Shown here piece after piece: positions 1-64,000 of a stretch of 64,000 nt of DNA. The stretch is taken from positions 77,450-141,449 of the forward strand of contig JAAYBJ010000003.1 of NCBI GenBank assembly GCA_012730105.1, written 5' to 3'. The translations under genes were made by a program, and so were the position numbers. This stretch comes from Candidatus Hydrogenedentota bacterium (GTDB lineage Bacteria > Hydrogenedentota > Hydrogenedentia > Hydrogenedentales > CAITNO01). Under the pieces are notes generated by a model. That model worked only from the letters and a program-made list of their open reading frames with translations, had not been told where the DNA came from and did no database searches. The number at the start of each line of letters is the position of its first letter. Positions within the stretch are counted from its first letter, which is position 1.

Positions 1-556
1 TCAACAGCTGGTACAAAATACGCCAGAAATCCCGGCGGCTCACCGGGTCTACGCCGTTGGTGGGCTCGTCGAGGAGCAATACTTTCGGCGTGTGGATCAG
101 CGCGCAGACCAACTGCAGTTTCTGTTTCATACCGCCGCTAAGGTCGCCCGCAAGCCGGTCCCTGAAAGGGCGCATGTAGCTGAAATCCAACAAGTCATTT
201 ACCCGCTCGGGCCGCCCCCGCTTCGGAACACTGTACATATCCGCGTAAAAATCAATGTTTTCCGCCACCGTCAGGTCGGGATAGAGGCCAAAGCGCTGGC
301 TCATGTAGGCCATGTGCCGCTTGACGCTGTCGGCCTGGGTTTGCGTGTCGAAGCCAGCCACCGTGGCCGCGCCCTCGTCGAGGTCCATGATGCCCGCCAG
401 CATGCGCAGGGTGGTCGTCTTGCCCGCGCCGTCGGGGCCGACCAGTCCGAACACCTCGCCCGGGCGCACCTCAAAGGACAGGCCGTCCACCGCTGTGAGC
501 GTGCCGAAGCGTTTGCGCAATCCGTGCGCCTCTATGGCAGGCGGTTGCATGATCAT
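1..556 (-). CDS. ABC transporter ATP-binding protein (partial)
   Basis: Nucleotide-binding subunit of an ABC-2 (YbhF/CcmA-type) exporter. The reverse strand reads through the window edge, so only the first ~185 residues are present. Visible motifs are Walker A GPDGAGKTT, the signature LSGGMKQK and Walker B KVLLLDEPT, in the right order and spacing for one cassette. The start ATG at 554-556 overlaps the TGA of the upstream HlyD gene (ATGA), showing translational coupling; a second ATG lies two codons downstream. With the HlyD adaptor and TetR regulator it resembles the ybhGFSR-type efflux operon. The permease genes would lie beyond position 1. Substrate unknown. Confidence 0.93.
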   Translation of the reverse strand, partial: MIMQPPAIEAHGLRKRFGTLTAVDGLSFEVRPGEVFGLVGPDGAGKTTTLRMLAGIMDLDEGAATVAGFDTQTQADSVKRHMAYMSQRFGLYPDLTVAENIDFYADMYSVPKRGRPERVNDLLDFSYMRPFRDRLAGDLSGGMKQKLQLVCALIHTPKVLLLDEPTNGVDPVSRRDFWRILYQLL

Positions 557-1695
557 TGCCCGAAATCGAGGCGCGCGTCCGCCGGCATGCCTGGTTTCAG
601 GGCTAAATCTTCATTTTCAAGGGCAATCTTGATGCGGTACACCAGCTTCACGCGCTCTTCCGGGGTCTGCACCTGCTTGGGCGTGAATTCGGCCTCGCCG
701 GAAATGTACGTCACCGTACCCTTGAACACCCGTCCGGGCCAGCTGTCACAGGTCACCTCCGCAACCTGGCCCAAGCGCACGTTGCCCAGGTCCGTTTCGC
801 TCACATAGGCGCGCAGCCAGGGATTGCCGAGGTCGCCCAGGGTAACCACCGGCGCGCCGGGCGACAGGTATTCGCCCGGTTCCGCCGACTTGCTCAGGAT
901 GATACCATTGAACGGCGCCTTCAATTCCGTATAGTCCAGCTGCTGCTTCGCGTGGCTGACCGCCGCGCCTGCCGCCGCCAGCTTCGCGCGGGCCTGGTCC
1001 AACTGCTCCGCGCGCGGCCCTTCCTTGGCCAGCGCGTAGCGTTCCTCCACCTGGCGCAGCGCGGCGCGGGCCTGGTCGATCTGTTCCGCCCGCGGTCCTT
1101 CCTGTACCAGTTTCAGCCGCTCTTCCGCGCTCGCGAGCCGTTCCGCCGCCATGCGCGCCTGCGTGGTAACGACCTCGTGCTGCTGCGGCGTCACTGCCTT
1201 CTGATCGAGCAGGCGCGTAAAGCGGCCCGCGTCCGTAGCGGCACGCTCCGATTCGGCCCGCAACATCTCCACTTCCGCCGCCGCTGCCGTCACTTCCTGC
1301 GTCCGGGAACCCGCCTCCAATTCGTCCAGGCGGAACTGGGCCTGCTCCATGGCGGCGTGGGCTGCCTTGAGGTCCTGGGAACGGGTGCCTGCTTCGAGCT
1401 CCGCCAGGAAGGCGCGCGCGAAGCGCTCGTTCGCTTCGGCCTGGGCCACCTGGTTCACCTGGTCGGCGGCATCGAGCCGTGCCAGCGCCTGGCCCGCCGC
1501 GACCGTGTCGCCCTCTTCCGCAACGCGCTCGAGCAGGCGGCCGGGTATTTTAAAGCCCAGCTGCGCGTCGGTGACCTCGATATTGCCCGACAATACCATA
1601 TCGCCGGAATCCTTGCCGCGCCATAAATCGGAGCGGTAATAAAGAAATCCACCGGCAGCCGCGGCCAATAAGGCGATGGGAATGAGTTTTTTCAT
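553..1695 (-). CDS. HlyD-family periplasmic adaptor subunit
   Basis: Membrane-fusion (adaptor) protein of 380 residues linking the ABC exporter to the outer membrane. It has an N-terminal anchor (MKKLIPIALLAAAAGG), a biotinyl-lipoyl half-domain with the typical VAAGQALARLDAAD stretch, a long Ala/Glu/Arg-rich coiled-coil hairpin, then the second lipoyl half (LKAPFNGIILSKSAEPGEY) and a beta-barrel domain. The hairpin contains near-duplicate segments (EAGTRSQ/EAGSRTQ and two EGPRAEQxDQAR blocks), suggesting internal duplication. An upstream in-frame start adds 11 residues, but the ATG at 1693-1695 has AGGAG about 9 nt upstream and leads straight into the anchor, so it is preferred. An operator-like palindrome lies just upstream. 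Confidence 0.93.
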   Translation of the reverse strand: MKKLIPIALLAAAAGGFLYYRSDLWRGKDSGDMVLSGNIEVTDAQLGFKIPGRLLERVAEEGDTVAAGQALARLDAADQVNQVAQAEANERFARAFLAELEAGTRSQDLKAAHAAMEQAQFRLDELEAGSRTQEVTAAAAEVEMLRAESERAATDAGRFTRLLDQKAVTPQQHEVVTTQARMAAERLASAEERLKLVQEGPRAEQIDQARAALRQVEERYALAKEGPRAEQLDQARAKLAAAGAAVSHAKQQLDYTELKAPFNGIILSKSAEPGEYLSPGAPVVTLGDLGNPWLRAYVSETDLGNVRLGQVAEVTCDSWPGRVFKGTVTYISGEAEFTPKQVQTPEERVKLVYRIKIALENEDLALKPGMPADARLDFGQ

Positions 1696-1710
1696 GATTA
1701 TGACTCCTAT

Positions 1711-1730
1711 ATGTGAACTGTTCTTCACAT
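1711..1730. promoter_or_regulatory. Putative TetR operator, downstream copy
   Basis: Perfect 7-bp inverted repeat ATGTGAA / TTCACAT with a 6-nt spacer, placed between the tetR stop and the HlyD ribosome-binding site. It matches the palindrome upstream of tetR (2352-2371) at 15-16 of 20 positions (shared pattern ATGTGAACnGTnnTTCAnAT, reading that site in reverse). The position suits repression of the adaptor/ABC genes separately from tetR. Confidence 0.7.
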
Positions 1731-1734
1731 AAAT

Positions 1735-2340
1735 TTATTTCCTGCGGGGCGCGACGCCCTCCAGAAATGCCGACCAGGCCTGATCTACGTGGCGAGTAAC
1801 ATCAAAGCCTCCGTCGCTCAGGAACAGCATCATCACGGCAGGTTGAAATAATCCCAGGAACATTACAGACACCGTGTGCGGGTCCAACCCGTGGCGCAGG
1901 GATCCCTCCCGCTGCGCGGCCCCTACCAGATCGGCCACTTCACCAAGGTATTCGGAAAGTATCGCGTGTAGCCGCGCCTTGCGCCCGGGATTGCCTATCC
2001 AGACCTGGTCGGAGAAGAGCAGGCGCGGAATGGCAATAAATTCCTGGGCGAGCTGGATGTGGCGCCGGAGCAGATCCCGCAGCGATTCAAGTGCGGACAG
2101 CCTCTCGCAACGCACGCCGTTGACCATGGCCTCCAGCCGCAGGCCTATTGCGCCGACCACGGCGTCAATCACCTCCTCTTTCCCGGCATAGTGCCGGTAG
2201 AGTGCGGAGGCAGCCAGATCCAGCTCGCGGGCGATGCGCTCCATGCTCAGGCCCTTGAACCCGTGCATGCCGATGACCTTCAGTGCCGCCTCGGCGATCT
2301 GCTCCTGCCTGACCTCTGTTTTCACTTTCGGTTTACCCAT
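1735..2340 (-). CDS. TetR/AcrR-family transcriptional regulator
   Basis: 201-residue repressor. The N-terminal helix-turn-helix (residues ~10-57) is typical: EQIAEAALKVIGMHGFKGL, then MERIARELDLAASALYRHY and KEEVIDAV. The C-terminal half is a helical ligand domain resembling the CecR/YbiH group that controls ybhGFSR-type exporters. Three starts are in frame (TTG 2352, ATG 2346, ATG 2340). GGAG sits 6 nt before the ATG at 2340 and abuts the one at 2346, so 2340 is chosen. The gene precedes the HlyD/ABC genes in the same direction, and matching palindromes lie on both its sides, pointing to autoregulation plus operon control. The inducer is unknown. Confidence 0.93.
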   Translation of the reverse strand: MGKPKVKTEVRQEQIAEAALKVIGMHGFKGLSMERIARELDLAASALYRHYAGKEEVIDAVVGAIGLRLEAMVNGVRCERLSALESLRDLLRRHIQLAQEFIAIPRLLFSDQVWIGNPGRKARLHAILSEYLGEVADLVGAAQREGSLRHGLDPHTVSVMFLGLFQPAVMMLFLSDGGFDVTRHVDQAWSAFLEGVAPRRK

Positions 2341-2351
2341 GACCATCTCCA

Positions 2352-2371
2352 ATATGAACGACCGTTCACAT
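2352..2371. promoter_or_regulatory. Putative TetR operator, upstream copy
   Basis: Contains the perfect palindrome TGAACG-AC-CGTTCA (2355-2368), a classic TetR-family half-site arrangement, 12 nt upstream of the chosen tetR start. Outer bases extend similarity to the site at 1711-1730. Likely autoregulatory operator. Confidence 0.72.
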
Positions 2372-2451
2372 TATACCCAACCGGAGGACGCGATGCAACA
2401 GGCTTTTTGTGGTAGCAAAAGCGAGGGGACCGGCGTCAGTAAGAAGGTGTT

Positions 2452-2478
2452 TATAGGTCCTATAGGTCCTATAAGTCC
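2452..2478. repeat. Short tandem nonamer repeat (TATAGGTCC)
   Basis: Three direct copies of a 9-mer: TATAGGTCC, TATAGGTCC, TATAAGTCC, followed by a more degenerate fourth. Same period as repeats at 18053-18088 and 20129-20166, but a different sequence. Confidence 0.85.
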
Positions 2479-2641
2479 CATAGCCCACAGGCTCCGCAGC
2501 CGTGGAACCCTACTCCCCGGGACGCAATAAAAAGTATGTTGTCCACACTTCATCATGTCGGGCGCGACATATTACGCTTCCTACTTCTTTCAAAGCCCGG
2601 CGCACTGAAGCATGAACAACATACAACTTTTCAGAGCAGCA

Positions 2642-5308
2642 CTAGAAAATAATCACCAGGGTGGCCCGGTGAGTGACCGAAGAGGCGTTGCCAGCGCTGT
2701 CCGTTGCGGTCAGGGTGACATCATAATGGGTCGTGCCCTCGCCGAAATAGGTTTTTATTGTGAGGTTCGCGCCTGTGCCAAGTGTTTCCGGAGGGCCCTC
2801 GTTTATGGACCGCGTCCAGACCAATGCGTCTCCGGTCAGATCGCCGTCTTCGGGATCGTGAGCGCTGCCTTGACACACCATGTTAAAGTAGTGCCCGGTG
2901 TCGTATTCGAAGGGTCCCGTGACGTCGCCCACCGCTGGACTGATGATGGTGACCACGTCCGGCGGCAGATCCGGGGGATTTTCATTCACCGTAATGTTGA
3001 CCGTCTTGCTGACCGAGTTGGTCCCATCGGTACCCGTGACGCGTATGACATGGGCGCCCAAGCTAAGGGTACCCGCAGGGATGGTGCGCGTATGGCCGGT
3101 ACCGACAAGGACATTATCCACGTACCACGACATCTGCGCGTCTGTAAGACGGCCGCCGGGCTCGTTGGGGTCCATGCTGGTCGCGGCCAGAAACACCTGC
3201 TGTCCCTGGAAATAGGAGGCGCCGTTAGCCGGTGAAGTAATACCGATGACCGGCGGCCGGTTGACGACCCTGAGGATGATGGTATCCTGAACCGTCGAGC
3301 TGTCCGGAAAAGTCGCACGGGCCCGTATGGTATGGTTCCCGTAGCTCAGGGTGGTGGCGGTGATTGACGGCCCCGTTCCCAGGACGCCGTTCAGCGTACT
3401 GGTCCATTCGATGGTTGGGGTACCGCGCCCGTCGTCGTGAACAAAGGAGGTGAAGGTCACCGGCAGGCCCCCGTACACCTCGCTGCCGCTTTCCGGGGTT
3501 TCGATGATGATGATGGCGCCCAGCGCCTTGGAAACAGCTGCGTAGGCGTCCACGTACCGTCTTACCCGGTTATCCGGACTGCTGTGCGCCGTGGTTATGA
3601 GAATGTTGCGCACGGCGTTCGCGGAAAGGGACGGCTTGGCGGCCATGACCAGCGCGGCGACGCCCGCAGTATAGGGCGCGGAGAAACTGGTGCCGTTTTT
3701 CTGCTGCGCATCCGTCCCGGAAGAGGACGGATCAGGCCCCACAATGACGCTGTATGGGGCGAAGATGTCCACATGCTCGCCGCCGTAATTGGAACCGCTG
3801 TCGCGGCTGGTCGCGTTTTTCCTGAGGCCACCCACGCACATCACGCCCGCGTTTTCACAGGGCGTCCACCAGGTTTCCTCCCAGCAGACGATAAAGCAAT
3901 CCTCCGCATCCACGTTTTTGTTGCTGTTGCCCGCGGAGGCGGTGATTACCATGGAATGGGCTGCCGCCGCGGTAGCAATCTCGAAAGGCAACACGCTGAA
4001 CGCCAGTATCGTGGGCACGCCCGTGCCGTAACTCATGTTGACAACCCGCGCGCCTAAAATGCGCGCCTCGACCAGCGCGCTGATGCTGGTAAAGAAATCA
4101 TACAGGGTGAAAACCATGATGGGGTCGGCCACAGGACCCGCCGGGCCCGCGGCGCCGAAGTTGTTATCCGGAACGCCCATGGCCGCACCCACGACATTAG
4201 TCCCGTGCCAGGGGCACGAGGAGCCGCCGCTGCACCCCAGCAGGTTGGCGGTACCGATGGGGTCTTTAAACGGGACGTTGGAGATAGCCGTCCAGCCGGC
4301 GGGCACGTCCTGATTGCCTGCCACAGAGAAGCCCATGTCCAGGACGGCCACCTTGACCTTGTTGGACAGTTTGCCCGCTTTGGCCAGGAGGTACCAAGCC
4401 TCGGTCACGCCGATATTCTGGACGCCGCGCACATCCAGGTGATTCCAGGCGAAGGCGTTGGAAGTATACCCGGCCCCGTTCGAATTGAAGCCATCGGGAC
4501 CGTTCGCCGCCTCGGTGGTGTACCGGCTTTCCAGAGAATCACCGCGGGCTACCCAATTCATGCCGACCGTCATTCCAGCCACGGCTTCTTCGGCGCTCGC
4601 CGAAATCAGGCGCAGCCCGGCTTCGCTAGACACGCGGTTGGCACCCCGGGCGTCCGGATCGAGGGCAAGAATGTCCGCCTCAAGCTGCGCGGGATCGCCC
4701 AGCGACGTATTGATCTTAACGAGATGCATTTCAGGCATGTCCAGATCAGTGTCGCCGGGATCAACGGTCCACAGGAGTTCGCCGGCCCATCGTCCGATAA
4801 ACGCCGCCAGGGCGGCGGCATCATCCGTCACCAGAATCAACTCGTCCTCGACAAATTCCGCCTGGTTGCCGCGCTCGTCGACAATGGCCGCCAGTTTGCG
4901 CTCAGGCCCGCCGGAATCCAAGGGCGGGAGGGATTCATGGGCCGGCACGATGTCCGTATCCACCACCAGGCTCAACGGTGACAGGGCTGCCGGCGCCGCT
5001 TCGACGGTGACCGACGCCAAAGCCTCGATGCCGCTCGAATCGCCGCGGACCACAACGGTTGTCTGACCCTCATCCACACCGCTTACCACGCCGGACGAAT
5101 CCACAGATGCTATGGTGGGCGCTTTTGAGGTCCAGGTGAAAGAGGTGTCCTTGTCGGAGGTGGAGACCGCTTCCAGCGCTATGGCCTCCCCCACTTCGAT
5201 GGTAACCAGCGACGGCATGACGGTCACAGTCGGCTTGCAGCCGGCCGCGCCAAGCAGCGCCCCGAAACAAAGCACAACCATCACCGAATACCGAAACGTA
5301 GTGTTCAT
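2642..5308 (-). CDS. Lipoprotein subtilisin-like serine protease with Ig-like modules
   Basis: Exported S8 peptidase of 888 residues. The N-terminus is a lipoprotein signal with lipobox LGAAGC (Cys24), so the protein should be membrane-anchored. Next comes a bacterial Ig-like (BIG2) module (~28-105), a segment like a protease prodomain (~140-230), and the S8 catalytic domain with Asp in VAVLDMGFSV (~322), His in CPWHGTN (~367) and Ser in GTSFSAPYTAGVAAL (~541). The last ~290 residues are three PKD/Ig-like beta modules. The region of the catalytic domain is Cys-rich (CFIVCWEETWWTPC), perhaps disulphide-bonded. AAAGGAG precedes the ATG. Substrate unknown; stand-alone gene. Confidence 0.9.
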   Translation of the reverse strand: MNTTFRYSVMVVLCFGALLGAAGCKPTVTVMPSLVTIEVGEAIALEAVSTSDKDTSFTWTSKAPTIASVDSSGVVSGVDEGQTTVVVRGDSSGIEALASVTVEAAPAALSPLSLVVDTDIVPAHESLPPLDSGGPERKLAAIVDERGNQAEFVEDELILVTDDAAALAAFIGRWAGELLWTVDPGDTDLDMPEMHLVKINTSLGDPAQLEADILALDPDARGANRVSSEAGLRLISASAEEAVAGMTVGMNWVARGDSLESRYTTEAANGPDGFNSNGAGYTSNAFAWNHLDVRGVQNIGVTEAWYLLAKAGKLSNKVKVAVLDMGFSVAGNQDVPAGWTAISNVPFKDPIGTANLLGCSGGSSCPWHGTNVVGAAMGVPDNNFGAAGPAGPVADPIMVFTLYDFFTSISALVEARILGARVVNMSYGTGVPTILAFSVLPFEIATAAAAHSMVITASAGNSNKNVDAEDCFIVCWEETWWTPCENAGVMCVGGLRKNATSRDSGSNYGGEHVDIFAPYSVIVGPDPSSSGTDAQQKNGTSFSAPYTAGVAALVMAAKPSLSANAVRNILITTAHSSPDNRVRRYVDAYAAVSKALGAIIIIETPESGSEVYGGLPVTFTSFVHDDGRGTPTIEWTSTLNGVLGTGPSITATTLSYGNHTIRARATFPDSSTVQDTIILRVVNRPPVIGITSPANGASYFQGQQVFLAATSMDPNEPGGRLTDAQMSWYVDNVLVGTGHTRTIPAGTLSLGAHVIRVTGTDGTNSVSKTVNITVNENPPDLPPDVVTIISPAVGDVTGPFEYDTGHYFNMVCQGSAHDPEDGDLTGDALVWTRSINEGPPETLGTGANLTIKTYFGEGTTHYDVTLTATDSAGNASSVTHRATLVIIF

Positions 5309-5763
5309 CGTGAACTCCTTTCATTGTTCTTCCTCAGAAAAACATTCTTTCATCCGCCTATTCATCTCCAGGATACAAAGGCTATAGGCAGACAAGGGAC
5401 CGCAATCACAGGCTGGCGAATGTTCCCACAGTCCATATTCAACTTATACAAACAAGGAACACCCATTGATACAAAAAAATTCATCGTTCGAGCGCATGAA
5501 AAATAGGTTGAATAAATATCACCGCGAGCGCATGAAAAGACATAAGGTGATGCAATCTCTCGAGATCTAGTGCATCTCGCCGTTCTAAAATAATGCGCTC
5601 AACCTGTTGTTCTGGGGGGGCAATTCAGGTCAGGCACATGGGCGGTTTTGTTTTATTAATGCACGTTTATTGTCAGAATCAAAGAAAACGTGTCCGCCCG
5701 AAACGTGGCGTAGTTATACGGGGAGCGCCTGACAAGAAAACTTGGTGGAATTGACAGGCGTCA
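5309..5763. other. Intergenic region, no gene seen
   Basis: 455 bp between two reverse-strand genes. The only structure noticed is a 14-nt direct repeat CGAGCGCATGAAAA at 5489-5502 and 5525-5538 (36-nt period), of unknown meaning. It contains the promoter side of the subtilase gene, but no strong -35/-10 pair was found. Confidence 0.5.
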
Positions 5764-6411
5764 TTACTTGACTTTATAGGTTATGGACATGCCGTCGGCT
5801 TTTTCATCAGAAGCGCGGACAATGACGGTTTCATAGTCCGGATTGCTTCGGACATAGTCCAGGTAGTCCTTCATGGCTTCGGCCGATTGGATCACGTTGT
5901 CCGCGACAACCACTGCACCGGTCTTGAGTTTGGGTTCCAGTAGTTTAAAATATTTGAAATAGTCTTTCTTGACGGCGTCCAGAAAAACAAAATCAAATTC
6001 GCCTTCCAATTCCCCCAGTATCTTCAGCGCATCGCCCTCGATGCAGGTGACGGTCTTTTCAAGGCCCGCCTTCGCGATATTCTCCCGGCAGGCCTTCACC
6101 AGTTCCGGGTCAATCTCTAAAGTATACAGATGGCCGTCTGTCCTTTCGAAGGCGATACCCATGTTGATAGCGCCGTAGCCGGATTCTGAACCCACCTCCA
6201 CGCCCCGCTGCGCGTTCCGGCTTTCCGCGAGAATACGCAGCAGCATCGCATCGCCGGGGGTCGTACTCAAGCCAGTTCGATGGAAGCCGTCAATAAGCGC
6301 TTGGCGTTCTTCAGCGCCGACCAACCGTTCTTCATCCGCGAAGGACACAGCACTATAGAGCAGGCATGCCGTTCCCGCTACTATCACCCAGGCTAGACCG
6401 TTTCTTTTCAT
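5764..6411 (-). CDS. SAM-dependent O-methyltransferase with predicted signal peptide
   Basis: 215 residues. After an apparent Sec signal (MKRNGLAWVIVAGTACLLYS, Ala-rich exit before DEERL) the protein matches the catechol-type class I O-methyltransferase fold: VEVGSESGYGAINMG (SAM motif I), LYTLEID (acidic residue binding the ribose), EGDALKIL, DFVFLDAVKKDYFKYF (metal-binding Asp region) and VVVADNVI. The mature length fits the family. The export signal is odd, because SAM is a cytoplasmic cofactor. The alternative is that the hydrophobic segment is only a membrane anchor. The stop lies 12 nt past the next gene's region, so this gene probably follows the VTT-domain gene in one transcript. Confidence 0.85.
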   Translation of the reverse strand: MKRNGLAWVIVAGTACLLYSAVSFADEERLVGAEERQALIDGFHRTGLSTTPGDAMLLRILAESRNAQRGVEVGSESGYGAINMGIAFERTDGHLYTLEIDPELVKACRENIAKAGLEKTVTCIEGDALKILGELEGEFDFVFLDAVKKDYFKYFKLLEPKLKTGAVVVADNVIQSAEAMKDYLDYVRSNPDYETVIVRASDEKADGMSITYKVK

Positions 6412-6422
6412 CTTCCTTTTCC

Positions 6423-7106
6423 TTATTGTGTCGCTTCATTAATAAGCCGTCGCGCCCTCCACGCGAGAATGGCCACGACGAGCAGGCTGAACATCAATCC
6501 TCCCCAATAGAATACGGGGTGTATCGAAATGGTTTCTCCGCCGCCCGCCGAATTAAAGATGGTGCGGGTTCCGGAACCGATGTACGCGACAAAGATCGTC
6601 CTGGGAATCATGCCTATCAATGTGCCCAGGACATAGGCTTTCAGGGTGACCGGTGTCAAGCCGAGAGAATAATTAAGCATAATGACGGGAAACATCGGGC
6701 AGAGCCGCAGCAGGACCACCAGGCGGAAACCCTCCCGCCCTATCGCCCCGGCAATGGCTTCGAAGCGAGGATCAGACCTCATCTTTCGTTCCGCCCAGCC
6801 GCCGGCGACTCCGCGTGTCAACAAAAAGGTGGCGGTACTGCCCAATACCCGCCCCAAGGACACAGCAACAGTCCCAATACCCACCCCCCAGACGGCTCCC
6901 GCAGCAGCGTTTGGAAGCAGATCCGGAAACATGAGCACGCAGGAAGGGAGGTAAAGAAGGATGAAAACAAAAGGCCCCCACGGCCCCAGTTCCCCCACCC
7001 GGGCCAACAACTTCAAGAGCCATGATTCGAGGGGAAGGAGAAACGACACGCCATACCATGTCGCAATAACGGCCAGGAATATCAGCACCCTGAGCCAGAT
7101 TCTCAT
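6423..7106 (-). CDS. TVP38/TMEM64 (VTT-domain) inner-membrane protein
   Basis: 227 residues, about five to six hydrophobic segments. The central region carries family signatures: GAVWGVGIGTVAVSLGRVLGS, a helical stretch with REGFRLVVLLRLCPMFPV, then NYSLGLTPVTLKAYVLGT and GMIPRTIFVAYIGSG. This is the VTT/SNARE-associated (DedA-like) fold, whose members are linked to lipid scrambling or undecaprenyl-phosphate recycling; the role of this copy is not known. It ends 11 nt before the O-methyltransferase start on the same strand, suggesting an operon. Confidence 0.9.
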   Translation of the reverse strand: MRIWLRVLIFLAVIATWYGVSFLLPLESWLLKLLARVGELGPWGPFVFILLYLPSCVLMFPDLLPNAAAGAVWGVGIGTVAVSLGRVLGSTATFLLTRGVAGGWAERKMRSDPRFEAIAGAIGREGFRLVVLLRLCPMFPVIMLNYSLGLTPVTLKAYVLGTLIGMIPRTIFVAYIGSGTRTIFNSAGGGETISIHPVFYWGGLMFSLLVVAILAWRARRLINEATQ

Positions 7107-7634
7107 GACGCTTCCAATGCTTTCGGCTCAAAAACGACTCCTGCTTCGCTGGCGGGACCATGAAGCGCCTTCGCGCTGCCTTCCATTGCAAGGAAACTCG
7201 GTAATCGTTCCTCGTATGATTTTGATTCCCCTGTCAATCTGGGAAGGATCGGAAGACCGGCCCTCACAAAAGCCAATGGGAGTTGTCGTTGCTGAACCCT
7301 GTGCATCGCCACGATCAACGCGCCGAGCTCCTTTTAATTGAAGTATTAGATTTCATCTATAAATATTTTCACCGTGCTTATTCGAGAACCAGATCACGCC
7401 TTACAATTTCCGGAGGGGCAAAGCAACACCCGGCGAAAAGGGATTTTTGGTTGGGTCCATCAATACAGCATTTTATATCCAATTATACCTGTTTCCGAGT
7501 ATAATCAGATAAACCTGATATGAATACCGATTCACACATTGGAAGACTTTTAACTTCATCTACAAGATGAGTGATAACCTTTATCGCAATCCTTCTGTGC
7601 TTTAATTTCTAAAACAGTCTCGACGTATCGCTCT
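7107..7634. other. Intergenic region, AT-rich on its left-to-right course
   Basis: 528 bp with no supportable gene. Base composition shifts from GC-rich to AT-rich at about 7330-7400, marking the edge of the AT-rich island that holds the following gene. No inverted terminal repeats, integrase or tRNA were seen here. Confidence 0.5.
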
Positions 7635-9512
7635 TCAGCGCAGCCCACGCCTCTTCGTTGATCTCTGCCTTTTAGGAATAGGCCAAATCTTCACTGCCAA
7701 TTTGGCCAATTCATCAGATCTTTCTTGAACCTGTTTAAATCGAAAGTTCGCATATTTATCGGGAAGTATCTTGGTGAGTCTAATTGCCGACTTCTTATAT
7801 TGCTCTTTCTTGCTTTCATAGGGATTATTCGAAGCTTGAATATTCAGATTCCCAGCAAAAAGAGTGAGATTTCCTATACGATGCACATACTTGACGTGGT
7901 CGTCTTCGGAGCCAGAACCCAAATATGCAGGCCAATCCCCTAACTCTCTTTTGGCCTTTTGGGTCTTTATCTTCTTCGGGATAATGTGCTCAACGTGAAC
8001 CTCACCAGCCCCACTCACCTTCAATTCACCTGTATTGCGATGTTTCTTAAGTTCGAATTGTTCCAGACAATAGCGCGCGCGATCAATGAGATTCGCCGTA
8101 AATGCAAAAGATGAAAAATCACTCCTGAATTTATCGTTGGAAGGACTGTACTCTTTGAATACATTCGTTACTTCCGGTATTGGATCACTTGGATCTATAC
8201 CACAAAGCCGGGCAAAAACCGTTTCTATTTCGCTGGACCGTGCCTTACATATGTGACGCCGAAGTACAAATGCTTCAGTCATACCCAGGATAGAGATGAA
8301 ATCTTTTTCTTCGCAATTACCAACGCGTAGCGCCATCAGGAATCCGTAACTGGGCCGGGAGTCGATCATTCGTAAATTAAACAGGTGAGAATCAAATTTT
8401 GCGTTGCCGGTTTTGGCGTGCACAATTTCACCATATGTTTTTGCGCACTTGACCAAGTCCTTTAAGAAGCTCGTAAACGCACAGGCTTTAATCCCAGGTC
8501 TTTTGGTCACCGAATTTTCTGTCTTTGCAGGCTCTTCTGAGTTTTCATCCTCCCCATCCCAATCGTTATCTTCACCTTCAACAAACTCTTCCTCATCTTC
8601 GATGGTATCCTTAGTAGCCGGACTCCCTTCTGTATAGCGGGTATACTCCGGCAGGTTCTTTGCTTCCCTTACACCCAACATGAAGAAAGTCTTGAAATCC
8701 ACTACCATCTGCGATGATCGAATTCTTCGCTTCAACTTGGAGCATAGAAATTGCCGGAAAAAGTGATCAAAATTGGAACCATCAAGATGTTTAACCAAAT
8801 CACTCCAGTTTTTTCTTGCAGTTTCTAACTGTTTAGCGTTAAAACGCGCGGCATTCCCAAGAACAAAATTCTTGATAATATCTGTCGGGCTTAGTCTTAG
8901 GCCCCTATTGTTGATGATTTCGAACAGTTTAAATGCATCCTTTGCCGCGTTGATTTCCAGGCGAATAACAATGCAATTGTTCTCGAGCTTCTCAAGAAAT
9001 CCCACAAGCATCCCTGTTTCTTGCGCTACTACCCATTCCTGAAAGAACGTAAATGCAGCCGCCAGATGCTCATTATCCGGCGGGTCAGTAGGTTGTTCCT
9101 CTAGAAGACGAACAAAGTCCATTTGGTCTATCGAATCTAATCTGATTTTTGGAAATCTTTCCTTCTTGATTTCTGGATTTAAATAATCCTCAATTCTTCG
9201 GATAGTGTTTTCCTGATCTTTGTTCTTAAGTGCTTGGGCGATACAGCGGAGCAAAATAGATAGTGTAGTAAGCCGTTGCTGTCCATCCACTAGTTCTAGT
9301 TCATTGATATTACCTGTGTGGGGCCCCACCAAACAGACAATTGTTCCTAGAAGATGTTTGTTTTTCTCTTCTAGTTGTTCTATATCCGTTATCAAGTCCT
9401 TTAGCTGTTTTTCACGCCAAGAATATCGCCGCTGATAAGCGGGTACACAGTACTGTTCATTTCTGGATCCTAAAAGCTGCGCAATGGTAAGTGTAGTGGG
9501 AGTGATTTGCAT
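7635..9512 (-). CDS. GmrSD-like DUF262/DUF1524 restriction-type protein
   Basis: 625 residues fusing the two GmrSD domains. The N-terminal DUF262 (ParB/Srx-like NTPase) has PAYQRRYSWREKQL (~24-38) and the hallmark DGQQR (76-80). The C-terminal DUF1524 HNH-like nuclease has VEHIIPKK (~507) and HRIGNLTLFAGNLNIQASN (~545-563). Between them lies a strongly acidic insertion (~300-328). Family members are type IV restriction enzymes or related phage-defence factors that cleave modified DNA; the modification recognised here cannot be told. The gene is clearly AT-richer than all its neighbours and stands alone, suggesting horizontal acquisition. No partner methylase or other defence gene is adjacent. 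Confidence 0.9.
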   Translation of the reverse strand: MQITPTTLTIAQLLGSRNEQYCVPAYQRRYSWREKQLKDLITDIEQLEEKNKHLLGTIVCLVGPHTGNINELELVDGQQRLTTLSILLRCIAQALKNKDQENTIRRIEDYLNPEIKKERFPKIRLDSIDQMDFVRLLEEQPTDPPDNEHLAAAFTFFQEWVVAQETGMLVGFLEKLENNCIVIRLEINAAKDAFKLFEIINNRGLRLSPTDIIKNFVLGNAARFNAKQLETARKNWSDLVKHLDGSNFDHFFRQFLCSKLKRRIRSSQMVVDFKTFFMLGVREAKNLPEYTRYTEGSPATKDTIEDEEEFVEGEDNDWDGEDENSEEPAKTENSVTKRPGIKACAFTSFLKDLVKCAKTYGEIVHAKTGNAKFDSHLFNLRMIDSRPSYGFLMALRVGNCEEKDFISILGMTEAFVLRRHICKARSSEIETVFARLCGIDPSDPIPEVTNVFKEYSPSNDKFRSDFSSFAFTANLIDRARYCLEQFELKKHRNTGELKVSGAGEVHVEHIIPKKIKTQKAKRELGDWPAYLGSGSEDDHVKYVHRIGNLTLFAGNLNIQASNNPYESKKEQYKKSAIRLTKILPDKYANFRFKQVQERSDELAKLAVKIWPIPKRQRSTKRRGLR

Positions 9513-9846
9513 ATTCCATCCTTTATTTCTATTGTATTCCCTATAATCCTGCCGGGTTTGAGCAAAATCAACTACTGCGTGGTTATCTTACCAAATCTAT
9601 AGAAGGTAATCTGTAACCAGATATTCTTTCCCATCATACATTTTATCCAATCCCCTACCAGAGGCAGAAGAAAACCCCGGTCATATTCTGTCACATAGTG
9701 TATCTGATCCGCTATTCAGTTGAAGGACTTGTTGCGTTAAGCATAACGAGTTTTGGCGCCAACGCTATGATGATTGATTTCCTTCTCCAACGTTGCTGAA
9801 ACGTCCACAACAATATAATAACTGTGCTTGTGGTTACCCGGACCCG
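9513..9846. other. Intergenic region, AT-rich, no gene seen
   Basis: 334 bp upstream of the GmrSD-like gene and downstream of the GH98-like gene. No RNA gene, terminal repeat or clear terminator seen; it forms the right border of the AT-rich island. Confidence 0.5.
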
Positions 9847-12144
9847 TCACTCATCCACGCTTGGAACCAGCGTTTCCTTCTTGTCCATAGGCCTATCGTT
9901 CCATAAAATTTCTTCAAGATTGGGCAGGGCCGGATCCGTCCGCAAAAGGCGCCAGGCATCGTTCTCACGCACCCACGTGCAGGTCACCTCGGCACCCTTG
10001 TGACGCGGAATCCGAACAATCCCATCATAGCCGAAAGGCTGGTCGTCACGACGCACGGCAACGCAGAAGAAAAGCATCCTGACCTGGACAAGCCCTGTTT
10101 CCGCATATACGTCAAAATTCCAGCGGCGAATCTGCCTAAGCATGAAGGTCTTGTTGTTACGGCGGAACCACCATTTCCAGGCGCGGCCGGCATACTCACG
10201 GTGAAAGCCGTTGGCATCCTCGTAGTCCGGGCAATAGAACTCCGTTACGGCACGCCAGTCCATGGCTTCATAGGCCTTTTTCATTGCCTCTATCCGGCCG
10301 GTGATTTCATCCGCAACTGGCATATATTTTTCGGGGACTCCATCAAATGTGGGAAACACGGTCTGTGCGTCAGGCCTGTCGTCCGGCGGTTGAGGCATGG
10401 GAACGACTTCCACCGTTTCAGAACCGTCAAACCGGGCATATTCCACGGGTTCACTCACTGTCTCGCTGAAGACCAGGTAGTCAAGATAATTCACGGCGCC
10501 TGTCCGTTGTTCCATCGTGGCCGTTTCGGCGGTCACAGCATATAGGCCTGCCGGCGCGTTTTCATAAACCGCGAACGGGGCCGCCGTCTCCTTGACCGTC
10601 TTAAACAACGGTTGGCGGTTCCCATCCGGCGTGCCTTCCGCATACAACAGAAAGTACCTGGAAGCACCGGGATCGGCGGGCCATTTCAGATGAAGGCCTC
10701 CCCCCGGGGTTATTAAGGCGGCCAGCCCACGCACGGGTTTGGGTAAAGTCAGGGAGTACGGCTGCTGCTTGTACAGGTTTTCGTGGGTCTGCATGACGTA
10801 CGCGTGTCCGTTGATGGAACAGGTCCACGCCTCGCCGTCCGCGGTTGTCAGCGGCATGCAGGCGCGCAACGCCTCTTCCCAAGCCTCCACGGATGCATAT
10901 TGTCCGGGCTCGAACACACAGTCGTAGTTGTCGAGTTCGGCCTGGGGCGTATCCGGCGGCAGCAGGGGCAGGAACCAGTTGCGTCGGTTCGGAATCAGTT
11001 CGAATTCAAGCATGGGCTCCCATACCCCGTAAAAAGCCCGGGCGAGCGACCCTTCATCCGACAGCCAGTCAAGATCGTAAAGGTTGCGGTGAAACGCATT
11101 GATATCCCGGGCGGGAGCAAGCCGGTAGGCCGCTCTGTTTTTTTCACGAACCTGCTCCTGGGTGGGAACCAGTTTTTTCCCCACCACCTCGCGCAGCGTG
11201 GGAAGAATGGCCTCCTCCCAACAGCGGCGGTTTCCATAGTCGAAAAGGTCCCACCACGGCTCAAAACTGTACACGGTCGCGCCCATGGCGGCGCCCTGCA
11301 GAATCATCGCGCGGTACAGGGCGGGAGGCATCTCCGCAGGATGCAGGTGGTCACCGAACACGCCGGGGCCGTTCATGAAACTGCTCTCATACCACCAGGA
11401 CTGCGGCTCGATCCCCCAGTGGGTAACGTGACCGCCGAGCCACAGCCCCCAGACCGCGGTCTGCCGTATAAGATGGCGCGACTCGATGTGTTCATTTATG
11501 GGAATGACGTGGTCCGGGTAGGCGCGCATCGTTTCCAGCAGCGGCCGGTTAAGAACGTCTGCCGAAATATGCAGCCACTTGAGACCCTGAAGGACAATAA
11601 GAACATGCCGCCCATGCCGGGCTGCCAGTTCAATCATGTCGCAGGTGTACCGTGTATGCGGCGGCGGCGCGTAACGTTCCACATTGAATTTTGCATAATG
11701 GGCGAAGCGTTGTTCCGAGAGCATCAGGCTGCGGATGCAGGGGAATTCCACGAGCAGTTGTTCCACATGTATGGGGTCGAATACATACTCGTCATGGGGG
11801 TCGGCGACTTGCACGCTTACAGGCACGCCCGCGTTTTGTGGTTCCTTAAGCATGCGCCGGAACAACGCCAGGCGCAGGTCGTGATCCCGCGCGCGCAGTT
11901 CAACCTGCAGTTGACAGTACGGCCGGATATCTTCCGGCAGCCAGTGCCAGAGGCGCACGATTTCCAGTCCGTGCCGGTCGGCCTCCGCAAAACGATCCGT
12001 TCCTTCGGGGGCTTCGTCGGTGTTGTCAAACGCCGCGGACACCTGCAGCAGGATGAGGGGATGTTCGGGAGATATTGTCGTCACCGAAGGTAACGAAACC
12101 CCGTCAACGGCGGCGGCCAGCAGCATGGTCAGCAACAGTGTCAT
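9847..12144 (-). CDS. GH98-like exported glycoside hydrolase with NTF2-like C-terminus
   Basis: 765 residues with a short signal peptide (MTLLLTMLLAAAVDG). Residues ~20-370 resemble the GH98 endo-beta-galactosidase (blood-group-cleaving) barrel: IRSLMLSEQRF with candidate acid Glu (~142), INEHIESRH (~215), WGLWLGGHVTHWGIEPQSWW, and FEPWWDLFD (~290-300), followed by MRAK-like KNRAAYRLAPAR. A beta-rich segment follows, and the last ~130 residues (from EITGRIEAMKKAYEAMDWRA) look like a SnoaL/NTF2-type alpha+beta domain, not usual for GH98. It ends the glycosidase pair with the GH27 gene 75 nt upstream. Family assignment is by motif similarity, so the substrate remains open. Confidence 0.72.
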   Translation of the reverse strand: MTLLLTMLLAAAVDGVSLPSVTTISPEHPLILLQVSAAFDNTDEAPEGTDRFAEADRHGLEIVRLWHWLPEDIRPYCQLQVELRARDHDLRLALFRRMLKEPQNAGVPVSVQVADPHDEYVFDPIHVEQLLVEFPCIRSLMLSEQRFAHYAKFNVERYAPPPHTRYTCDMIELAARHGRHVLIVLQGLKWLHISADVLNRPLLETMRAYPDHVIPINEHIESRHLIRQTAVWGLWLGGHVTHWGIEPQSWWYESSFMNGPGVFGDHLHPAEMPPALYRAMILQGAAMGATVYSFEPWWDLFDYGNRRCWEEAILPTLREVVGKKLVPTQEQVREKNRAAYRLAPARDINAFHRNLYDLDWLSDEGSLARAFYGVWEPMLEFELIPNRRNWFLPLLPPDTPQAELDNYDCVFEPGQYASVEAWEEALRACMPLTTADGEAWTCSINGHAYVMQTHENLYKQQPYSLTLPKPVRGLAALITPGGGLHLKWPADPGASRYFLLYAEGTPDGNRQPLFKTVKETAAPFAVYENAPAGLYAVTAETATMEQRTGAVNYLDYLVFSETVSEPVEYARFDGSETVEVVPMPQPPDDRPDAQTVFPTFDGVPEKYMPVADEITGRIEAMKKAYEAMDWRAVTEFYCPDYEDANGFHREYAGRAWKWWFRRNNKTFMLRQIRRWNFDVYAETGLVQVRMLFFCVAVRRDDQPFGYDGIVRIPRHKGAEVTCTWVRENDAWRLLRTDPALPNLEEILWNDRPMDKKETLVPSVDE

Positions 12145-12218
12145 GGGTATATCCCCGTTCTGTGTTTCACGTTAACATGACCGCGTCGATACTGTCCGTC
12201 GGCTTTCATCGCCCTTTG

Positions 12219-14186
12219 TCAGCCCTTCGGCGTGCCGATTTTCACCAGCATGGCGCCGTGGGCCGGCACCTGCGCGGTAAATACGCCGTCCGCCGGCTCC
12301 AAGTCTTTCCGCTGCCACAGATCACGCACGAGTTGGCTTCCGGAAATGCCCAGATCGTCCCACCGGGCCGATAGGGCCGTTTTCACGGGGGCGCGGTTAA
12401 ATAGGGCCACGGCCAGCGTCCCGTCGTACAGGGGCTTCATCCAGATTTCCGCCCAGGGATCCCCGGCACAGCGCCAACCTTGTTTGCCTAGCGGATCCTG
12501 GTTGACGTCGATCACCTCGTCATTGGTCATGAGCGCCAGGGTGAACGCGTCCAGTTGCGCAAGATCGCAGCCCAGCAGCAGCGGCGCGGCGAGAACGGTC
12601 CAGAGGGTAATGTGGGCGACCTGCTCATTCTTCGTCAAGGGCGTGGGCCGCATCTTCTTGCCCCAGCCCACCGTGCCGACCACGAGCATGTCAGGATCGT
12701 TCCAGCAGCCGGGCCCCGCGTAGGCTTCGAGCCCGTTCTGGGCAAAACCGATCTTGGACACGCTGTTCCAGGAGTCCCCGATATCGCCGGTGGTGCGCCA
12801 GAGGTTGCCGCCCGCCTCGTCGCCCCATTCCCAAACGTCGCCCATCCCGTACTGGCAGATGCTATACACGATATCGCGATCGCATTCGTCCAGGGCGGCA
12901 CGCATCAGCAGGTACGGTTTGATCAGGGCTTCCCGGTCCACTCCCCCGGCGACGGCCTGGTAGCTGCACCAGTCATACTTGAGGAAATCCACGCCCCAGC
13001 GCGTGTACGTTTGAGCGTCCTGCCGCTCATACTGGTAGCTGCCGGTGTACCCCGCGCAGGTTTTGGGGCCGGGCGAGGAATACATTCCGAATTTGAGCCC
13101 CTTTGCATGAATATAGTCGCCCAGGGCCTTCATGTCTGGGAACTTCTCATTACATATGATTTCACCGTCCGCGCCGCGGTCCGCCTCCCAGGCGTCGTCC
13201 ACGTTGATGTACTGGTACCCGTAGGCCGCCAGTCCGGTCGACACCATGTAATCCGCGGCGGCACGCGCCTTGGCATCATCCACCTTCACGCCCCATACGT
13301 TCCAGGAATTCCAGCCCATGGGCGGCGTCAGCGCGAGTTTGTCTTCACCGCCCACGACAGTCAACACCCGCGACGCGGCGCCTTTCGAGCCTGTGACGGT
13401 GAGGGTCACGTCCGTGGTTCCCTCGCGCGCCAAGGTGCCGCTGATAATACCCGTTCCGGCATCCAGCGACAGCCCTTCCGGCAGATTCTCGGCGCTGAAG
13501 GCCAGCGGACCTTCCCCGGTGGCGGGAACCAGGAACAGGAAGGGCCGGCCGGGGGTCGCGCCCGTAATCCGCGGCCCGTGGATGGCGGGCTCAGGCGGCG
13601 CGCCGCCCGTATAAATGGCCGGGGCCTCCTCTTCGGGAATATGGGCGGAGGGCTGCTCCGCCGTACCCGGCGCGAGAATCAGCGCCGCGCCCGCCCAGTC
13701 CGCGTGGTCGTTGGCGTTGCCGTCGCCGCCATCGGACACCAGTAACAGCAGCGATTGCGCACCGCTGAGGTCCACATCGAAATAATGGGGCGGATCATTG
13801 CCGCGTAGCACCGGCGATTCCGCTTTCCGCGCGCCGTCTACCCACACGCTGAAGGCTGCGGAACCACGGCCCTTGGTGGCATCGTCCACACCGGCGAAGG
13901 CGCGGAAACGCAGCGCGGCCCCCTTGAGGTCGATGCTGAACTCGCTGGCGGCCGCCGTGCCGATGCCGTGTTCAAAAACTTCCCCGTTGAGCGTGAGCGG
14001 AAATCCGGATACGGACCTGCCGACGCGGGCCTTCTTAATGTCCTGGCGAACCGCTTCCAGGTCCAGTGTGTCCAGCCATATTCCATTCGCAGGCGGTACG
14101 GTTCCCGCCAGCGGTTCCTGGGCGGCTATTATGCCCGCCGATGCAATTATCACACACGTGACGGTAAGCAAGAATGTCCTGTTCAT
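12219..14186 (-). CDS. GH27 alpha-galactosidase with N-terminal NPCBM domain
   Basis: 655 residues, Sec signal (~1-22). Residues ~33-170 are an NPCBM-type carbohydrate-binding module (GEVFEHGIGTAAASEFSIDL, ending NDHADWAGAAL). A cadherin/He-PIG-like Ig module follows (~210-275), then the GH27 barrel: PPMGWNSWNVWG, YINVDDAWEADRG, KFGMYSSPG, nucleophile Asp in FLKYDWC (~404) and acid/base Asp in WNDPDMLVVG (~496), and a C-terminal beta domain. It should release terminal alpha-galactose from oligosaccharides outside the cytoplasm. Its pairing with a GH98-like enzyme suggests joint attack on galactose-containing glycans. Confidence 0.94.
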   Translation of the reverse strand: MNRTFLLTVTCVIIASAGIIAAQEPLAGTVPPANGIWLDTLDLEAVRQDIKKARVGRSVSGFPLTLNGEVFEHGIGTAAASEFSIDLKGAALRFRAFAGVDDATKGRGSAAFSVWVDGARKAESPVLRGNDPPHYFDVDLSGAQSLLLLVSDGGDGNANDHADWAGAALILAPGTAEQPSAHIPEEEAPAIYTGGAPPEPAIHGPRITGATPGRPFLFLVPATGEGPLAFSAENLPEGLSLDAGTGIISGTLAREGTTDVTLTVTGSKGAASRVLTVVGGEDKLALTPPMGWNSWNVWGVKVDDAKARAAADYMVSTGLAAYGYQYINVDDAWEADRGADGEIICNEKFPDMKALGDYIHAKGLKFGMYSSPGPKTCAGYTGSYQYERQDAQTYTRWGVDFLKYDWCSYQAVAGGVDREALIKPYLLMRAALDECDRDIVYSICQYGMGDVWEWGDEAGGNLWRTTGDIGDSWNSVSKIGFAQNGLEAYAGPGCWNDPDMLVVGTVGWGKKMRPTPLTKNEQVAHITLWTVLAAPLLLGCDLAQLDAFTLALMTNDEVIDVNQDPLGKQGWRCAGDPWAEIWMKPLYDGTLAVALFNRAPVKTALSARWDDLGISGSQLVRDLWQRKDLEPADGVFTAQVPAHGAMLVKIGTPKG

Positions 14187-14374
14187 AGTGAGTACTCCTT
14201 ATGTTCACAATCCCACTTCTATTACGTCCCGAATTCTATCACAAGAACGGCGGAACCTGGAGATCCCGTTATTATCACGCTTGTCCGGTTTGTAAACCAA
14301 TGAGACGACTTTTGAATGCGCAAACCGTGCTTGCGGCCTTTCTTTCCGGTGCGGGATAACTATGATACTTGGAT

Positions 14375-14396
14375 TCAATCGTCCCTACGGGACTTC
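14375..14396 (+). repeat. REP-like palindrome, copy 1
   Basis: 22-nt element with core CGTCCCTACGGGACTT; GTCCC/GGGAC form a hairpin around TAC. Identical core at four other sites in this window, all in the same orientation. Confidence 0.9.
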
Positions 14397-14419
14397 ATGA
14401 GGGGGGTATACCGTGTGCC

Positions 14420-14439
14420 CCCGCCAGTGAACTGGCGGG
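14420..14439. repeat. Companion hairpin between REP copies
   Basis: Perfect 9-bp stem CCCGCCAGT / ACTGGCGGG with a GA loop, located between REP copies 1 and 2. A near-identical hairpin (loop AA) lies between copies 4 and 5 at 15853-15872, so the REP-hairpin-REP unit is duplicated. Confidence 0.9.
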
Positions 14440-14445
14440 CTACCA

Positions 14446-14467
14446 TCAATCGTCCCTACGGGACTTC
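14446..14467 (+). repeat. REP-like palindrome, copy 2
   Basis: Same 22-nt element as copy 1, 71 nt downstream, directly after the CCCGCCAGT hairpin. Confidence 0.9.
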
Positions 14468-14548
14468 CCCGCCCATATATCCAAGATACATATAATCCTC
14501 CTGTCACCTCATCCCTGACCTCTTTATTCTCCCTATGGCAGGCTAACA

Positions 14549-14570
14549 TCAATCGTCCCTACGGGACTTC
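14549..14570 (+). repeat. REP-like palindrome, copy 3
   Basis: Same 22-nt element, 103 nt after copy 2. It is preceded by GGCAGGCTAACA rather than the full companion hairpin. Confidence 0.9.
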
Positions 14571-14596
14571 CATCCATGTATCCGGGCACCTGGCTC

Positions 14597-14628
14597 CCCT
14601 ATACGCTATACCCTATACCCTAAACCCT
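14597..14628. repeat. CCCTATA heptamer tandem repeat
   Basis: Four or so units of a 7-mer (CCCTATA, CGCTATA, CCCTATA, CCCTAAA) ending in CCC. A short tandem array distinct from the ATTCC heptamers at 15.9 kb. Confidence 0.75.
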
Positions 14629-14741
14629 TGCTAAAACATGTAAGGAACGTAATCGCATACTTGTAGACTGCCGAGGGTACTCGTCTATCAACAAAATAGA
14701 AGCGTCCAAAATCTCCCGTTCCCATTATCCTTAAGGTCGAC

Positions 14742-15446
14742 TCATTCAATGAGGTATTTTTGAAGTTGTGCGGCCAGTTCGGTGTAGCCCTTTTCCTTGA
14801 GCAGCGCCACCTGGCCCTGGTCCTTCTGCTCGCGCGTCACTTTCGTACTGATGGCCGTGTTGCTTTCCGGTTCCGACAGGAGCATGGTCCAATTCCCTGT
14901 GCGGGCGTCCAAGACCAGCATCTTCAACCGGATGCGCATGTTCTGTGTTTCGTCAGGGATGAATTTCCCGACAATGGGCGTCCAGGAAGCCGATTTGGTA
15001 GCAAGATTCTTCTGTTGCGTTTCCAGGACACCCCAATAACAGATGATATAGGGATAACCTCCTTTCAAGGCAACCTGGCGCAAAGACATGGAGAGTTCCG
15101 ATCTTTGTGGCGCTGTTCCTGCAAAAGGCGCCACCTTCAGGAACTTGCTGAGTTCGCGCTGCATGGGCTCGTCCGGGAAAAATGCCCCGGACTGAATCAG
15201 CAGCACCGGCGTGTCTCTTTTTATGGCCAGGACATAGGGGGTTGCCGCCGTGGTGGCAAGGTCCGCCTCCGTTACCTTTCCCTCCGGGGCCAAGCCAATA
15301 ATATCAAACTCGGAAAGTTCTGCGCTGAAGCCGGAATTACCCCATCGACCCGCCTCGTAACCAGAATCGGAAATCGGTCGAGTCGTTTTGCATCCCACCA
15401 CAACCAAGACTATAAACAGAGAGCAAAGAGAACTTCTTTGTAACAT
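14742..15446 (-). CDS. Hypothetical lipoprotein
   Basis: 234 residues, family not recognised. The N-terminus is a clear lipoprotein signal: basic start, hydrophobic core, lipobox VVVGC (Cys19) followed by KTTRP. The mature part is a mixed alpha/beta protein with a central IICYWGVLETQQKNLATKS stretch and a segment IRLKMLVLDARTGNW that recalls outer-membrane or periplasmic lipoproteins of stress or envelope function, without a confident match. It is isolated between two repeat-rich intergenic zones. Confidence 0.8.
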   Translation of the reverse strand: MLQRSSLCSLFIVLVVVGCKTTRPISDSGYEAGRWGNSGFSAELSEFDIIGLAPEGKVTEADLATTAATPYVLAIKRDTPVLLIQSGAFFPDEPMQRELSKFLKVAPFAGTAPQRSELSMSLRQVALKGGYPYIICYWGVLETQQKNLATKSASWTPIVGKFIPDETQNMRIRLKMLVLDARTGNWTMLLSEPESNTAISTKVTREQKDQGQVALLKEKGYTELAAQLQKYLIE

Positions 15447-15809
15447 GGCATTTTTTCTTTCTTGTTTATCGCTATTGTTTTTTGTACTGGTAAATTATTG
15501 TATATCTATCTCCCACAAAACACAAGATTGGGTAGACAACAGCGAAGGGCGGGTTCCGCTTGTATTAGCGTTTATCCTGAATATCCTCGTTAGCGTTGAG
15601 TTCCATAGTGAAGTTTTGAGCGGGTAATGCACGACAGCGATTCAAGCGGCCTTATCATTTATCGTAGCAATATCATTCCGGTTTTTCGCGGCAAAGGGAA
15701 AACCGGTGTCGAAAGGCACGACCAGGCCGCGAAAAGACCGGAATCCATCTCCCGAAACCGTTAGCAGAAACAAATCGCCAGCTGACCCCTTTAGTATGTG
15801 CTGAAGGAT

Positions 15810-15831
15810 TCAATCGTCCCTACGGGACTTC
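15810..15831 (+). repeat. REP-like palindrome, copy 4
   Basis: Same 22-nt element (core CGTCCCTACGGGACTT) as at 14.4 kb. Confidence 0.9.
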
Positions 15832-15852
15832 ATAGAGAGGGGCCCGTGTGTT

Positions 15853-15872
15853 CCCGCCAGTAAACTGGCGGG
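15853..15872. repeat. Companion hairpin, second copy
   Basis: Stem CCCGCCAGT / ACTGGCGGG with loop AA, 69-nt REP-to-REP spacing as in the 14.4-kb unit (71 nt). Confidence 0.9.
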
Positions 15873-15878
15873 CTACCG

Positions 15879-15900
15879 TCAATCGTCCCTACGGGACTTC
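15879..15900 (+). repeat. REP-like palindrome, copy 5
   Basis: Same 22-nt element; closes the second REP-hairpin-REP unit and abuts the heptamer tract. Confidence 0.9.
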
Positions 15901-15924
15901 CGTCTCTGTATTCAGGTACAAGGA

Positions 15925-16195
<271 letters not shown>

Positions 16196-16293
16196 CTCAC
16201 CACATGTTTGCCTCCGTCCCAGGAAAAAAGGCATACTTTATGACATCTCTCGGGCCTGTATCGGGCACGCTAACCAGAAGGAATTCTACTCCC

Positions 16294-18045
16294 ATGCGTT
16301 TATCCAAATTGGTCGGTCATCGGTATAAAGAACGCCCCGGCGAGGCGGTATTGGACAGTCATGCCTTCCTGCTTCGGGGCGCATACGCGCGGCAGGTGGC
16401 GAACGGCATCTATTCGCTGCTGCCGCCGGGACTGCGCGTGGCGCGCAAGATCGAGCAGATCATCCGGGAGGAAATGAATCGCATCGACGGGCAGGAGGTA
16501 CTGATGCCCGTGGTGATGCCACGCGAGTTGTGGGAGGAGTCCGGGCGCTACAACGCGGTGGGTTCGGAACTCTTGCGTTTCCACGACCGTACGGGCCATG
16601 ACATGGTGCTGGGCATGACTCACGAGGAGGCCGTGGTGCATCTCTGCCGCCATGAGATCAACAGCTACGCCCAGCTGCCCTTCATGGTCTACCAGATCCA
16701 GACGAAGTTCCGCGACGAACCGCGTTCTCGGGGCGGCCTGATCCGGGTGCGTGAGTTCACCATGAAGGACGCCTATTCCTTTCACGCGTCCCAGGAGGAT
16801 CTCGAGCGGTATTACCTGGAATGCTACCGGGCGTATCAGCGCATCTTCGCGCGGGCAGGCCTGCCGGAAGTCGTGGCGGTATTGTCCGACACGGGCATGA
16901 TGGGTGGCAAGGTCGCCCACGAGTTTATCCTGCTTACGGAGGCCGGCGAGGACACCATTGTAACCTGTGAGTCGTGCGGCTACCTGGCCAACCAGGAGGT
17001 GGCCACGGGGCGCGTGCAGGGATACCCAGCGGAACCGCTGCCCTTGGAGAAGGTTCACACGCCCGACAAGAAAACGATTGAAGAAGTCGCCGCGTTCCTC
17101 GGCGTCGAGCCGCGGCAGACGGCCAAGGTGGTGTTCTACGACACGGACGAGGCGGGAAAACTCGTGGTGCTGCTGATCCGGGGCGACATCGAGGTCAACG
17201 AGATGAAACTGGCAAAGATCATCCGGGCTGTGCCCGTGCCGGCGGACGAAGCAAAGATCGCCGCGGCCGGGTCCGTTGCGGGTTTCGCGTCGCCCATGGG
17301 CCTGGACCCCAAGCGCTGCCGCATCGTGGTGGACCAAACCATCGCCGGATCCGGCAACCTTGTCTGCGGCGCCAATGAGCCCGACTATCACTACAAGAAC
17401 TTCAACCTGGCACGGGATCTGCCGGGTATGGACATGGTGGATGTCGCCCAGGCGCGCGAAGGCGACGGGTGTCCGCAATGTTCCGGCGCACTCACCCTCA
17501 AGCGTGGTGTCGAAGTGGGTAACATTTTCCAGCTCGGCACCAAATACACGGAAGCCATGGGTATGACCTTTGACGATGAGGCCGGGAACGTGCGGACGCC
17601 GATCATGGGCTGCTACGGCATCGGCGTGGGCAGGCTGGTCAGTTCCATCATGGAAGTGCGGCGAGATGAATACGGCCCGAAATGGCCCCTGTCCGTGGCC
17701 CCATGGCAGGTGCACCTCAACGCGCTGCGGCTCAACGTGGAAGAGGTCAAAAGCACCGCCGAAAGTCTCTATGACGGACTTCAGAACGCGGGCATCGAAG
17801 TGCTTTATGACGACCGGGACGAGCGCCCGGGCGTCCAATTCGCCGACGCCGACCTACTCGGCATGCCCATCCGTCTTGTTGTGAGTGAACGTAACCTCAA
17901 GAATGGCCAGATCGAATTCAAACGGCGCGACACCGGCGAGACGGGCATGATCCCGGTGGAGGACGCGGTACAAACGGTTCGCGGCTGGATCGACGCGGCC
18001 CTTGACGCCATCAACCAGGAGGCTGAAGGCATCAAAACGCCCTAG
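16294..18045 (+). CDS. proS: Prolyl-tRNA synthetase (bacterial type with editing domain)
   Basis: Charges tRNA-Pro with proline; class II enzyme of 583 residues, typical for the bacterial form. The catalytic core shows GAYARQVANGIYSLLPPGLRV, MTHEEAVVHL, motif 2 FRDEPRSRGGLIRVREFTMKDAY and motif 3 GCYGIGVGRLV. Residues ~220-370 form the YbaK-like INS editing domain, and the C-terminus is the anticodon-binding domain (EVLYDDRDERPGVQFADADL). A longer frame begins at 16204 inside the repeat tract; the ATG at 16294 starts at the conserved MRLSK with AGAAGG 12 nt upstream and is preferred. No T-box leader was found. A tRNA-Pro gene lies 35 kb away. Confidence 0.97.
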   Translation: MRLSKLVGHRYKERPGEAVLDSHAFLLRGAYARQVANGIYSLLPPGLRVARKIEQIIREEMNRIDGQEVLMPVVMPRELWEESGRYNAVGSELLRFHDRTGHDMVLGMTHEEAVVHLCRHEINSYAQLPFMVYQIQTKFRDEPRSRGGLIRVREFTMKDAYSFHASQEDLERYYLECYRAYQRIFARAGLPEVVAVLSDTGMMGGKVAHEFILLTEAGEDTIVTCESCGYLANQEVATGRVQGYPAEPLPLEKVHTPDKKTIEEVAAFLGVEPRQTAKVVFYDTDEAGKLVVLLIRGDIEVNEMKLAKIIRAVPVPADEAKIAAAGSVAGFASPMGLDPKRCRIVVDQTIAGSGNLVCGANEPDYHYKNFNLARDLPGMDMVDVAQAREGDGCPQCSGALTLKRGVEVGNIFQLGTKYTEAMGMTFDDEAGNVRTPIMGCYGIGVGRLVSSIMEVRRDEYGPKWPLSVAPWQVHLNALRLNVEEVKSTAESLYDGLQNAGIEVLYDDRDERPGVQFADADLLGMPIRLVVSERNLKNGQIEFKRRDTGETGMIPVEDAVQTVRGWIDAALDAINQEAEGIKTP

Positions 18046-18052
18046 TGGTTCT

Positions 18053-18088
18053 GATCAGACGGATCGGTCGGATCGGACGGATCCGTTG
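18053..18088. repeat. Short tandem nonamer repeat (GATCGGACG)
   Basis: Four 9-mers: GATCAGACG, GATCGGTCG, GATCGGACG, GATCCGTTG, directly after the proS stop. Also rich in partial palindromes, but no T-run, so not an evident terminator. Confidence 0.82.
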
Positions 18089-18164
18089 AGTTGGCTTTAC
18101 CGAACTCATCCGGCGATGGCACGTTATACCGTTTACGGGATTTACAACTATCTTGGAGATGCCA

Positions 18165-18893
18165 ATGATGAAACGAAACGCTTTCTTGCTTTGGTGCGGT
18201 GTTGCGGGACTCGTGATGGCCACTTCTGTGGTGGCCGATGATATACCCCAGTTTCAAAGTCTTTTCAACGGAAAGGATCTGACCGGCTGGGTGAACGTCA
18301 ACACGGCCGAAGATACCTGGTCGGCACGCGATGGCCTGCTGGTGTGTAAAGGCCATCCCATCGGCGTTATGCGCAGCGAAAAACAGTATGAAAATTTCAT
18401 CCTGCATATTGAGTGGCGCCACATGGAGGCGGGAGGCAATTCGGGCGTTTTTGTCTGGAGCGAAGGCACCGTGCCCGAAGGCAGGGAATTGCCCATGGGG
18501 ATGGAAGTGCAAATGCTGGAACTCGACTGGGTGAACCAGCACAAGGACAGGAAGGGTGAACTGCCACCCATCGCCTATGTCCACGGGGAATTGTTCGGCG
18601 CGAACGGCGTCAAGGCCGTTCCCGACAATCCCCGGGGCGAGCGCAGCAAATCCCTGGAAAACCGGTGTCTGGGCAAGGGCGAATGGAATGTATACGATGT
18701 CGTCTGTGTGGACGGCGTGGTGAAACTGGCCGTCAACGGCAAATTCGTAAACGGCATCAGCAAATCGTCCCGCAAGAAAGGGTACCTCTGCCTCGAATCC
18801 GAAGGGGCCGAAATCCATTTCCGCAACATACGGATTCTAGAACTGCCGCCCGGTATTATCACCACCGAAGAGATCGCGCCTGTGGTTGAATAG
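18165..18893 (+). CDS. DUF1080 (3-keto-glycoside hydrolase family) exported protein
   Basis: 242 residues with Sec signal ([24 protein letters not shown]). The rest is a concanavalin-like beta sandwich of the DUF1080 family: [98 protein letters not shown]. Members studied elsewhere hydrolyse 3-keto-glycosides, usually partnering Gfo/Idh/MocA oxidases such as the one at 56.9 kb. TTGGAG lies 6 nt before the ATG at 18165 (and 9 nt before one at 18168); an upstream TTG would sit on the ribosome-binding site itself. Confidence 0.92.
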
Positions 18894-18911
18894 GAATTGT
18901 AGTCAGTTTCA

Positions 18912-19679
18912 TTATTTATTTCCGATCACGAGCATCTCAAAATCTTCCGGCGTTAAAGCATCATTCCTGGAATATGCACCCAGTTTTGCGCCAAAGATTT
19001 CAATACGGCCGTAACCGAGCGTTTTTAGCAACCAGGTGATTTCGCTCGGCACGTAATAGCGCTCATTGCACGAAAGGGTCTTTTTGTTGCCCGAATCGTC
19101 CTCGAATTCCGTAATGTTGAAATCACGGAAGGTCATCAGGTCGAAGGCATTATTCTTATAGGCGGCATTGCCCTCCTGGCGCGCTTCGGCACAGAAGGCC
19201 TCCACGTTATGAAACAGGGGAAACAGGCCGTTGAGCGTGGTGAAGATTAATTTGCCTCCGTCTTTCAGGGACCGGGTCACGTTTTTCAGTATCTCGAAAT
19301 TCATTTCGTCCGTTTCCATTAACGGGAATCCCCCTTCGCAGAGCATGATGGCGGCATCAAATTCCGCGTTGAACGGAAGGTTCCGTGCGTCGTGCTGTCG
19401 GAAATCAATATGCAGGTCATGCTCGGCCGCTTTTTCCCGCGCCCGGGCCAGCTGGGATTCCGAAAGATCAATCCCCGTAACGCAGTATCCCCGTTTGGTC
19501 AGTTCAATCGCGTGCCGCCCGGTCCCGCAGCCTACATCGAGTATGTTCAGTGATTTGTCAAACTGAAATTCCTTTTCGAGGAAGTCGCATTCTCCGATCG
19601 TTCCCTGCGTAAAGCATTCCTTGTCGTAGGTGCGCCCATAGTTCTGAAAGAGACTTTCATACCATTGTTTTTCGTTCAT
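18912..19679 (-). CDS. Class I SAM-dependent methyltransferase
   Basis: 255 residues. Motif I is LDVGCGTGRHAIEL (~45-58), followed by VTGIDLSESQLARAREKA, IDFRQHDARNLPF, FDAAIMLCEGGFPLM and LKDGGKLIFTTLNGLFP. This is the small-molecule methyltransferase fold (Methyltransf_11/25); the substrate is unknown. The open frame extends upstream to 19826, but that part is remnant of the neighbouring GxxExxY element; the ATG at 19677-19679 has GGAG 8 nt upstream and fits the family start. Convergent with the DUF1080 gene. Confidence 0.9.
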   Translation of the reverse strand: MNEKQWYESLFQNYGRTYDKECFTQGTIGECDFLEKEFQFDKSLNILDVGCGTGRHAIELTKRGYCVTGIDLSESQLARAREKAAEHDLHIDFRQHDARNLPFNAEFDAAIMLCEGGFPLMETDEMNFEILKNVTRSLKDGGKLIFTTLNGLFPLFHNVEAFCAEARQEGNAAYKNNAFDLMTFRDFNITEFEDDSGNKKTLSCNERYYVPSEITWLLKTLGYGRIEIFGAKLGAYSRNDALTPEDFEMLVIGNK

Positions 19680-19699
19680 GTTGTTTCTCCAAAGCGAAA

Positions 19700-19729
19700 T
19701 AACCGCAGAGGACACAAAGAGCATAAAGG
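19700..19729. repeat. Left inverted flank of GxxExxY element
   Basis: Reads AACCGCAGAGGACACAAAGAG and matches, inverted and with one 9-nt unit missing, the right flank at 20129-20166. Together they bracket the decayed GxxExxY gene. Confidence 0.6.
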
Positions 19730-19776
19730 CGACGTTGAATGCATAAATTGACAGGCTAAGTACTTCAGACAAACTT

Positions 19777-20125
19777 CTATATCTCGAACTTGTACGAACC
19801 GAAGTTAATGAGCAGGCCATGTTCAACAGGCGAAGACTTCAGGTATACGAGAATTTGTGCCTCTGCTCGGGCGCCAACGCCTTGGCAGTTTTAACTCAAT
19901 GATGAGTCGGCCCTCTAAAAAAAGATCCGCGAAAGAGTCGCCTATAAGCGTTCCATCTTCATCAAAAACCTTAATGGGGAATTGCTGTTCAATGCCAAGG
20001 CCTGCCTTGCGCAATCGGTGAGCCAGTGCATTCTCATAGACCTTTTCCAAATGTCCATGGCCATGATACAGATGAATGTTGTAGGAAATCTCTCACACCT
20101 TGCCACACAAAGCCTTAATGTCCAT
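19777..20125 (-). pseudogene. Decayed GxxExxY (PD-(D/E)XK_3) protein gene
   Basis: The reverse strand encodes a typical GxxExxY protein of ~115 residues in pieces. It starts with ATG at 20123-20125 (MDIKALCGKV), then an in-frame TGA where the family has Arg, continues NIHLYHGHGHLEKVYENAL and the nuclease-like GDSFADLFLEGRLIIELK, then shifts frame twice near 19860-19890 before ending QILVYLKSSPVEHGL and LINFGSYKFEI with TAG at 19777-19779. One stop plus two frameshifts show a dead gene. Inverted AAAGAG-type repeats flank it. The family is widespread, and its function is unknown. Confidence 0.85.
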
Positions 20126-20128
20126 ATT

Positions 20129-20166
20129 TTTTCTTCTCTTTGTGTTCCTTGCGTTCTTTGCGGTTT
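20129..20166. repeat. Right inverted flank of GxxExxY element (nonamer repeat)
   Basis: On the reverse strand it reads AACCGC followed by period-9 units AAAGAACGC, AAGGAACAC, AAAGAGAAG, ending just before the GxxExxY start codon. Inverted partner at 19700-19729. Confidence 0.65.
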
Positions 20167-20173
20167 GGTCTTC

Positions 20174-21277
20174 CTACTCCAACCCACGCACCAGCGTCAG
20201 CAGAAAGTCCCGGTTATCGGCGGTTACATACCGCATCTGGCCGCCCATACGGTTGAAGGATTTGTTGTAGCGCAGGTAGTAGTCGGGATTGTCCATGGGC
20301 GGTTCGCCCTGGGACCAGTCCCAATGGCTCTCCTGCAAATCAACAATAACCATAAAATGATTATCCATGTGGCGACCCTGCTGGATATGGATGTTCTGGG
20401 ACATGGACAGGCTCTTTTCGAAGATCATGGGGGACATGACGGCGGAGCCGATGCTGATGTAGACGCCGCCATCGAGATTCATGACCTGGTTTGCGTAGAT
20501 GAGGAAGTCGCGCTGGGCGGCGCGGCCGATGGCGGCGCAATGGTTCATAGGATGGGTATAGATGATGTCATGGCCGATCATGGGATGGCTCGTGAAGGAG
20601 ACGCCAAGCCGGTAGGCCGCCGCTTGGAGGCCATATTTTTTGAAAGGATGCGGTACGGCCATCCATCCCGTGGGCAGGTTAAAGGTCTTGATCCGGTCGA
20701 GCAGGTCAGCTGCCGCCGCCGCCTGTTGCGGGTCCGAAGCGGCCTTATCTTTGATTTCATCAAGCAGTTGTGCTTCGGGGGGAATGTTGAGCCCTTCCTC
20801 TTCGACGAAAGCGCCGACAGACTCGCCGTAACCCATGCCGCGCCACGCGCCGACCACGATGGCCAGATTCAGGTAAAACCCGGTTTCACGCCAGGTGCCG
20901 AATTCGCCTCGTGCCACATTGACGCGGACATCTTCGCTACTGTGGCCCTGGAAAGCGAACTCCCAGTCATGGATGATGCCGGCGCCATTGGTAGCGAGGT
21001 GGGTGATCCAACCGTCCTGGATCAACTTGATAAACACCGGGGCGAGACCGTTTTTGATGGCGTGGGCGCCGAAGGTCAGCATGCGCGATTTGTTGGCCCC
21101 TTTTGCCATCGCGAGGCGTTCCACCAGTTCGTCCATGACCTTTTGCCCGGACTCGGATAGCGGATGGGCAATGGCAGCATCCACGGGCACATGATCGCGC
21201 TCGATAAAGACCTTGTCCTTGCGCTCTGACAAGGGTTTGATGACGAGTTGATGACGGTCAAACTGGGAATAAGGCAT
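20174..21277 (-). CDS. Deoxyhypusine-synthase-like NAD-binding-fold protein
   Basis: 367 residues, not confidently named. Layout resembles the deoxyhypusine synthase family: KSRMLTFGAHAIKNGLAPVF then ITHLATNGAGIIHDWEFA (compare the TTAGGxxxD region of that family), FTSHPMIGHDIIYTHP (compare the SPALTDGSxGDMIFFH region) and NLDGGVYISIGSAVMSP (compare the GGGV region). The catalytic Lys block near the C-terminus of true deoxyhypusine synthases was not found, and bacteria lack eIF5A, so a different substrate is expected. ATG at 21277 has CGGAG 8 nt upstream; the GTG at 21286 does not. Predicted cytoplasmic. Confidence 0.6.
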   Translation of the reverse strand: MPYSQFDRHQLVIKPLSERKDKVFIERDHVPVDAAIAHPLSESGQKVMDELVERLAMAKGANKSRMLTFGAHAIKNGLAPVFIKLIQDGWITHLATNGAGIIHDWEFAFQGHSSEDVRVNVARGEFGTWRETGFYLNLAIVVGAWRGMGYGESVGAFVEEEGLNIPPEAQLLDEIKDKAASDPQQAAAAADLLDRIKTFNLPTGWMAVPHPFKKYGLQAAAYRLGVSFTSHPMIGHDIIYTHPMNHCAAIGRAAQRDFLIYANQVMNLDGGVYISIGSAVMSPMIFEKSLSMSQNIHIQQGRHMDNHFMVIVDLQESHWDWSQGEPPMDNPDYYLRYNKSFNRMGGQMRYVTADNRDFLLTLVRGLE

Positions 21278-21454
21278 GACAGGCACTCCGGGTTAGGTAC
21301 TTCTCAACAAATTGATACTCAGGAAAGCAAGGACAGACCCGGCTTGTCCGCCATGGTGGACTCACTGCAGTCGCCGGAGTCAGTCCCTGCTTTCCGAACT
21401 TATTTTCAAAGCGAATTTCCAGTGTTATTCCATGTATTCCGTAGTCACGAATTC

Positions 21455-24178
21455 TTATTCAGACATGGGAACAACAAACTGGTAGTTTCCTGACGCCACA
21501 TCACAGCGGAACAGGCCGTTCTCACAGGCGGCATTGGAAATGCCGGGCTGTTCCACGACCGGGCCGCCGCCTTCCTGCACCGCGTCGAGCGCCGCGGCGG
21601 GCAGGATGACCCTAGCCGTGCTGTTGGGCGGCACTTCAAGGTCATAGGTAATTGTATTTCCCTCGCGTTTCCAGGCGCTGGAGATCCAACCGTATTCAGA
21701 AAGGTGTTTTGCGGTCACATGTTTCAGGCCACTTTCCACGCCCGGCGCGGCGATGAAATGCTTCAAACCGGGGTGGGCATCATCGGCCTGAATACCGCCC
21801 AAGCCACGGATGAACCACATTCCGATAGAGATCATGGTGTTATGGATCTGTGAGTTGTCGCCGTCCCACTCTTCCAGAATGGTGGTGGCGCCGTTCTTCA
21901 GCATGTTGCCGTAACTGGGAAAGGTCTCCTGGGTATGCATCAGGGTCAGGAGGTCGTTGCGCCGCTCGTCGATAAGTAGCCGCGCCATATAATAATTGCC
22001 GTGCATGCCGGTGTTCAGGTGGCCCTTGCGGGTTTCCACGATATCCTTTTCGAGGGCGGCCAGCACCTGCGCACGGTGCGTGTCGGGCGTAACATTGAAA
22101 AGTAGCGGCATGGCAAGATAGGTCTGCTCGCCATTGGCATAGGTTGCGCCGTCCGGGTTCAGGAATTTTTCATGGAGCCGGGCGGCAAGCGCTTCGGCCT
22201 GAGCGGCGTAACGCGCGGCATCGTCGGCCTTGCCAAGCACCGCGCCGATTTTGGACGCCAGTTGCAGGCAGTGAACCAGGTAACAGTTGTTGAAGAACAG
22301 GGTCGAATGGTCATCCACGCGGTCCTTGCCTTGTTTGCGTCCCGGCGGCACCCAGTCGCCCAGGAAACTCCATTCCATGTTGCAGCCGATGCCGGAATAG
22401 GGCTGCAGGATGCCGTCACCCATCTTGGTTTCAATAAAGGCAAGCCAGTTCTGCATCACGGGCCATCCCTGCTCCAGCACCGCCTTGTCACCGTAATAGG
22501 TATAGACCATCCAGGGCATGGTAATGGCAAAACCGCTCCAGACCGGTCCGCCTCCCGCCTGCTGTGAATTGGGCGCGGTGTGGGGCAGGTCTCCGTCTTC
22601 GGCCTGGGACAGACGCCAGTCGGCGGCCCACTTGGCATAGAAGGGGCCGCTGCGGAAATTGAGCATGGCCGCTTCCATGGAGGTGCCCGAATCACCGCCG
22701 TAGCCGAGGCGTTCCCGGTGCGGGCAGTCCACGGTGTAGCCGCCCAGGCTCAGGCAGCGGTGCGTCCAGACAACCATGTTGTAAATATCGTTCAGTAGCG
22801 AATGGTCACAGGAAAATTCCGCCGCGCGGTTATAATCGGTACTGACGAGATTGCCCTTGATTTCATCCAGTTTGGGCGCACGCGGCATGCCGTTGACGAT
22901 AGCATAGCGGAAAGCGTGGTAGTTGAAACGATTGCGGAAAGACTCGCCGCCGCCACCCCGGGCCACGTAGGTGTCGCGCTGGTTATAGGTCTGGAATTTA
23001 CCGTCCGGGAAACGCTTGTCGGCATAGGCCAGGTCCACGCGCGCGCCCGCTTCAAGCTCGTCCGGCATGCGCAGTTCAAACCAGCCCGTGTAATTCCGTC
23101 CCATGTCCACCAGGAATCCGTCCTCGAGGGGAGACACGGACACGGGCAAGACTTCATCAAGCAGGCAATTGCCCTCCATCATCTGCGCTTCAATCAGCGG
23201 CGTGGGCGGGTGATGTATCGTGGCGGGTTGCCACGCACTGTCATCAAAGCCCGCAGTGCTCCAGTCCCGGACTTCTTTGGCCGCTTCCACAAGTTCCCCG
23301 CCGTAGTCGCCGCTCGATCCTTTGCCCAGAGGGGTGATATGGCTGGGATGGGCCTTCCAGGTGGCGTCTGTAGGTATCATCAAGGTGGCGCCGTCTGCAT
23401 AGGTAATCTTCACCTGCGCCTTCACGACCGGGCCTTGTTTGCTGGCCGGTTCCAAGATTGCAGTGGACCAGCCCCGGCCGAGCCACAGGCCGATACAATT
23501 TTCACCCGCCTTGAGGTACTCGCTCAGATCCAGGGTAGTATACAGCCCCCGCTTCGCGTAGTCGGAAACAGCGGGAACCAGCACCTCGTCGCCGGCCTTT
23601 CTGCCGTTTACATAGAGTTCATAATAGCCCAGCACGCAGATATGCGCCTCGGCCCGTGCAGGTTGCTCAGACAGCGTGACCATCTTATGCAACAGGGGCA
23701 GTGGGCCTTCGTTGTTTTCCATCCAGTCGCAGCCGATCCATTCGCCTTTCCAATCCGCCATGGTTATCGGACCAACGGTAAAATAGGCCTGCTCGCTCCA
23801 GGCGGATTCCTTGCCGTCCTGGTCCCATGTGCGCACTTTCCAGTAGCACCGGGCACCCGAAACAAGCGGTTCTCCTCCATAGGGCACGAAAGAGGACTGG
23901 TCCGACACCACCTTTCCGGAATCCCAGAGCACCTTTTCTTCCCCGGGCGCCACCTTCGGATCATCCGCAGTGACAATCACCTGGTAAGCGGACTGGGCCA
24001 GTCCGCGCGGACCGGGTGTGAGCATCCAAGACAGGCGCGGCTGCGGCCGGTCGATCCCCAATGGATTATACAGATTCTCACAGCGCAGATGGGTCACGCC
24101 GGGCTGCGCGACGGCGCCCTGTACGACGATCATTACCGCTGCAATAGCCATAGTAACGACTCCCTGTATTCTGGACAT
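21455..24178 (-). CDS. GH78 alpha-L-rhamnosidase
   Basis: Exported 907-residue rhamnosidase releasing terminal alpha-L-rhamnose from pectic or flavonoid glycans. The signal peptide MSRIQGVVTMAIAAVMIVVQGAVA is followed by the fibronectin-like/N-terminal beta domains (LRCENLYNPLGIDRPQPRLSW, KAGDEVLVPAVSDYAKRGLY), then the (alpha/alpha)6 barrel with the hallmark VDCPHRERLGYGGDSGTSMEA, AADWRLSQAEDGDLPHTAPN and EEWDGDN, and a C-terminal beta domain. The open frame runs 62 codons further upstream, but the ATG at 24176-24178 has AAAGGAG ~9 nt upstream and starts the signal peptide. Substrate of the natural polymer unknown. Confidence 0.95.
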   Translation of the reverse strand: MSRIQGVVTMAIAAVMIVVQGAVAQPGVTHLRCENLYNPLGIDRPQPRLSWMLTPGPRGLAQSAYQVIVTADDPKVAPGEEKVLWDSGKVVSDQSSFVPYGGEPLVSGARCYWKVRTWDQDGKESAWSEQAYFTVGPITMADWKGEWIGCDWMENNEGPLPLLHKMVTLSEQPARAEAHICVLGYYELYVNGRKAGDEVLVPAVSDYAKRGLYTTLDLSEYLKAGENCIGLWLGRGWSTAILEPASKQGPVVKAQVKITYADGATLMIPTDATWKAHPSHITPLGKGSSGDYGGELVEAAKEVRDWSTAGFDDSAWQPATIHHPPTPLIEAQMMEGNCLLDEVLPVSVSPLEDGFLVDMGRNYTGWFELRMPDELEAGARVDLAYADKRFPDGKFQTYNQRDTYVARGGGGESFRNRFNYHAFRYAIVNGMPRAPKLDEIKGNLVSTDYNRAAEFSCDHSLLNDIYNMVVWTHRCLSLGGYTVDCPHRERLGYGGDSGTSMEAAMLNFRSGPFYAKWAADWRLSQAEDGDLPHTAPNSQQAGGGPVWSGFAITMPWMVYTYYGDKAVLEQGWPVMQNWLAFIETKMGDGILQPYSGIGCNMEWSFLGDWVPPGRKQGKDRVDDHSTLFFNNCYLVHCLQLASKIGAVLGKADDAARYAAQAEALAARLHEKFLNPDGATYANGEQTYLAMPLLFNVTPDTHRAQVLAALEKDIVETRKGHLNTGMHGNYYMARLLIDERRNDLLTLMHTQETFPSYGNMLKNGATTILEEWDGDNSQIHNTMISIGMWFIRGLGGIQADDAHPGLKHFIAAPGVESGLKHVTAKHLSEYGWISSAWKREGNTITYDLEVPPNSTARVILPAAALDAVQEGGGPVVEQPGISNAACENGLFRCDVASGNYQFVVPMSE

Positions 24179-24402
24179 GCCCTGAGACTCCTTTAGGTTG
24201 CGGTTGCCGGTGAAACACCTTGGATTACGATTATTGTATGCCTGGGTGGTGGTATTATCAAGGGGAAAAAATAGAACGCCGTTGCGCCGACTGTGAAAAA
24301 ACAGGCAAAACCACCCCTTCCGAAACACGATAGCGATACCGATAGCGAACAGGACGAGTGGCACAGGACAGGAATATCCATTACCCGTATTCCAGCAAAC
24401 GG

Positions 24403-24807
24403 TTACTTTGATTCGGAGGGATCCTGCGCTTCTTGGATATCATCTCCAGCAGCACTGCCAGAAGTCAGTTCCTCCGGAGGTCTTAACAATGGATCCGTCC
24501 GCAGTACCCTAATGGCAGTAAACCATACCCACACGCCAAAGGTAATGGCGAAGCAGAGGCCGAAATGCATGCCCACGGCGCTCAAGTGGCCTCTCCAGCC
24601 TGGCGCCAGCCGAACCACGGTCCACCAGGACTGATATGCCCGGAAGGTGTTTGTCGCCTGCTGCATCAGGTTGCCGTCGGCGTCCCGCATTTCCACGGTC
24701 TGCGACAACAGGGGCACCCAGCAGGTGATAAGCAGAATCACCAGCAGGTTCAGGATAAACTGCCAGGAGAGGAGCACCCTGGCAGCGGTCTTCAGTAGTG
24801 TTTTCAT
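24403..24807 (-). CDS. Small membrane protein of unknown function
   Basis: 134 residues. Two hydrophobic segments (VLLSWQFILNLLVILLITCWVP, residues ~10-32, and MHFGLCFAITFGVWVWFTAI, ~80-100) flank an exported loop, and the C-terminus is acidic and cytoplasmic. It matches no family I recognise. It starts 17 nt downstream of the ilvE stop on the same strand and is probably cotranscribed with it. A longer frame upstream overlaps ilvE and is rejected. Confidence 0.6.
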   Translation of the reverse strand: MKTLLKTAARVLLSWQFILNLLVILLITCWVPLLSQTVEMRDADGNLMQQATNTFRAYQSWWTVVRLAPGWRGHLSAVGMHFGLCFAITFGVWVWFTAIRVLRTDPLLRPPEELTSGSAAGDDIQEAQDPSESK

Positions 24808-24823
24808 AGGCGCCGCCCCGTTT

Positions 24824-25753
24824 TCAATACACCTTGGTGCACCAATGGCGATATTCGGGCACCTTGCCCTGGACCACGTTGAAATACAATTCCTGCAGTT
24901 GCAGGGTAATGGGTCCGGGCTTGCCAGCGCCAATGACCCGCCGGTCCACGGACCGGACCGGGGCGACCTGCGCGCCGGTACCGCTAAAGAACAACTCATC
25001 GCACACATAAAGTTCCGTGCGGGCGATGTCCCTCTCCACCACTTCGAGGTGCAGCACGTCACGGGCCAGTTCCAAAACAGTATTCCGGGTAATGCCAACC
25101 AGGATGTCGGCATTGACGGGCGTAGTGATCAGTTTGCCCTGGTGGACCATGAACAGGTTCATGGCGCTGCCCTCGGCAACGGTGCCGTTCTCGCGCAGGA
25201 AGATGGCCTCGTGGAACCCGGACATTTTGGCCTCGGATGCGGCCAGGGACGAGTTGACATAACTGCCGGTAGACTTCAGCCGGGTCGGGATGGCGTTGTC
25301 GGAAAGGCGCCGCCACGAAGAAACGGCCACGTCGAGGCCGGCTGTAATGTCGCAATAATCGCCCAGTTTGATTACATAGCAACACAGGCTGGAGGCGACA
25401 TCCTTCACGGTCGGCCCGAGGGAAAGCTCACTTTTATAGATGATCGGCCGGACGTATACGCCCTCCTTGAAACCGCTCTTGCGTATCAGCTCAACGCAGA
25501 TATTTTCAACCGCCGCCGCGTCTTCGGGGATATCCATACACAACACCTTGGCATTGCGCATCATCCGGTCCACGTGTTCCGGCAGCCGGAAGACCAGGAC
25601 ATTGTCTTCCTCCTTAGTGTAGTAGCCGCGAATGCCTTCAAAAAGGCCTGTGCCGTAGTTGAAGGCATGGGTCATGACGCTGACCTTCGCCTGTTCGACA
25701 GGCACGTAATTTCCTTCAAAATAAGCGATGGGGGCCGGATGCATGGTAGCCAT
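24824..25753 (-). CDS. ilvE: Branched-chain amino acid aminotransferase
   Basis: PLP-dependent fold-IV transaminase (309 residues) making or degrading leucine, isoleucine and valine in the cytoplasm. Signatures: HAFNYGTGLFEGIRGYYT, RLPEHVDRMMRNAKVL, YVRPIIYKSELSLG, the PLP Lys in LKSTGSYVNSSLA (~160), EAIFLRENGTVAEGSAMNLF, and ITRNTVLELARD, ending FFSGTGAQVAPVRSVDRR. A TTG start six codons upstream is possible, but GGAG lies 8 nt before the ATG at 25751-25753. Class assignment (IlvE rather than D-amino-acid transaminase) rests on the RGY and SGTGAQVAPV motifs. Confidence 0.95.
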   Translation of the reverse strand: MATMHPAPIAYFEGNYVPVEQAKVSVMTHAFNYGTGLFEGIRGYYTKEEDNVLVFRLPEHVDRMMRNAKVLCMDIPEDAAAVENICVELIRKSGFKEGVYVRPIIYKSELSLGPTVKDVASSLCCYVIKLGDYCDITAGLDVAVSSWRRLSDNAIPTRLKSTGSYVNSSLAASEAKMSGFHEAIFLRENGTVAEGSAMNLFMVHQGKLITTPVNADILVGITRNTVLELARDVLHLEVVERDIARTELYVCDELFFSGTGAQVAPVRSVDRRVIGAGKPGPITLQLQELYFNVVQGKVPEYRHWCTKVY

Positions 25754-26046
25754 AGATATATCTCCATTCAATTACCGGGGATGCGGAGTTATTTAAAGAA
25801 GACCTTGCGGATACGCAGAGCCATTACTAGTTAGTATCGCCCTTTTTACCGCCCCAATGCAAACCAGCACATTCCGACACATTTCAGAAAACAATCAATC
25901 CGAGGCTTTCCCCCGGAAAATTATGCATCCTCCCCTGACAAGCGGTACAATATTCTCCCTGTCATAAAAATGGCAGGTAAAATGCGTTAAGAAGGGTGTA
26001 TTGTATAACGTAGGATGAAATTTTTTTATTGCAGTGGAGAGCGCCC

Positions 26047-26433
26047 ATGAAGTCTAACAGCGGTTTCACATTGATAGAACTGATCCTGGTAACCGTGATT
26101 ATCGGCATTCTGGCCGGCATGATTACCGCGAATTACAGCGGACGTGTCCGGGAGACGCAAATCCGTGCGGCCAAAGGGGATATTGCCACCTTGAGCACAC
26201 AGGTTGACCTGTATGCCCTTGACAACAATGACAGTTATCCCAAAGCATTGGATGATCTTATGACTGGAAAACGGCGTTACATACGCGAGTTACGCCCGGA
26301 CCCCTGGGGCAACCAGTACCTGTACAAGCCTCCCACGGATGTCCTGCTGGCCGATTATCAGATTTACTCGGCGGGACCGGACGGCATTCCGGACAATGAA
26401 GACGATGTGACCTCTTCATCCCCCATGCCTTAA
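26047..26433 (+). CDS. gspG: Type II secretion major pseudopilin
   Basis: 128 residues, first gene of the T2SS operon. The prepilin peptidase site is KSNSG|FTLIELILVT with Glu5 of the mature protein, followed by the hydrophobic helix. Downstream are DLYALDNNDSYPKALDDL, RPDPWGNQYLYKPP and a C-terminal SAGPDGIPDNEDDV, the conserved calcium-binding end of GspG. It builds the periplasmic pseudopilus. ATG at 26047 is preceded by GTGGAGAG; an earlier TTG is less likely. The next gene starts 46 nt downstream. Confidence 0.95.
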   Translation: MKSNSGFTLIELILVTVIIGILAGMITANYSGRVRETQIRAAKGDIATLSTQVDLYALDNNDSYPKALDDLMTGKRRYIRELRPDPWGNQYLYKPPTDVLLADYQIYSAGPDGIPDNEDDVTSSSPMP

Positions 26434-26479
26434 TGCGGATTTTGTCGGACTCCTGTCCCGAACGCCGGAAGGCTCTATC

Positions 26480-27007
26480 GTGAAAGATGTTCCGCGCCAC
26501 AGTTCAGGCGGCCGCTCCGCTTTTACACTCCTGGAGCTGCTGGTCGTCATCATCATCATCGCCGCCCTCTCCATGTCCATTGTGCCCGTCTATATTTTCT
26601 CCATGAATGGCATCGAAATGCGCAACGCCCGCAATGATCTGCTCGCCGCCATCCGGTACGCCCAGGAAATGGCGGTCCGGGAATCGCGGGAATACCGTAT
26701 TATCTTTGATCTGGACGAAAACCGGTACTACCTGGAGCGTCTGGCCGGCCTGGACAAGGAAGAAAAGGTGTTTGAGCCCGCGGAATCCCTTCTGGGCGAA
26801 GAGCAGCGCCTTCCGGAATTCTTGACCCTCACCAAGATGAAAGGAAGGCAAAACAAGCAGACCCGTAACTACTATATCCGCTGCCTACCCAACGGTACGA
26901 GCGACAAAGCGACCATTGAACTGCGTGACACGCGCGCGCGCAACATTCGTTACATACTCGAGATATCCGGTCCGCTGGGGCAGGTATCCATGGAGGAGCG
27001 CCGTTAA
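26480..27007 (+). CDS. gspH: Type II secretion minor pseudopilin GspH-like
   Basis: 175 residues. Starts with GTG at 26480 (GGAAGG 7 nt upstream). The prepilin N-terminus GGRSA|FTLLELLVVIIIIAALS has Ala rather than Gly before the cut, a tolerated variant. The globular part (ARNDLLAAIRYAQEMAVRESREYRIIF) is the GspH/FimT pattern. Its stop overlaps the next gene's start (TAATG), showing coupling. Confidence 0.88.
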   Translation: MKDVPRHSSGGRSAFTLLELLVVIIIIAALSMSIVPVYIFSMNGIEMRNARNDLLAAIRYAQEMAVRESREYRIIFDLDENRYYLERLAGLDKEEKVFEPAESLLGEEQRLPEFLTLTKMKGRQNKQTRNYYIRCLPNGTSDKATIELRDTRARNIRYILEISGPLGQVSMEERR

Positions 27008-27465
27008 TGCGGACAGGACGGTCGGGTTATATTTTCGTGGAGACCGTGGTCGCCATGGCTGTGCTTAGCGCAAGTGCAATCGTCATCCAGAGCGCGCTTC
27101 GCCAGGGAATGCTTACCCACCGCCAGGCCCAGGACTATACCATCGCCCGTTTCCTGGTTCAGCAGGTGGCCGGAGAACAGGCCCTTTTATTCCAGCAACC
27201 AGAAGGCTCCGGCTCGGGACAGTTCGACCCGCCCTATGAGGACTATCGTTACGAGTGGGAACTGGAGAAAGTGGACATTCCCCTCCCCGAAGGCGTCGAG
27301 TCCCTGCCCCCCCCGTTGCGCCAGGAATTCGAGGATCGCTTTGTCGATTATATGGGCAAGCTGACCGTGCGCATCACCTGGCAGCGGGGAGGCATGGAGA
27401 TGGAAGCCCTGGGTGAAACCCTGCTGCGCCCCGACTTGCTCTGGCTGCCCAAGGAGGAGCGATGA
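27007..27465 (+). CDS. gspI: Type II secretion minor pseudopilin GspI-like
   Basis: 152 residues. Prepilin-like N-terminus GRSGYIFVETVVAMAVLS with Gly before the predicted cut and Glu5 in the mature helix; the rest is weakly conserved, with an acidic Pro-rich loop. Assignment as GspI comes from position between GspH and GspJ and from the short size. Coupled at both ends: TAATG with gspH and ATGA with gspJ. Confidence 0.8.
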   Translation: MRTGRSGYIFVETVVAMAVLSASAIVIQSALRQGMLTHRQAQDYTIARFLVQQVAGEQALLFQQPEGSGSGQFDPPYEDYRYEWELEKVDIPLPEGVESLPPPLRQEFEDRFVDYMGKLTVRITWQRGGMEMEALGETLLRPDLLWLPKEER

Positions 27466-28232
27466 AGGTATACCTGCGGCACAGGCACCATCATGCGGCA
27501 CCCCCCGCTTTCCGCGCTGGATTCACCCTGATCGAGCTACTCGTGGCAACCACCCTGCTTAGTATTGTCATGTCCGCCGTCTATACGCTGACCCACGCTT
27601 CCCTGCGCAGTTGGAGTTACGCGGAAAGCGGATTTGACCCCTACCGGGAAGCGCGCAGCGCGTTTACCCTGTTTTCCCACGAATACAACAATATGGCGGG
27701 ACGTGCCGGCCACCTTTTTGAAGGAGACGACCGCCAGATCACCATGTTTGTGATTGCCCAGCCCATGGATCTTGACGAGGGCGAAGGTCGTCGGCTGATG
27801 CGCGTCATCTACAGGTACAACCGCAACAAGCGCACCCTGGAACGGGAAGAAGCCCTGGTGGAGACCGCCTTGCCCAAGCAACCGCCGGACCCGAAAGAAT
27901 TCGACCGTTCCCGGGTCAAGGTGGCGCGGGAATACAAAACCACCGTGGCGGAAAACGTCACCGACTTAAAAATCACTTATATCTGGGTGCCCGCCCCCGA
28001 TGACATCAGCGATCCGAATGATGAGGAGCCTCCCGTTCCGGTGCCCGCCGTTTACATGGAGAGACACGACCCGCTTTGGGGGCTTCCGCAAGGCGTCCAG
28101 CTTGCCATTACGCTCAGAGATCCTGATGATGACGAAAAAGAATATACCCTGGAGGCCACGTTTCCCTCGCGCGCCAACGCATTCCGCATGCCCCGAGAAT
28201 CCCTGGAGAAAATGATCTTTGACGAAGAATAA
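27462..28232 (+). CDS. gspJ: Type II secretion minor pseudopilin GspJ-like
   Basis: 256 residues. Leader of ~20 residues rich in His (HRHHHAA), then RAG|FTLIELLVATTLLSIVMSAVY. The middle matches GspJ in length and in the RSAFTLFSHEYNN helix that follows. With GspI and GspK it forms the pseudopilus tip. The start overlaps gspI (ATGA). Confidence 0.86.
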   Translation: MKVYLRHRHHHAAPPAFRAGFTLIELLVATTLLSIVMSAVYTLTHASLRSWSYAESGFDPYREARSAFTLFSHEYNNMAGRAGHLFEGDDRQITMFVIAQPMDLDEGEGRRLMRVIYRYNRNKRTLEREEALVETALPKQPPDPKEFDRSRVKVAREYKTTVAENVTDLKITYIWVPAPDDISDPNDEEPPVPVPAVYMERHDPLWGLPQGVQLAITLRDPDDDEKEYTLEATFPSRANAFRMPRESLEKMIFDEE

Positions 28233-29160
28233 CCGGAAAAAAGGATTTGTGCTGATCAGTGTCCTCTGGATCACCGCCATGCTGACAGTGATCACGCTCG
28301 GCTTTGGCCGACGGGCCGCCCTGGACCGCCGCGCGGCCGCCTATGCCCTTGACCAGGAAGAAGCGATGATGATGGCGCGGGGGGCGGTGGACCGCGGTAT
28401 TGTGGAAATGTACAATCGCGGACTTATGTTTATGCTGCTGCCGCCGGAACTTCAAGGCGGCACCCACATGGCCGAGTCCTGGGCACATCCCAAAAACCTA
28501 TTTGAAGAAGGGTATTTTGAAGAAAGTGAACAATACGAAAATGACGAAGTCATTTATGTTATCACGGACGAAGAGCGTTACATAAACATCAACACCTCCC
28601 CGCGGGAAATCCTGGAAGAAATAGAGTCCATGAGCCGTACGATCGTGCGCCGCATAATGACTCAAAGAGAAACAAATGACAAAGAAGGCTTAATGCGTTT
28701 CCAAGCCATCGAAGAAATTCGCTACCTGCGCGGTGTGGACGATGATGACTGGTTTGGTGAACGGGACAAAGCCGGGCTGAAAAATCTGCTGACCGTGTGG
28801 GGCGACGGGAAGATCAATATCAACACCGCCTCCGAAGACGTGCTGTCGTGCATTCCCAAGGTTAAAAAGCGTGATATCGCGGCCATCCTCGAATACCGCA
28901 ACGGCCCGGACGGCGTTTCCTATACCTCGGACGATCTCGGCTTCATGAATATGGAGGATCTGGCGGAGAAAACAGGTGTAACCGTTGACCCCACAGGACC
29001 GTTAAATACATATTGCACTTGTACCTCGATATTTTTTAGGATTACAGGGGTAGCCACCCGGCGACAGGGCCGGATTCGCGCCGTATGTTCGGCCGTGGTC
29101 AGTCTGAGTGAGAGTGCGGCACCCATTCTCGATTGGCAGGAGAAAACGCTTGGCTCGTAA
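28219..29160 (+). CDS. gspK: Type II secretion minor pseudopilin GspK-like
   Basis: 313 residues, the largest pseudopilin. TTG start inside the end of gspJ with GGAGAA ~8 nt upstream. N-terminus KKGFVLISVLWITAMLTVITLGF is the prepilin helix; Glu5 is absent, as is usual for GspK tip proteins. Two helix-hairpin-helix-like GspK repeats are seen: NTSPREILEEIESMSRTIV and INTASEDVLSCIPKVKKRDI, then TSDDLGFMNMEDLAEKTGV. It caps the pseudopilus. Confidence 0.9.
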   Translation: MTKNNRKKGFVLISVLWITAMLTVITLGFGRRAALDRRAAAYALDQEEAMMMARGAVDRGIVEMYNRGLMFMLLPPELQGGTHMAESWAHPKNLFEEGYFEESEQYENDEVIYVITDEERYININTSPREILEEIESMSRTIVRRIMTQRETNDKEGLMRFQAIEEIRYLRGVDDDDWFGERDKAGLKNLLTVWGDGKININTASEDVLSCIPKVKKRDIAAILEYRNGPDGVSYTSDDLGFMNMEDLAEKTGVTVDPTGPLNTYCTCTSIFFRITGVATRRQGRIRAVCSAVVSLSESAAPILDWQEKTLGS

Positions 29161-30646
29161 ATCAGGTTACATAAGCATTTATCAATTGGATTCGAAGGCC
29201 ATTTCCGTATTGCGCTGCAAACTTGCGGGGAGCAAACCGGTTGAAACCGCCTGGTTGCGCCGCGCAGGGGAATGGAACGATACGGAGGCCCTTTCCGGGG
29301 CGTTGCGCGACTTCGTTTCGGAACACGGACTCAAGGAAGACCAGTGCTACGTGATCCTTCCGCGCTATGACGTGACCATCCGTTTCATCACGCTGCCCTC
29401 GCATGATATGGCCGAAATCGCGGGCATGGTGCGTTTCAGTGCGGAAGAGTATGTGCCCTACGCCTTGGACGAGCTTATCATAGACCAGTGCGTTCTAAAT
29501 CCCCTTGAAAGCGGGGAATCCCATGTGCTTGCCGCGCTCGCCCATCATGAGGTTGTCGAACGCACTATCGCGCTGCTCGCGAACGCAGGACTTTCCCCCG
29601 AAAAGGTGTTTCTCAGCACCGCGTGCATGACCGGGGTCGCAGGCGTATGCCCGAGTGAGGGACGCTTCGCACTGGTGAATCTCAGCCCCGGCGGGATTGA
29701 AATTACGGTGTTTGATCAGAAAATCCCGGTTTTCAGCCGCGGCATCGTTTCCGTTCAGGACTGGGAGGCGCTGGCCGAAAACCCGAACATCTCGGGCGGA
29801 ACCAGCGTTCTGGATACGGACAGCACGGAAGAACTCGCCTCCGAACTTCGAGGCTCGCTGTCGGCCTTCCGCCGGGAATCGCCGGACGGCCTGGGTGCGG
29901 ACGATATTTACATTTCCTGCGCCTACGCCAATGTCGAGAAACTATGCGCATCCCTCTCGGAACGAACGGGCAAGAACTGCCTGCCCGCCTCCTTCGCCCT
30001 GACGCTACTGGACGGGTCTGAGACATCGGCTCTGCCCGGGATACCGCTGGAATTTGTCGGCGCCCTGCGTGAAATCGCCGGGGCCGTTCCCGCCTCATTG
30101 AACCTGCTCCCCGTGAGCGAAACCAAGGCCCGGCGTGTCAAGGGCGCCCAGCGCCTTGCGGTGCGCACCGCCGTCTTCGCCCTGTTGATCCTTCTGGCAC
30201 TTGCGGGCCTTTATTTTCAATCGCTGTATCAACGCCGCCAACTGATCCGGGAACTGGAGGAACGCATCAGCACAATTGAACCGAATGCCCGCGGCATTGC
30301 CGAGAAACGGGAGGCGCTTAACATTCTTCGCCGGCAGGTGGACCGGAAAGGCTCCATTATCGAGCAAATCGCCCGTATCGTGGAGGCGACCCCGGACGAC
30401 CGGGTCAACTTCAACCGGCTCAGCCTGCACCGCAGTGAAGGGATCACGCTTTGGGGCCGCGCCAAGTCCGTCACCGATGTGGCCCAATTCACCCAGAACA
30501 TACGCAGTTCCGCCGAAAGTTACCTGGAGTTTTTCGCGCGCGCGCGCAGTTTGTACGAACAGCAGACCCTGGAACAGGATACCCAGGTGTTTGCCTACCA
30601 AATCGAAGTTTCCGCACTGGAGGAGGAAGAAGAAAATGGCCTCTAG
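29150..30646 (+). CDS. gspL: Type II secretion inner-membrane protein GspL-like
   Basis: 498 residues. The cytoplasmic N-terminal part (~1-320) is an actin-like PilM/GspL domain (GYISIYQLDSKAISVLRCK, CYVILPRYDVTIRFITLPS, VNLSPGGIEITVFDQ). One membrane helix follows (AVRTAVFALLILLALAGLYF, ~345-365), then a periplasmic PilN/ferredoxin-like domain with coiled coil. It would recruit GspE to the platform, although no gspE lies here. The TTG at 29150 (GGAG ~7 nt upstream) is preferred to an ATG 14 codons earlier that lies deep inside gspK. Confidence 0.85.
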   Translation: MARKSGYISIYQLDSKAISVLRCKLAGSKPVETAWLRRAGEWNDTEALSGALRDFVSEHGLKEDQCYVILPRYDVTIRFITLPSHDMAEIAGMVRFSAEEYVPYALDELIIDQCVLNPLESGESHVLAALAHHEVVERTIALLANAGLSPEKVFLSTACMTGVAGVCPSEGRFALVNLSPGGIEITVFDQKIPVFSRGIVSVQDWEALAENPNISGGTSVLDTDSTEELASELRGSLSAFRRESPDGLGADDIYISCAYANVEKLCASLSERTGKNCLPASFALTLLDGSETSALPGIPLEFVGALREIAGAVPASLNLLPVSETKARRVKGAQRLAVRTAVFALLILLALAGLYFQSLYQRRQLIRELEERISTIEPNARGIAEKREALNILRRQVDRKGSIIEQIARIVEATPDDRVNFNRLSLHRSEGITLWGRAKSVTDVAQFTQNIRSSAESYLEFFARARSLYEQQTLEQDTQVFAYQIEVSALEEEEENGL

Positions 30647-31718
30647 TCTCATCCGGAAACTTTTGGCGGCCTGGGAAAAAATCTCGCCCCGTGAAAAACG
30701 CCTTGCCAAGCTTACCTTTGCGGTCATTGTCATTATGTCGGCGTTCACCCTGTATCAGCGCGCCATGACACGCCTGGATGACCTTGACCTGACTATCGCG
30801 CGTCTTGAAGACGATCTGGTGTCCTACACCTACCAGATCGCCCACCGGGAACTGGTGGAATCACAATACGCAGAAATTGCGTCGCAGCATTCCAGTGAAT
30901 GGAGCGAGGCCGAAATTCATGACCGCCTTCGCCAGGAGATCTACCGCCTGGCCAGCCGAACCCCGGCGCCGCTGGATGAAAACGGCATCCCCGTTCCAAG
31001 CCCGAACGATCAAGGCAATCTTGTGGAAGGCATCTCCCTCGGCAAAGGCAACATGGCGGAAGGTGGCCGCGGCTACCGTGAATACCGCATTAACGTGCGG
31101 ATTCCCGCCTCTCCACTGGAAAACCTTATCCTGTACCTTGAGAACCTTCAGGACAGTCCCCAATCCCTGCGTATTGATGCGGCGGAGCTCAGCCGTTCGC
31201 CTGACAGCAACCTGGTAAGCGCCAGTGTGGACATCACCCGAATTGTCGCCGATGGATCTACAGAAAAACCGGCCGGAGAGTCGGCGGAATCCGCGGCAAC
31301 AGGATTGGGTCGCATCCGTCTGCAAGCCGACAACTGGAAGGTGCAGGGAGCCCGGGCGACAAACGCGGCGGCGGAGAGCGCCTATGGCGCCATAGAGCTG
31401 CAAGCGGAAGAGGACACGGCTGAAGTTTCGCTCGCGACCGAATTGCCGGGCAGTACGGTGTATGAAATGATTGTTGATATGGCGGCCGCCCAAGGCGAAG
31501 TCAGCCTGGGCATAGGCATGGAATCGGAAACGGAACCTTTCCCGGGAACGGAGCAGGTTAAAAACGACGGCCGCCTGTATCGGTACCAGATACAATTCAC
31601 GCTGCCCGGCACAGCGGACAAGCCGGAACGCATCAAATGTCCTCTTATCCGGATGCAGGGAAAAGGCACCGCGGCACACCTGGCCAACCTGCTGATTCGA
31701 AAAGTGGCGGAGGTTTGA
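30636..31718 (+). CDS. gspM: GspM/PilO-like protein with extra C-terminal beta domain
   Basis: 360 residues, about twice the usual GspM length. Residues 1-40 give a cytoplasmic stub and membrane helix (LTFAVIVIMSAFTLY), then a coiled coil and a ferredoxin-like domain (YREYRINVRIPASPLENLILYLENL) as in GspM/PilO. The last ~150 residues (from GRIRLQADNWKVQGARATN) look like a jelly-roll carbohydrate-binding-type sandwich. Start overlaps gspL by 11 nt (ATG at 30636). Assignment rests on order and topology. Confidence 0.75.
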   Translation: MASSLIRKLLAAWEKISPREKRLAKLTFAVIVIMSAFTLYQRAMTRLDDLDLTIARLEDDLVSYTYQIAHRELVESQYAEIASQHSSEWSEAEIHDRLRQEIYRLASRTPAPLDENGIPVPSPNDQGNLVEGISLGKGNMAEGGRGYREYRINVRIPASPLENLILYLENLQDSPQSLRIDAAELSRSPDSNLVSASVDITRIVADGSTEKPAGESAESAATGLGRIRLQADNWKVQGARATNAAAESAYGAIELQAEEDTAEVSLATELPGSTVYEMIVDMAAAQGEVSLGIGMESETEPFPGTEQVKNDGRLYRYQIQFTLPGTADKPERIKCPLIRMQGKGTAAHLANLLIRKVAEV

Positions 31719-32213
31719 ATGGACCGTATCATTAACATATGCGCTTCCGGCATCCTGGTCTGCATCCTTGCGGCCATTGCCTTGAACCAGATAAACGACC
31801 CCTATGATTCCCGGCGCAAAGCCCTGGAACAACGCATCGCCGAATCGGGGCCCATCGAAGAAAGTGAAGACTCCTTTGAATGGCAGTTTGATGAGTGGAA
31901 CAATTCCATTTTAGGGAAAACATCGGTGTGGCAGGAACTGATTCCGCCGCCGCCACCACCACCGCCGCCGCCGCCGCCGCCACCCAAACGTCCGGACGTC
32001 GCAGGGATGCTGGCCGATGTGAAAGCTACGCGCCAAAAGGTGGGCGACAAGATTAAATTTATTGTACCATCCAACCCGCGCGGCGAGTTTAAAAGCGTGG
32101 GCGAAAGCATTAACGGCGTTGAGATCAAGTCCGTAACACGCACGGAAGTCGTTTTTAACTACTATTGGGCGGAGAACAAAGAAAATATCAGCTATACCAT
32201 GCCAAGGGAGTAA
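31719..32213 (+). CDS. GspC-like protein with polyproline linker
   Basis: 164 residues. A membrane helix (ASGILVCILAAIALNQI, ~9-25) is followed by an acidic stretch, a run of 14 prolines (~77-90), then a beta domain (GDKIKFIVPSNPRGEF, ESINGVEIKSVTRTEVVF) like the homology region of GspC that contacts the secretin. The ATG abuts the gspM TGA. Named GspC-like from topology and location before the secretin; sequence similarity is faint. Confidence 0.6.
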   Translation: MDRIINICASGILVCILAAIALNQINDPYDSRRKALEQRIAESGPIEESEDSFEWQFDEWNNSILGKTSVWQELIPPPPPPPPPPPPPPKRPDVAGMLADVKATRQKVGDKIKFIVPSNPRGEFKSVGESINGVEIKSVTRTEVVFNYYWAENKENISYTMPRE

Positions 32214-32357
32214 TACCCGCCCATATCATGCGTCACTAGCGTCTTTTGTTGTATACTAGCATCCGTTGCGGCATATGGGCCGCCCTTCTTGGGAATCGGG
32301 GCGGGAATAACCCATCGTAAACATGTTTATTTTCAAGCCCTTAGTGAAAGGCGAAAC

Positions 32358-35243
32358 ATGAGTCTGTTTTTGAAGCGGCCGGTAAACGCCGTACTTATTA
32401 CCATTATCGCATCGGTTGCGGCGTTGTCCGCCGTGGCCCAGGGCCAAACCCCCACCTCTCCGCAGCAAAGCCCCGCCTCTAGTGGCCGCCGCACGCGTCC
32501 CGCCCCTTCTTCCGGGATTCCGTGGGATAGTGAAGACAGCGCTGGTTCAAGCCGAATAGACCGTTCCCGCTCCTCGGACGAAAATCGTGAACAATCGGAC
32601 ACTTCCCAACGCATAGACCGGAGTTCGAGCTCCCGGTCCGACAGCGGGGCAAAGCCCAAAGAAAGCAGCCCGGCGGAAAAAGCGGCGGCGGATACCGGTC
32701 CCGGTAAAGAACCGCCCAAAGCACGGGACGGTGCTTCGGGGCCAAGAACCATCGGCGGCGGCCGTACAACCGGCGCACCCGGCGCCCCCACCGCGGCGGG
32801 AATACCGGGCGCCACAGGCACCCCGCCGCTTGGCAGGCCGGGCGCGGCCACCGGGTTAGGCGTTGCGGGCGCGGCAGGCGCGGGCGCGGCCGGCGCAGGA
32901 TACAGCCAGGGCGGCCTGACCTCCGTTTCCATGACCGGCGAAGGCGCGTTTGAACCCGTACTGCAACGGGAACCTGAATATAAGGAGGTGCCTGAAGCGG
33001 GCGAGAAAATCACCCTCGAAGGCCCCATGCCCCTGGAAGAATTCCTCGCCGCCATCAACTTGGCCACCAATTGGAACGTCATGGTATCTCCCGAACTACA
33101 GGAAGTCGAACTGCGCTTCTGGATTTACGATGTCACCCCGAAACAGGCTCTTGAAGTCCTGAAATTCAACAAGGTCTATTATGAATTTGACGAGGAAACC
33201 AAGTTTCTGCGCGTAATGAACAAAGAAGAGTACCTCATGGAAGAATATGGCAAGGCCAAACCCCATGAGTTTAAAATCGTAAATGCCGATGTAACGTACA
33301 TGGAATCGCTGATCAATTCTTTGCTTTCTTCGTCCGGCCGTGTCATCACAGACCAGCGCACCAACAATATTTATGTATGGGACACGGAAGACAACATCAA
33401 AGAAATGACCCGCCTGGTCGAGGAAATGGATGTTCCTCTTCAGAAGGAAGAATTCATGATCAGGCATGCTGAGGTGGCTGATATTGAAGCCATGCTGGCC
33501 ACATTCATGTCCGCCAGCGGCAGCGTGCTCTCGGATGTCCGTACCGGGCAGATATTCGTATGGGATTCCCCCGCCATTTTGGACAAGATGCGTGAGGCTG
33601 TCGGACGTCTTGATCAGCCTGTGGAATCTCGCACCTTCTATATCACCCATGTCAGTGCTGAAGACGTTGTCGGCAGCATTGAAGCCATGTTGACCGAACG
33701 CGGCACGATTCAGGTCGATCCGCGATACAACACCGTGGTGGTTACGGACTTGCCCACGCGCATCGAAAACATAGCCAAAGTCGTGGAGACCCTCGACCAG
33801 CCGCTGGACACGCGCACCTGGGTGCTGAAATATGCCGACGTGGATTTCGTTGCCGATCAGATCGAAGCGTACATCCCCGGTGAGATGGGCCAGATCGTGG
33901 TGCAGGAAGAGGTACACCAGGTCACGGTGACCGGGTTACCGGCACGCCTGGATGAAATCGACGAACTCATCGCGGAATGGGATATCAAGCGCCGTCAGGT
34001 CTTGATCGAAGCCCACATCGTCGAGGTGAGCACCGATGTCGAACGGGCCTTCAATGTCAACTGGTCCGCTTTCTCCAACGTGGGCGGTTCTCCCTTTGCC
34101 ATCCATGGCGGATCGGGCGCCGGGACCCCGGCCGAAGCCTCCGGCAGCGGCCAGGTGGCCAGCGCCGGCGGCCTGCCCTACGCCGTGCCGCGCTACGGGG
34201 CGTTGCAGCTGGATGAAACCGGCGCTATTACGCGTCCCCTGCTGAAGGACATCGACGGGCAGACCATCATTGACCGTTATGTGGGCAGGAATATCGCCGT
34301 CACGCTGGACTATTTGGACCGTCAGGAAAAGGCGACCGTGTTGTCCTCGCCGCGTGTGACCGTGCAGGACGGCGAAGAAGCCATTTTCGAAAACGCCACC
34401 AAGGTGCCTTATGTGTCCTCGACCGGCGGTTACGGCGGCTATTATGGCGGCTATTACGGCAACAATAATGACACCAACGCTTATAATCGTTACTCGGCCG
34501 GCACGAGCCGCGTCGAGTTCATCGACGTGGGCACCATTCTTTCCGTGCTGCCCCGGGTTACCGAGGACGACAACATCCTGCTGGACATCAGCGCGGAAGA
34601 CAGCACCTATACGGACAAGAATGTTATCGTGGATGACCTTACCCGTTCTGTGCCCGAGAAAACCGTGCGGCAGGCGGACACCCAGGTGCGCGTAAACTCC
34701 GGGGACACCATTGTGCTCGGTGGACTGCGCCGCGACCGCGCCGGTCATTCCACCTCAAGAACGCCCATCCTGGGCGACATCCCGCTGATCGGCAAATTGT
34801 TCAACAATCCAAAGCGCACTTCCAAGAACGCCGCGCTGTTGATTTTCATCACCACCACCATCGTGGATGAGAACACCATGCCCGAAGCCGCGCAGGTCGC
34901 CCAGGCGGACCAGGAGATAGCCGATGCCCATCGCCGCATGAAAAAAGGACCTCTCGGCCGTCTGAAAAACACCATTAACGACAACAAAGATGAAATCGGG
35001 GTTTCCATCGGACAGAGCGGAAGCCTGCATTGTGCCGGTGAAATTGTAACCGTGGATGATTTGAGGGAACGCTTCTTTGATGCTGAAGACAAGAAGCGGG
35101 TTACCGTGGTCATCCGCAAACATCCAAGTGCCCCCATAGACACGGTCAACGCGGTCACCGAAGCCGCCATGGAAGCCGGATTGCGCATCGAATTTGACTC
35201 CGATATTCCACCCATCGTACCGGCCTTGGAATTGACCCCGTAA
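32358..35243 (+). CDS. gspD: T2SS secretin with four N1 repeats and ExbD-like C-terminus
   Basis: 961-residue outer-membrane channel. Signal sequence (NAVLITIIASVAALSAVAQ), then ~180 residues of Ser/Gly/Ala/Pro-rich disorder. N0 at ~215-290; four N1-type repeats at ~302-540, each ending like WDTEDNIKEMTRLVEEMD; secretin domain ~545-855 with a Gly/Tyr-rich loop (GGYGGYYGGYYGNNND) and the hallmark TPILGDIPLIGKLF. Instead of an S-domain, the end (~878-961) reads like the ExbD/TolR periplasmic domain: SIGQSGSLHCAGEIVTVDDL, VTVVIRKHPSAPIDTVNAV, TEAAMEAGL. ATG at 32358 has GAAAGG upstream; a longer frame begins at 32289. It starts 144 nt after the GspC-like gene. Confidence 0.93.
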   Translation: MSLFLKRPVNAVLITIIASVAALSAVAQGQTPTSPQQSPASSGRRTRPAPSSGIPWDSEDSAGSSRIDRSRSSDENREQSDTSQRIDRSSSSRSDSGAKPKESSPAEKAAADTGPGKEPPKARDGASGPRTIGGGRTTGAPGAPTAAGIPGATGTPPLGRPGAATGLGVAGAAGAGAAGAGYSQGGLTSVSMTGEGAFEPVLQREPEYKEVPEAGEKITLEGPMPLEEFLAAINLATNWNVMVSPELQEVELRFWIYDVTPKQALEVLKFNKVYYEFDEETKFLRVMNKEEYLMEEYGKAKPHEFKIVNADVTYMESLINSLLSSSGRVITDQRTNNIYVWDTEDNIKEMTRLVEEMDVPLQKEEFMIRHAEVADIEAMLATFMSASGSVLSDVRTGQIFVWDSPAILDKMREAVGRLDQPVESRTFYITHVSAEDVVGSIEAMLTERGTIQVDPRYNTVVVTDLPTRIENIAKVVETLDQPLDTRTWVLKYADVDFVADQIEAYIPGEMGQIVVQEEVHQVTVTGLPARLDEIDELIAEWDIKRRQVLIEAHIVEVSTDVERAFNVNWSAFSNVGGSPFAIHGGSGAGTPAEASGSGQVASAGGLPYAVPRYGALQLDETGAITRPLLKDIDGQTIIDRYVGRNIAVTLDYLDRQEKATVLSSPRVTVQDGEEAIFENATKVPYVSSTGGYGGYYGGYYGNNNDTNAYNRYSAGTSRVEFIDVGTILSVLPRVTEDDNILLDISAEDSTYTDKNVIVDDLTRSVPEKTVRQADTQVRVNSGDTIVLGGLRRDRAGHSTSRTPILGDIPLIGKLFNNPKRTSKNAALLIFITTTIVDENTMPEAAQVAQADQEIADAHRRMKKGPLGRLKNTINDNKDEIGVSIGQSGSLHCAGEIVTVDDLRERFFDAEDKKRVTVVIRKHPSAPIDTVNAVTEAAMEAGLRIEFDSDIPPIVPALELTP

Positions 35244-35588
35244 GACTCAAATGAACCTGACGGAAATCCTGCAAAACGCGCGGGACAAGGCACCGGAAAA
35301 CGCGTGATCTTGAAAGTTCGCGGGAATATAGGAGTGCGTGTTTCTTTGCGCGCAATCTAAACCCAAAACGTTTCAGCGTTTCGGTTGGGGCAGGTTAATG
35401 GTACCAAGCGTCCGGATGAATGAACTGGAAATTCCGGTGTTAAAAATGTTATGTTAGGTGCAAGGTGATTATACGCCTTGTTTCCCCCTCACGACCGATC
35501 AGGTCTTGTTTTCAGTCCACACCCGAGAAAACGGGTGTTTTACCAAGTGGATTCGCCCCAAGGCATCCGCAAAAGGTGTTTACTAATC
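35244..35588. other. Intergenic leader with small hairpins
   Basis: 345 bp between gspD and the acyl-CoA synthetase gene. Towards its 3' end are three short stems: CAAGG/CCTTG (35461-35480), GACC/GGTC (~35493-35505) and ACACCCG/CGGGTGT followed by TTTT (35519-35541). No gene seen. Confidence 0.5.
35519..35541 (+). terminator. Terminator-like hairpin in leader of the acyl-CoA synthetase gene
   Basis: 7-bp stem ACACCCG / CGGGTGT with a 6-nt loop and four T residues. It lies 48 nt before the start codon, so it could end gspD transcription or act as an attenuator. Confidence 0.45.
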
Positions 35589-37688
35589 ATGCTTGATGGA
35601 TTGTTGTACCCCAAATCGTTGGCGGTAATCGGCGCTTCCCGCGTACCTGGAAAAGTAGGCTATTCGATACTTTCCAATATCATCTCCGCCGGTTACCAAG
35701 GCAAAATATTTCCCGTAAATCCGACGGCGGACGAGATGCTGGGTCTACCCTGCTATCACGATGTGCGCGAAACGAACCAGGAAGTGGATCATTGCATCAT
35801 CGTGGTTCCGCCCAAGGCCGTCATGGCCGCCCTGGAAGGCGCGGCCGCGGTCAAGGCGAAAGCGTGCACCGTGATCACGGCGGGCTTCAAGGAAGTAGGC
35901 AAGGAAGGCGCGGCCAAAGAAAAGGAAATGCTGGAATACTGCCGCAAGCATCATATCCGTCTGCTGGGTCCAAACTGCCTGGGTCTGATCAACACCGAAA
36001 ACCACATGAACGCCTCCTTTGCGGCGCAGATGCCCAAGCCGGGCGGTATTTCGGTGATTTCCCAGTCGGGCGCACTGTGTACGGCGATCCTGGACTGGGC
36101 GGAAGGCCGTGGCATCGGCCTTGCCAAATTGATCAGCATCGGCAACAAGGCGGATATTTCAGAGACAGACTTGCTGCAGACCCTTGCGGAGGATGCCCAG
36201 ACCAAGGTGATCGCTGCGTACCTGGAAAGCATTAACGACGGCCCGGAGTTTATCCGGGTCGCTGAGGAAGTGTCCAAGTACAAGCCGGTGGTCATCCTGA
36301 AAGCGGGCACCACACAGGCGGGCGGCAAAGCCGCCTCTTCCCATACGGGCAGCCTGGCAGGCGCGGATATTGCCTACGGGGCAGCCTTCAAGCGGGCGGG
36401 CATTATCCGGGCGGAAGACTTTGAATCTCTTTTTGACTCCGCAACCGCCCTGGCCATGCAGCCGCTCCCCAAGGGGAATCATATCGCCGTGATTACGAAC
36501 GCCGGCGGCCCCGGTATTATGGCGGCCGACGCGGTTGAAAACCTGGACATGAACCTCGATCCGATCACCTCCGAAATTGCCGAGGCGATCAAGGCGCAGT
36601 TGCCCGCCGCGGCGAGCGTCGCGAATCCCATTGACGTTCTGGGCGACGCGGACCCCGCCCGCTACTCCATGGCCCTCAAGGCGGTGATGGATGACCCGAA
36701 AGTACATGGCATCGTGGTGATTATGACTCCGCAGGCGATGTCAAATCCCAACGGCACCGCCGAGGCGATCATAGCCGAAGCCCAAGGCGGAATTAAGCCA
36801 GTATTGACCTGTTTCATGGGCGGTTCGCAGGTCATAAGCGCGCGCAAGGCCTTTGTGGAGGCCAATGTGCCCGAGTACCCGTCCCCGGAACGCGCCGTTA
36901 ACGCGCTTAAGGACATGGTTGATTATGCCGCGTGGCTTAACAGGCCGCCGCGCATCGTCACCCGCTTCCCCGTAAACCGGCATCGAGTCGAACGCGTTCT
37001 TGCGCGGCAGGCGCGGTCCGGGAGGCCCGAAATGGGCGAAGTGGAGGCCAAGGAAATCCTGCTGGCCTACGATTTCAGAGTGCTGCCCGGCCAGCTGGCC
37101 CGCACTAGCGAGGAGGCCGTTTTCATAGCAGAACGGGTCGGCTATCCGGTCGCCATGAAAATCGTGTCCCCTGACATTCTTCACAAGTCGGATATGGGCG
37201 GAGTAAAGTTGAACCTTTCAAAGCCTTCCGAGGTACTTGACGCTTTTGACCTGATGATGCTGCGCATTGGCCGCGCTGCACAGGAAGCGCTTCTGCGAGG
37301 CGTTTATGTTGAGCAGATGAGCAAGCCCGGCCGCGAGGTCATCCTGGGCATGCACCGTGACCCGCAGTTCGGCCCCATGCTGATGTTCGGTCTTGGCGGT
37401 ATCTTTGTTGAAGTTATGAAGGACGTCAGTTTTTACTTGGCGCCACTGACCCACGAAGAAGCCTTGCAGATGCTTTCAAGCACACGGTCCTACGCTCTGC
37501 TACGCGGTGCGCGGGGCCAGGCCGGGGTGGACTTGGACTCCATTGCCGGCGCCTTGCAGCGCATCAGCCAGCTGGTGACGGATTTCCCCCAGATTGAAGA
37601 AATGGATATTAACCCCTTTATCGTTGGCGAAGTCGGAACCGAGCCGGTTGTGGCCGACGCCCGCATGATTCTTTCCGGAGTAAAATAA
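35589..37688 (+). CDS. Acetate/acyl-CoA ligase (ADP-forming), fused alpha-beta
   Basis: 699 residues. Converts acyl-CoA plus ADP and phosphate to the free acid, CoA and ATP (or the reverse). Order: CoA-binding Rossmann domain (LYPKSLAVIGASRVPGKVGYS), succinyl-CoA-ligase-like domain with LGPNCLGLIN and ISQSGALCTAILDW, the phosphorylated His in SSHTGSLAGAD (His252), then an ATP-grasp domain (from ~480; GYPVAMKIVSPDILHKSDMGG, VEQMSKPGREVILGMHRDPQFG, MDINPF). ATG at 35589 fits the family start; AAAAGGTG lies ~11 nt upstream. One nucleotide separates it from the CoA-transferase gene. It lacks the GNAT domain seen in Pat-type relatives; the next gene has one. Confidence 0.94.
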   Translation: MLDGLLYPKSLAVIGASRVPGKVGYSILSNIISAGYQGKIFPVNPTADEMLGLPCYHDVRETNQEVDHCIIVVPPKAVMAALEGAAAVKAKACTVITAGFKEVGKEGAAKEKEMLEYCRKHHIRLLGPNCLGLINTENHMNASFAAQMPKPGGISVISQSGALCTAILDWAEGRGIGLAKLISIGNKADISETDLLQTLAEDAQTKVIAAYLESINDGPEFIRVAEEVSKYKPVVILKAGTTQAGGKAASSHTGSLAGADIAYGAAFKRAGIIRAEDFESLFDSATALAMQPLPKGNHIAVITNAGGPGIMAADAVENLDMNLDPITSEIAEAIKAQLPAAASVANPIDVLGDADPARYSMALKAVMDDPKVHGIVVIMTPQAMSNPNGTAEAIIAEAQGGIKPVLTCFMGGSQVISARKAFVEANVPEYPSPERAVNALKDMVDYAAWLNRPPRIVTRFPVNRHRVERVLARQARSGRPEMGEVEAKEILLAYDFRVLPGQLARTSEEAVFIAERVGYPVAMKIVSPDILHKSDMGGVKLNLSKPSEVLDAFDLMMLRIGRAAQEALLRGVYVEQMSKPGREVILGMHRDPQFGPMLMFGLGGIFVEVMKDVSFYLAPLTHEEALQMLSSTRSYALLRGARGQAGVDLDSIAGALQRISQLVTDFPQIEEMDINPFIVGEVGTEPVVADARMILSGVK

Positions 37689-37689
37689 G

Positions 37690-39561
37690 ATGTCTGAAAA
37701 AAAACTTAGCTATAATCCCAATTGGCAGCAGGAATACTCGGAGATGGTGGTTACCGCGGCCCAGGCGGTTTCCCACATCATTCCGGGCGAACGTGTGTTT
37801 CTAGGTACGGGTTGCGCCACCCCCCTTGAACTGGTAAAAGCGCTTGTGGCACGGTCCAAAGAGCTTACCGATATCGAAATCGTCCAGTTGCTTACCCGGG
37901 GCGACGCCCCCTACGCCACGAAAGAACTCGCGAACTGTTTTCCGGTAAACAGTTTTTTTATTTCGCACAATGTGCGTCAGATCATCCAGGAAGGTTTCGG
38001 GGATTACACGCCTGTTTTCCTGTCTGATATCCCGCGCCTGTTCAAGTCAGGCCGGCTGCCCCTTGACGTGGCGATGATCCACATCACCCCCCCCGATGAG
38101 AACGGCATGTGCAGCCTGGGCGTGTCCGTGGACATCGTCAAAAGCGCGGCCGAAAACGCGCACATGGTGATCGCGCAAGTCAATCCGCAGATGCCGCGCA
38201 CGCTCGGCAATTCCATGATCCATGTGTATGACATTGACTACCTGGTTCCCGTGGATGTTCCCATTCTGGAGAATGAAATCCCGGGGTCCCGTCCGGGCAC
38301 GAAGGAAATCGGCGAGACGCTCGCCGGCCTTATTGAAGACGGCTCGACGGTCCAACTGGGCATCGGCCGCGTTCCCCAGGCGGTGGCGCCGTTTCTGAAG
38401 GACAAGAAGGATTTGGGCATCCACAGCGAAATGCTCACGGATTCCATTATCGATCTCATTGAAGCGGGTGTTATCACCGGCAAAAAGAAATCGCTGGACC
38501 GGGGAAAGATTGTGGCCAGTTTTGTCATGGGTTCCAAAAGGCTTTATGACTACGTGGACAATAACCCCGCGTTTTCATTCAATCCCACAGAATATGTCAA
38601 CGACCCGTTTACGATATCGCGCCAAAACAAGATGGTGGCCATTAACGTGGCCATCGAAGTGGATTTGACCGGGCAGGTGTGCGCGGACTCCATCGGCAAT
38701 CAGTTCTACTCCGGAATCGGTGGCCAGGTGGACTTTACCCGCGGCGCGGCCGGGTCAGAAGACGGGAAAGCGATTATCGCACTGTACAGCACCACCGCAG
38801 ACGGCAAGTCCCGCATCGTCAGTTCGCTGACGACCGGCGCCGGCGTGGTCACTACGCGAGGCGACGTGCACTATATCGTTACCGAATACGGGGTTGCCTA
38901 TCTTCACGGCAAGAGTATCCAGGAACGCGCCCTTGCCCTGATCAGCATCGCCCACCCGGACTACCGGGAAGAACTCCTCAAGAATGCCATCGCGCTGCGG
39001 TATGTCCGCGCGGAAATGTCCGAATACAGTGGAAAGATCGCGGTGGGCCCGAAGGAAATGCGCACGGTCATGCTCATGCACGACGGCACGCAATTGACAG
39101 TGAGGCCCATTCACCCGACGGACGAGCCCAACATGCGGGACCTGTTCCATTCCCTGTCGCAGCAATCCATCTACACCCGCTTCATGTCCCGTATGAAATG
39201 GGTGCCCCGCAAACAGGTGCAGCAGTTCGTGTATATCGATCACCGCACGGAAGTGTCCATCGTGGCGACCATACCGGAATCCAACGGCGACACGATCGTA
39301 GCCTTGGGCGGTTATTACCTGGATACGCGCACCAACCGCGCAGAAGTGGCCTTCGTTGTTTCGGACGCATACCAAAACCGCCGTATTGGCTCGTTTCTGT
39401 TCAAACACTTGTGCAAGATTGCCAAGAGCAACGGCATTGCCGGCTTCACGGCCGAGGTACTGGACGAGAACAAAGCCATGCAGACCCTGTTCAACCACTC
39501 CGGGTTGAGCATTACCAGCAATCTGCGCGAAGGCGTTTATCACTATGAAATGATGTTTTAA
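37690..39561 (+). CDS. Acetyl-CoA hydrolase/CoA-transferase fused to GNAT acetyltransferase
   Basis: 623 residues. Residues ~1-450 are a 4-hydroxybutyrate-type CoA-transferase: VFLGTGCATPLELVKAL, DVAMIHITPPDENGMCSLG, VQLGIGRVPQAV, LGIHSEMLTDSI, QVCADSIGNQFYSGIGGQVDF, IVTEYGVAYLHGKSIQERA. Residues ~460-620 are a GNAT domain: LTVRPIHPTDEPNMRDLF, EVAFVVSDAYQNRRIGSFLF and ENKAMQTLFNHSGL. The first part moves CoA between acetate and other acids; the second may acetylate a protein or small molecule. Starts 1 nt after the ADP-forming ligase, so the two surely share a transcript. A strong terminator follows. Confidence 0.93.
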   Translation: MSEKKLSYNPNWQQEYSEMVVTAAQAVSHIIPGERVFLGTGCATPLELVKALVARSKELTDIEIVQLLTRGDAPYATKELANCFPVNSFFISHNVRQIIQEGFGDYTPVFLSDIPRLFKSGRLPLDVAMIHITPPDENGMCSLGVSVDIVKSAAENAHMVIAQVNPQMPRTLGNSMIHVYDIDYLVPVDVPILENEIPGSRPGTKEIGETLAGLIEDGSTVQLGIGRVPQAVAPFLKDKKDLGIHSEMLTDSIIDLIEAGVITGKKKSLDRGKIVASFVMGSKRLYDYVDNNPAFSFNPTEYVNDPFTISRQNKMVAINVAIEVDLTGQVCADSIGNQFYSGIGGQVDFTRGAAGSEDGKAIIALYSTTADGKSRIVSSLTTGAGVVTTRGDVHYIVTEYGVAYLHGKSIQERALALISIAHPDYREELLKNAIALRYVRAEMSEYSGKIAVGPKEMRTVMLMHDGTQLTVRPIHPTDEPNMRDLFHSLSQQSIYTRFMSRMKWVPRKQVQQFVYIDHRTEVSIVATIPESNGDTIVALGGYYLDTRTNRAEVAFVVSDAYQNRRIGSFLFKHLCKIAKSNGIAGFTAEVLDENKAMQTLFNHSGLSITSNLREGVYHYEMMF

Positions 39562-39593
39562 AGATCCGCTTCGCCGGAGGATGCCGTTATACA

Positions 39594-39620
39594 CCCGCGG
39601 GGGCTCCTCGCGGGTTTTTT
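39594..39620 (+). terminator. Rho-independent terminator
   Basis: CCCGCG / CGCGGG stem with a 9-nt loop followed by six T residues, 33 nt after the CoA-transferase stop. Ends the acyl-CoA operon. Confidence 0.9.
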
Positions 39621-39678
39621 ATTGTCCTGACAGTATCCAAAGTTTCTTTAGTCCTGTCCAGGCTGTTAAAATGAATAT

Positions 39679-40803
39679 ATGCCGGGTAACTCTTTGAAAG
39701 TCGTGCACGTTTACAAGGACTTCGACCCGCCGGTACACGGGGGTATGGAGCGTCATATCGCGCTGCTCTGCCGGTATCAGAAACAATGGTGCGAGGTGGA
39801 GGCCTTGGTATGCTCCCGGGGATGCATGACCCGACGCGTCGAACACGAGGGCATCCCCATAACCGCCGTAGGCGAATGGGGCCGGTTTCAGAGCGCACCC
39901 GTGGCTCCCCTGTTTCCGTTGCATATGCGGCGCCTTCACGCCGATGTGATGGTGGTTCACTGTCCGAATCCCACGGCCGAGCTGGGATGGCTGATATCCC
40001 GCCCGAAAAACGTCCTGGTGGTGCGCTATCAAAGCGATGTGGTCCGCCAGGCGGCGGCCATGCGTTTTTATGCCCCCTTCCTTATGCGATTTCTCGACAA
40101 AGCTGATATGATCCTGGCTACGTCACCCCAGTACCTGGCGTCATCGGCGATGTTGCGACGCTTTTCCGACAAGTGCCGGATTGTGCCGCTGGGCATTCCG
40201 GCGGAAGAGTATGCCGTGCCGGACGAGGCGCTGGTAACCGCGCTTCGCGAGCGTTATGGAAGTCCGTACGTGTTTTTTTGCGGTGTGCACCGTTATTATA
40301 AAGGCCTGCCCTGGCTGGTGCGCGCCGCTGCGAAGATACGTGCGCGGGTCGTAATCGCGGGCGACGGTCCGGAACGCGAATCGGTAATGGCCCTTGCTGG
40401 AGAACTCGGCGTCGACATCGCCTTTCCCGGGCGGTTGAGTCACGCGGAACTGGTTGCCCATCTCTACGGATGCGCCGTAACCGCGTTCCCCTCGTGTGAG
40501 CGGAGCGAAGCGTTCGGCCTGTCCGTTCTTGAAGCGCACGCGTGCGGCCGCCCCGTGGTGGCCACACGGCTGGGTACGGGTGTGGAGTATGTCAATGAAG
40601 ACGGCAAAACGGGCCTGAACGTGCCGCCCAAGAACGCCGAAGCGCTCGCCGCCGCGATAAACGAGCTGCTTGAAAATGAGCCGGCGCGCAACGTGATGGG
40701 CGCCTATGCGCGTGAACGCGTAAAAACAACGTTCAACGCCGAAACGCTGGCGCGAACCGAATTTGAGTTATACGAACAGGTGCTGGCCGCCCGCCGTTCC
40801 TGA
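39679..40803 (+). CDS. Family 4 glycosyltransferase
   Basis: 374-residue GT-B retaining glycosyltransferase. The acceptor domain starts VVHVYKDFDPPVHGGMERH; the donor domain shows VFFCGVHRYYKGLPWLV, VVIAGDGPERESV and the EX7E motif in SEAFGLSVLEAHACGRPVV. It probably adds a sugar to a lipid-linked glycan in the cytoplasm. It is the first gene of the glycan operon, followed 42 nt later by the WecA-like gene. Donor and acceptor cannot be read from sequence. Confidence 0.94.
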   Translation: MPGNSLKVVHVYKDFDPPVHGGMERHIALLCRYQKQWCEVEALVCSRGCMTRRVEHEGIPITAVGEWGRFQSAPVAPLFPLHMRRLHADVMVVHCPNPTAELGWLISRPKNVLVVRYQSDVVRQAAAMRFYAPFLMRFLDKADMILATSPQYLASSAMLRRFSDKCRIVPLGIPAEEYAVPDEALVTALRERYGSPYVFFCGVHRYYKGLPWLVRAAAKIRARVVIAGDGPERESVMALAGELGVDIAFPGRLSHAELVAHLYGCAVTAFPSCERSEAFGLSVLEAHACGRPVVATRLGTGVEYVNEDGKTGLNVPPKNAEALAAAINELLENEPARNVMGAYARERVKTTFNAETLARTEFELYEQVLAARRS

Positions 40804-40845
40804 AGGCGTGCCTGCGAAACTGGAAGGACCTCACGGGTAACAGTA

Positions 40846-41946
40846 ATGCTTCCGAGCCATTATCTGATTTTTATGTATCTGCTGGGCCTATCCTTTGTGA
40901 TATCCCTGGCCCTGACGGCGGTAATGCGCCGACTGGCTTTCCGCTTGAACATACTGGATCATCCGGCTGGCCGGAAAAGCCACGCCCAACCCACGCCCCT
41001 GTTGGGGGGCGCGGCGATCTTTTTGACCTTTCATCTTGTCATCATCGCGCACCTGCTCTTTCTCGCGCTGGCCCGTCCCTATGGACCGGACTGGCTGGAC
41101 GCGAACCTGTTCAGCGTCATGGGCGAAGATGGCGGTCTGAAGCTGTCGGGCATACTCATTGCCGGCACCCTGATCTTCCTGCTGGGCATCATTGATGACC
41201 TGCATGTGCTCTCTCCCTGGATGAAACTGGCGGGCCAGATCGGCGTCGCCCTGATTCTGGTGCTTTTCGGCATTCGCATCCAGGCCTTCATTTTTACGGA
41301 CCCCGTGAGTTCGTCGCTGATCACTGTGTTCTGGATTGTGCTGATGATGAACAGCATGAATCTCCTGGACAACATGGACGGACTGTGCGGGGGGGTGTCC
41401 ATTATCGCTGCGGCGACTTTTTTTCTCTGTGTGCAGCCCTACAGCATCTATATTGTGATACGCCTGCTGCTGGTTATCTTCGCCGGCGCCGTGGGCGGAT
41501 TCCTTTTTTTCAACCTGCCGCCCGCCCGCATATTCATGGGAGATTCCGGCGCCATGTTCAGCGGCTATTTCCTCGCCACCATCGCAACCATCGGCACTTT
41601 CCATCTAGAGGGAACGGGCTCGCGCATTTCCGTCGTCGCGCCGCTCATGGCTCTGAGTGTTCCCCTCTTCGACACGCTGAGCGTCATGTATATCCGGTGG
41701 CGCAACGGGGATTCCATCATGCTGGGGGACAAGCGACACTTTTCTCACCGCCTCGTGGAGGTGGGCATGCGCCCATCAATGGCAGTGTACTTCATTTACA
41801 TGGTGGCAGCGCTGGTAGGCCTCAACGGAGCGCTGTTGCCCAAACTCGATCTTGCGGGCACCGTCATCACTCTGGTACAGACGCTGGGCATTTTCCTGTT
41901 AATCGTACTGCTTATGAACGCCGGCAAACGGAACGGAGCCAGTTGA
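40846..41946 (+). CDS. WecA/TagO-like undecaprenyl-phosphate sugar-1-P transferase
   Basis: 366 residues, ~11 membrane helices. Joins a UDP-sugar phosphate (GlcNAc or similar) to undecaprenyl phosphate, initiating a surface polysaccharide. Motifs: LDHPAGRKSHAQPTPLLGGAA, GIIDDLHVLSPWMKL, NSMNLLDNMDGLCGG, the catalytic-region RIFMGDSGAMFSGY, and DKRHFSHRL near the C-terminus, which marks the WecA/TagO rather than MraY branch. Upstream GT4 and downstream ligase-like gene support glycan synthesis. Confidence 0.93.
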   Translation: MLPSHYLIFMYLLGLSFVISLALTAVMRRLAFRLNILDHPAGRKSHAQPTPLLGGAAIFLTFHLVIIAHLLFLALARPYGPDWLDANLFSVMGEDGGLKLSGILIAGTLIFLLGIIDDLHVLSPWMKLAGQIGVALILVLFGIRIQAFIFTDPVSSSLITVFWIVLMMNSMNLLDNMDGLCGGVSIIAAATFFLCVQPYSIYIVIRLLLVIFAGAVGGFLFFNLPPARIFMGDSGAMFSGYFLATIATIGTFHLEGTGSRISVVAPLMALSVPLFDTLSVMYIRWRNGDSIMLGDKRHFSHRLVEVGMRPSMAVYFIYMVAALVGLNGALLPKLDLAGTVITLVQTLGIFLLIVLLMNAGKRNGAS

Positions 41947-41949
41947 CCT

Positions 41950-44919
41950 ATGGCAAAAAAGAAGTCCAACACCCCGGGCCGCAACCGAAACGCGGACAAG
42001 GGCGGGACACTGGCAGCGGCGCCCGTTTGGGAGAATGAAAGCCCCGGTCGCTGGCCGGAGTCTCTCGCCCCCTGGCGTACCGCCCTGTTCATGGCAATCG
42101 CTTCCGGGGCGCTTGCCGCATTGGCCTACGGCGCGGCGGCGCTTGGCGGCTTCACCGCGCTGAAAATAACTTTGGCCGCATTGCTTGGCTCTGGCACACC
42201 CGAAAACGTATACACCTCCAATTATGACATTGCCACGGTCATCTGGGGTCTGGGTTCTATCGCCCTCGCGGGATACGTTCACCCCGCGCTGGGCATAAGC
42301 CTGCTGGTGCTCGGCCGATCCTGGCTGGACGGCTACACCTTTCCCCTGGACAACATTTACTTTACGTGGAGCATTTACCTGCTCTGCATGCTGTGGGCGA
42401 TACGCCTGCTCCGGTCAAAACGACCTCTTCACTTTCCCCCGCCCGTCCTTATATTCGCGGCGGTGATCGTGTGGATTTTCGCCACCGCGCCATTCTCCAT
42501 CCAGTACTACAATACCAGCCAGATGCTTTGGCTGTGGCTGGGATATGGACTCCTGTTTCTGCTGTGCCTGAACACATCCCGTGAATCTGGCGTATCGAAC
42601 ATCCTGCTGACCGTCTTTCTGGTCGCGTTAGGCATGCAGGCGGTCTTCAGCATCCTGCATTTCGAATTTCTACTCCCTTACCTGCGCAAGATAGTGCAAA
42701 ATCCAGCCGTATTGCGGCGTTACTTCAATACGGACGTAATTTCGCCGGAAATGGCGCGCCGCTTCATGGTAAACCGCGCGTTCGGTACGATGCTTTTCCC
42801 CAACGCCTTGGCCGCCTATCTGCTGCTGGGCATTCCGTTTGTCCTGTTTATGACCGTGCCCTATGGGCGCGCCTTCCTGGGCATGCTCAGGCAACTGCCC
42901 GCCGCCAAGACTGAGCCAGAATCGCGCTTAGAGCGGGCTGTTATCCTGGGCATTGCCATTGCCTTTGGTTTCGGAGTATTTGTATTCATCCAGTTCGTTG
43001 CCTATTTTCCGATCGAGTACCGTGCCAACGCGACCGCTCTTCCCTTATACCTGCGGACGGTTCCCCTGTTCACCCTGTCATTGGCGGCGGGATGCGTCAG
43101 CGGCCTGGCTACCCTGTTCCTGCTGATGCGGCTGGGACTAAAGCGCTGGTGGGTGGGTTTGCGTTCCGTGGCAACTGTGATGCTCGCGGTTATTCTTCTC
43201 TACACCTTGTGGATCACCTATTCACGCGGCGCCTATCTTGCCCTGTTCGCTTCAGTGACCTGGGCCGGCATTGTCTATTATATCCCCCCGGCCCGTCTTC
43301 ACCGGCTCAGCGCCCGATTTCGTAGGCGGGAAACGGCCGCCCTGCTGATCCTCCTGCCGACCCTTGCCTGCCTGTCCGTTATCCTTGTCCATGCGGTGAC
43401 TTCCGGAAATTCGTGGGCCCAGGATCCGAGCGCGGCTGCGGCTCAAGCCCCGGGCCCCTCCCCCGGCGCGATGCCGGTATCCCGTGGCGTGAAAGTAAAC
43501 GAGGAGGGCATCTCCCTGTCCATGAGCGATCTTGCCGACCCCGCCTCCTTCCGTTTGCGCCTCGGTTATTGGCGCGTGGCCCTGCGCATCGCGTTGCACC
43601 ACTGGCTCACGGGCACAGGGATAGGCAACTTTTCAATCGCTTACCCCCGTTATCAACATGTGGGCGCGGGAGACGTACGGGAAGCCCATAATGGCTTCCT
43701 GCAGTTTTTTGCGGACACAGGGGTCGTTGGCGGGGCCCTATTGCTGGCCTTCTGGGCATGGTTTGCCCTTTGGGGCGCCCGACGGATTATCCTTGAAGAA
43801 TACCCACATAAAAAGTTGTTCCTGCTCGGCATCTATGCCGGGTTGATTGCCTTCTGCATGCATGCTTTTGTGGACATCAATTTCAGCCATCCTTCCCTGA
43901 TGATGCTTGCCATGGCCTGGGCAGGCTTGTTTTATGGACACGCCGCTGCCGCCCCGAATACGGACCCAAACCCGGAAGAACCCGTTCCCACCGGAAGGCG
44001 CCGCCTTGCCGCCCGCGCGACGGCCTGCCTGCTGCCGGTGATTATACTCGCCGCAATGGCGGGAAGCGCGCGGGTGTACTTCCAGCAGCTTTCCCTGAAC
44101 CGAATGCGCTTCATCAATCTTTCCTGCGAAAGCGAGTTGAACCGTCGTATGGAAGCGGGCCTCTTTTTCTTTAAGGATCTTGCCCAATTTGCCTTCCGCC
44201 GGGACGCCGGTGAAAAAAATCTAACGCTGCCCCGTCTGCCACTGTCAAAAGCGTTGCTGATTGTAGACGATCTGGATGAACTGAAAAAGGGCTGCACCTT
44301 TTACAAGCCCATTCCGGATCAGGTCGGCCGCTTCGCCCGGATGGAAAAGGATGAACCGGTACCCATGAATGCCCTGGTAGCCGTCACCCGCCCCTGGATG
44401 GTGCGGGAAATGGCCATCCGCTCCTGCCTGAAGTGGATTGAAGAACTGGAGCGCCAGGACAGGCGTTTTCCTCATTCGCCCATTTTGGCCCTGCATATCG
44501 TCCGATGGTATGAACTCTATGCCAACTTAAACATGCCTGAATTCAGCGCCCAAGAACCCGAGTGGATTGCAAAGTACCTGAAATGGAGTGAAATCATGGT
44601 GCAGCGCAACCCGTGTCATGCGGATATGCGGATGTTTTACACCAATTCTTTGATTTGGAAATTGCTGGAGGCGTACGGTACTGAAAAGGACGCCCTGCCC
44701 GCGAAAATCGAGGAAGAATACGAAACCATCCTCCAGTTGAGCCCGATTACGCCCCAACACAGGCATATGTACGCGGGGGCGCTGGATCAGTTGGCGGACA
44801 ATGCTACAAAGCAGGGCTTGGAAACGGATGCGGCCGCATATCGTGAAAAAGCACAGAAACTGCGTGATGCGGTTAAAATTCTTGAAGAACAAAGGCGGGA
44901 AGCCCATCTTTATCAATAA
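41950..44919 (+). CDS. O-antigen ligase/polymerase-like membrane protein
   Basis: 989 residues. The first ~650 hold about 12 membrane helices with a Wzy_C-type periplasmic loop: HHWLTGTGIGNFSIAYPRY then REAHNGFLQFFADTGVVGG, the H/N/Y pattern of WaaL and Wzy proteins. Residues ~680-700 form a last helix, after which ~290 soluble residues look helical and TPR-like (YETILQLSPITPQHRHMYAG). The tail is longer than in most WaaL. Starts 3 nt after the WecA-like gene and ends the operon; it would polymerise or transfer the lipid-linked glycan in the periplasm. Confidence 0.9.
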   Translation: MAKKKSNTPGRNRNADKGGTLAAAPVWENESPGRWPESLAPWRTALFMAIASGALAALAYGAAALGGFTALKITLAALLGSGTPENVYTSNYDIATVIWGLGSIALAGYVHPALGISLLVLGRSWLDGYTFPLDNIYFTWSIYLLCMLWAIRLLRSKRPLHFPPPVLIFAAVIVWIFATAPFSIQYYNTSQMLWLWLGYGLLFLLCLNTSRESGVSNILLTVFLVALGMQAVFSILHFEFLLPYLRKIVQNPAVLRRYFNTDVISPEMARRFMVNRAFGTMLFPNALAAYLLLGIPFVLFMTVPYGRAFLGMLRQLPAAKTEPESRLERAVILGIAIAFGFGVFVFIQFVAYFPIEYRANATALPLYLRTVPLFTLSLAAGCVSGLATLFLLMRLGLKRWWVGLRSVATVMLAVILLYTLWITYSRGAYLALFASVTWAGIVYYIPPARLHRLSARFRRRETAALLILLPTLACLSVILVHAVTSGNSWAQDPSAAAAQAPGPSPGAMPVSRGVKVNEEGISLSMSDLADPASFRLRLGYWRVALRIALHHWLTGTGIGNFSIAYPRYQHVGAGDVREAHNGFLQFFADTGVVGGALLLAFWAWFALWGARRIILEEYPHKKLFLLGIYAGLIAFCMHAFVDINFSHPSLMMLAMAWAGLFYGHAAAAPNTDPNPEEPVPTGRRRLAARATACLLPVIILAAMAGSARVYFQQLSLNRMRFINLSCESELNRRMEAGLFFFKDLAQFAFRRDAGEKNLTLPRLPLSKALLIVDDLDELKKGCTFYKPIPDQVGRFARMEKDEPVPMNALVAVTRPWMVREMAIRSCLKWIEELERQDRRFPHSPILALHIVRWYELYANLNMPEFSAQEPEWIAKYLKWSEIMVQRNPCHADMRMFYTNSLIWKLLEAYGTEKDALPAKIEEEYETILQLSPITPQHRHMYAGALDQLADNATKQGLETDAAAYREKAQKLRDAVKILEEQRREAHLYQ

Positions 44920-44966
44920 AACGGGCGGTGGGTGTCCCAAAAAGTCCCGGGAGATTCGTTCTTGCG

Positions 44967-44996
44967 TTAGCGTTTTGTTTTCCAATTTTGTATAAT
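44967..44996 (+). promoter_or_regulatory. Putative sigma70-type promoter of the DUF1573 gene
   Basis: Consensus -10 TATAAT at 44991-44996, with TTAGCG at 44967-44972 as a weak -35 at 18-nt spacing, 125 nt before the ATG. Confidence 0.55.
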
Positions 44997-45120
44997 GGGT
45001 AATTGAAACGAAGGAGTTTGGGTATCTTTTTATTCGAAAGTGAAAATGAGCGCTTTTAGAGTAGGTAGATCATGTTTGCTTCTGTTGCCCCCCAATATAC
45101 CACATAGAAAGGTCGTTGCA

Positions 45121-46473
45121 ATGAGAAAAGGTAGTTTACTTGTTATTTTGCTTTTAAGTGCTTTGGTAATAGGCGGATGCGGGCAGTCATCCAAGCCGAC
45201 ACCCCCCGCGGAACAAGCGGCCCCCGCGCCATCGGCCGCACCTGCCCAAGAAAGCCCGGCACCCGTGGAAACACCTGTCGGCGAGCCTGAGGCCAAGGAA
45301 GAGGTGCCTGCCGCAGAAGTCCCAGTGGCAACCGCGGCGCCGGACGCCCCGGCGGCAGCGGAAACACCTGCCCCTGTAGTGGAGGAAGGCGGCACCCCCA
45401 AACTCGTGGTCGCCGCCCCGGAATATAATTTTGGCAAAGTGGACAATGCGGAGACCGTCGAATGCGATTTCGTGCTGAAAAACGGCGGGACGGGCATGCT
45501 GAAGATTGAAAATGTCCGTGCCTCCTGTGGCTGCACCACCACCGCCCTGCCCAAGAACGATATTGCGCCCAACGAAGAAGTGTCGCTGCATGCGGTCTTG
45601 AATCTGAAAGGCCGCCAGGGACCGCAGACCAAGGCTATTACGGTTACCTCCAACGACCCGGAAACACCTTCGTTCCAGCTTCGCATTACGGGTGAAGCCA
45701 TCGCGTCCATATCCATCGAACCCATGGCCGTTCAATTCGGCCGTGTGGAAGACGACAATCCCCGGGAAGCCACGGTGACCATTCAGTCGCAAAAAGAAGG
45801 TGTCACCTTCAAGGTACTCTCCGCGGAACTGGACGGCCTTGATTTCATTACCCATGAACTCAAGGAAGTGGAACCGGGCAAAAAGTGGGAGATGAGCATC
45901 AAGACCAGCGCCAACCTGCCGGTTGGCAATCATAACGGCCGCTTCATCATTCGCACCGACTCCGCGGAACGCGCCGTGCTCTGGCTTCCCGTGAGCCTGC
46001 AGGTGATCGGCGCCCTCCAGATTATGCCTCCTGTGGTAAATATCCGATTCAGCGAAAATGACGGTGAAATGGAGCAGCAACAACTTAGCATTACCGCCGG
46101 CCGGGTCGCCGAATTCAAGATCAATGAAGTGATTGTTCCCCTGGACACCATCCAGCATGAGCTGATAGAAGCCGGCCCGAATGCCTACCGGTTGCGCCTG
46201 TCCAACATGCCCCGCACCGACGCGCTGGAAGGCAAGAACATTATCCTGCGCACAAACCTGACTGAAACGCCCGAAGTAACCATTCCTTTCAACATCTACA
46301 AACCGCGCGTGCGCCCGATGGCGCCACCCGTCAAAGCCCCGGCGCAACCGCCCGCGGGCGTGCCCGATGTGGCCAATGCACCCGCGCAACCGGCGACAGC
46401 CGCACCTGCGCCTGAAGCTGCTCCTGCGCCCGCACCGGCCCCTGAAGCCGCGCCGGCGCCCGCACAGCAATAG
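45121..46473 (+). CDS. DUF1573 lipoprotein with Ala/Pro-rich linkers
   Basis: 450 residues. Lipoprotein signal MRKGSLLVILLLSALVIGGC (Cys20). A ~75-residue Ala/Pro/Glu-rich spacer leads to a DUF1573 (ASH/HYDIN-like Ig) domain: YNFGKVDNAETVECDFVLKN, KIENVRASCGCTTTALPK, TITSNDPE-type ITVTSNDPETPSFQLRITG. Two to three further Ig-like units follow, then an Ala/Pro tail (APAPEAAPAPAQQ). The CGCT pair is typical of the family. Function unknown, probably a cell-envelope structural lipoprotein. AGAAAGG precedes the ATG; a longer frame from 45040 is rejected. Ends in a strong terminator. Confidence 0.9.
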   Translation: MRKGSLLVILLLSALVIGGCGQSSKPTPPAEQAAPAPSAAPAQESPAPVETPVGEPEAKEEVPAAEVPVATAAPDAPAAAETPAPVVEEGGTPKLVVAAPEYNFGKVDNAETVECDFVLKNGGTGMLKIENVRASCGCTTTALPKNDIAPNEEVSLHAVLNLKGRQGPQTKAITVTSNDPETPSFQLRITGEAIASISIEPMAVQFGRVEDDNPREATVTIQSQKEGVTFKVLSAELDGLDFITHELKEVEPGKKWEMSIKTSANLPVGNHNGRFIIRTDSAERAVLWLPVSLQVIGALQIMPPVVNIRFSENDGEMEQQQLSITAGRVAEFKINEVIVPLDTIQHELIEAGPNAYRLRLSNMPRTDALEGKNIILRTNLTETPEVTIPFNIYKPRVRPMAPPVKAPAQPPAGVPDVANAPAQPATAAPAPEAAPAPAPAPEAAPAPAQQ

Positions 46474-46507
46474 TGGATGAAACCTTTCCGTATTTGAATA
46501 GAGTCAA

Positions 46508-46540
46508 AGCCCCGGGAGAATGTCTTCCCGGGGCTCTTCT
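46508..46540 (+). terminator. Rho-independent terminator
   Basis: 10-bp perfect stem AGCCCCGGGA / TCCCGGGGCT with an 8-nt loop followed by a T-rich stretch, 35 nt past the DUF1573 stop. Confidence 0.88.
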
Positions 46541-46646
46541 TTGGGCCTACCGCGACAAAAAACGCCCTTTGCGACAACGCCGATCCTTTTATGGAGTGTT
46601 TGCAGAACAGAATCTGCTACTTGTAAAAAAAGAGGAGAACTTGCTG

Positions 46647-48095
46647 ATGTGCCGAAATAAAATGTTTGGACTTTTTACGCTGTTTATGGCCTTCCTGCTG
46701 TCGACTGCCTTATCCGCCTACGCGAACAACCTGCGCGTTACGGAGAACCTTACCCCCCTCGATGAATATGTGGCCGCCCCGGACGCCAATTTCCGCTATG
46801 AATTGAAACACACCCACCAGGGTGACGGATGGAAGGGCCATGTGCTGCACATGGTTTCCCAGACCTGGCTGACACCGGACAAGGTGGATCGCACCGAGTG
46901 GGAGCACTGGCTGGTGGTGCTGGTTCCAGACAAACCCGCCAAAACGACGGGGCTGCTGCTCATCGGCGGCGGGGGCAACGGCGGCAACATGCCGCGCGGC
47001 GCCGATGCCAATCTCAGGCGCATTGTACGGGAGACCAATACCGTTGCCGCGCAAATTCACCAGGTGCCCAACCAGCCGCTTATCTTCGCCGATGACGGCC
47101 GGCGGCGCAGCGAAGACGCCATCATCGCCCACAACTGGGACAAGTATCTGCGGACCGGCGACCCCATGTGGATCACCCGCCTGCCCATGACCAAGAGTGC
47201 TGTGCGCGCCATGGACGCGATACAGGCGTTTTGCGCGAGCGATGAGGGCGGCAACGTGCAGGTGGACAACTTTGTCGTGGCCGGCGCGTCGAAACGCGGC
47301 TGGACCACCTGGACCACCGCCGCCGTGGACAAGCGCGTCGTCGCCTGCGTACCCATCGTCATCGACCTGCTCAACCTTACCCCGTCGTTTGTTCACCACT
47401 ACGAGGTATACGGATTCTGGGCGCCCGCCATTGACGACTACGTGGAATCCGGGATTATGGAATGGCTCGGTTCTCCCGAATGGGATGCTATGCTCGCCAT
47501 CAACGACCCCTACAGTTACCGCGACCGGCTTACCATGCCCAAGTTGATCCTGAACGGCGCGGGCGACCAGTTCTTCCTGAACGATTCCTGGCAGTTCTAC
47601 TGGGACGATCTGAAAGGTCCGAAATACCTGCGCTATGCGCCCAATGCCGGACATGGCATGGACAACGCCGATGCGGCCGGCACGGTGGTGGCCTTCTACA
47701 AATCCATTTTGGACGGCGCTCCGTTGCCGGAATATGAATGGTCCTTCCCAGACGGTGAAACCGTCCGCGTGACTACCAAAACCCCACCCACGGTTGTAAA
47801 ATTGTGGCAGGCAACCAACCCCGAAAAATGGGATTTCCGTTTGGATGCCCTGGGGCCGGTATGGACGGAAACCGTACTGGAGCCCGACGCCGATGGTTCC
47901 TATACAGGCCGGGTGGCCAAGCCGGAAAATGGATACACGGCCTATCTGGTGGAACTGACCTTTCCCGGGCCGGGGGAAGACCCCCTGGTGCTGACTACGC
48001 CCACGCGTATCACCCCGAACACCCCCCAGCACAAGATCGAGATGAAAACAGCATGGCCCAACGGGTTTATCTCAGGGAAAAAGTCGGACCAGTAA
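46647..48095 (+). CDS. PhoPQ-activated pathogenicity-related (PqaA) family protein
   Basis: 482 residues with Sec signal (MFGLFTLFMAFLLSTALSAYA). Matches the PhoPQ_related alpha/beta-hydrolase family: VLHMVSQTWLTPDKVDRTEWEHW, LLLIGGGGNGG, nucleophile Ser in VAGASKRGWTTW (~215), acid Asp in LNGAGDQFF (~307) and His in APNAGHGMDNADAA (~336). Family enzymes are of poorly known substrate, possibly esters or peptides. AGAGGAG lies ~10 nt before the ATG at 46647. It is monocistronic between two terminators. Confidence 0.93.
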   Translation: MCRNKMFGLFTLFMAFLLSTALSAYANNLRVTENLTPLDEYVAAPDANFRYELKHTHQGDGWKGHVLHMVSQTWLTPDKVDRTEWEHWLVVLVPDKPAKTTGLLLIGGGGNGGNMPRGADANLRRIVRETNTVAAQIHQVPNQPLIFADDGRRRSEDAIIAHNWDKYLRTGDPMWITRLPMTKSAVRAMDAIQAFCASDEGGNVQVDNFVVAGASKRGWTTWTTAAVDKRVVACVPIVIDLLNLTPSFVHHYEVYGFWAPAIDDYVESGIMEWLGSPEWDAMLAINDPYSYRDRLTMPKLILNGAGDQFFLNDSWQFYWDDLKGPKYLRYAPNAGHGMDNADAAGTVVAFYKSILDGAPLPEYEWSFPDGETVRVTTKTPPTVVKLWQATNPEKWDFRLDALGPVWTETVLEPDADGSYTGRVAKPENGYTAYLVELTFPGPGEDPLVLTTPTRITPNTPQHKIEMKTAWPNGFISGKKSDQ

Positions 48096-48134
48096 CCTGA
48101 AAGACATGCGTCCGCTGTTCTCATGGACAGTATG

Positions 48135-48180
48135 GACGGTCGGGCGTGGCCTTTTTGCCACGCCCGGCCGTCTTATTTTT
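48135..48180 (+). terminator. Rho-independent terminator between convergent genes
   Basis: 16-bp near-perfect stem GACGGTCGGGCGTGGC / GCCACGCCCGGCCGTC with a CTTTTT loop followed by TTATTTTT. Serves the PqaA gene; the hairpin also lies 2 nt past the stop of the convergent subtilase. Confidence 0.92.
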
Positions 48181-48181
48181 A

Positions 48182-52501
<4,320 letters not shown>

Positions 52502-53066
52502 GGAAAATTCCTCCTCGTATGAGTGCCTCGTTTTCGGAGTACCACTATCAAAGAACAAATTGTGCAGATTGTTTACGCTTTAGCGCTCATCCCAAGGGCG
52601 GTAACACTAAAATGTGAACAACATACTTTTGAAACATGCTCCGGCCTGCGGGTAACACCCGCGCTGCGTTGTCATCTTTATAAAAACTTCCAGACTGTTT
52701 CTATTATAACACTTGTCGCCTGACAATGCTTGACATTTACACGCGTTTGGAATCCTGAAAGTCACACAAAGCCTGCCGCCTCACAGAAATTCGTATTTAT
52801 CGCAGAAGAAAAATCTAGTGGTAAAACCAAAAACACGTGCGAGGGCGCTATCGTGCCTGAATAGCGCTGCTTTTGCTCGAACCCATGGCAGGTAAATATC
52901 AGAAGTTGCGCAGGAAGGTCTTAGAAGGAATGCTCAGGGGGCAAAGATGAACGGATGCCGTAAATTGTCACGTGATAGGCACGAGAGCGGATAGGCGAGT
53001 TTTAAAGATGGCGGGGAAAACACCCAAAAACCCGCCAAAGCCCCTGTAAATCAGCATTTTTTTAAC
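52502..53066. other. Intergenic region between subtilase and tRNA-Pro
   Basis: 565 bp, no gene. A -10-like TATAAT on the reverse strand (52703-52708), a short hairpin GCGGGT AAC ACCCGC (52648-52662) in the presumed subtilase leader, and a GCGCTAT/ATAGCGC stem (52845-52867) followed by TGCTTTT are the only structures seen. Confidence 0.5.
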
Positions 53067-53144
53067 TGGTCGGGGTGAGAGGATTCGAACCTCCGGCCTC
53101 TTCGTCCCGAACGAAGCGCGCTAACCGGACTGCGCTACACCCCG
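53067..53144 (-). tRNA. tRNA-Pro (anticodon CGG)
   Basis: Reverse strand folds as a full cloverleaf: acceptor CGGGGTG / CACCCCG, D-arm with GGTTA, anticodon stem CTTCG-TTCGGGA-CGAAG giving anticodon CGG (reads CCG), T-arm GGTTCGAATCC, discriminator A and an encoded CCA at 53067-53069. The first bases CGGGG are typical of bacterial tRNA-Pro. 78 nt including CCA. Confidence 0.97.
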
Positions 53145-53158
53145 ACAGTGATGTCAAG

Positions 53159-53188
53159 AGTATACATGATATGAATGGAAGGTATCAA
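53159..53188 (-). promoter_or_regulatory. Putative sigma70 promoter of tRNA-Pro
   Basis: Reverse strand: TTGATA (53183-53188), 18-nt spacer, TATACT (53159-53164), with the tRNA 5' end 14 nt downstream of the -10. Confidence 0.75.
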
Positions 53189-53268
53189 ACCAGCGATTTG
53201 CCCCTGCTTAGCCCCGGTGCCGATTTGGGACCGCTGCAATTATCCGTTTCTGATCTTCTCGCATGAAT

Positions 53269-54345
53269 CTACGCCTGCACTTCCATGGACGCGGAAAGAA
53301 AGCGCCTCATTACGGGCAGATCAGGGTCATATAGACGCGCCAGAAGCTGCTCGGCGGCGCTTCTGCCGATTTCCTGACCGGGTTGACAGGCATGAAGCAG
53401 GGGAGAGTCCAATCCGGCAGCAAGGGACATGTCATCCACGAAGGCCAGATCAATTTGTTGAGGAACCCGCAAATGAAGACGGTCGAGTTCCTGCAGCACG
53501 ACCGCGGCAAGCGCGCCGTTGACGCATAAAAAGGCGCTCGGTGGGTGGCGACGCTTTATGATCTGCATCACCGCGCAATGCACGGCGCCGGTTTCATCAG
53601 GATTCACCTCGCCCAGGCAATCCTTGCTGAAACTCAGGCAATGTTCCGCCAGAGCACGCTTGAAGCCGGCAAAACGGTCACGGGTACTGGAAACATCATT
53701 GGGCACAGAGATAAAGGCGAACTTGCGGTGGCCCCGTTGAATCATCCTGACGGTCAACTCGTATAACATGGTCTCATTGTCGGTCACCACGAAATCCCAC
53801 TCCGTACCGCGCACATAGCGGTCCACCTGCACCACGGGAAAGCGGCGCTGACTCAGGGTGTTCAAAGCGGAGGCGACCATCGGCGTATCGTGCCGAAGCC
53901 AGATCGCAAGGCCCGCGATGCCCGTTTCCGGAGCTTTCAACAGGAAGGCGGACTCCTCCGCTTCGTCAAACCGAACCGTGTAGATCATGCTGTTCACTTC
54001 CTGCCAGGCGGCATAGCGCATGAAACCATCGGCGATTTCACGTTCAAAGGGGTTGAGATATCGGGGAAGAACAATGCCCAAGGTAGGCCCTTTGCCAATA
54101 CAAAAGGCTTGCCTTCGCCCGGAAGGCGGCGCAACCACAGAGCGGCACCCCTGGGAACGCGCCACATAGCCTTCCACCGCGAGGTCATGCAAAACACGGC
54201 GGGGCCAATTGCGGTTCACATGAAAACGCGCCGCCAGTTCATGCTCGGACGGCAATTTGGCGCCTTCAGGCAGCCGGCCGCTTTCAATCAAGCCTAGTAA
54301 ATATTCTTTGATGTGCCCATATAAGACCTTGTTATCGTCTTTCAT
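53269..54345 (-). CDS. GntR-type DNA-binding / LacI-type sensor regulator
   Basis: 358 residues joining a GntR winged helix (~8-75: GHIKEYLLGLIESGRLPEGA, LPSEHELAARFHVNRNWPRR) to a LacI/periplasmic-binding-type ligand domain (~90-350: TLGIVLPRYLNPFEREIADG, RMIQRGHRKFAFISVPND, FLCVNGALAAVVLQELDRL, RSAAEQLLARL). This is the AraR-like arrangement that senses a sugar. In the HTH, the usual Thr-Val/Arg triad is replaced by NWPRR, a local oddity. ATG at 54345 has AGGGAT 7 nt upstream; an earlier in-frame ATG at 54378 is possible. No operator was found, so the regulon is unknown. Confidence 0.9.
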   Translation of the reverse strand: MKDDNKVLYGHIKEYLLGLIESGRLPEGAKLPSEHELAARFHVNRNWPRRVLHDLAVEGYVARSQGCRSVVAPPSGRRQAFCIGKGPTLGIVLPRYLNPFEREIADGFMRYAAWQEVNSMIYTVRFDEAEESAFLLKAPETGIAGLAIWLRHDTPMVASALNTLSQRRFPVVQVDRYVRGTEWDFVVTDNETMLYELTVRMIQRGHRKFAFISVPNDVSSTRDRFAGFKRALAEHCLSFSKDCLGEVNPDETGAVHCAVMQIIKRRHPPSAFLCVNGALAAVVLQELDRLHLRVPQQIDLAFVDDMSLAAGLDSPLLHACQPGQEIGRSAAEQLLARLYDPDLPVMRRFLSASMEVQA

Positions 54346-54484
54346 GTCGTCGTTATCCCTAGGATGCCATTCTCTCATAGGATCCGGCAAAAGACATGGT
54401 ACCAAGTATAGAACATGAAAAGAAAGGCGTCGGCTACACCGGGACATTGAAGTTGCGGCAGCGGAAAGACCCGTACCCCCCGCG

Positions 54485-55378
54485 TCAGGAAGATGCAACG
54501 GCAACCTCGTTAATTTTTGCCATGACTTCGTCGAGCTGGGCGGGACTCATGAAACCAATGGTCATGGCATCGACAAGGCCCAGATTACCCACAAAGCGAA
54601 TGGATTCCCCCATTTTCGCCACCACTTCAGGAGCGCCTTCGCCCAGAATTTTCATGCCCAGCAGGCCTTTCCCGGCAGCGTGAATTTTTTCCAGGACGGG
54701 CACCACCTGCTCCACGGGCCCGTCCATATTTACACCGAAGGGATTGATCCGCGCGAGGACGACATCGCACCAAGGCTCGTCCGCGGCGCGTTCCAGTGCC
54801 TGAAAGGAATGGCAGGAAACACCGTGGGCTTTAATCTGGCCTTTGGCTTTAGCCGCCTCCAGCACGTCCATGGCCGGCCGGAGCGTTTCAGGCCAGTTCT
54901 CCTCCCCTTGCCGCAAACAATGCATCAGAATCACGTCAATACAATCGACATCGAGCTCGCGCCGCATGCGCTCCAGATCGCTTTTGACGGTTTCCGGTTC
55001 GCGATGCCACACTTTGCTCAGCAGCATAACTTTGTCCCGGGGTATCGAGCCGCGCAAGGCCATGTGCATATACGGATGGGAGCCGTACCGGTCCGCCATG
55101 TCAAAGTAGGTAATCCCCTTGGAATAGGCATATTCCAGCAGTTCGATAATCTGCCTTCCCGACAGGTTAAGGGTCTGGTCGGTAATGCCGAAGGCCTGTC
55201 CCCGAATACCGGTACCGATGCCGAGATAGGAACACTGCAACCCTGTATTCCCGAGCGTTCGCATATCCGTCGCGCGGGAAACGGGGATTGCCGCCGCCCC
55301 GCGCGTCCCGAGGGAAACGCCTGTTGCCACTAGGCCTGCGGCCAGGGACATGAATTCGCGCCGGTTGTAATTGGCCAT
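54485..55378 (-). CDS. Tat-exported aldo/keto reductase
   Basis: 297 residues with a twin-arginine signal (NRREFMSLAAGLVATGVSLG). The mature part is an aldo/keto reductase barrel: DMRTLGNTGLQCSYLGIGTG, catalytic Asp/Tyr in FDMADRYG, Lys in VMLLSKVWH and His in VILMHCLR, then IKAHGVSCHSFQALERA. It lacks part of the C-terminal NADP-binding stretch seen in longer members, so cofactor use needs testing. Similar Tat-tagged AKRs occur widely in Planctomycetes-like genomes, but substrates are unknown. The 3' end lies 139 nt from the regulator gene start on the same strand. Confidence 0.9.
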   Translation of the reverse strand: MANYNRREFMSLAAGLVATGVSLGTRGAAAIPVSRATDMRTLGNTGLQCSYLGIGTGIRGQAFGITDQTLNLSGRQIIELLEYAYSKGITYFDMADRYGSHPYMHMALRGSIPRDKVMLLSKVWHREPETVKSDLERMRRELDVDCIDVILMHCLRQGEENWPETLRPAMDVLEAAKAKGQIKAHGVSCHSFQALERAADEPWCDVVLARINPFGVNMDGPVEQVVPVLEKIHAAGKGLLGMKILGEGAPEVVAKMGESIRFVGNLGLVDAMTIGFMSPAQLDEVMAKINEVAVASS

Positions 55379-55590
55379 ACTAAGTTCCTTGTTAAAATGT
55401 TCTTCACCCTACAGGGCGTTGTATCACCGTGGGAACATCTATCGGATACCAAAAAGTATAAACTGGAACATGGGTGAAAGAAAAATGGCGGCCGGGAATC
55501 TTTTCCCCGTTTATATGTTATACTTTTATGGGTGTTCCTTTTTGAAATCTGGGATTGTATCAATAGTTGTAGTAAGGGAATGGAAGTGCC

Positions 55591-56835
55591 ATGTACGATT
55601 CAGACATGGATAGAGTGCTGACTATCCTGCTTGCGGGCGGCATGGGAGAGCGGCTCTATCCCCTGACCAAAGACCGTGCCAAACCGGCCGTTCCTTTTGG
55701 CGGCATGTACCGTATTGTCGATTTCACCCTGTCCAACTGCTTCAACTCGAATTGCCGGCGCATCTGCGTGCTGACCCAATACAAGTCCAATTCCCTGTCG
55801 CGCCACATCAACCGCGGTTGGAACATCATGCACACGGAGCTGGGTGAATTTATCGAGGTAATTCCGCCTCAGATGCGGGTAAATAGCAACTGGTACCTGG
55901 GCACCGCCGACGCCATTTACCAGAACCTGTATTCCATCGACCAGAACGACCCGCGCGAGGTGCTGATCGTCAGTGGCGATCATATCTACAAAATGAATTA
56001 CGAGAAGATGATCCGACAGCACCGGCAGACGGAAGCCGATCTGACCATTGCGGCCATCGAAGTGCCGCTGGGCGAAGCGGACCGTTTCGGGGTTTTCGAG
56101 GTGGACGCGGTCAACCGGGTCGTCGGTTTTGAGGAGAAGCCCGAAAATCCCAAGCCGTTGCCGGACAATCCGGACAAGGCGCTGGCCTCGATGGGGGTCT
56201 ATGTATTCAACGTGGACGTGCTTCGCCAATCCGTCTGCAAGGATGCCGAAATGAGCGGCAGCAGCCATGATTTCGGCAAGAACATCATTCCCCGTCTGGT
56301 GCGCGGACAGGCTGCGGTGTACGCGTATAATTTCCAGGACGAAAACAAGAAAGAATCCCAGTACTGGCGCGATGTGGGCACCCTTGACACTTACTGGGAA
56401 GCGAACATGGATCTGGTGAGCGTGGATCCCCACTTCAACCTGTATGACCATGCCTGGCCCATGCGGACGAACCTGCCGACCCTGCCGCCTGCCAAGTTTG
56501 TGTTCGCCGAGGCGGGAAAACGCTTCGGAGCCACCGTGGACAGCATTGTCAGCCCCGGCTGCATCATCAGCGGCGGCGTGGCGGACCATTGCGTGCTGGG
56601 CCCGGAAGTGCGGATCAATTCGTACGCCCACGTGACGGAATCCATCCTTTTCGAAGGGGCATCCATCGGCAGAAACTGCCGCATCCGCCGAGCGATTATC
56701 GAGAAAAACGTCCACATTCCCGAAGGCACGGAAATCGGCTATGATCTAGATGAGGACGCGAAACGTTTCCGCGTGACCCATCTCGGAGTGGTGGTGATTG
56801 AATCGGCTGAAAAATTTGAGATGTCCGTGAAGTAG
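55591..56835 (+). CDS. glgC: Glucose-1-phosphate adenylyltransferase
   Basis: 414 residues. Makes ADP-glucose for glycogen from glucose-1-phosphate and ATP. Signatures: LAGGMGERLYPLTKDRAKPA, FGGMYRIVDFTLSNC, SGDHIYKMNY, GVFEVDAVNRVVGFEEKP, DFGKNIIP, WRDVGTLDTYWEANMDL and a C-terminal left-handed helix with SIVSPGCIISGG. ATG at 55591 is preceded by GGAAGTG; a second Met (MDRVL) lies five codons on. No other glycogen gene is adjacent. A hairpin follows the stop. Confidence 0.96.
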   Translation: MYDSDMDRVLTILLAGGMGERLYPLTKDRAKPAVPFGGMYRIVDFTLSNCFNSNCRRICVLTQYKSNSLSRHINRGWNIMHTELGEFIEVIPPQMRVNSNWYLGTADAIYQNLYSIDQNDPREVLIVSGDHIYKMNYEKMIRQHRQTEADLTIAAIEVPLGEADRFGVFEVDAVNRVVGFEEKPENPKPLPDNPDKALASMGVYVFNVDVLRQSVCKDAEMSGSSHDFGKNIIPRLVRGQAAVYAYNFQDENKKESQYWRDVGTLDTYWEANMDLVSVDPHFNLYDHAWPMRTNLPTLPPAKFVFAEAGKRFGATVDSIVSPGCIISGGVADHCVLGPEVRINSYAHVTESILFEGASIGRNCRIRRAIIEKNVHIPEGTEIGYDLDEDAKRFRVTHLGVVVIESAEKFEMSVK

Positions 56836-56862
56836 GGGCAAGAATTTAAGGCGGCAGGACCG

Positions 56863-56900
56863 CGCGGGCTTCCGATGAAGCCCGCGGGTTCTGTCGTTAT
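56863..56900 (+). terminator. Hairpin after glgC, probable terminator
   Basis: Perfect 10-bp stem CGCGGGCTTC / GAAGCCCGCG (56863-56886) with a 4-nt loop; the downstream U-tract is weak and interrupted. Lies between convergent genes. Confidence 0.6.
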
Positions 56901-56914
56901 GTTTTTTGCAGGAA

Positions 56915-58150
56915 TCAGGCTTCCCGAATTTCCCGCGTTTCGCGGTCGTAGATCTGGCGACGGCCCGTGTCAGATGCGCGCACCGCCATCATCACCGCCA
57001 CAGCATGCTGGTAGCCAGCGTCAATGTGCGCGTTGGGGGTTTTTCTGCTGCGAACACATTGGATCCAGTCTTCAATATGGTCCGGGCAGGGCATATCATC
57101 AACGCGGACGCGGTCCTTCGGCAAGTTCGTCTCGCCAAACGCGCCCTCACCAGAAACATAGATATTGCTCCAGTCTTGAAGGTCCATGATCCCCTGGTTG
57201 CCGAATATTTTAAAGGTACTGCCGCCGCCGTTGCCGAAATTGGTCGAATAGTGGACGGCAAAGCCCTCGTCATATTCCCAGACGGCCGTGACATGGTCGG
57301 GCGCGTCGAAATTATGTTCATCCTTCCAGATATAGGTGTTACTCATGGCGACGACGCTGCGGGGAAAGCCGGCGCCGGTGATGGAATGGACCAGGTCGAT
57401 GTAATGGGCGCCCAGGCTGGGTATGGCCCCGTCTGAAAACTCACGATACCCGTACCAGCCGGAATACAGGACAGGATCAAAGGGACGCATGGGCCGGTCG
57501 CCCAGGAATTCCGCCCAGTCCACGTCCGCCTCCTTGACGTCGCGAAGATAGCCATACCAATAGGGCCGCGCGGCATTGCGGTGCTGTTCGATGCGGCTGA
57601 TTTTTCCCAGCGCGCCGGTGCCGAAATACTGCCGGGCCCCCATCATGGCGGGGTAACTCCGCAGCTGCGTGCCCGCCTGAACGATGACGTTGTTCGCCTT
57701 CACGGCGTCGCAGGCCGCCTTCAAGGGCTCCAGATCCTTGCCGAGGGGCTTCTCGCAATATGCATCTTTTTTCGCCTCCGCGGCCGCCTTGAGGTGGGTG
57801 GTGTGCAGGTGTTCAGGGCTCGCGATCATCACGGCGTCCACGCCGGACTCCTCCAGCAACTGGCGGTAACTGACATACTGGAGAGGATCACGGCCAAACC
57901 AGTCCTTGCACATGGCGGCGGCTTCTTCACGGGCCAGGCGCCAGGGATCGCACACGGCGGTGATCTCCAAGTTATGGGCCTTGGCGTAGTTGTTGACCGA
58001 CGGCATGATGGAGCCCTTCATACGGCTCCCGCAGCCGATAAGGCCTATGGACAACCGGTCATTGGCGCCGGCCGTTTTGGCATAACTGAAAGCGCTCAAG
58101 GTCGCCGCGGCACCCGCGGCCGTTTTTAAAAACTCTCGACGTGAACTCAT
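56915..58150 (-). CDS. Tat-exported Gfo/Idh/MocA family oxidoreductase
   Basis: 411 residues with a Tat signal (SSRREFLKTAAGAAATLSAF). Rossmann domain: DRLSIGLIGCGSRMKG, ITAVCDPW, VDAVMIASPEHLHTTHLKAA and the family EKP in AYCEKPLGKDL; then the C-terminal alpha/beta sheet domain (GAIPSLGAHYIDLVHSITGA). It is NAD(P)-dependent; the Tat route fits export with bound cofactor. Related exported enzymes oxidise or reduce sugars (keto-glycosides), which the DUF1080 protein at 18.2 kb could then hydrolyse; this link is inferred. It stands alone on the reverse strand. Confidence 0.93.
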   Translation of the reverse strand: MSSRREFLKTAAGAAATLSAFSYAKTAGANDRLSIGLIGCGSRMKGSIMPSVNNYAKAHNLEITAVCDPWRLAREEAAAMCKDWFGRDPLQYVSYRQLLEESGVDAVMIASPEHLHTTHLKAAAEAKKDAYCEKPLGKDLEPLKAACDAVKANNVIVQAGTQLRSYPAMMGARQYFGTGALGKISRIEQHRNAARPYWYGYLRDVKEADVDWAEFLGDRPMRPFDPVLYSGWYGYREFSDGAIPSLGAHYIDLVHSITGAGFPRSVVAMSNTYIWKDEHNFDAPDHVTAVWEYDEGFAVHYSTNFGNGGGSTFKIFGNQGIMDLQDWSNIYVSGEGAFGETNLPKDRVRVDDMPCPDHIEDWIQCVRSRKTPNAHIDAGYQHAVAVMMAVRASDTGRRQIYDRETREIREA

Positions 58151-58392
58151 ACCTATTTTCCTTACGGTTATTTGGGGTGAACATCCACACCGCCCCGAAA
58201 AACGGGGACGGCACCAGACACATTATGCGGCAAACGGTTCCGGAAAACAAGGCTCGCCGGACATTTCACCAGCCGACAGGCTTCGGTTTCCGCAGGTCTT
58301 ACCTTGAAAACAGGTTGAAATAACCGTACACTTTACCTGTTATTGTATCCGATGGTTCCATGTTTAATCACAACGGAAGGGAGTTTTTCGCA

Positions 58393-59607
58393 ATGAACGG
58401 CACAACAAAAGTAAAACTTTCGGCAATGATGTTCCTCGAGTTTTTTATCTGGGGTGCGTGGTGCGTAACCCTGGGCACTTACCTGATTACCACGCTGAAA
58501 TTCTCCGGGGGACAGGTGGGTAACACTTTCCTGACCATGGCGATTGCCTCGGTCATCTCGCCTATTTTTGTCGGTATGGTGGCGGACAAATTTTTCCCTG
58601 CCCAATACCTGATGGGTATCCTTCATATCGCCGGGGCGGTATTAATGTTTCTGCTGGCCAATATGGTGAAGTCACCAACCGTCTTTTTCTGGGTCTTGTT
58701 GGGCTATACCCTGTGCTACATGCCGACGCTGTCTTTGGCTAATGCCGTCTGCTTCAACCAGATGAAAGACACGGAAAAGGAATTTCCGTTGATTCGCGCC
58801 ATCGGCGTTTTGGGCTGGATCGTGGTCGGCCTCTTTCTCGGATTCGCGAAAATTGAGAATACGAACATTCCCTTATACATTGCGGCGGGTGCGTCCCTCC
58901 TGATGGGTTTGTATTGTTTCGCGCTGCCCCATACGCCGCCCAAGGGCGCGGGTAAAAAAGTCAGCCTCGGCGATATTTTCGGCGTGGAAGCCTGGGGCCT
59001 GATGAAGGACTGGTATTTCCTGGTCTTCGTCGTAGCCTCGCTGCTGGTGAGTATGACCACTTCCTTCTATATCAATCTCAGCAATCCTTTTTTCAATGCC
59101 GGCAACCTGCCCTTCCCCGCGGCCATGATGACGGGTGGCCAGATTTCCGAGGCGGTGCTGACGGCGCTGCTTGCCTTCTTCTTCGCCAAACTCGGCATCA
59201 AGTGGATGCTGACCATCGGCATGCTTTCCTGGGCGCTTCGTTATGCCATTCTGATGGGTGACCCGGGGCCGTCCTATTCCCTGTGGGTTCTCGCGATCAT
59301 CATCCACGGTTTCTGCTACGGTTTCTTCTTCACGGCCGGCCAGGTGTATGTGGGCAAAGTGGCGCCCCAGTCCATCCAGGCCAGCGCGCAGGGCATGATC
59401 GCCCTGATCACCTTCGGCCTCGGCCAGGGCGCCGGCTCCATTATTTCCGGCCGTATTCTGGAGCATTACACCGTGGCAGACGTAACCGAATGGAAGTATG
59501 TCTGGCTGGTGCCCATGGTGGTTTCCCTCGTGGTGGGCGTCCTGTTCGCCCTGATGTTCAAGGTAAAGCCCGCAGTGGTTGATGCAGAGGCCGCCGAAAA
59601 AGCCTGA
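58393..59607 (+). CDS. MFS nucleoside:H+ symporter-like transporter
   Basis: 404 residues, 12 membrane helices, of the nucleoside:H+ symporter (NupG/XapB-like) family: MMFLEFFIWGAWCVTLGTYL, KFSGGQVGNTFLTMAIASV, FVGMVADKFFPAQYLMG, and IHGFCYGFFFTAGQVYVGK in the C-terminal half. Related proteins in saccharolytic PVC bacteria probably carry sugars or nucleosides. ATG at 58393 follows AAGGGAG; an earlier ATG at 58360 is less supported. The proton-coupling residues were not individually mapped. Confidence 0.92.
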   Translation: MNGTTKVKLSAMMFLEFFIWGAWCVTLGTYLITTLKFSGGQVGNTFLTMAIASVISPIFVGMVADKFFPAQYLMGILHIAGAVLMFLLANMVKSPTVFFWVLLGYTLCYMPTLSLANAVCFNQMKDTEKEFPLIRAIGVLGWIVVGLFLGFAKIENTNIPLYIAAGASLLMGLYCFALPHTPPKGAGKKVSLGDIFGVEAWGLMKDWYFLVFVVASLLVSMTTSFYINLSNPFFNAGNLPFPAAMMTGGQISEAVLTALLAFFFAKLGIKWMLTIGMLSWALRYAILMGDPGPSYSLWVLAIIIHGFCYGFFFTAGQVYVGKVAPQSIQASAQGMIALITFGLGQGAGSIISGRILEHYTVADVTEWKYVWLVPMVVSLVVGVLFALMFKVKPAVVDAEAAEKA

Positions 59608-59670
59608 GCCGCCTGAAAATCGGTTGCGTGTTGACTTTATACGCACGAAAAACGTTATATATAAATACCG

Positions 59671-59696
59671 CCCGGTTCTCCGAAAGGGGAACCGGG
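59671..59696. other. GNRA-tetraloop hairpin in the gap after the MFS gene
   Basis: 11-bp stem CCCGGTTCTCC / GGGGAACCGGG closed by GAAA, with one T-G pair, 39 nt before the next start. No T-run follows, so it looks like an RNA stability or processing structure rather than a terminator. Confidence 0.6.
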
Positions 59697-59734
59697 CGCG
59701 GAAATACTTTCACAGGCATCAAGGAGGTAGTACA

Positions 59735-60751
59735 ATGATCAGGCAACAGCCCCCTCTTTTCGGACATCTCGGAACAGTTATGCTTTTGCTATCTGTCGCG
59801 GTTTTAGCATTCGCTACCGAGGCTTATACGGAAGAGGCCCCCGACAGCCCATCCGATGCCGCCACGAGCGACAACTCCCAGGCAAGTTCCCAGGATGTCC
59901 CGGAGGCGTCGCCCGCGAGTTCCACCGCCAAGACAGTCTTGCATCTTAAAGGGGGACTTCCGGAGGTGTTGCCCATACCCGGCGACCCACGCCCCTACGC
60001 GAAGAGTCCCTACGCAAATCAAATAGATAAGGCGTTGGCCTTCCTTGCTTTTAAAGACCGGGATTCGAACCGATTGTATCGGCTGGTGCTGCTGGATTAC
60101 CTGCAGCGCAAATACTGCCTCCACGAACGCTACAGTCTGAAAGCCACCTACGCCCCTCACCTTCAGGACGCTTCCTTCGGTGACCTGGGCAACATGAAGC
60201 GCCTCATAGACCCCGGTTTCAAAGCGGATGCCACAGTCATTGAAAATGCGTCCGCTCTGGAACGGATCGCTCTGAAATCACTGTATTGTGACATCTATCC
60301 CGTCGAGGCATCCCTGCTGGATGAGATGAACACGATGATCCAGGAGGGCATGTCCCCCTTCGTGCCCACCCTGGGCATCGCCTATTTATGGCTGCGCGAC
60401 CATGGATGCCTGGCCGGCGATCCGAAGCTGATGCTAGTCCGGGATGCGCTTGCCGTAAAATTAAAAAAACACCTTCAGGACAACGGTCTTTCCACGTATA
60501 TGGTTGGCCAGGCGCTGGCGCTGCTTTTTGAGATTGGCCACGCAGAAATGGTCCAGGAAGACTGGATAAAAACCGTTGCCGAAACCCAGAATGAAGAAGG
60601 CGGCTGGGCAACCGCGCCCGGCCCGGACAGCACAGGCGCCAGTAACGGCATGACAACGACCCATTTGCTCTGGGCGCTCCTGGAACATGCGCTTCCTAAC
60701 GCGCCGGCGACACCCATGGTGCGTCCGGCCACCGGGGCCAAAGCGGAATAG
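59735..60751 (+). CDS. Exported protein with cyclase/terpenoid-like alpha-alpha repeats
   Basis: 338 residues. Signal peptide (GTVMLLLSVAVLAFATEA), a Ser/Ala/Asp-rich linker (~30-65), then helical repeats resembling the prenyltransferase/squalene-oxidase alpha/alpha toroid: VGQALALLFEIGHAEMVQED then NEEGGWATAP and ASNGMTTTHLLWALL. The QNEEGGW element matches the family's repeat. Not enough repeats for an active cyclase, so a structural or binding role is likely. ATG at 59735 follows a strong AAGGAGG. Upstream frame from 59579 is rejected. Confidence 0.75.
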   Translation: MIRQQPPLFGHLGTVMLLLSVAVLAFATEAYTEEAPDSPSDAATSDNSQASSQDVPEASPASSTAKTVLHLKGGLPEVLPIPGDPRPYAKSPYANQIDKALAFLAFKDRDSNRLYRLVLLDYLQRKYCLHERYSLKATYAPHLQDASFGDLGNMKRLIDPGFKADATVIENASALERIALKSLYCDIYPVEASLLDEMNTMIQEGMSPFVPTLGIAYLWLRDHGCLAGDPKLMLVRDALAVKLKKHLQDNGLSTYMVGQALALLFEIGHAEMVQEDWIKTVAETQNEEGGWATAPGPDSTGASNGMTTTHLLWALLEHALPNAPATPMVRPATGAKAE

Positions 60752-60769
60752 ACCGCTTGGAACACATCA

Positions 60770-61120
60770 ATGAAGCGGGTATTTTATTGTCACAAGTGCG
60801 CCGGTCACTGGGAGAATGACACAGCGCGGCCCGGTTTCAAGGAAATCTGTACGCACTGCGGGGCTTATCTGCACTGTTGTAAGAACTGCCGTTTTCATTT
60901 GCCAACCGCACACAACCAGTGCTATATTCCTGACACGGAATACGTGGCCGACCGCAAAGGTCTCAATTTTTGCGAGGAATTTGAGTTTCGTTCAGGCACC
61001 CCGGAACAAGACGGACAAAAGGGCCAAAGGGAACAGGCAAGCGAGAAGTTCGCCGGCCTGTTCGGTGAACTCCCGGATCCTCCGGCCAAGACTTCCTTCG
61101 ATGACTTGTTCCGGGACTAG
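60770..61120 (+). CDS. Small zinc-ribbon protein of unknown function
   Basis: 116 residues. Three cysteine pairs (CHKC, CTHC, CCKNC) in ~45 residues, then CYIPDTEYVADRKGLNFCEEF, the pattern of a conserved small metal-binding protein common in Planctomycetes-like genomes. The acidic C-terminus ends TSFDDLFRD, a possible interaction motif. Starts 19 nt after the preceding stop, so probably one transcript. Role unknown. Confidence 0.85.
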   Translation: MKRVFYCHKCAGHWENDTARPGFKEICTHCGAYLHCCKNCRFHLPTAHNQCYIPDTEYVADRKGLNFCEEFEFRSGTPEQDGQKGQREQASEKFAGLFGELPDPPAKTSFDDLFRD

Positions 61121-61220
61121 CCGGTCTGTGACTGTCCGCGATAAAATACGTGTTCAGGCACCGTGTTTTGTGGTACCATTTAAAAGAAGTATAAACCGGA
61201 TTCAGCAGGAGGTATTTCCC

Positions 61221-62207
61221 ATGAAAATATCGCGTGCCAAGGGATTCACGCTGATTGAATTACTGACCGTGATGGCCATCATATCCATTTTGGCGGCCAT
61301 GGTTATGGTTGTGGGGCCGCGCGTTCTGGAGCGGGCCAAGTTGCGCCGCCTGGACAGCGCGCTGCGGCAGGTGTCCATTGCTTTGACCGCGTACTACACC
61401 GATAATCGTTCTTACCCGCCCGGTTACGGCTATATCGGCTTTGCACACGCCAACAATACTGACGCCCCTGATCCCAATGCCAGCCCCACTGAAGATCCCG
61501 GATACTACCATCTCCTTCCGTACATGCACATTCTGGGCTATCACGCTGACGCGAACATGTACGATGAATTCTCGGACTCCTATGACACGGACCGGGACGA
61601 TCAATTGAGTCTGCTTGAATTCTCCCCGCACGGTGAACTGCAGCAGGACGGGAAGTACAAATTTGAGTTTAAAGACTGGCCCCGCTATATGGGTCCGGGT
61701 ACACTGGGCCTCGAAGTGGAGGAAGACCGCCAGCTCACTGCCGACAACCGGCCGTTTATTTACATCCCGATTAACAAACTGCAGTTTTCCAGGGCGCAGA
61801 AATACTGGCTGCAAAAGGGCGCCAAGTATGCCGAGGTGTGGGATCCCGCGGATCCGCTCCTCAAGGGCCTGACCTTTCCACCGCGCACTTATGACGCTTT
61901 TGTATTGCTAAGCCTGGGTCCGGGCGGCAGTACTTTCGGCCTGCTGCCCCAGCCGCTGGGCGTGGCGGCGGAAACCGCCAACAATTCCCGGGATCTGTAT
62001 CACATCACCGGCCTGCGCGCCTATTTCATGGCCACCCGCGACTGGAACGCGAACGGCGTGCTTGACTTTGACTTCCGTTCGCGCACGCAACTGGGCGAGG
62101 CTGCACCGGACCTGGGCAATGAATTGCCTCCCGGCCAGCCTCCGTATAGTTACGGCCCTTACATCTACGTAAGTGAATGGCAGGGCCGCCACACGCGGAC
62201 ACAGTAA
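61221..62207 (+). CDS. Orphan prepilin-like protein with EF-hand-like loop
   Basis: 328 residues, prepilin-type N-terminus ISRAKG|FTLIELLTVMAIISILAAM (Gly, Phe, Glu5) followed by the usual long helix (VLERAKLRRLDSALRQVS). The globular part carries DTDRDDQLSLLE (122-133), a canonical 12-residue EF-hand loop with Asp at 1, 3, 5 and Glu at 12, unusual in pseudopilins. It is longer than GspG and ends with EWQGRHTRTQ. CAGGAGG precedes the ATG. It is not next to the T2SS operon; it may be a minor pseudopilin or a separate pilus subunit. Confidence 0.85.
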   Translation: MKISRAKGFTLIELLTVMAIISILAAMVMVVGPRVLERAKLRRLDSALRQVSIALTAYYTDNRSYPPGYGYIGFAHANNTDAPDPNASPTEDPGYYHLLPYMHILGYHADANMYDEFSDSYDTDRDDQLSLLEFSPHGELQQDGKYKFEFKDWPRYMGPGTLGLEVEEDRQLTADNRPFIYIPINKLQFSRAQKYWLQKGAKYAEVWDPADPLLKGLTFPPRTYDAFVLLSLGPGGSTFGLLPQPLGVAAETANNSRDLYHITGLRAYFMATRDWNANGVLDFDFRSRTQLGEAAPDLGNELPPGQPPYSYGPYIYVSEWQGRHTRTQ

Positions 62208-62212
62208 CAACT

Positions 62213-62241
62213 AAGTCCGCCCGGTTCCCCCGGGCGGACTT
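62213..62241. terminator. Hairpin between convergent genes, probable terminator
   Basis: Stem AAGTCCGCCC / GGGCGGACTT plus GG/CC closing pairs, 6 nt past the pseudopilin stop. Reverse-strand T content after the stem is modest, so termination is likely but not certain. Confidence 0.6.
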
Positions 62242-62243
62242 CC

Positions 62244-63440
62244 CTACTCGTTAATATCGAAACGTACCACGCTCCCGGGCAGGGTGTTCTGCTGGGGCCA
62301 GATATTGCGTCCCGGATAAATGGACGTATTAATGCCCGTGTGCACTTGGTCGCCAAGGATGGCGCCCAGCTTGCGTCGACCCGTGTCCACCAGTTCTCCC
62401 CGTACCTGGCATCGCACATCCTGTCCGTCATGGCGCAGGTTCGCGGTATTTGTGCCGCATCCCAGGTTGGTGTGGGCGCCGATAATGCTGTCCCCGACAT
62501 AATTTTGGTGGGACGCTGAAACGCCCTCGAACAGAATGGACGCCTTGATTTCACTGGCCTGCCCGATGCGACAGTCGTTGCCAATGGTGGTATGAGGTCG
62601 AATCCAGCAATTGGGCCCCAGGGAGCATCTTTCCCCGATAAATGCGGGGCCTTCAATGACGACCCCCGGACGGACCACAGTTCCCTTTCCGATATGCACA
62701 GGCCCGGTAATTTCCGCCAGGGGGCTGACATCTCCCCACCGTGCGTCTTCCAGAAAATGTTCCAGCCAGTAGGTGTTTGCTTCCAGCAGGTGCCAGGAAT
62801 AACCGATGGTAAGGTAGTACCCGGCGGTGTGGACCACATGCAGACTCCCATTCTCCGCCATCACCTTGAGGGCGTCCGTGACCTCTATCTCGCCCCGGGG
62901 CGACGGGGCCACCTTTTTCAACAATTCAAAAACCGCCGGTTCAAAGGAATAGGCCCCAACGTTGGCAAGATTGGAGCGCGGTTGTTCTGGTTTTTCTTCC
63001 AGGGAGAGCACCCGGTTTTCCGAGTCGATTTCGTACACGCCGAAGCGTTCGGGCTGCTCCACTTCCCGGGCAAGCGCCAGCCCGGGCCGCCGCGCCAGGC
63101 GTTCTAAGTCCGCCGGATCATACAGGTCATCACCGTTCAGGGCGATAAAAGGTCCGTCAACAACCGCCGCAGCCTGCAGGACGGCATGCCCCGTGCCCCG
63201 CTGCTCCTTCTGTTCGACATAACGCAGCGTCATGCCTTCGAAACTGCCGCCAAAATAATTCCGTATCATATCGCCCATATACCCCGTGACAATGACCGCC
63301 TCTTCGGCAATGCCCTTGAGGGCACGAAGCTGATGGGCGAGAAGCGGGGTATTCATCACAGGGAGAAGCGGCTTGGGACGTGTCAGTGTCAGCGGCCAGG
63401 TACGCGTGGATTTTCCGGCCGCCATTATTACTGCCTGCAT
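62244..63440 (-). CDS. GlmU-like sugar-1-phosphate nucleotidylyltransferase/acyltransferase
   Basis: 398 residues. N-terminal nucleotidyltransferase: VIMAAGKSTRTWPLTLTRPK, VIVTGYMGD, GDDLYDPADL, RFGVYEIDSENRVLSLEEKP. C-terminal left-handed beta-helix repeats (GKGTVVRPGVVIEGPAFIGE, IGAHTNLGCGTNTANLRHDG) as in archaeal-type GlmU or glucose-1-P thymidylyltransferases fused to acyltransferases. It makes an activated sugar, perhaps for the polysaccharide exported by the ABC permease next door. ATG at 63440; the frame extends upstream without support. Exact sugar unknown. Confidence 0.92.
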   Translation of the reverse strand: MQAVIMAAGKSTRTWPLTLTRPKPLLPVMNTPLLAHQLRALKGIAEEAVIVTGYMGDMIRNYFGGSFEGMTLRYVEQKEQRGTGHAVLQAAAVVDGPFIALNGDDLYDPADLERLARRPGLALAREVEQPERFGVYEIDSENRVLSLEEKPEQPRSNLANVGAYSFEPAVFELLKKVAPSPRGEIEVTDALKVMAENGSLHVVHTAGYYLTIGYSWHLLEANTYWLEHFLEDARWGDVSPLAEITGPVHIGKGTVVRPGVVIEGPAFIGERCSLGPNCWIRPHTTIGNDCRIGQASEIKASILFEGVSASHQNYVGDSIIGAHTNLGCGTNTANLRHDGQDVRCQVRGELVDTGRRKLGAILGDQVHTGINTSIYPGRNIWPQQNTLPGSVVRFDINE

Positions 63441-63523
63441 ACTTTTTCCTTTCTTCTGATCACCGCACCATATCGGCACCCGGGCGGTTATCGGGCAACG
63501 CTTCCGCACCCCGTTCACCGCTC

Positions 63524-64000
63524 CTATAGATAGTCCGCCATGGTGGCCGAAAAACGCCGGAACACCCAGGCCCCGATCAGGGCGGCGATAACAGCGCAAA
63601 CCAGGGGCCAAGCCACAAGGACGGTATCCGGGAAACGCTGTTCAAAGAGCACCTGGCGGTAGGCGGTCAGCAGGCATGCCATGGGGTTCATCATGTACGC
63701 GGAATGTAGCCAGGATGGCAATCCCGCGGAACGCACCAGCTCCAAAGGATAAAACACCGGCGTCGCGTAAAACCCAAACAACAGGAACACGCTGACCAGG
63801 TTGCCCACGTCCCGGTAATGCACATGGCCGCAGGAAAGGAACAGCACGAGGCCCAGGGTCATCACAAATTGAATTCCGAAAAGAAAGGGGAAGTAGACCA
63901 GGGAGAGGCCTATCCGCCCACCCAGGGCCAAGTGTGCCGCCAACAGCATCAGAAAGCCCACACCCAACTGCACCAAAGGCATGCAACAGGCGGCGATGGG
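63524..64000 (-). CDS. ABC-2 type polysaccharide export permease (C-terminal part)
   Basis: The final ~158 residues of a Wzm/TagG-like permease; the start is beyond the window. Four or more helices, with FVMTLGLVLFLSCGHVHYRDV and the family motif YATPVFYPLELV, ending FRRFSATMADYL. It exports a lipid-linked polysaccharide together with an ATPase that would be beyond the edge. It lies 84 nt upstream of the GlmU-like gene on the same strand and probably in the same transcript. Confidence 0.9.
   Translation of the reverse strand, partial: PIAACCMPLVQLGVGFLMLLAAHLALGGRIGLSLVYFPFLFGIQFVMTLGLVLFLSCGHVHYRDVGNLVSVFLLFGFYATPVFYPLELVRSAGLPSWLHSAYMMNPMACLLTAYRQVLFEQRFPDTVLVAWPLVCAVIAALIGAWVFRRFSATMADYL

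Follow-up and report, generated by a model that had tools for sequence, protein, structure and literature searches.

In the case of REPINs, the enzyme is an HUH/Y1 transposase. For the intervening sequence of the Coxiella 23S rRNA, the relevant sections of the source describe a gene of the S23p/IVP family with tandem heptamers upstream of the open reading frame (PMC4990558). Heptameric intergenic repeats are reported from Xanthomonas and Nostoc (in sections of PMC4692102), and tandem TAACTGA heptamers from Beggiatoaceae (in sections of PMC4679880). The family entries for GxxExxY genes (TIGR04256 and PF13366) give a protein name and nothing on arms or mobility. No explanation of GxxExxY function or mobility was found in the open-access literature, and neither were the arm repeat strings described below.

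The window, i.e. the whole stretch of 64,000 nucleotides of Candidatus Hydrogenedentota DNA analysed here, contains a member of this family. A Pfam profile search located a GxxExxY gene remnant (PF13366, PDDEXK_3) at 19877-20110 on the minus strand, with one in-frame TGA inside; its score of 54.5 bits against a cut-off of 22 places it in the family. In our collection of genomes, in which G000 is the window's own genome, the remnant is G000:C253:97326-97559(-). Inspection by eye showed that the reading frame is lost past the E-x-K motif. The locus is composed as follows.

18912-19679, minus strand: left neighbour gene, which we take to be SAM methyltransferase-like from its motif VLDVGCGTGR
19701-19729, plus strand: left arm, AACCGCAGAGG ACACAAAGAG CATAAAGG, three 7-bp words with 2-bp spacers, the third decayed
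19877-20110, minus strand: broken GxxExxY gene, PF13366 profile positions 3-80, TGA near the gene start
20136-20165, minus strand: right arm, read on the minus strand as AACCGCAAAG AACGCAAGG AACACAAAG AG, three words, inverted relative to the left arm
19701-20165, no strand: whole putative dead element, 465 bp arm to arm
20174-21286, minus strand: right neighbour gene, 370 aa, homology to three congeners beginning at 20175-20179

The words of the left arm are CGCAGAG, CACAAAG and CATAAAG, and those of the right arm, read on the minus strand, CGCAAAG, CGCAAGG and CACAAAG. An automated repeat search returned the same region as an inverted repeat of 39 nt (19689-19727 and 20130-20168, 74% complementary). 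A chance palindrome was considered and rejected, as the arm pair scores 15 and random pairs of window segments reached at most 14 (0 of 2989 as high). The first-pass annotation had thus been right in describing a decayed GxxExxY gene between inverted repeats. It had also noted an extra 9-mer on the right: the third right unit does exist, but the left arm has a decayed counterpart, giving three units on both sides.

On the left, congener homology stops at 19679 in two congeners and at 19667 in one. On both sides, homology stops where the neighbour genes end, so these points delimit the element from outside without fixing its boundaries. Beside the right neighbour, a second match of about 128 bp to the end of this gene lies about 0.7 kb off in two congener contigs (G056:C126 and G060:C477, loci L186 and L187). 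The nearest relative of the window copy is the locus on contig C166 of the same genome (50% identity), and the window word was not decisive in the comparison of these two. Our reading is that the feature in the window is probably a dead copy of a mobile element of about 0.5 kb, whose ends are recognised by the element's own nuclease.

The own genome holds eight GxxExxY loci, deduced from nine matches because one gene is split into two pieces. Two intact copies score 130.3 and 137.7 bits for TIGR04256 (cut-off 35). Reading the flanks side by side and by eye, we saw tandem-repeat arms at all eight loci, with words that differ between loci as listed here by contig.

C24: CACGAAA
C332: CACGGAA
C182 and C136: CACAGAG
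C166: CACAGAA
C34: GATGAAR
C91: CACACRRAG-type
Window: CGCAAAG/CACAAAG

The automatic inverted-pair score of C91 was only 12.

To describe the arms at the level of the phylum, a Pfam search was carried out on 60 genomes, yielding 180 GxxExxY matches in 51 of them, up to nine per genome. The own-genome loci and the higher-scoring others were analysed, lower-scoring matches being excluded; this gave 98 loci from 39 genomes, 97 of them with usable flanks and one with too short a flank. An inverted arm pair with a score of at least 15 was found at 88 of the 97 loci and in none of 485 shuffles. Using 300-nt flanks, the pair was found at 85 of 97 real loci and at none of 65 shifted intervals. Flanks paired across genomes reached the same score in 131 of 1869 cases, a figure inflated because loci share words. 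Similarity of the flanks in direct orientation also occurs, at 45 of 97 loci, and at some loci the arms lie within nested or tandem hairpins. Among the nine loci below the threshold, most showed by eye a one-sided arm or arms in another order; at G029:C499 no arm was seen in the flanks. The first-pass annotation had named other loci lacking these flanks as an observation against a mobile element: the letters of the flanks are indeed mostly different, yet inverted arms of the same build, i.e. terminal inverted repeats of the kind that IS elements and MITEs have, stand at those 88 loci.

In general, a 7-bp word is repeated about three times in an arm, with spacers of 1-3 bp, so that the units are 8-10 bp apart; a free measure of the period gave 8-10 as the best value in 76 of 88 loci. 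The most frequent words have the form C-[AG]-C-[GAC]-[GA]-A-[GTA], others including ACAGGAT and GATGAAT. Because the word finder allowed only 8-10 bp spacings and favoured C1, C3 and A6, these features of the word are partly imposed by its scoring. The 101 loci gave 27 different consensus words, of which some are probably out of register. The arm-to-arm length has a median of 539 nt (85 loci), and the interior of about 0.5 kb is mostly occupied by the PDDEXK_3 gene. One locus, G032:C223 (L119, 1120-2112), consists of two tandem GxxExxY elements, each with arms, whose proteins are 99% identical, a recent duplication.

Regarding the protein, 94 GxxExxY sequences share the residues E, D, E-x-K and Q-xxx-Y, with a conservation of 94-100%. 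A structure model of the Cerasicoccus homologue (pLDDT 92.3) was compared with the PDB using Foldseek. Its best matches were Cas4 (4ic1, 4r5q) and lambda-type exonucleases, with a probability of 0.94-1.0 to the Cas4 chains of 4ic1 and 4r5q; the best E value was 2.3e-3, no match reaching E 0.001. From the motif set and the model, GxxExxY is predicted to have a PD-(D/E)XK fold like that of RecB, Cas4 and lambda exonuclease. In 10 of 15 close pairs dN/dS was 0.03-0.10, pointing to purifying selection, the ratios being rough because several dS values exceed 1, and in the other five pairs dS was saturated. Dead copies like that in the window aside, the gene is thus maintained as a functional protein with a nuclease fold.

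For the 85 of 98 loci that are intact and have arms, the identity of the proteins was compared with the similarity of the arms. Across 3476 pairs from different genomes the Spearman correlation was 0.318, a value reached by none of 500 permutations, and arm similarity rose from about 0.25 at 30-40% protein identity to 0.58 at 60-70%. Arm words within one genome are no closer to each other than those of different genomes (similarity 0.275 and 0.288, respectively). On the protein tree of the 98 loci, word positions 7, 2, 4 and 5 change 7, 16, 20 and 16 times, compared with minima of 28, 26, 28 and 23 changes in 200 shuffles. The arm word thus tracks the protein clade and not the genome. The arms are also conserved, scoring 12.8 against 4.7 for adjacent 3' spacers and 4.1 for random spacers (47 pairs), where the arm score is the higher of two measures and the spacer score a single measure.

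That the word changes with the gene family points to an enzyme that recognises the termini of the element encoding it. The linkage of word and clade would, however, also follow from plain co-inheritance without recognition, and the arm data by themselves amount to co-inheritance and to constraint on the arms, rather than to proof of binding. As a candidate recognition code at the residue level (analyses of 86 and 98 of 101 loci), a G at word position 7 accompanies H18/P23/L25 in 59 of 59 loci. As there are only two to three independent switches on supported branches of the tree, this covariation is largely a clade effect.

The same pattern could be followed beyond the phylum. Proteins related to that of C91, with identities mostly of 64-78%, occur at 51 loci in Planctomycetaceae, Verrucomicrobiota, Deltaproteobacteria, Nitrospirota and others, and 47 of these loci had enough flanking sequence (four had too little). 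An arm word was seen by eye in 40 of the 47 best pairs, 38 of them of the CACRRAG/CGCRRAG type, some with a single unit. Since one word type is common to these loci, the cross-pair threshold was uninformative in this set (13 of 47). Across genomes as well as phyla, the word is passed on together with the protein clade.

Additionally, six plasmid records were inspected as named cases. Inverted arms are clear in those of Bernardetia and Bacteroides finegoldii. The GxxExxY gene of Sphingomonas parapaucimobilis lies between fabD and fabG, and an arm, which the automatic pair search missed, includes the stop codon (by eye). Treponema has one repeat unit only, and in Prevotella nigrescens and a Fusobacteria plasmid (L273, L274) the flanking repeats are direct by eye, not inverted.

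A similar architecture was detected around another protein. Genes for the IVP four-helix bundle (PF05635) are present in 20 genomes of the sample; 30 loci were fetched, of which the weakest was excluded and one had too short a flank. Inverted arms were found at 23 of the remaining 28, with words such as TAGGGTC, GTTGACA and GTTGATA; for 22 of these 23 the period that fitted best was 7. The set is as follows.

L208-L237: IVP loci fetched, with 7-bp arms at e.g. L226, L232 and L233

In this sample the repeat period goes with the protein family, being 7 for IVP and mostly 8-10 for GxxExxY. Two heptamer arrays of the window resemble the IVP-type arms: one of CATTCCG with about 30 copies at 15929-16195 and one of CCCTATA with 4.6 copies at 14597-14628. 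Among the IVP matches listed for the own genome, none lies on the contig that carries the window.

On the reading of an element recognised by its own nuclease, the mechanism could be pictured in the following way. A live element of about 0.5 kb would comprise one PD-(D/E)XK GxxExxY gene of about 125 aa, framed by two inverted arms. We infer that the nuclease is the mover: it would bind the repeated words in the arms of its element, probably with several subunits per arm, and would cut or resect the DNA there. The element, released or single-stranded, might then be copied elsewhere by host repair or replication, leaving no target duplication. Copies that lose the gene would persist as hairpins or single arms.

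Arms are far more numerous than the gene, a point against this reading. The pattern ACCRCRRARNNCRCRRAR was matched 36 times in the own genome, where its reversed form gave 1 match; in the 60 genomes together the numbers were 1050 and 98. The number of arm matches per genome correlates with gene number at a rho of 0.40, and the reversed control at 0.37, so that this correlation is no evidence of dependence on the gene; the idea that arm counts report gene activity was rejected as not specific. In genome G011, 80 matches to the pattern go with no GxxExxY match, many of them in tandem arrays of hairpins of about 196 bp. Such gene-less arrays, with the word CACAGAG, lie on contigs C4, C5, C14, C26, C30, C31, C53 and C60 of G011, several of them near contig ends. 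In the own genome, a strong inverted partner within about 1.5 kb was found for only 5 of the 23 gene-less matches examined, and the gene-less pairs on C183 and C232 have, by eye, interior sequence in common.

These gene-less arms are an argument for a different division of labour, in which the arms are ends for an enzyme acting in trans (RAYT-like or another host-encoded recombinase), with GxxExxY as a cargo gene protecting or regulating the element. The few strong partners in the own genome also fit it, as do the four-helix-bundle genes, which share the architecture with 7-bp repeats and thus show that the build is not tied to one protein fold. A single trans-acting mover would, however, be expected to impose its own word, whereas words go with the GxxExxY clade from one genome to another, and the period of the repeats varies with the protein family. 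We consider this alternative rather unlikely, although it is the strongest of those weighed here.

Six loci were compared with relatives in search of empty sites, giving three clean ones, two loci with non-adjacent flanks and one with a single flank found. At C332 of the own genome, the flanks are 523 bp apart and the gap is 7, 7 and 27 bp in congeners G056, G060 and G035, respectively. At C166 the gap is 751 bp, compared to 128 bp in G060 and G056. In the case of G059:C67, it is 518 bp in G059 and 26 bp in G042; G043 has the element. The net missing DNA at C332, C166 and C67 is 516, 623 and 492 bp, and the arm-to-arm segments measure 503, 615 and 487, thus an agreement to within 5-13 bp.

The window itself has no clean empty site, its two flanks being non-adjacent and in different contexts in all three congeners. 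At C24, the flanks are likewise not adjacent: homology stops at query positions 1359-1363, and the part from 1974 onwards matches other contigs. These stops near the arms at the window and at C24 may merely reflect the ends of coding sequence. For C34, a single flank was found, in one congener only.

By eye, the arms are absent from all three clean empty sites, so the arms arrive together with the gene. Arms and gene are present or absent as a block at these sites, and arms and protein are conserved while the DNA between them drifts. That arms and gene move as a unit is well supported. Aligning loci with empty sites had been proposed in the first-pass annotation as a check for common flanks and target duplications. 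Inverted arms do recur and three empty sites were found, but the flank letters differ and no target-site duplication, such as classical IS elements and MITEs show, was seen by eye at the window, C332, C166 or G059:C67. The suggestion made in that annotation, a small mobile element with terminal repeats, gains support from the three clean empty sites, together with the recurrence of the same build across the phylum.

The empty sites also bear on a homing explanation, in which intergenic hairpins pre-exist in the host and the GxxExxY gene cuts and enters a hairpin bearing its word. Gene-less arm pairs do occur in the own genome, and a second copy of the C332 region in G060 (contig C66) has, at the corresponding intergenic position, a hairpin that bears the C332 word but no gene; as G060 is 7% contaminated, this copy may be another strain's. 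A homing endonuclease would require an arm, as its recognition sequence, in the empty site, and the C66 hairpin is the exception to three sites without one. Homing onto a pre-existing hairpin is thus disfavoured, and we regard it as improbable. Finally, the arms could fold as hairpins and C332 apparently lies between convergent genes (by eye), but a role as transcription terminators or as hairpins at mRNA ends, kept around a small conserved gene that does not move, is very hard to reconcile with a block present or absent from arm to arm at three sites, with spread across phyla at mostly 64-78% identity, and with a tandem period and clade-specific words that terminators do not need.

Returning to the self-recognising element, a nuclease that reads its own arm word would provide a compact and testable set of DNA-recognition specificities, a class of mobile elements without a classical transposase, and an origin for short tandem intergenic repeats, including the published heptamers. 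It is tempting, if still tentative, to generalise: GxxExxY may represent an undescribed class of self-recognising mobile nucleases, in which the 7-bp words proper to each clade form a natural code from protein to DNA word. Together with the four-helix-bundle elements and their heptamers, it could belong to a broad class of ‘word-arm’ mini-elements, which would account for a large part of those tandem intergenic repeats of 7 to 9 bp in bacteria that lack an explanation.

How these elements relate to described systems can now be specified. The heptamers of Xanthomonas and Nostoc and of Beggiatoaceae are tandem 7-bp intergenic units like the IVP arms found here; GxxExxY arms differ in having mostly a period of 8-10, and the relevant sections of both sources (PMC4692102, PMC4679880) make no link to IVP genes. 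The 23S rRNA intervening sequence, as described in sections of PMC4990558, is also small and selfish, and combines inverted repeats with a single small gene. In the published cases given there, it differs by its four-helix-bundle protein, 7-bp period and rRNA location; the locus in the window has protein genes on both sides and contains PF13366. The putative ‘transposases’ of the TIGR01784 type, with their Thiomargarita MITE homologues, also combine a PD-(D/E)XK gene with miniature inverted-repeat DNA; they belong to a different Pfam family (PDDEXK_2), and tandem-word arms are not described in the relevant sections of PMC4853749. In the case of RAYT/REPIN (PMC3116915), the likeness lies in small dispersed inverted-repeat units, many of them gene-less. 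What distinguishes the present elements from REPINs is that the gene inside is of the PD-(D/E)XK type and that the arms are tandem 7-bp words varying by clade.

What the first reader, a model, noticed from the sequence alone, without database searches (positions are those of the whole stretch)
34970..35243. Secretin ends in an ExbD/TolR-like periplasmic domain
After the conserved secretin end (TPILGDIPLIGKLF, LLIFITTTIV) the protein does not stop or show an S-domain. It continues ~110 residues with the ExbD/TolR pattern: a strand, a G-x-hydrophobic turn (GSLHCAGEIVTVDDL), a helix, VTVVIRKHPSAPIDTVNAV and a final helix-strand (AAMEAGLRIEF). I know of no described GspD with this fusion. TolR/ExbD periplasmic domains bind peptidoglycan or TonB-family proteins, so it could anchor the channel to the wall or link it to a proton-driven motor.
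Basis: partly seen in the sequence, partly recalled or inferred. Interest (0 to 1): 0.75.

Follow-up and report, generated by a model that had tools for sequence, protein, structure and literature searches.

The report
Secretin with ExbD-like C-terminal domain
The outer-membrane secretion channel of an uncultured bacterial phylum (Hydrogenedentota) ends in an extra periplasmic domain that is a true relative of ExbD/TolR, the cell-wall-touching part of the proton-driven Ton/Tol motors, but without the motor part; it most likely ties the channel to the cell wall in a way not described before.

Summary
Confirmed. The type II-style secretin (window 32358-35243, 961 aa) does not stop after the channel domain. 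It has two linker helices and then, at residues 877-947 (34986-35198), a domain homologous to the periplasmic domain of ExbD/TolR. The evidence is mutually consistent: a weak but specific Pfam hit (21 bits; relatives reach 26.8-29.4, above the 25.4 cut-off); profile-profile score 56 against true ExbDs, versus at most 14 for 30 shuffles; ordinary ExbD genes of other bacteria found with the tail profile (E down to 4e-9); and an AlphaFold2 model whose only significant PDB matches are E. coli ExbD chains (TM 0.8, 1.9 A). The fusion is present in 57 of 68 Hydrogenedentota genomes and is as conserved as the channel itself. Other secretins in those genomes match only up to the channel end. No fusion turned up in about 318 genomes outside the phylum. 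The motor part (membrane helix with aspartate, ExbB neighbour) is missing. The most likely role is an OM-side peptidoglycan anchor for the channel (inferred, not shown); capture of a partner strand is the main rival. No published description was found in the open-access library. It is a new variant of a known kind.

The parts
32358..35243 (+). Secretin gene (GspD-type), 961 aa, ATG start; a TTG start at 32289 is also open
   Evidence: translation; Pfam Secretin_N x4 and Secretin 653-837; best NCBIfam matches PilQ/GspD
34314..34868 (+). Secretin channel domain (residues 653-837)
   Evidence: PF00263 E 4.2e-40
34881..34979 (+). Helical linker (residues 842-862 and 865-874), in the place of an S-domain
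   Evidence: AlphaFold2 helices; pilotin Hyd-X-Ala-Phe motif in only 1 of 50 relatives
34986..35198 (+). ExbD/TolR-like periplasmic domain (residues 877-947)
   Evidence: Pfam ExbD, profile-profile, Foldseek, reciprocal search; pLDDT 84-93 and mostly above 89
35115..35135 (+). RKHPSAP loop, the most conserved part of the tail (R 48/50, H 45/50, A 45/50, P 49/50); aligns with ExbD R105-D111, next to Tyr112 of the ExbD dimer interface
   Evidence: ExbD interface from PMC10771500
35211..35222 (+). Conserved P-hydrophobic-V-P motif after the last strand (PIVP)
   Evidence: P 48/50, V 45/50
31719..32213 (+). GspC-like protein: membrane helix, conserved hydrophobic-W-x-x-L segment, polyproline, small folded domain
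   Evidence: no Pfam hit above cut-off
30630..31718 (+). GspM-like gene (start uncertain)
   Evidence: conserved position in operon
29108..30646 (+). GspL/PilM-PilN-like gene
   Evidence: PilM_2 E 7.5e-14, PilN 7.7e-5
28219..29160 (+). GspK-like gene
   Evidence: T2SSK E 1.2e-5
26029..28232 (+). Four pseudopilin genes (GspG, H, I, J-like)
   Evidence: N_methyl in the fourth, 27462-28232; order conserved

Best explanation
This is a type II-style secretin whose C-terminus carries a detached ExbD/TolR periplasmic domain on a helical linker. Shown: the domain is homologous to ExbD/TolR, lacks the motor's membrane helix, and has been fixed in the orthologous T2SS operon since before the sampled families of the phylum diverged. 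Inferred: the C-terminus lies in the periplasm beside the channel wall, as in other GspD secretins. Each ring would then carry about 15 such domains a few nanometres below the outer membrane, and these would bind peptidoglycan as TolR and ExbD periplasmic domains do, holding the channel in the wall. It would do from the C-terminus what AMIN (PilQ), SPOR (LspD) or GspA/GspB do elsewhere.
For: Homology. Conservation and fusion. T2SS operon order conserved in further loci. TolR(60-133) binds sacculi (PMC4646322) and ExbD binds peptidoglycan transiently through its dimer-interface region (PMC10771500). The tail lacks the N-terminal swapped strand that helps mask the TolR site, and its most conserved loop aligns with the ExbD dimer-interface loop. 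No AMIN match and no GspB (T2SSB) match above cut-off in the host genome, so the usual anchors were not seen. A sister genome has a membrane-free ExbD-like domain inside a GH3-ExbD-LysM protein, a wall-associated setting.
Against: No direct evidence of peptidoglycan binding. The last strand, absent from the TolR construct that binds peptidoglycan, is present here. The ExbD Tyr112 position is not conserved in the tail, so the dimer may differ. The GH3-ExbD-LysM protein occurs in one genome only. PG-binding residues of ExbD/TolR are not mapped finely enough to test by sequence.
Confidence: 0.5

Rival explanations
1. The domain captures a strand of a partner protein, as ExbD captures the TonB D-box. 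The partner could be the neighbouring GspC-like protein, which has a TonB-like layout with a conserved hydrophobic segment just before a polyproline stretch, or another TonB-like protein. It would dock or gate the channel.
For: The ExbD edge strand is kept, with a hydrophobic residue at the L132 position in most relatives; D-box capture is the best-understood ExbD function (PMC10907165). The hydrophobic-W-x-x-L segment of the GspC-like protein is well conserved in its homologues.
Against: The GspC segment lies near the inner membrane, while the secretin C-terminus is expected near the outer membrane. The Tyr112 contact of the ExbD dimer that forms the groove is not conserved. No complex could be modelled.
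Confidence: 0.25
2. The domain is an assembly or stability clasp: tails of neighbouring subunits pair around the ring, or the tail substitutes for a pilotin in targeting.
For: ExbD/TolR domains dimerise. The helical linker sits at the S-domain place, while the pilotin motif is nearly absent.
Against: The Tyr112 interface residue is not conserved. An S-domain is dispensable for the stability of assembled ExeD (PMC6532946).
Confidence: 0.2
3. The resemblance is chance, and the tail is an ordinary S-domain or barrel extension.
For: The Pfam score of the window protein alone is under the curated cut-off.
Against: Shuffle, reversal and N-domain controls, reciprocal hits to ExbD genes at 4e-9, Foldseek.
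Confidence: 0.02

Closest known systems
ExbD/TolR periplasmic domain (PF02472; PDB 8P9R, 8PEK, 8VGC, 5BY4)
   Same: Same fold and strand-helix order, homologous sequence, conserved arginine in the strand-helix loop
   Different: No membrane helix or proton-binding aspartate, no N-terminal swapped strand, fused to a secretin, D107 replaced by H, no ExbB partner gene
GspD secretins with S-domain (PulD, ExeD, EpsD)
   Same: Secretin domain, four Secretin_N repeats, T2SS operon, helical segment after the barrel
   Different: Extra folded ExbD-like domain after the helices; pilotin motif nearly absent
Secretins with own wall-binding domains (PilQ AMIN, LspD SPOR)
   Same: Proposed function: tie the channel to peptidoglycan
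   Different: Those domains are unrelated and N-terminal; here the domain is C-terminal, on the outer-membrane side
GspA/GspB (ExeAB, OutB) anchoring
   Same: Wall anchoring of a T2SS secretin
   Different: Separate proteins acting at the N0 end; no GspB match above cut-off in this genome

Membership tests
ExbD/TolR (PF02472) | Periplasmic domain fold and sequence homology | tested here: met
ExbD/TolR (PF02472) | Curated Pfam score cut-off reached by the window protein | tested here: not met
   21.1 versus 25.4 bits; relatives in G005, G007 and G016 do reach it
ExbD/TolR (PF02472) | N-terminal membrane helix with proton-binding Asp | tested here: not met
   Tail has no hydrophobic stretch (max mean KD over 19 residues 1.12); preceded by the secretin barrel
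ExbD/TolR (PF02472) | ExbB/TolQ gene beside it | tested here: not met
   Neighbours are T2SS genes and an acyl-CoA synthetase-like gene; the genome's true ExbDs lie elsewhere, with ExbB in the same operon
ExbD/TolR (PF02472) | Peptidoglycan or D-box binding | not testable with these tools
   Needs biochemistry
T2SS secretin (GspD) | Secretin plus N domains | tested here: met
T2SS secretin (GspD) | Encoded with pseudopilins, GspK, L, M and C | tested here: met
T2SS secretin (GspD) | NCBIfam type_II_gspD equivalog cut-off | tested here: not met
   232.9 versus 351.35 bits; PilQ subfamily also below cut-off, so a divergent T2SS/T4P-type secretin
T2SS secretin (GspD) | S-domain with pilotin Hyd-X-Ala-Phe motif | tested here: not met
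   Motif in 1 of 50 linkers; known pilotin-independent secretins also lack it

The most novel reading that the evidence does not exclude
The secretin ring is mechanically coupled to a Ton/Tol-type motor: its ExbD-like domains pair with true ExbD or capture a TonB-like strand, so proton-motive force acts on an outer-membrane secretin.
Probability: 0.06. Interest if true: 0.92.

Novelty: new variant of a known kind. Interest (0 to 1): 0.62.

Why it matters
PMC9239104 states that within T2SS secretins only Legionella LspD is known to carry its own wall-binding domain, an N-terminal SPOR. A C-terminal ExbD-fold domain fixed across a phylum would be a different solution, placed near the outer membrane. 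It also shows that ExbD domains can live without the motor, which gives a clean way to ask what the domain itself binds, a debated point for TolR and ExbD.

Tried and rejected
Chance resemblance: rejected by shuffle, reversal and N-domain controls. Assembly error or frameshift fusing an exbD gene: rejected, since the tail is carried in frame in 57 genomes. Fusions outside the phylum: two long-frame candidates (G136, an IF-2; G201, a sugar dehydratase-like protein) were false positives, and G195 is not a secretin and has no Pfam hit. PDB sequence search gave ExbD chains only at E 0.4-1, not significant on its own. The genome-collection scan returned only one relative, another Hydrogenedentes MAG. 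Paper searches found no description of the fusion.

Full report
What is there. The window lies in a 5.6-Mb genome of the phylum Hydrogenedentota: its relatives form one order of 68 held genomes, and the one named relative found is a Candidatus Hydrogenedentes MAG. At 26029-35243 there is a T2SS-type operon: four pseudopilin-like genes, GspK, a GspL/PilM-PilN-like gene, a GspM-like gene, a GspC-like gene with a polyproline stretch, and last the secretin. The same order is kept, as far as each contig reaches, in the 19 related loci compared. GspE-type ATPases lie elsewhere in the genome. The next gene, at 35478, is unrelated.

The tail. The secretin is 961 aa from the ATG at 32358. Pfam gives four Secretin_N repeats, the Secretin domain at 653-837, and ExbD at 831-943 with E 3.5e-4, 21.1 bits against a cut-off of 25.4. 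In the same family scan of whole genomes, the tails of three relatives score 29.4, 28.4 and 26.8 bits, above the cut-off. A profile of 50 tails (A1) against 20 true ExbDs of the same family (A3) gives hhalign probability 96 and E 6.5e-9. With the domain alone the score is 56, versus 6.8-14.0 for 30 column shuffles, 11.1 reversed, and 10.5-17.3 against the secretin's own N0-N3 domains. Searching 386 genomes with A1 brings up ordinary ExbD-sized genes (about 140-155 aa) in many unrelated bacteria, best E 4.3e-9. Some hits at E about 1e-4 in that search are false (an IF-2, a sugar dehydratase), so only the stronger ones count.

Structure. AlphaFold2 of the tail gives two linker helices and then E50-55, E61-63, E66-68, H70-78, E87-92, H98-110, E114-118 (tail numbering; residue = number + 829), pLDDT 84-93 over most of the domain. 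In the C-terminal half model the domain is mostly above 89. Foldseek against 350,542 PDB chains has five matches at E <= 1e-3, all E. coli ExbD (8P9R two chains, 8PEK, 8VGC, 8VGD; four of the five with target TM 0.79-0.81, rmsd 1.9-2.2 A over 71-73 columns); TolR 5BY4 is rank 13.

Distribution. 57 of 68 genomes carry the secretin with the tail, and G019 shows only a fragment of it. In G022 and G025 the gene runs off a contig end, and eight others have no orthologue detected. No complete orthologue without a tail was found. Tail columns are as conserved (47% mean identity) as the whole C-terminal half (46%). Other secretins of the same genomes mostly match the query only to about the channel end at residue 838-845, and in this genome only this secretin has an ExbD hit, so the tail is specific to this operon. 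Among about 318 sampled genomes outside the phylum no secretin fusion was seen. That search scored at most 10 candidates per genome and does not cover all bacteria.

What is lost relative to ExbD. There is no membrane helix in the tail, so no proton-carrying aspartate, and no ExbB next door; the genome has two true ExbD genes elsewhere, with ExbB in the same operon. The N-terminal swapped strand of ExbD/TolR is replaced by helices. What is most conserved is the loop R-x-H-P-x-A-P (48, 45, 44, 45 and 49 of 50). In the HMM alignment to E. coli ExbD it corresponds to R105-D111, next to Tyr112, the centre of the ExbD dimer interface (PMC10771500). The Tyr112 position itself is not conserved. A P-hydrophobic-V-P motif follows the last strand.

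Mechanism. Known: TolR(60-133) binds sacculi whereas the full periplasmic domain does not (PMC4646322); ExbD binds peptidoglycan transiently, involving its dimer interface (PMC10771500); ExbD captures the TonB D-box (PMC10907165); in PilQ and LspD the secretin's own wall-binding domains are N-terminal, and GspB/OutB anchors the secretin from the N0 end (PMC9239104). Inferred: the secretin C-terminus is periplasmic and near the outer membrane, as in other GspDs (PMC6532946), so about 15 ExbD-like domains would hang around the channel on helical linkers and bind the wall. Support is circumstantial: no AMIN match, no GspB match above cut-off, and a GH3-ExbD-LysM protein in a sister genome that places a membrane-free ExbD-like domain in a wall-associated enzyme, though in one genome only. 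I put the identity of the domain at 0.97 and the anchor role at about 0.5.

Rivals. Strand capture from a partner is possible because the edge strand and a hydrophobic residue at the L132 position are kept, and the GspC-like neighbour has a TonB-like layout with a conserved segment before its polyproline. Its position near the inner membrane speaks against it. An assembly clasp or pilotin substitute remains open. A direct motor link has no support.

Novelty. Searches of the open-access full-text library found no description of a secretin-ExbD fusion. Subscription papers and UniProt architectures could not be checked. I class it as a new variant of a known kind: a T2SS-type secretin with a new accessory domain.

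Noticed in passing
L140 reverse strand 3661-6900 (G049:C83): A 1080-aa protein of a related genome combines GH3 hydrolase, a membrane-free ExbD-like domain and four LysM domains; seen in one genome only.
   Followed up: partly
L139:3570-5228 (G251:C20): In another phylum, a 553-aa protein with a signal-peptide-like start ends in a membrane-free ExbD domain (37.7 bits, above cut-off).
   Followed up: partly
window 31719-32213: The GspC-like protein has a TonB-like layout: membrane helix, conserved hydrophobic-W-x-x-L segment, up to 14 prolines in a row, small folded domain; the segment is well conserved in homologues.
   Followed up: partly
window 32358-33000: About 200 residues of Ser/Gly/Pro-rich low-complexity sequence lie between the signal peptide and the first secretin N domain.
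   Followed up: no
L136:8988-11468 (G195:C8): An 827-aa frame with a weak match to the tail, including a similar LIHPRAPYGVI loop, but no Pfam family; not a secretin.
   Followed up: partly
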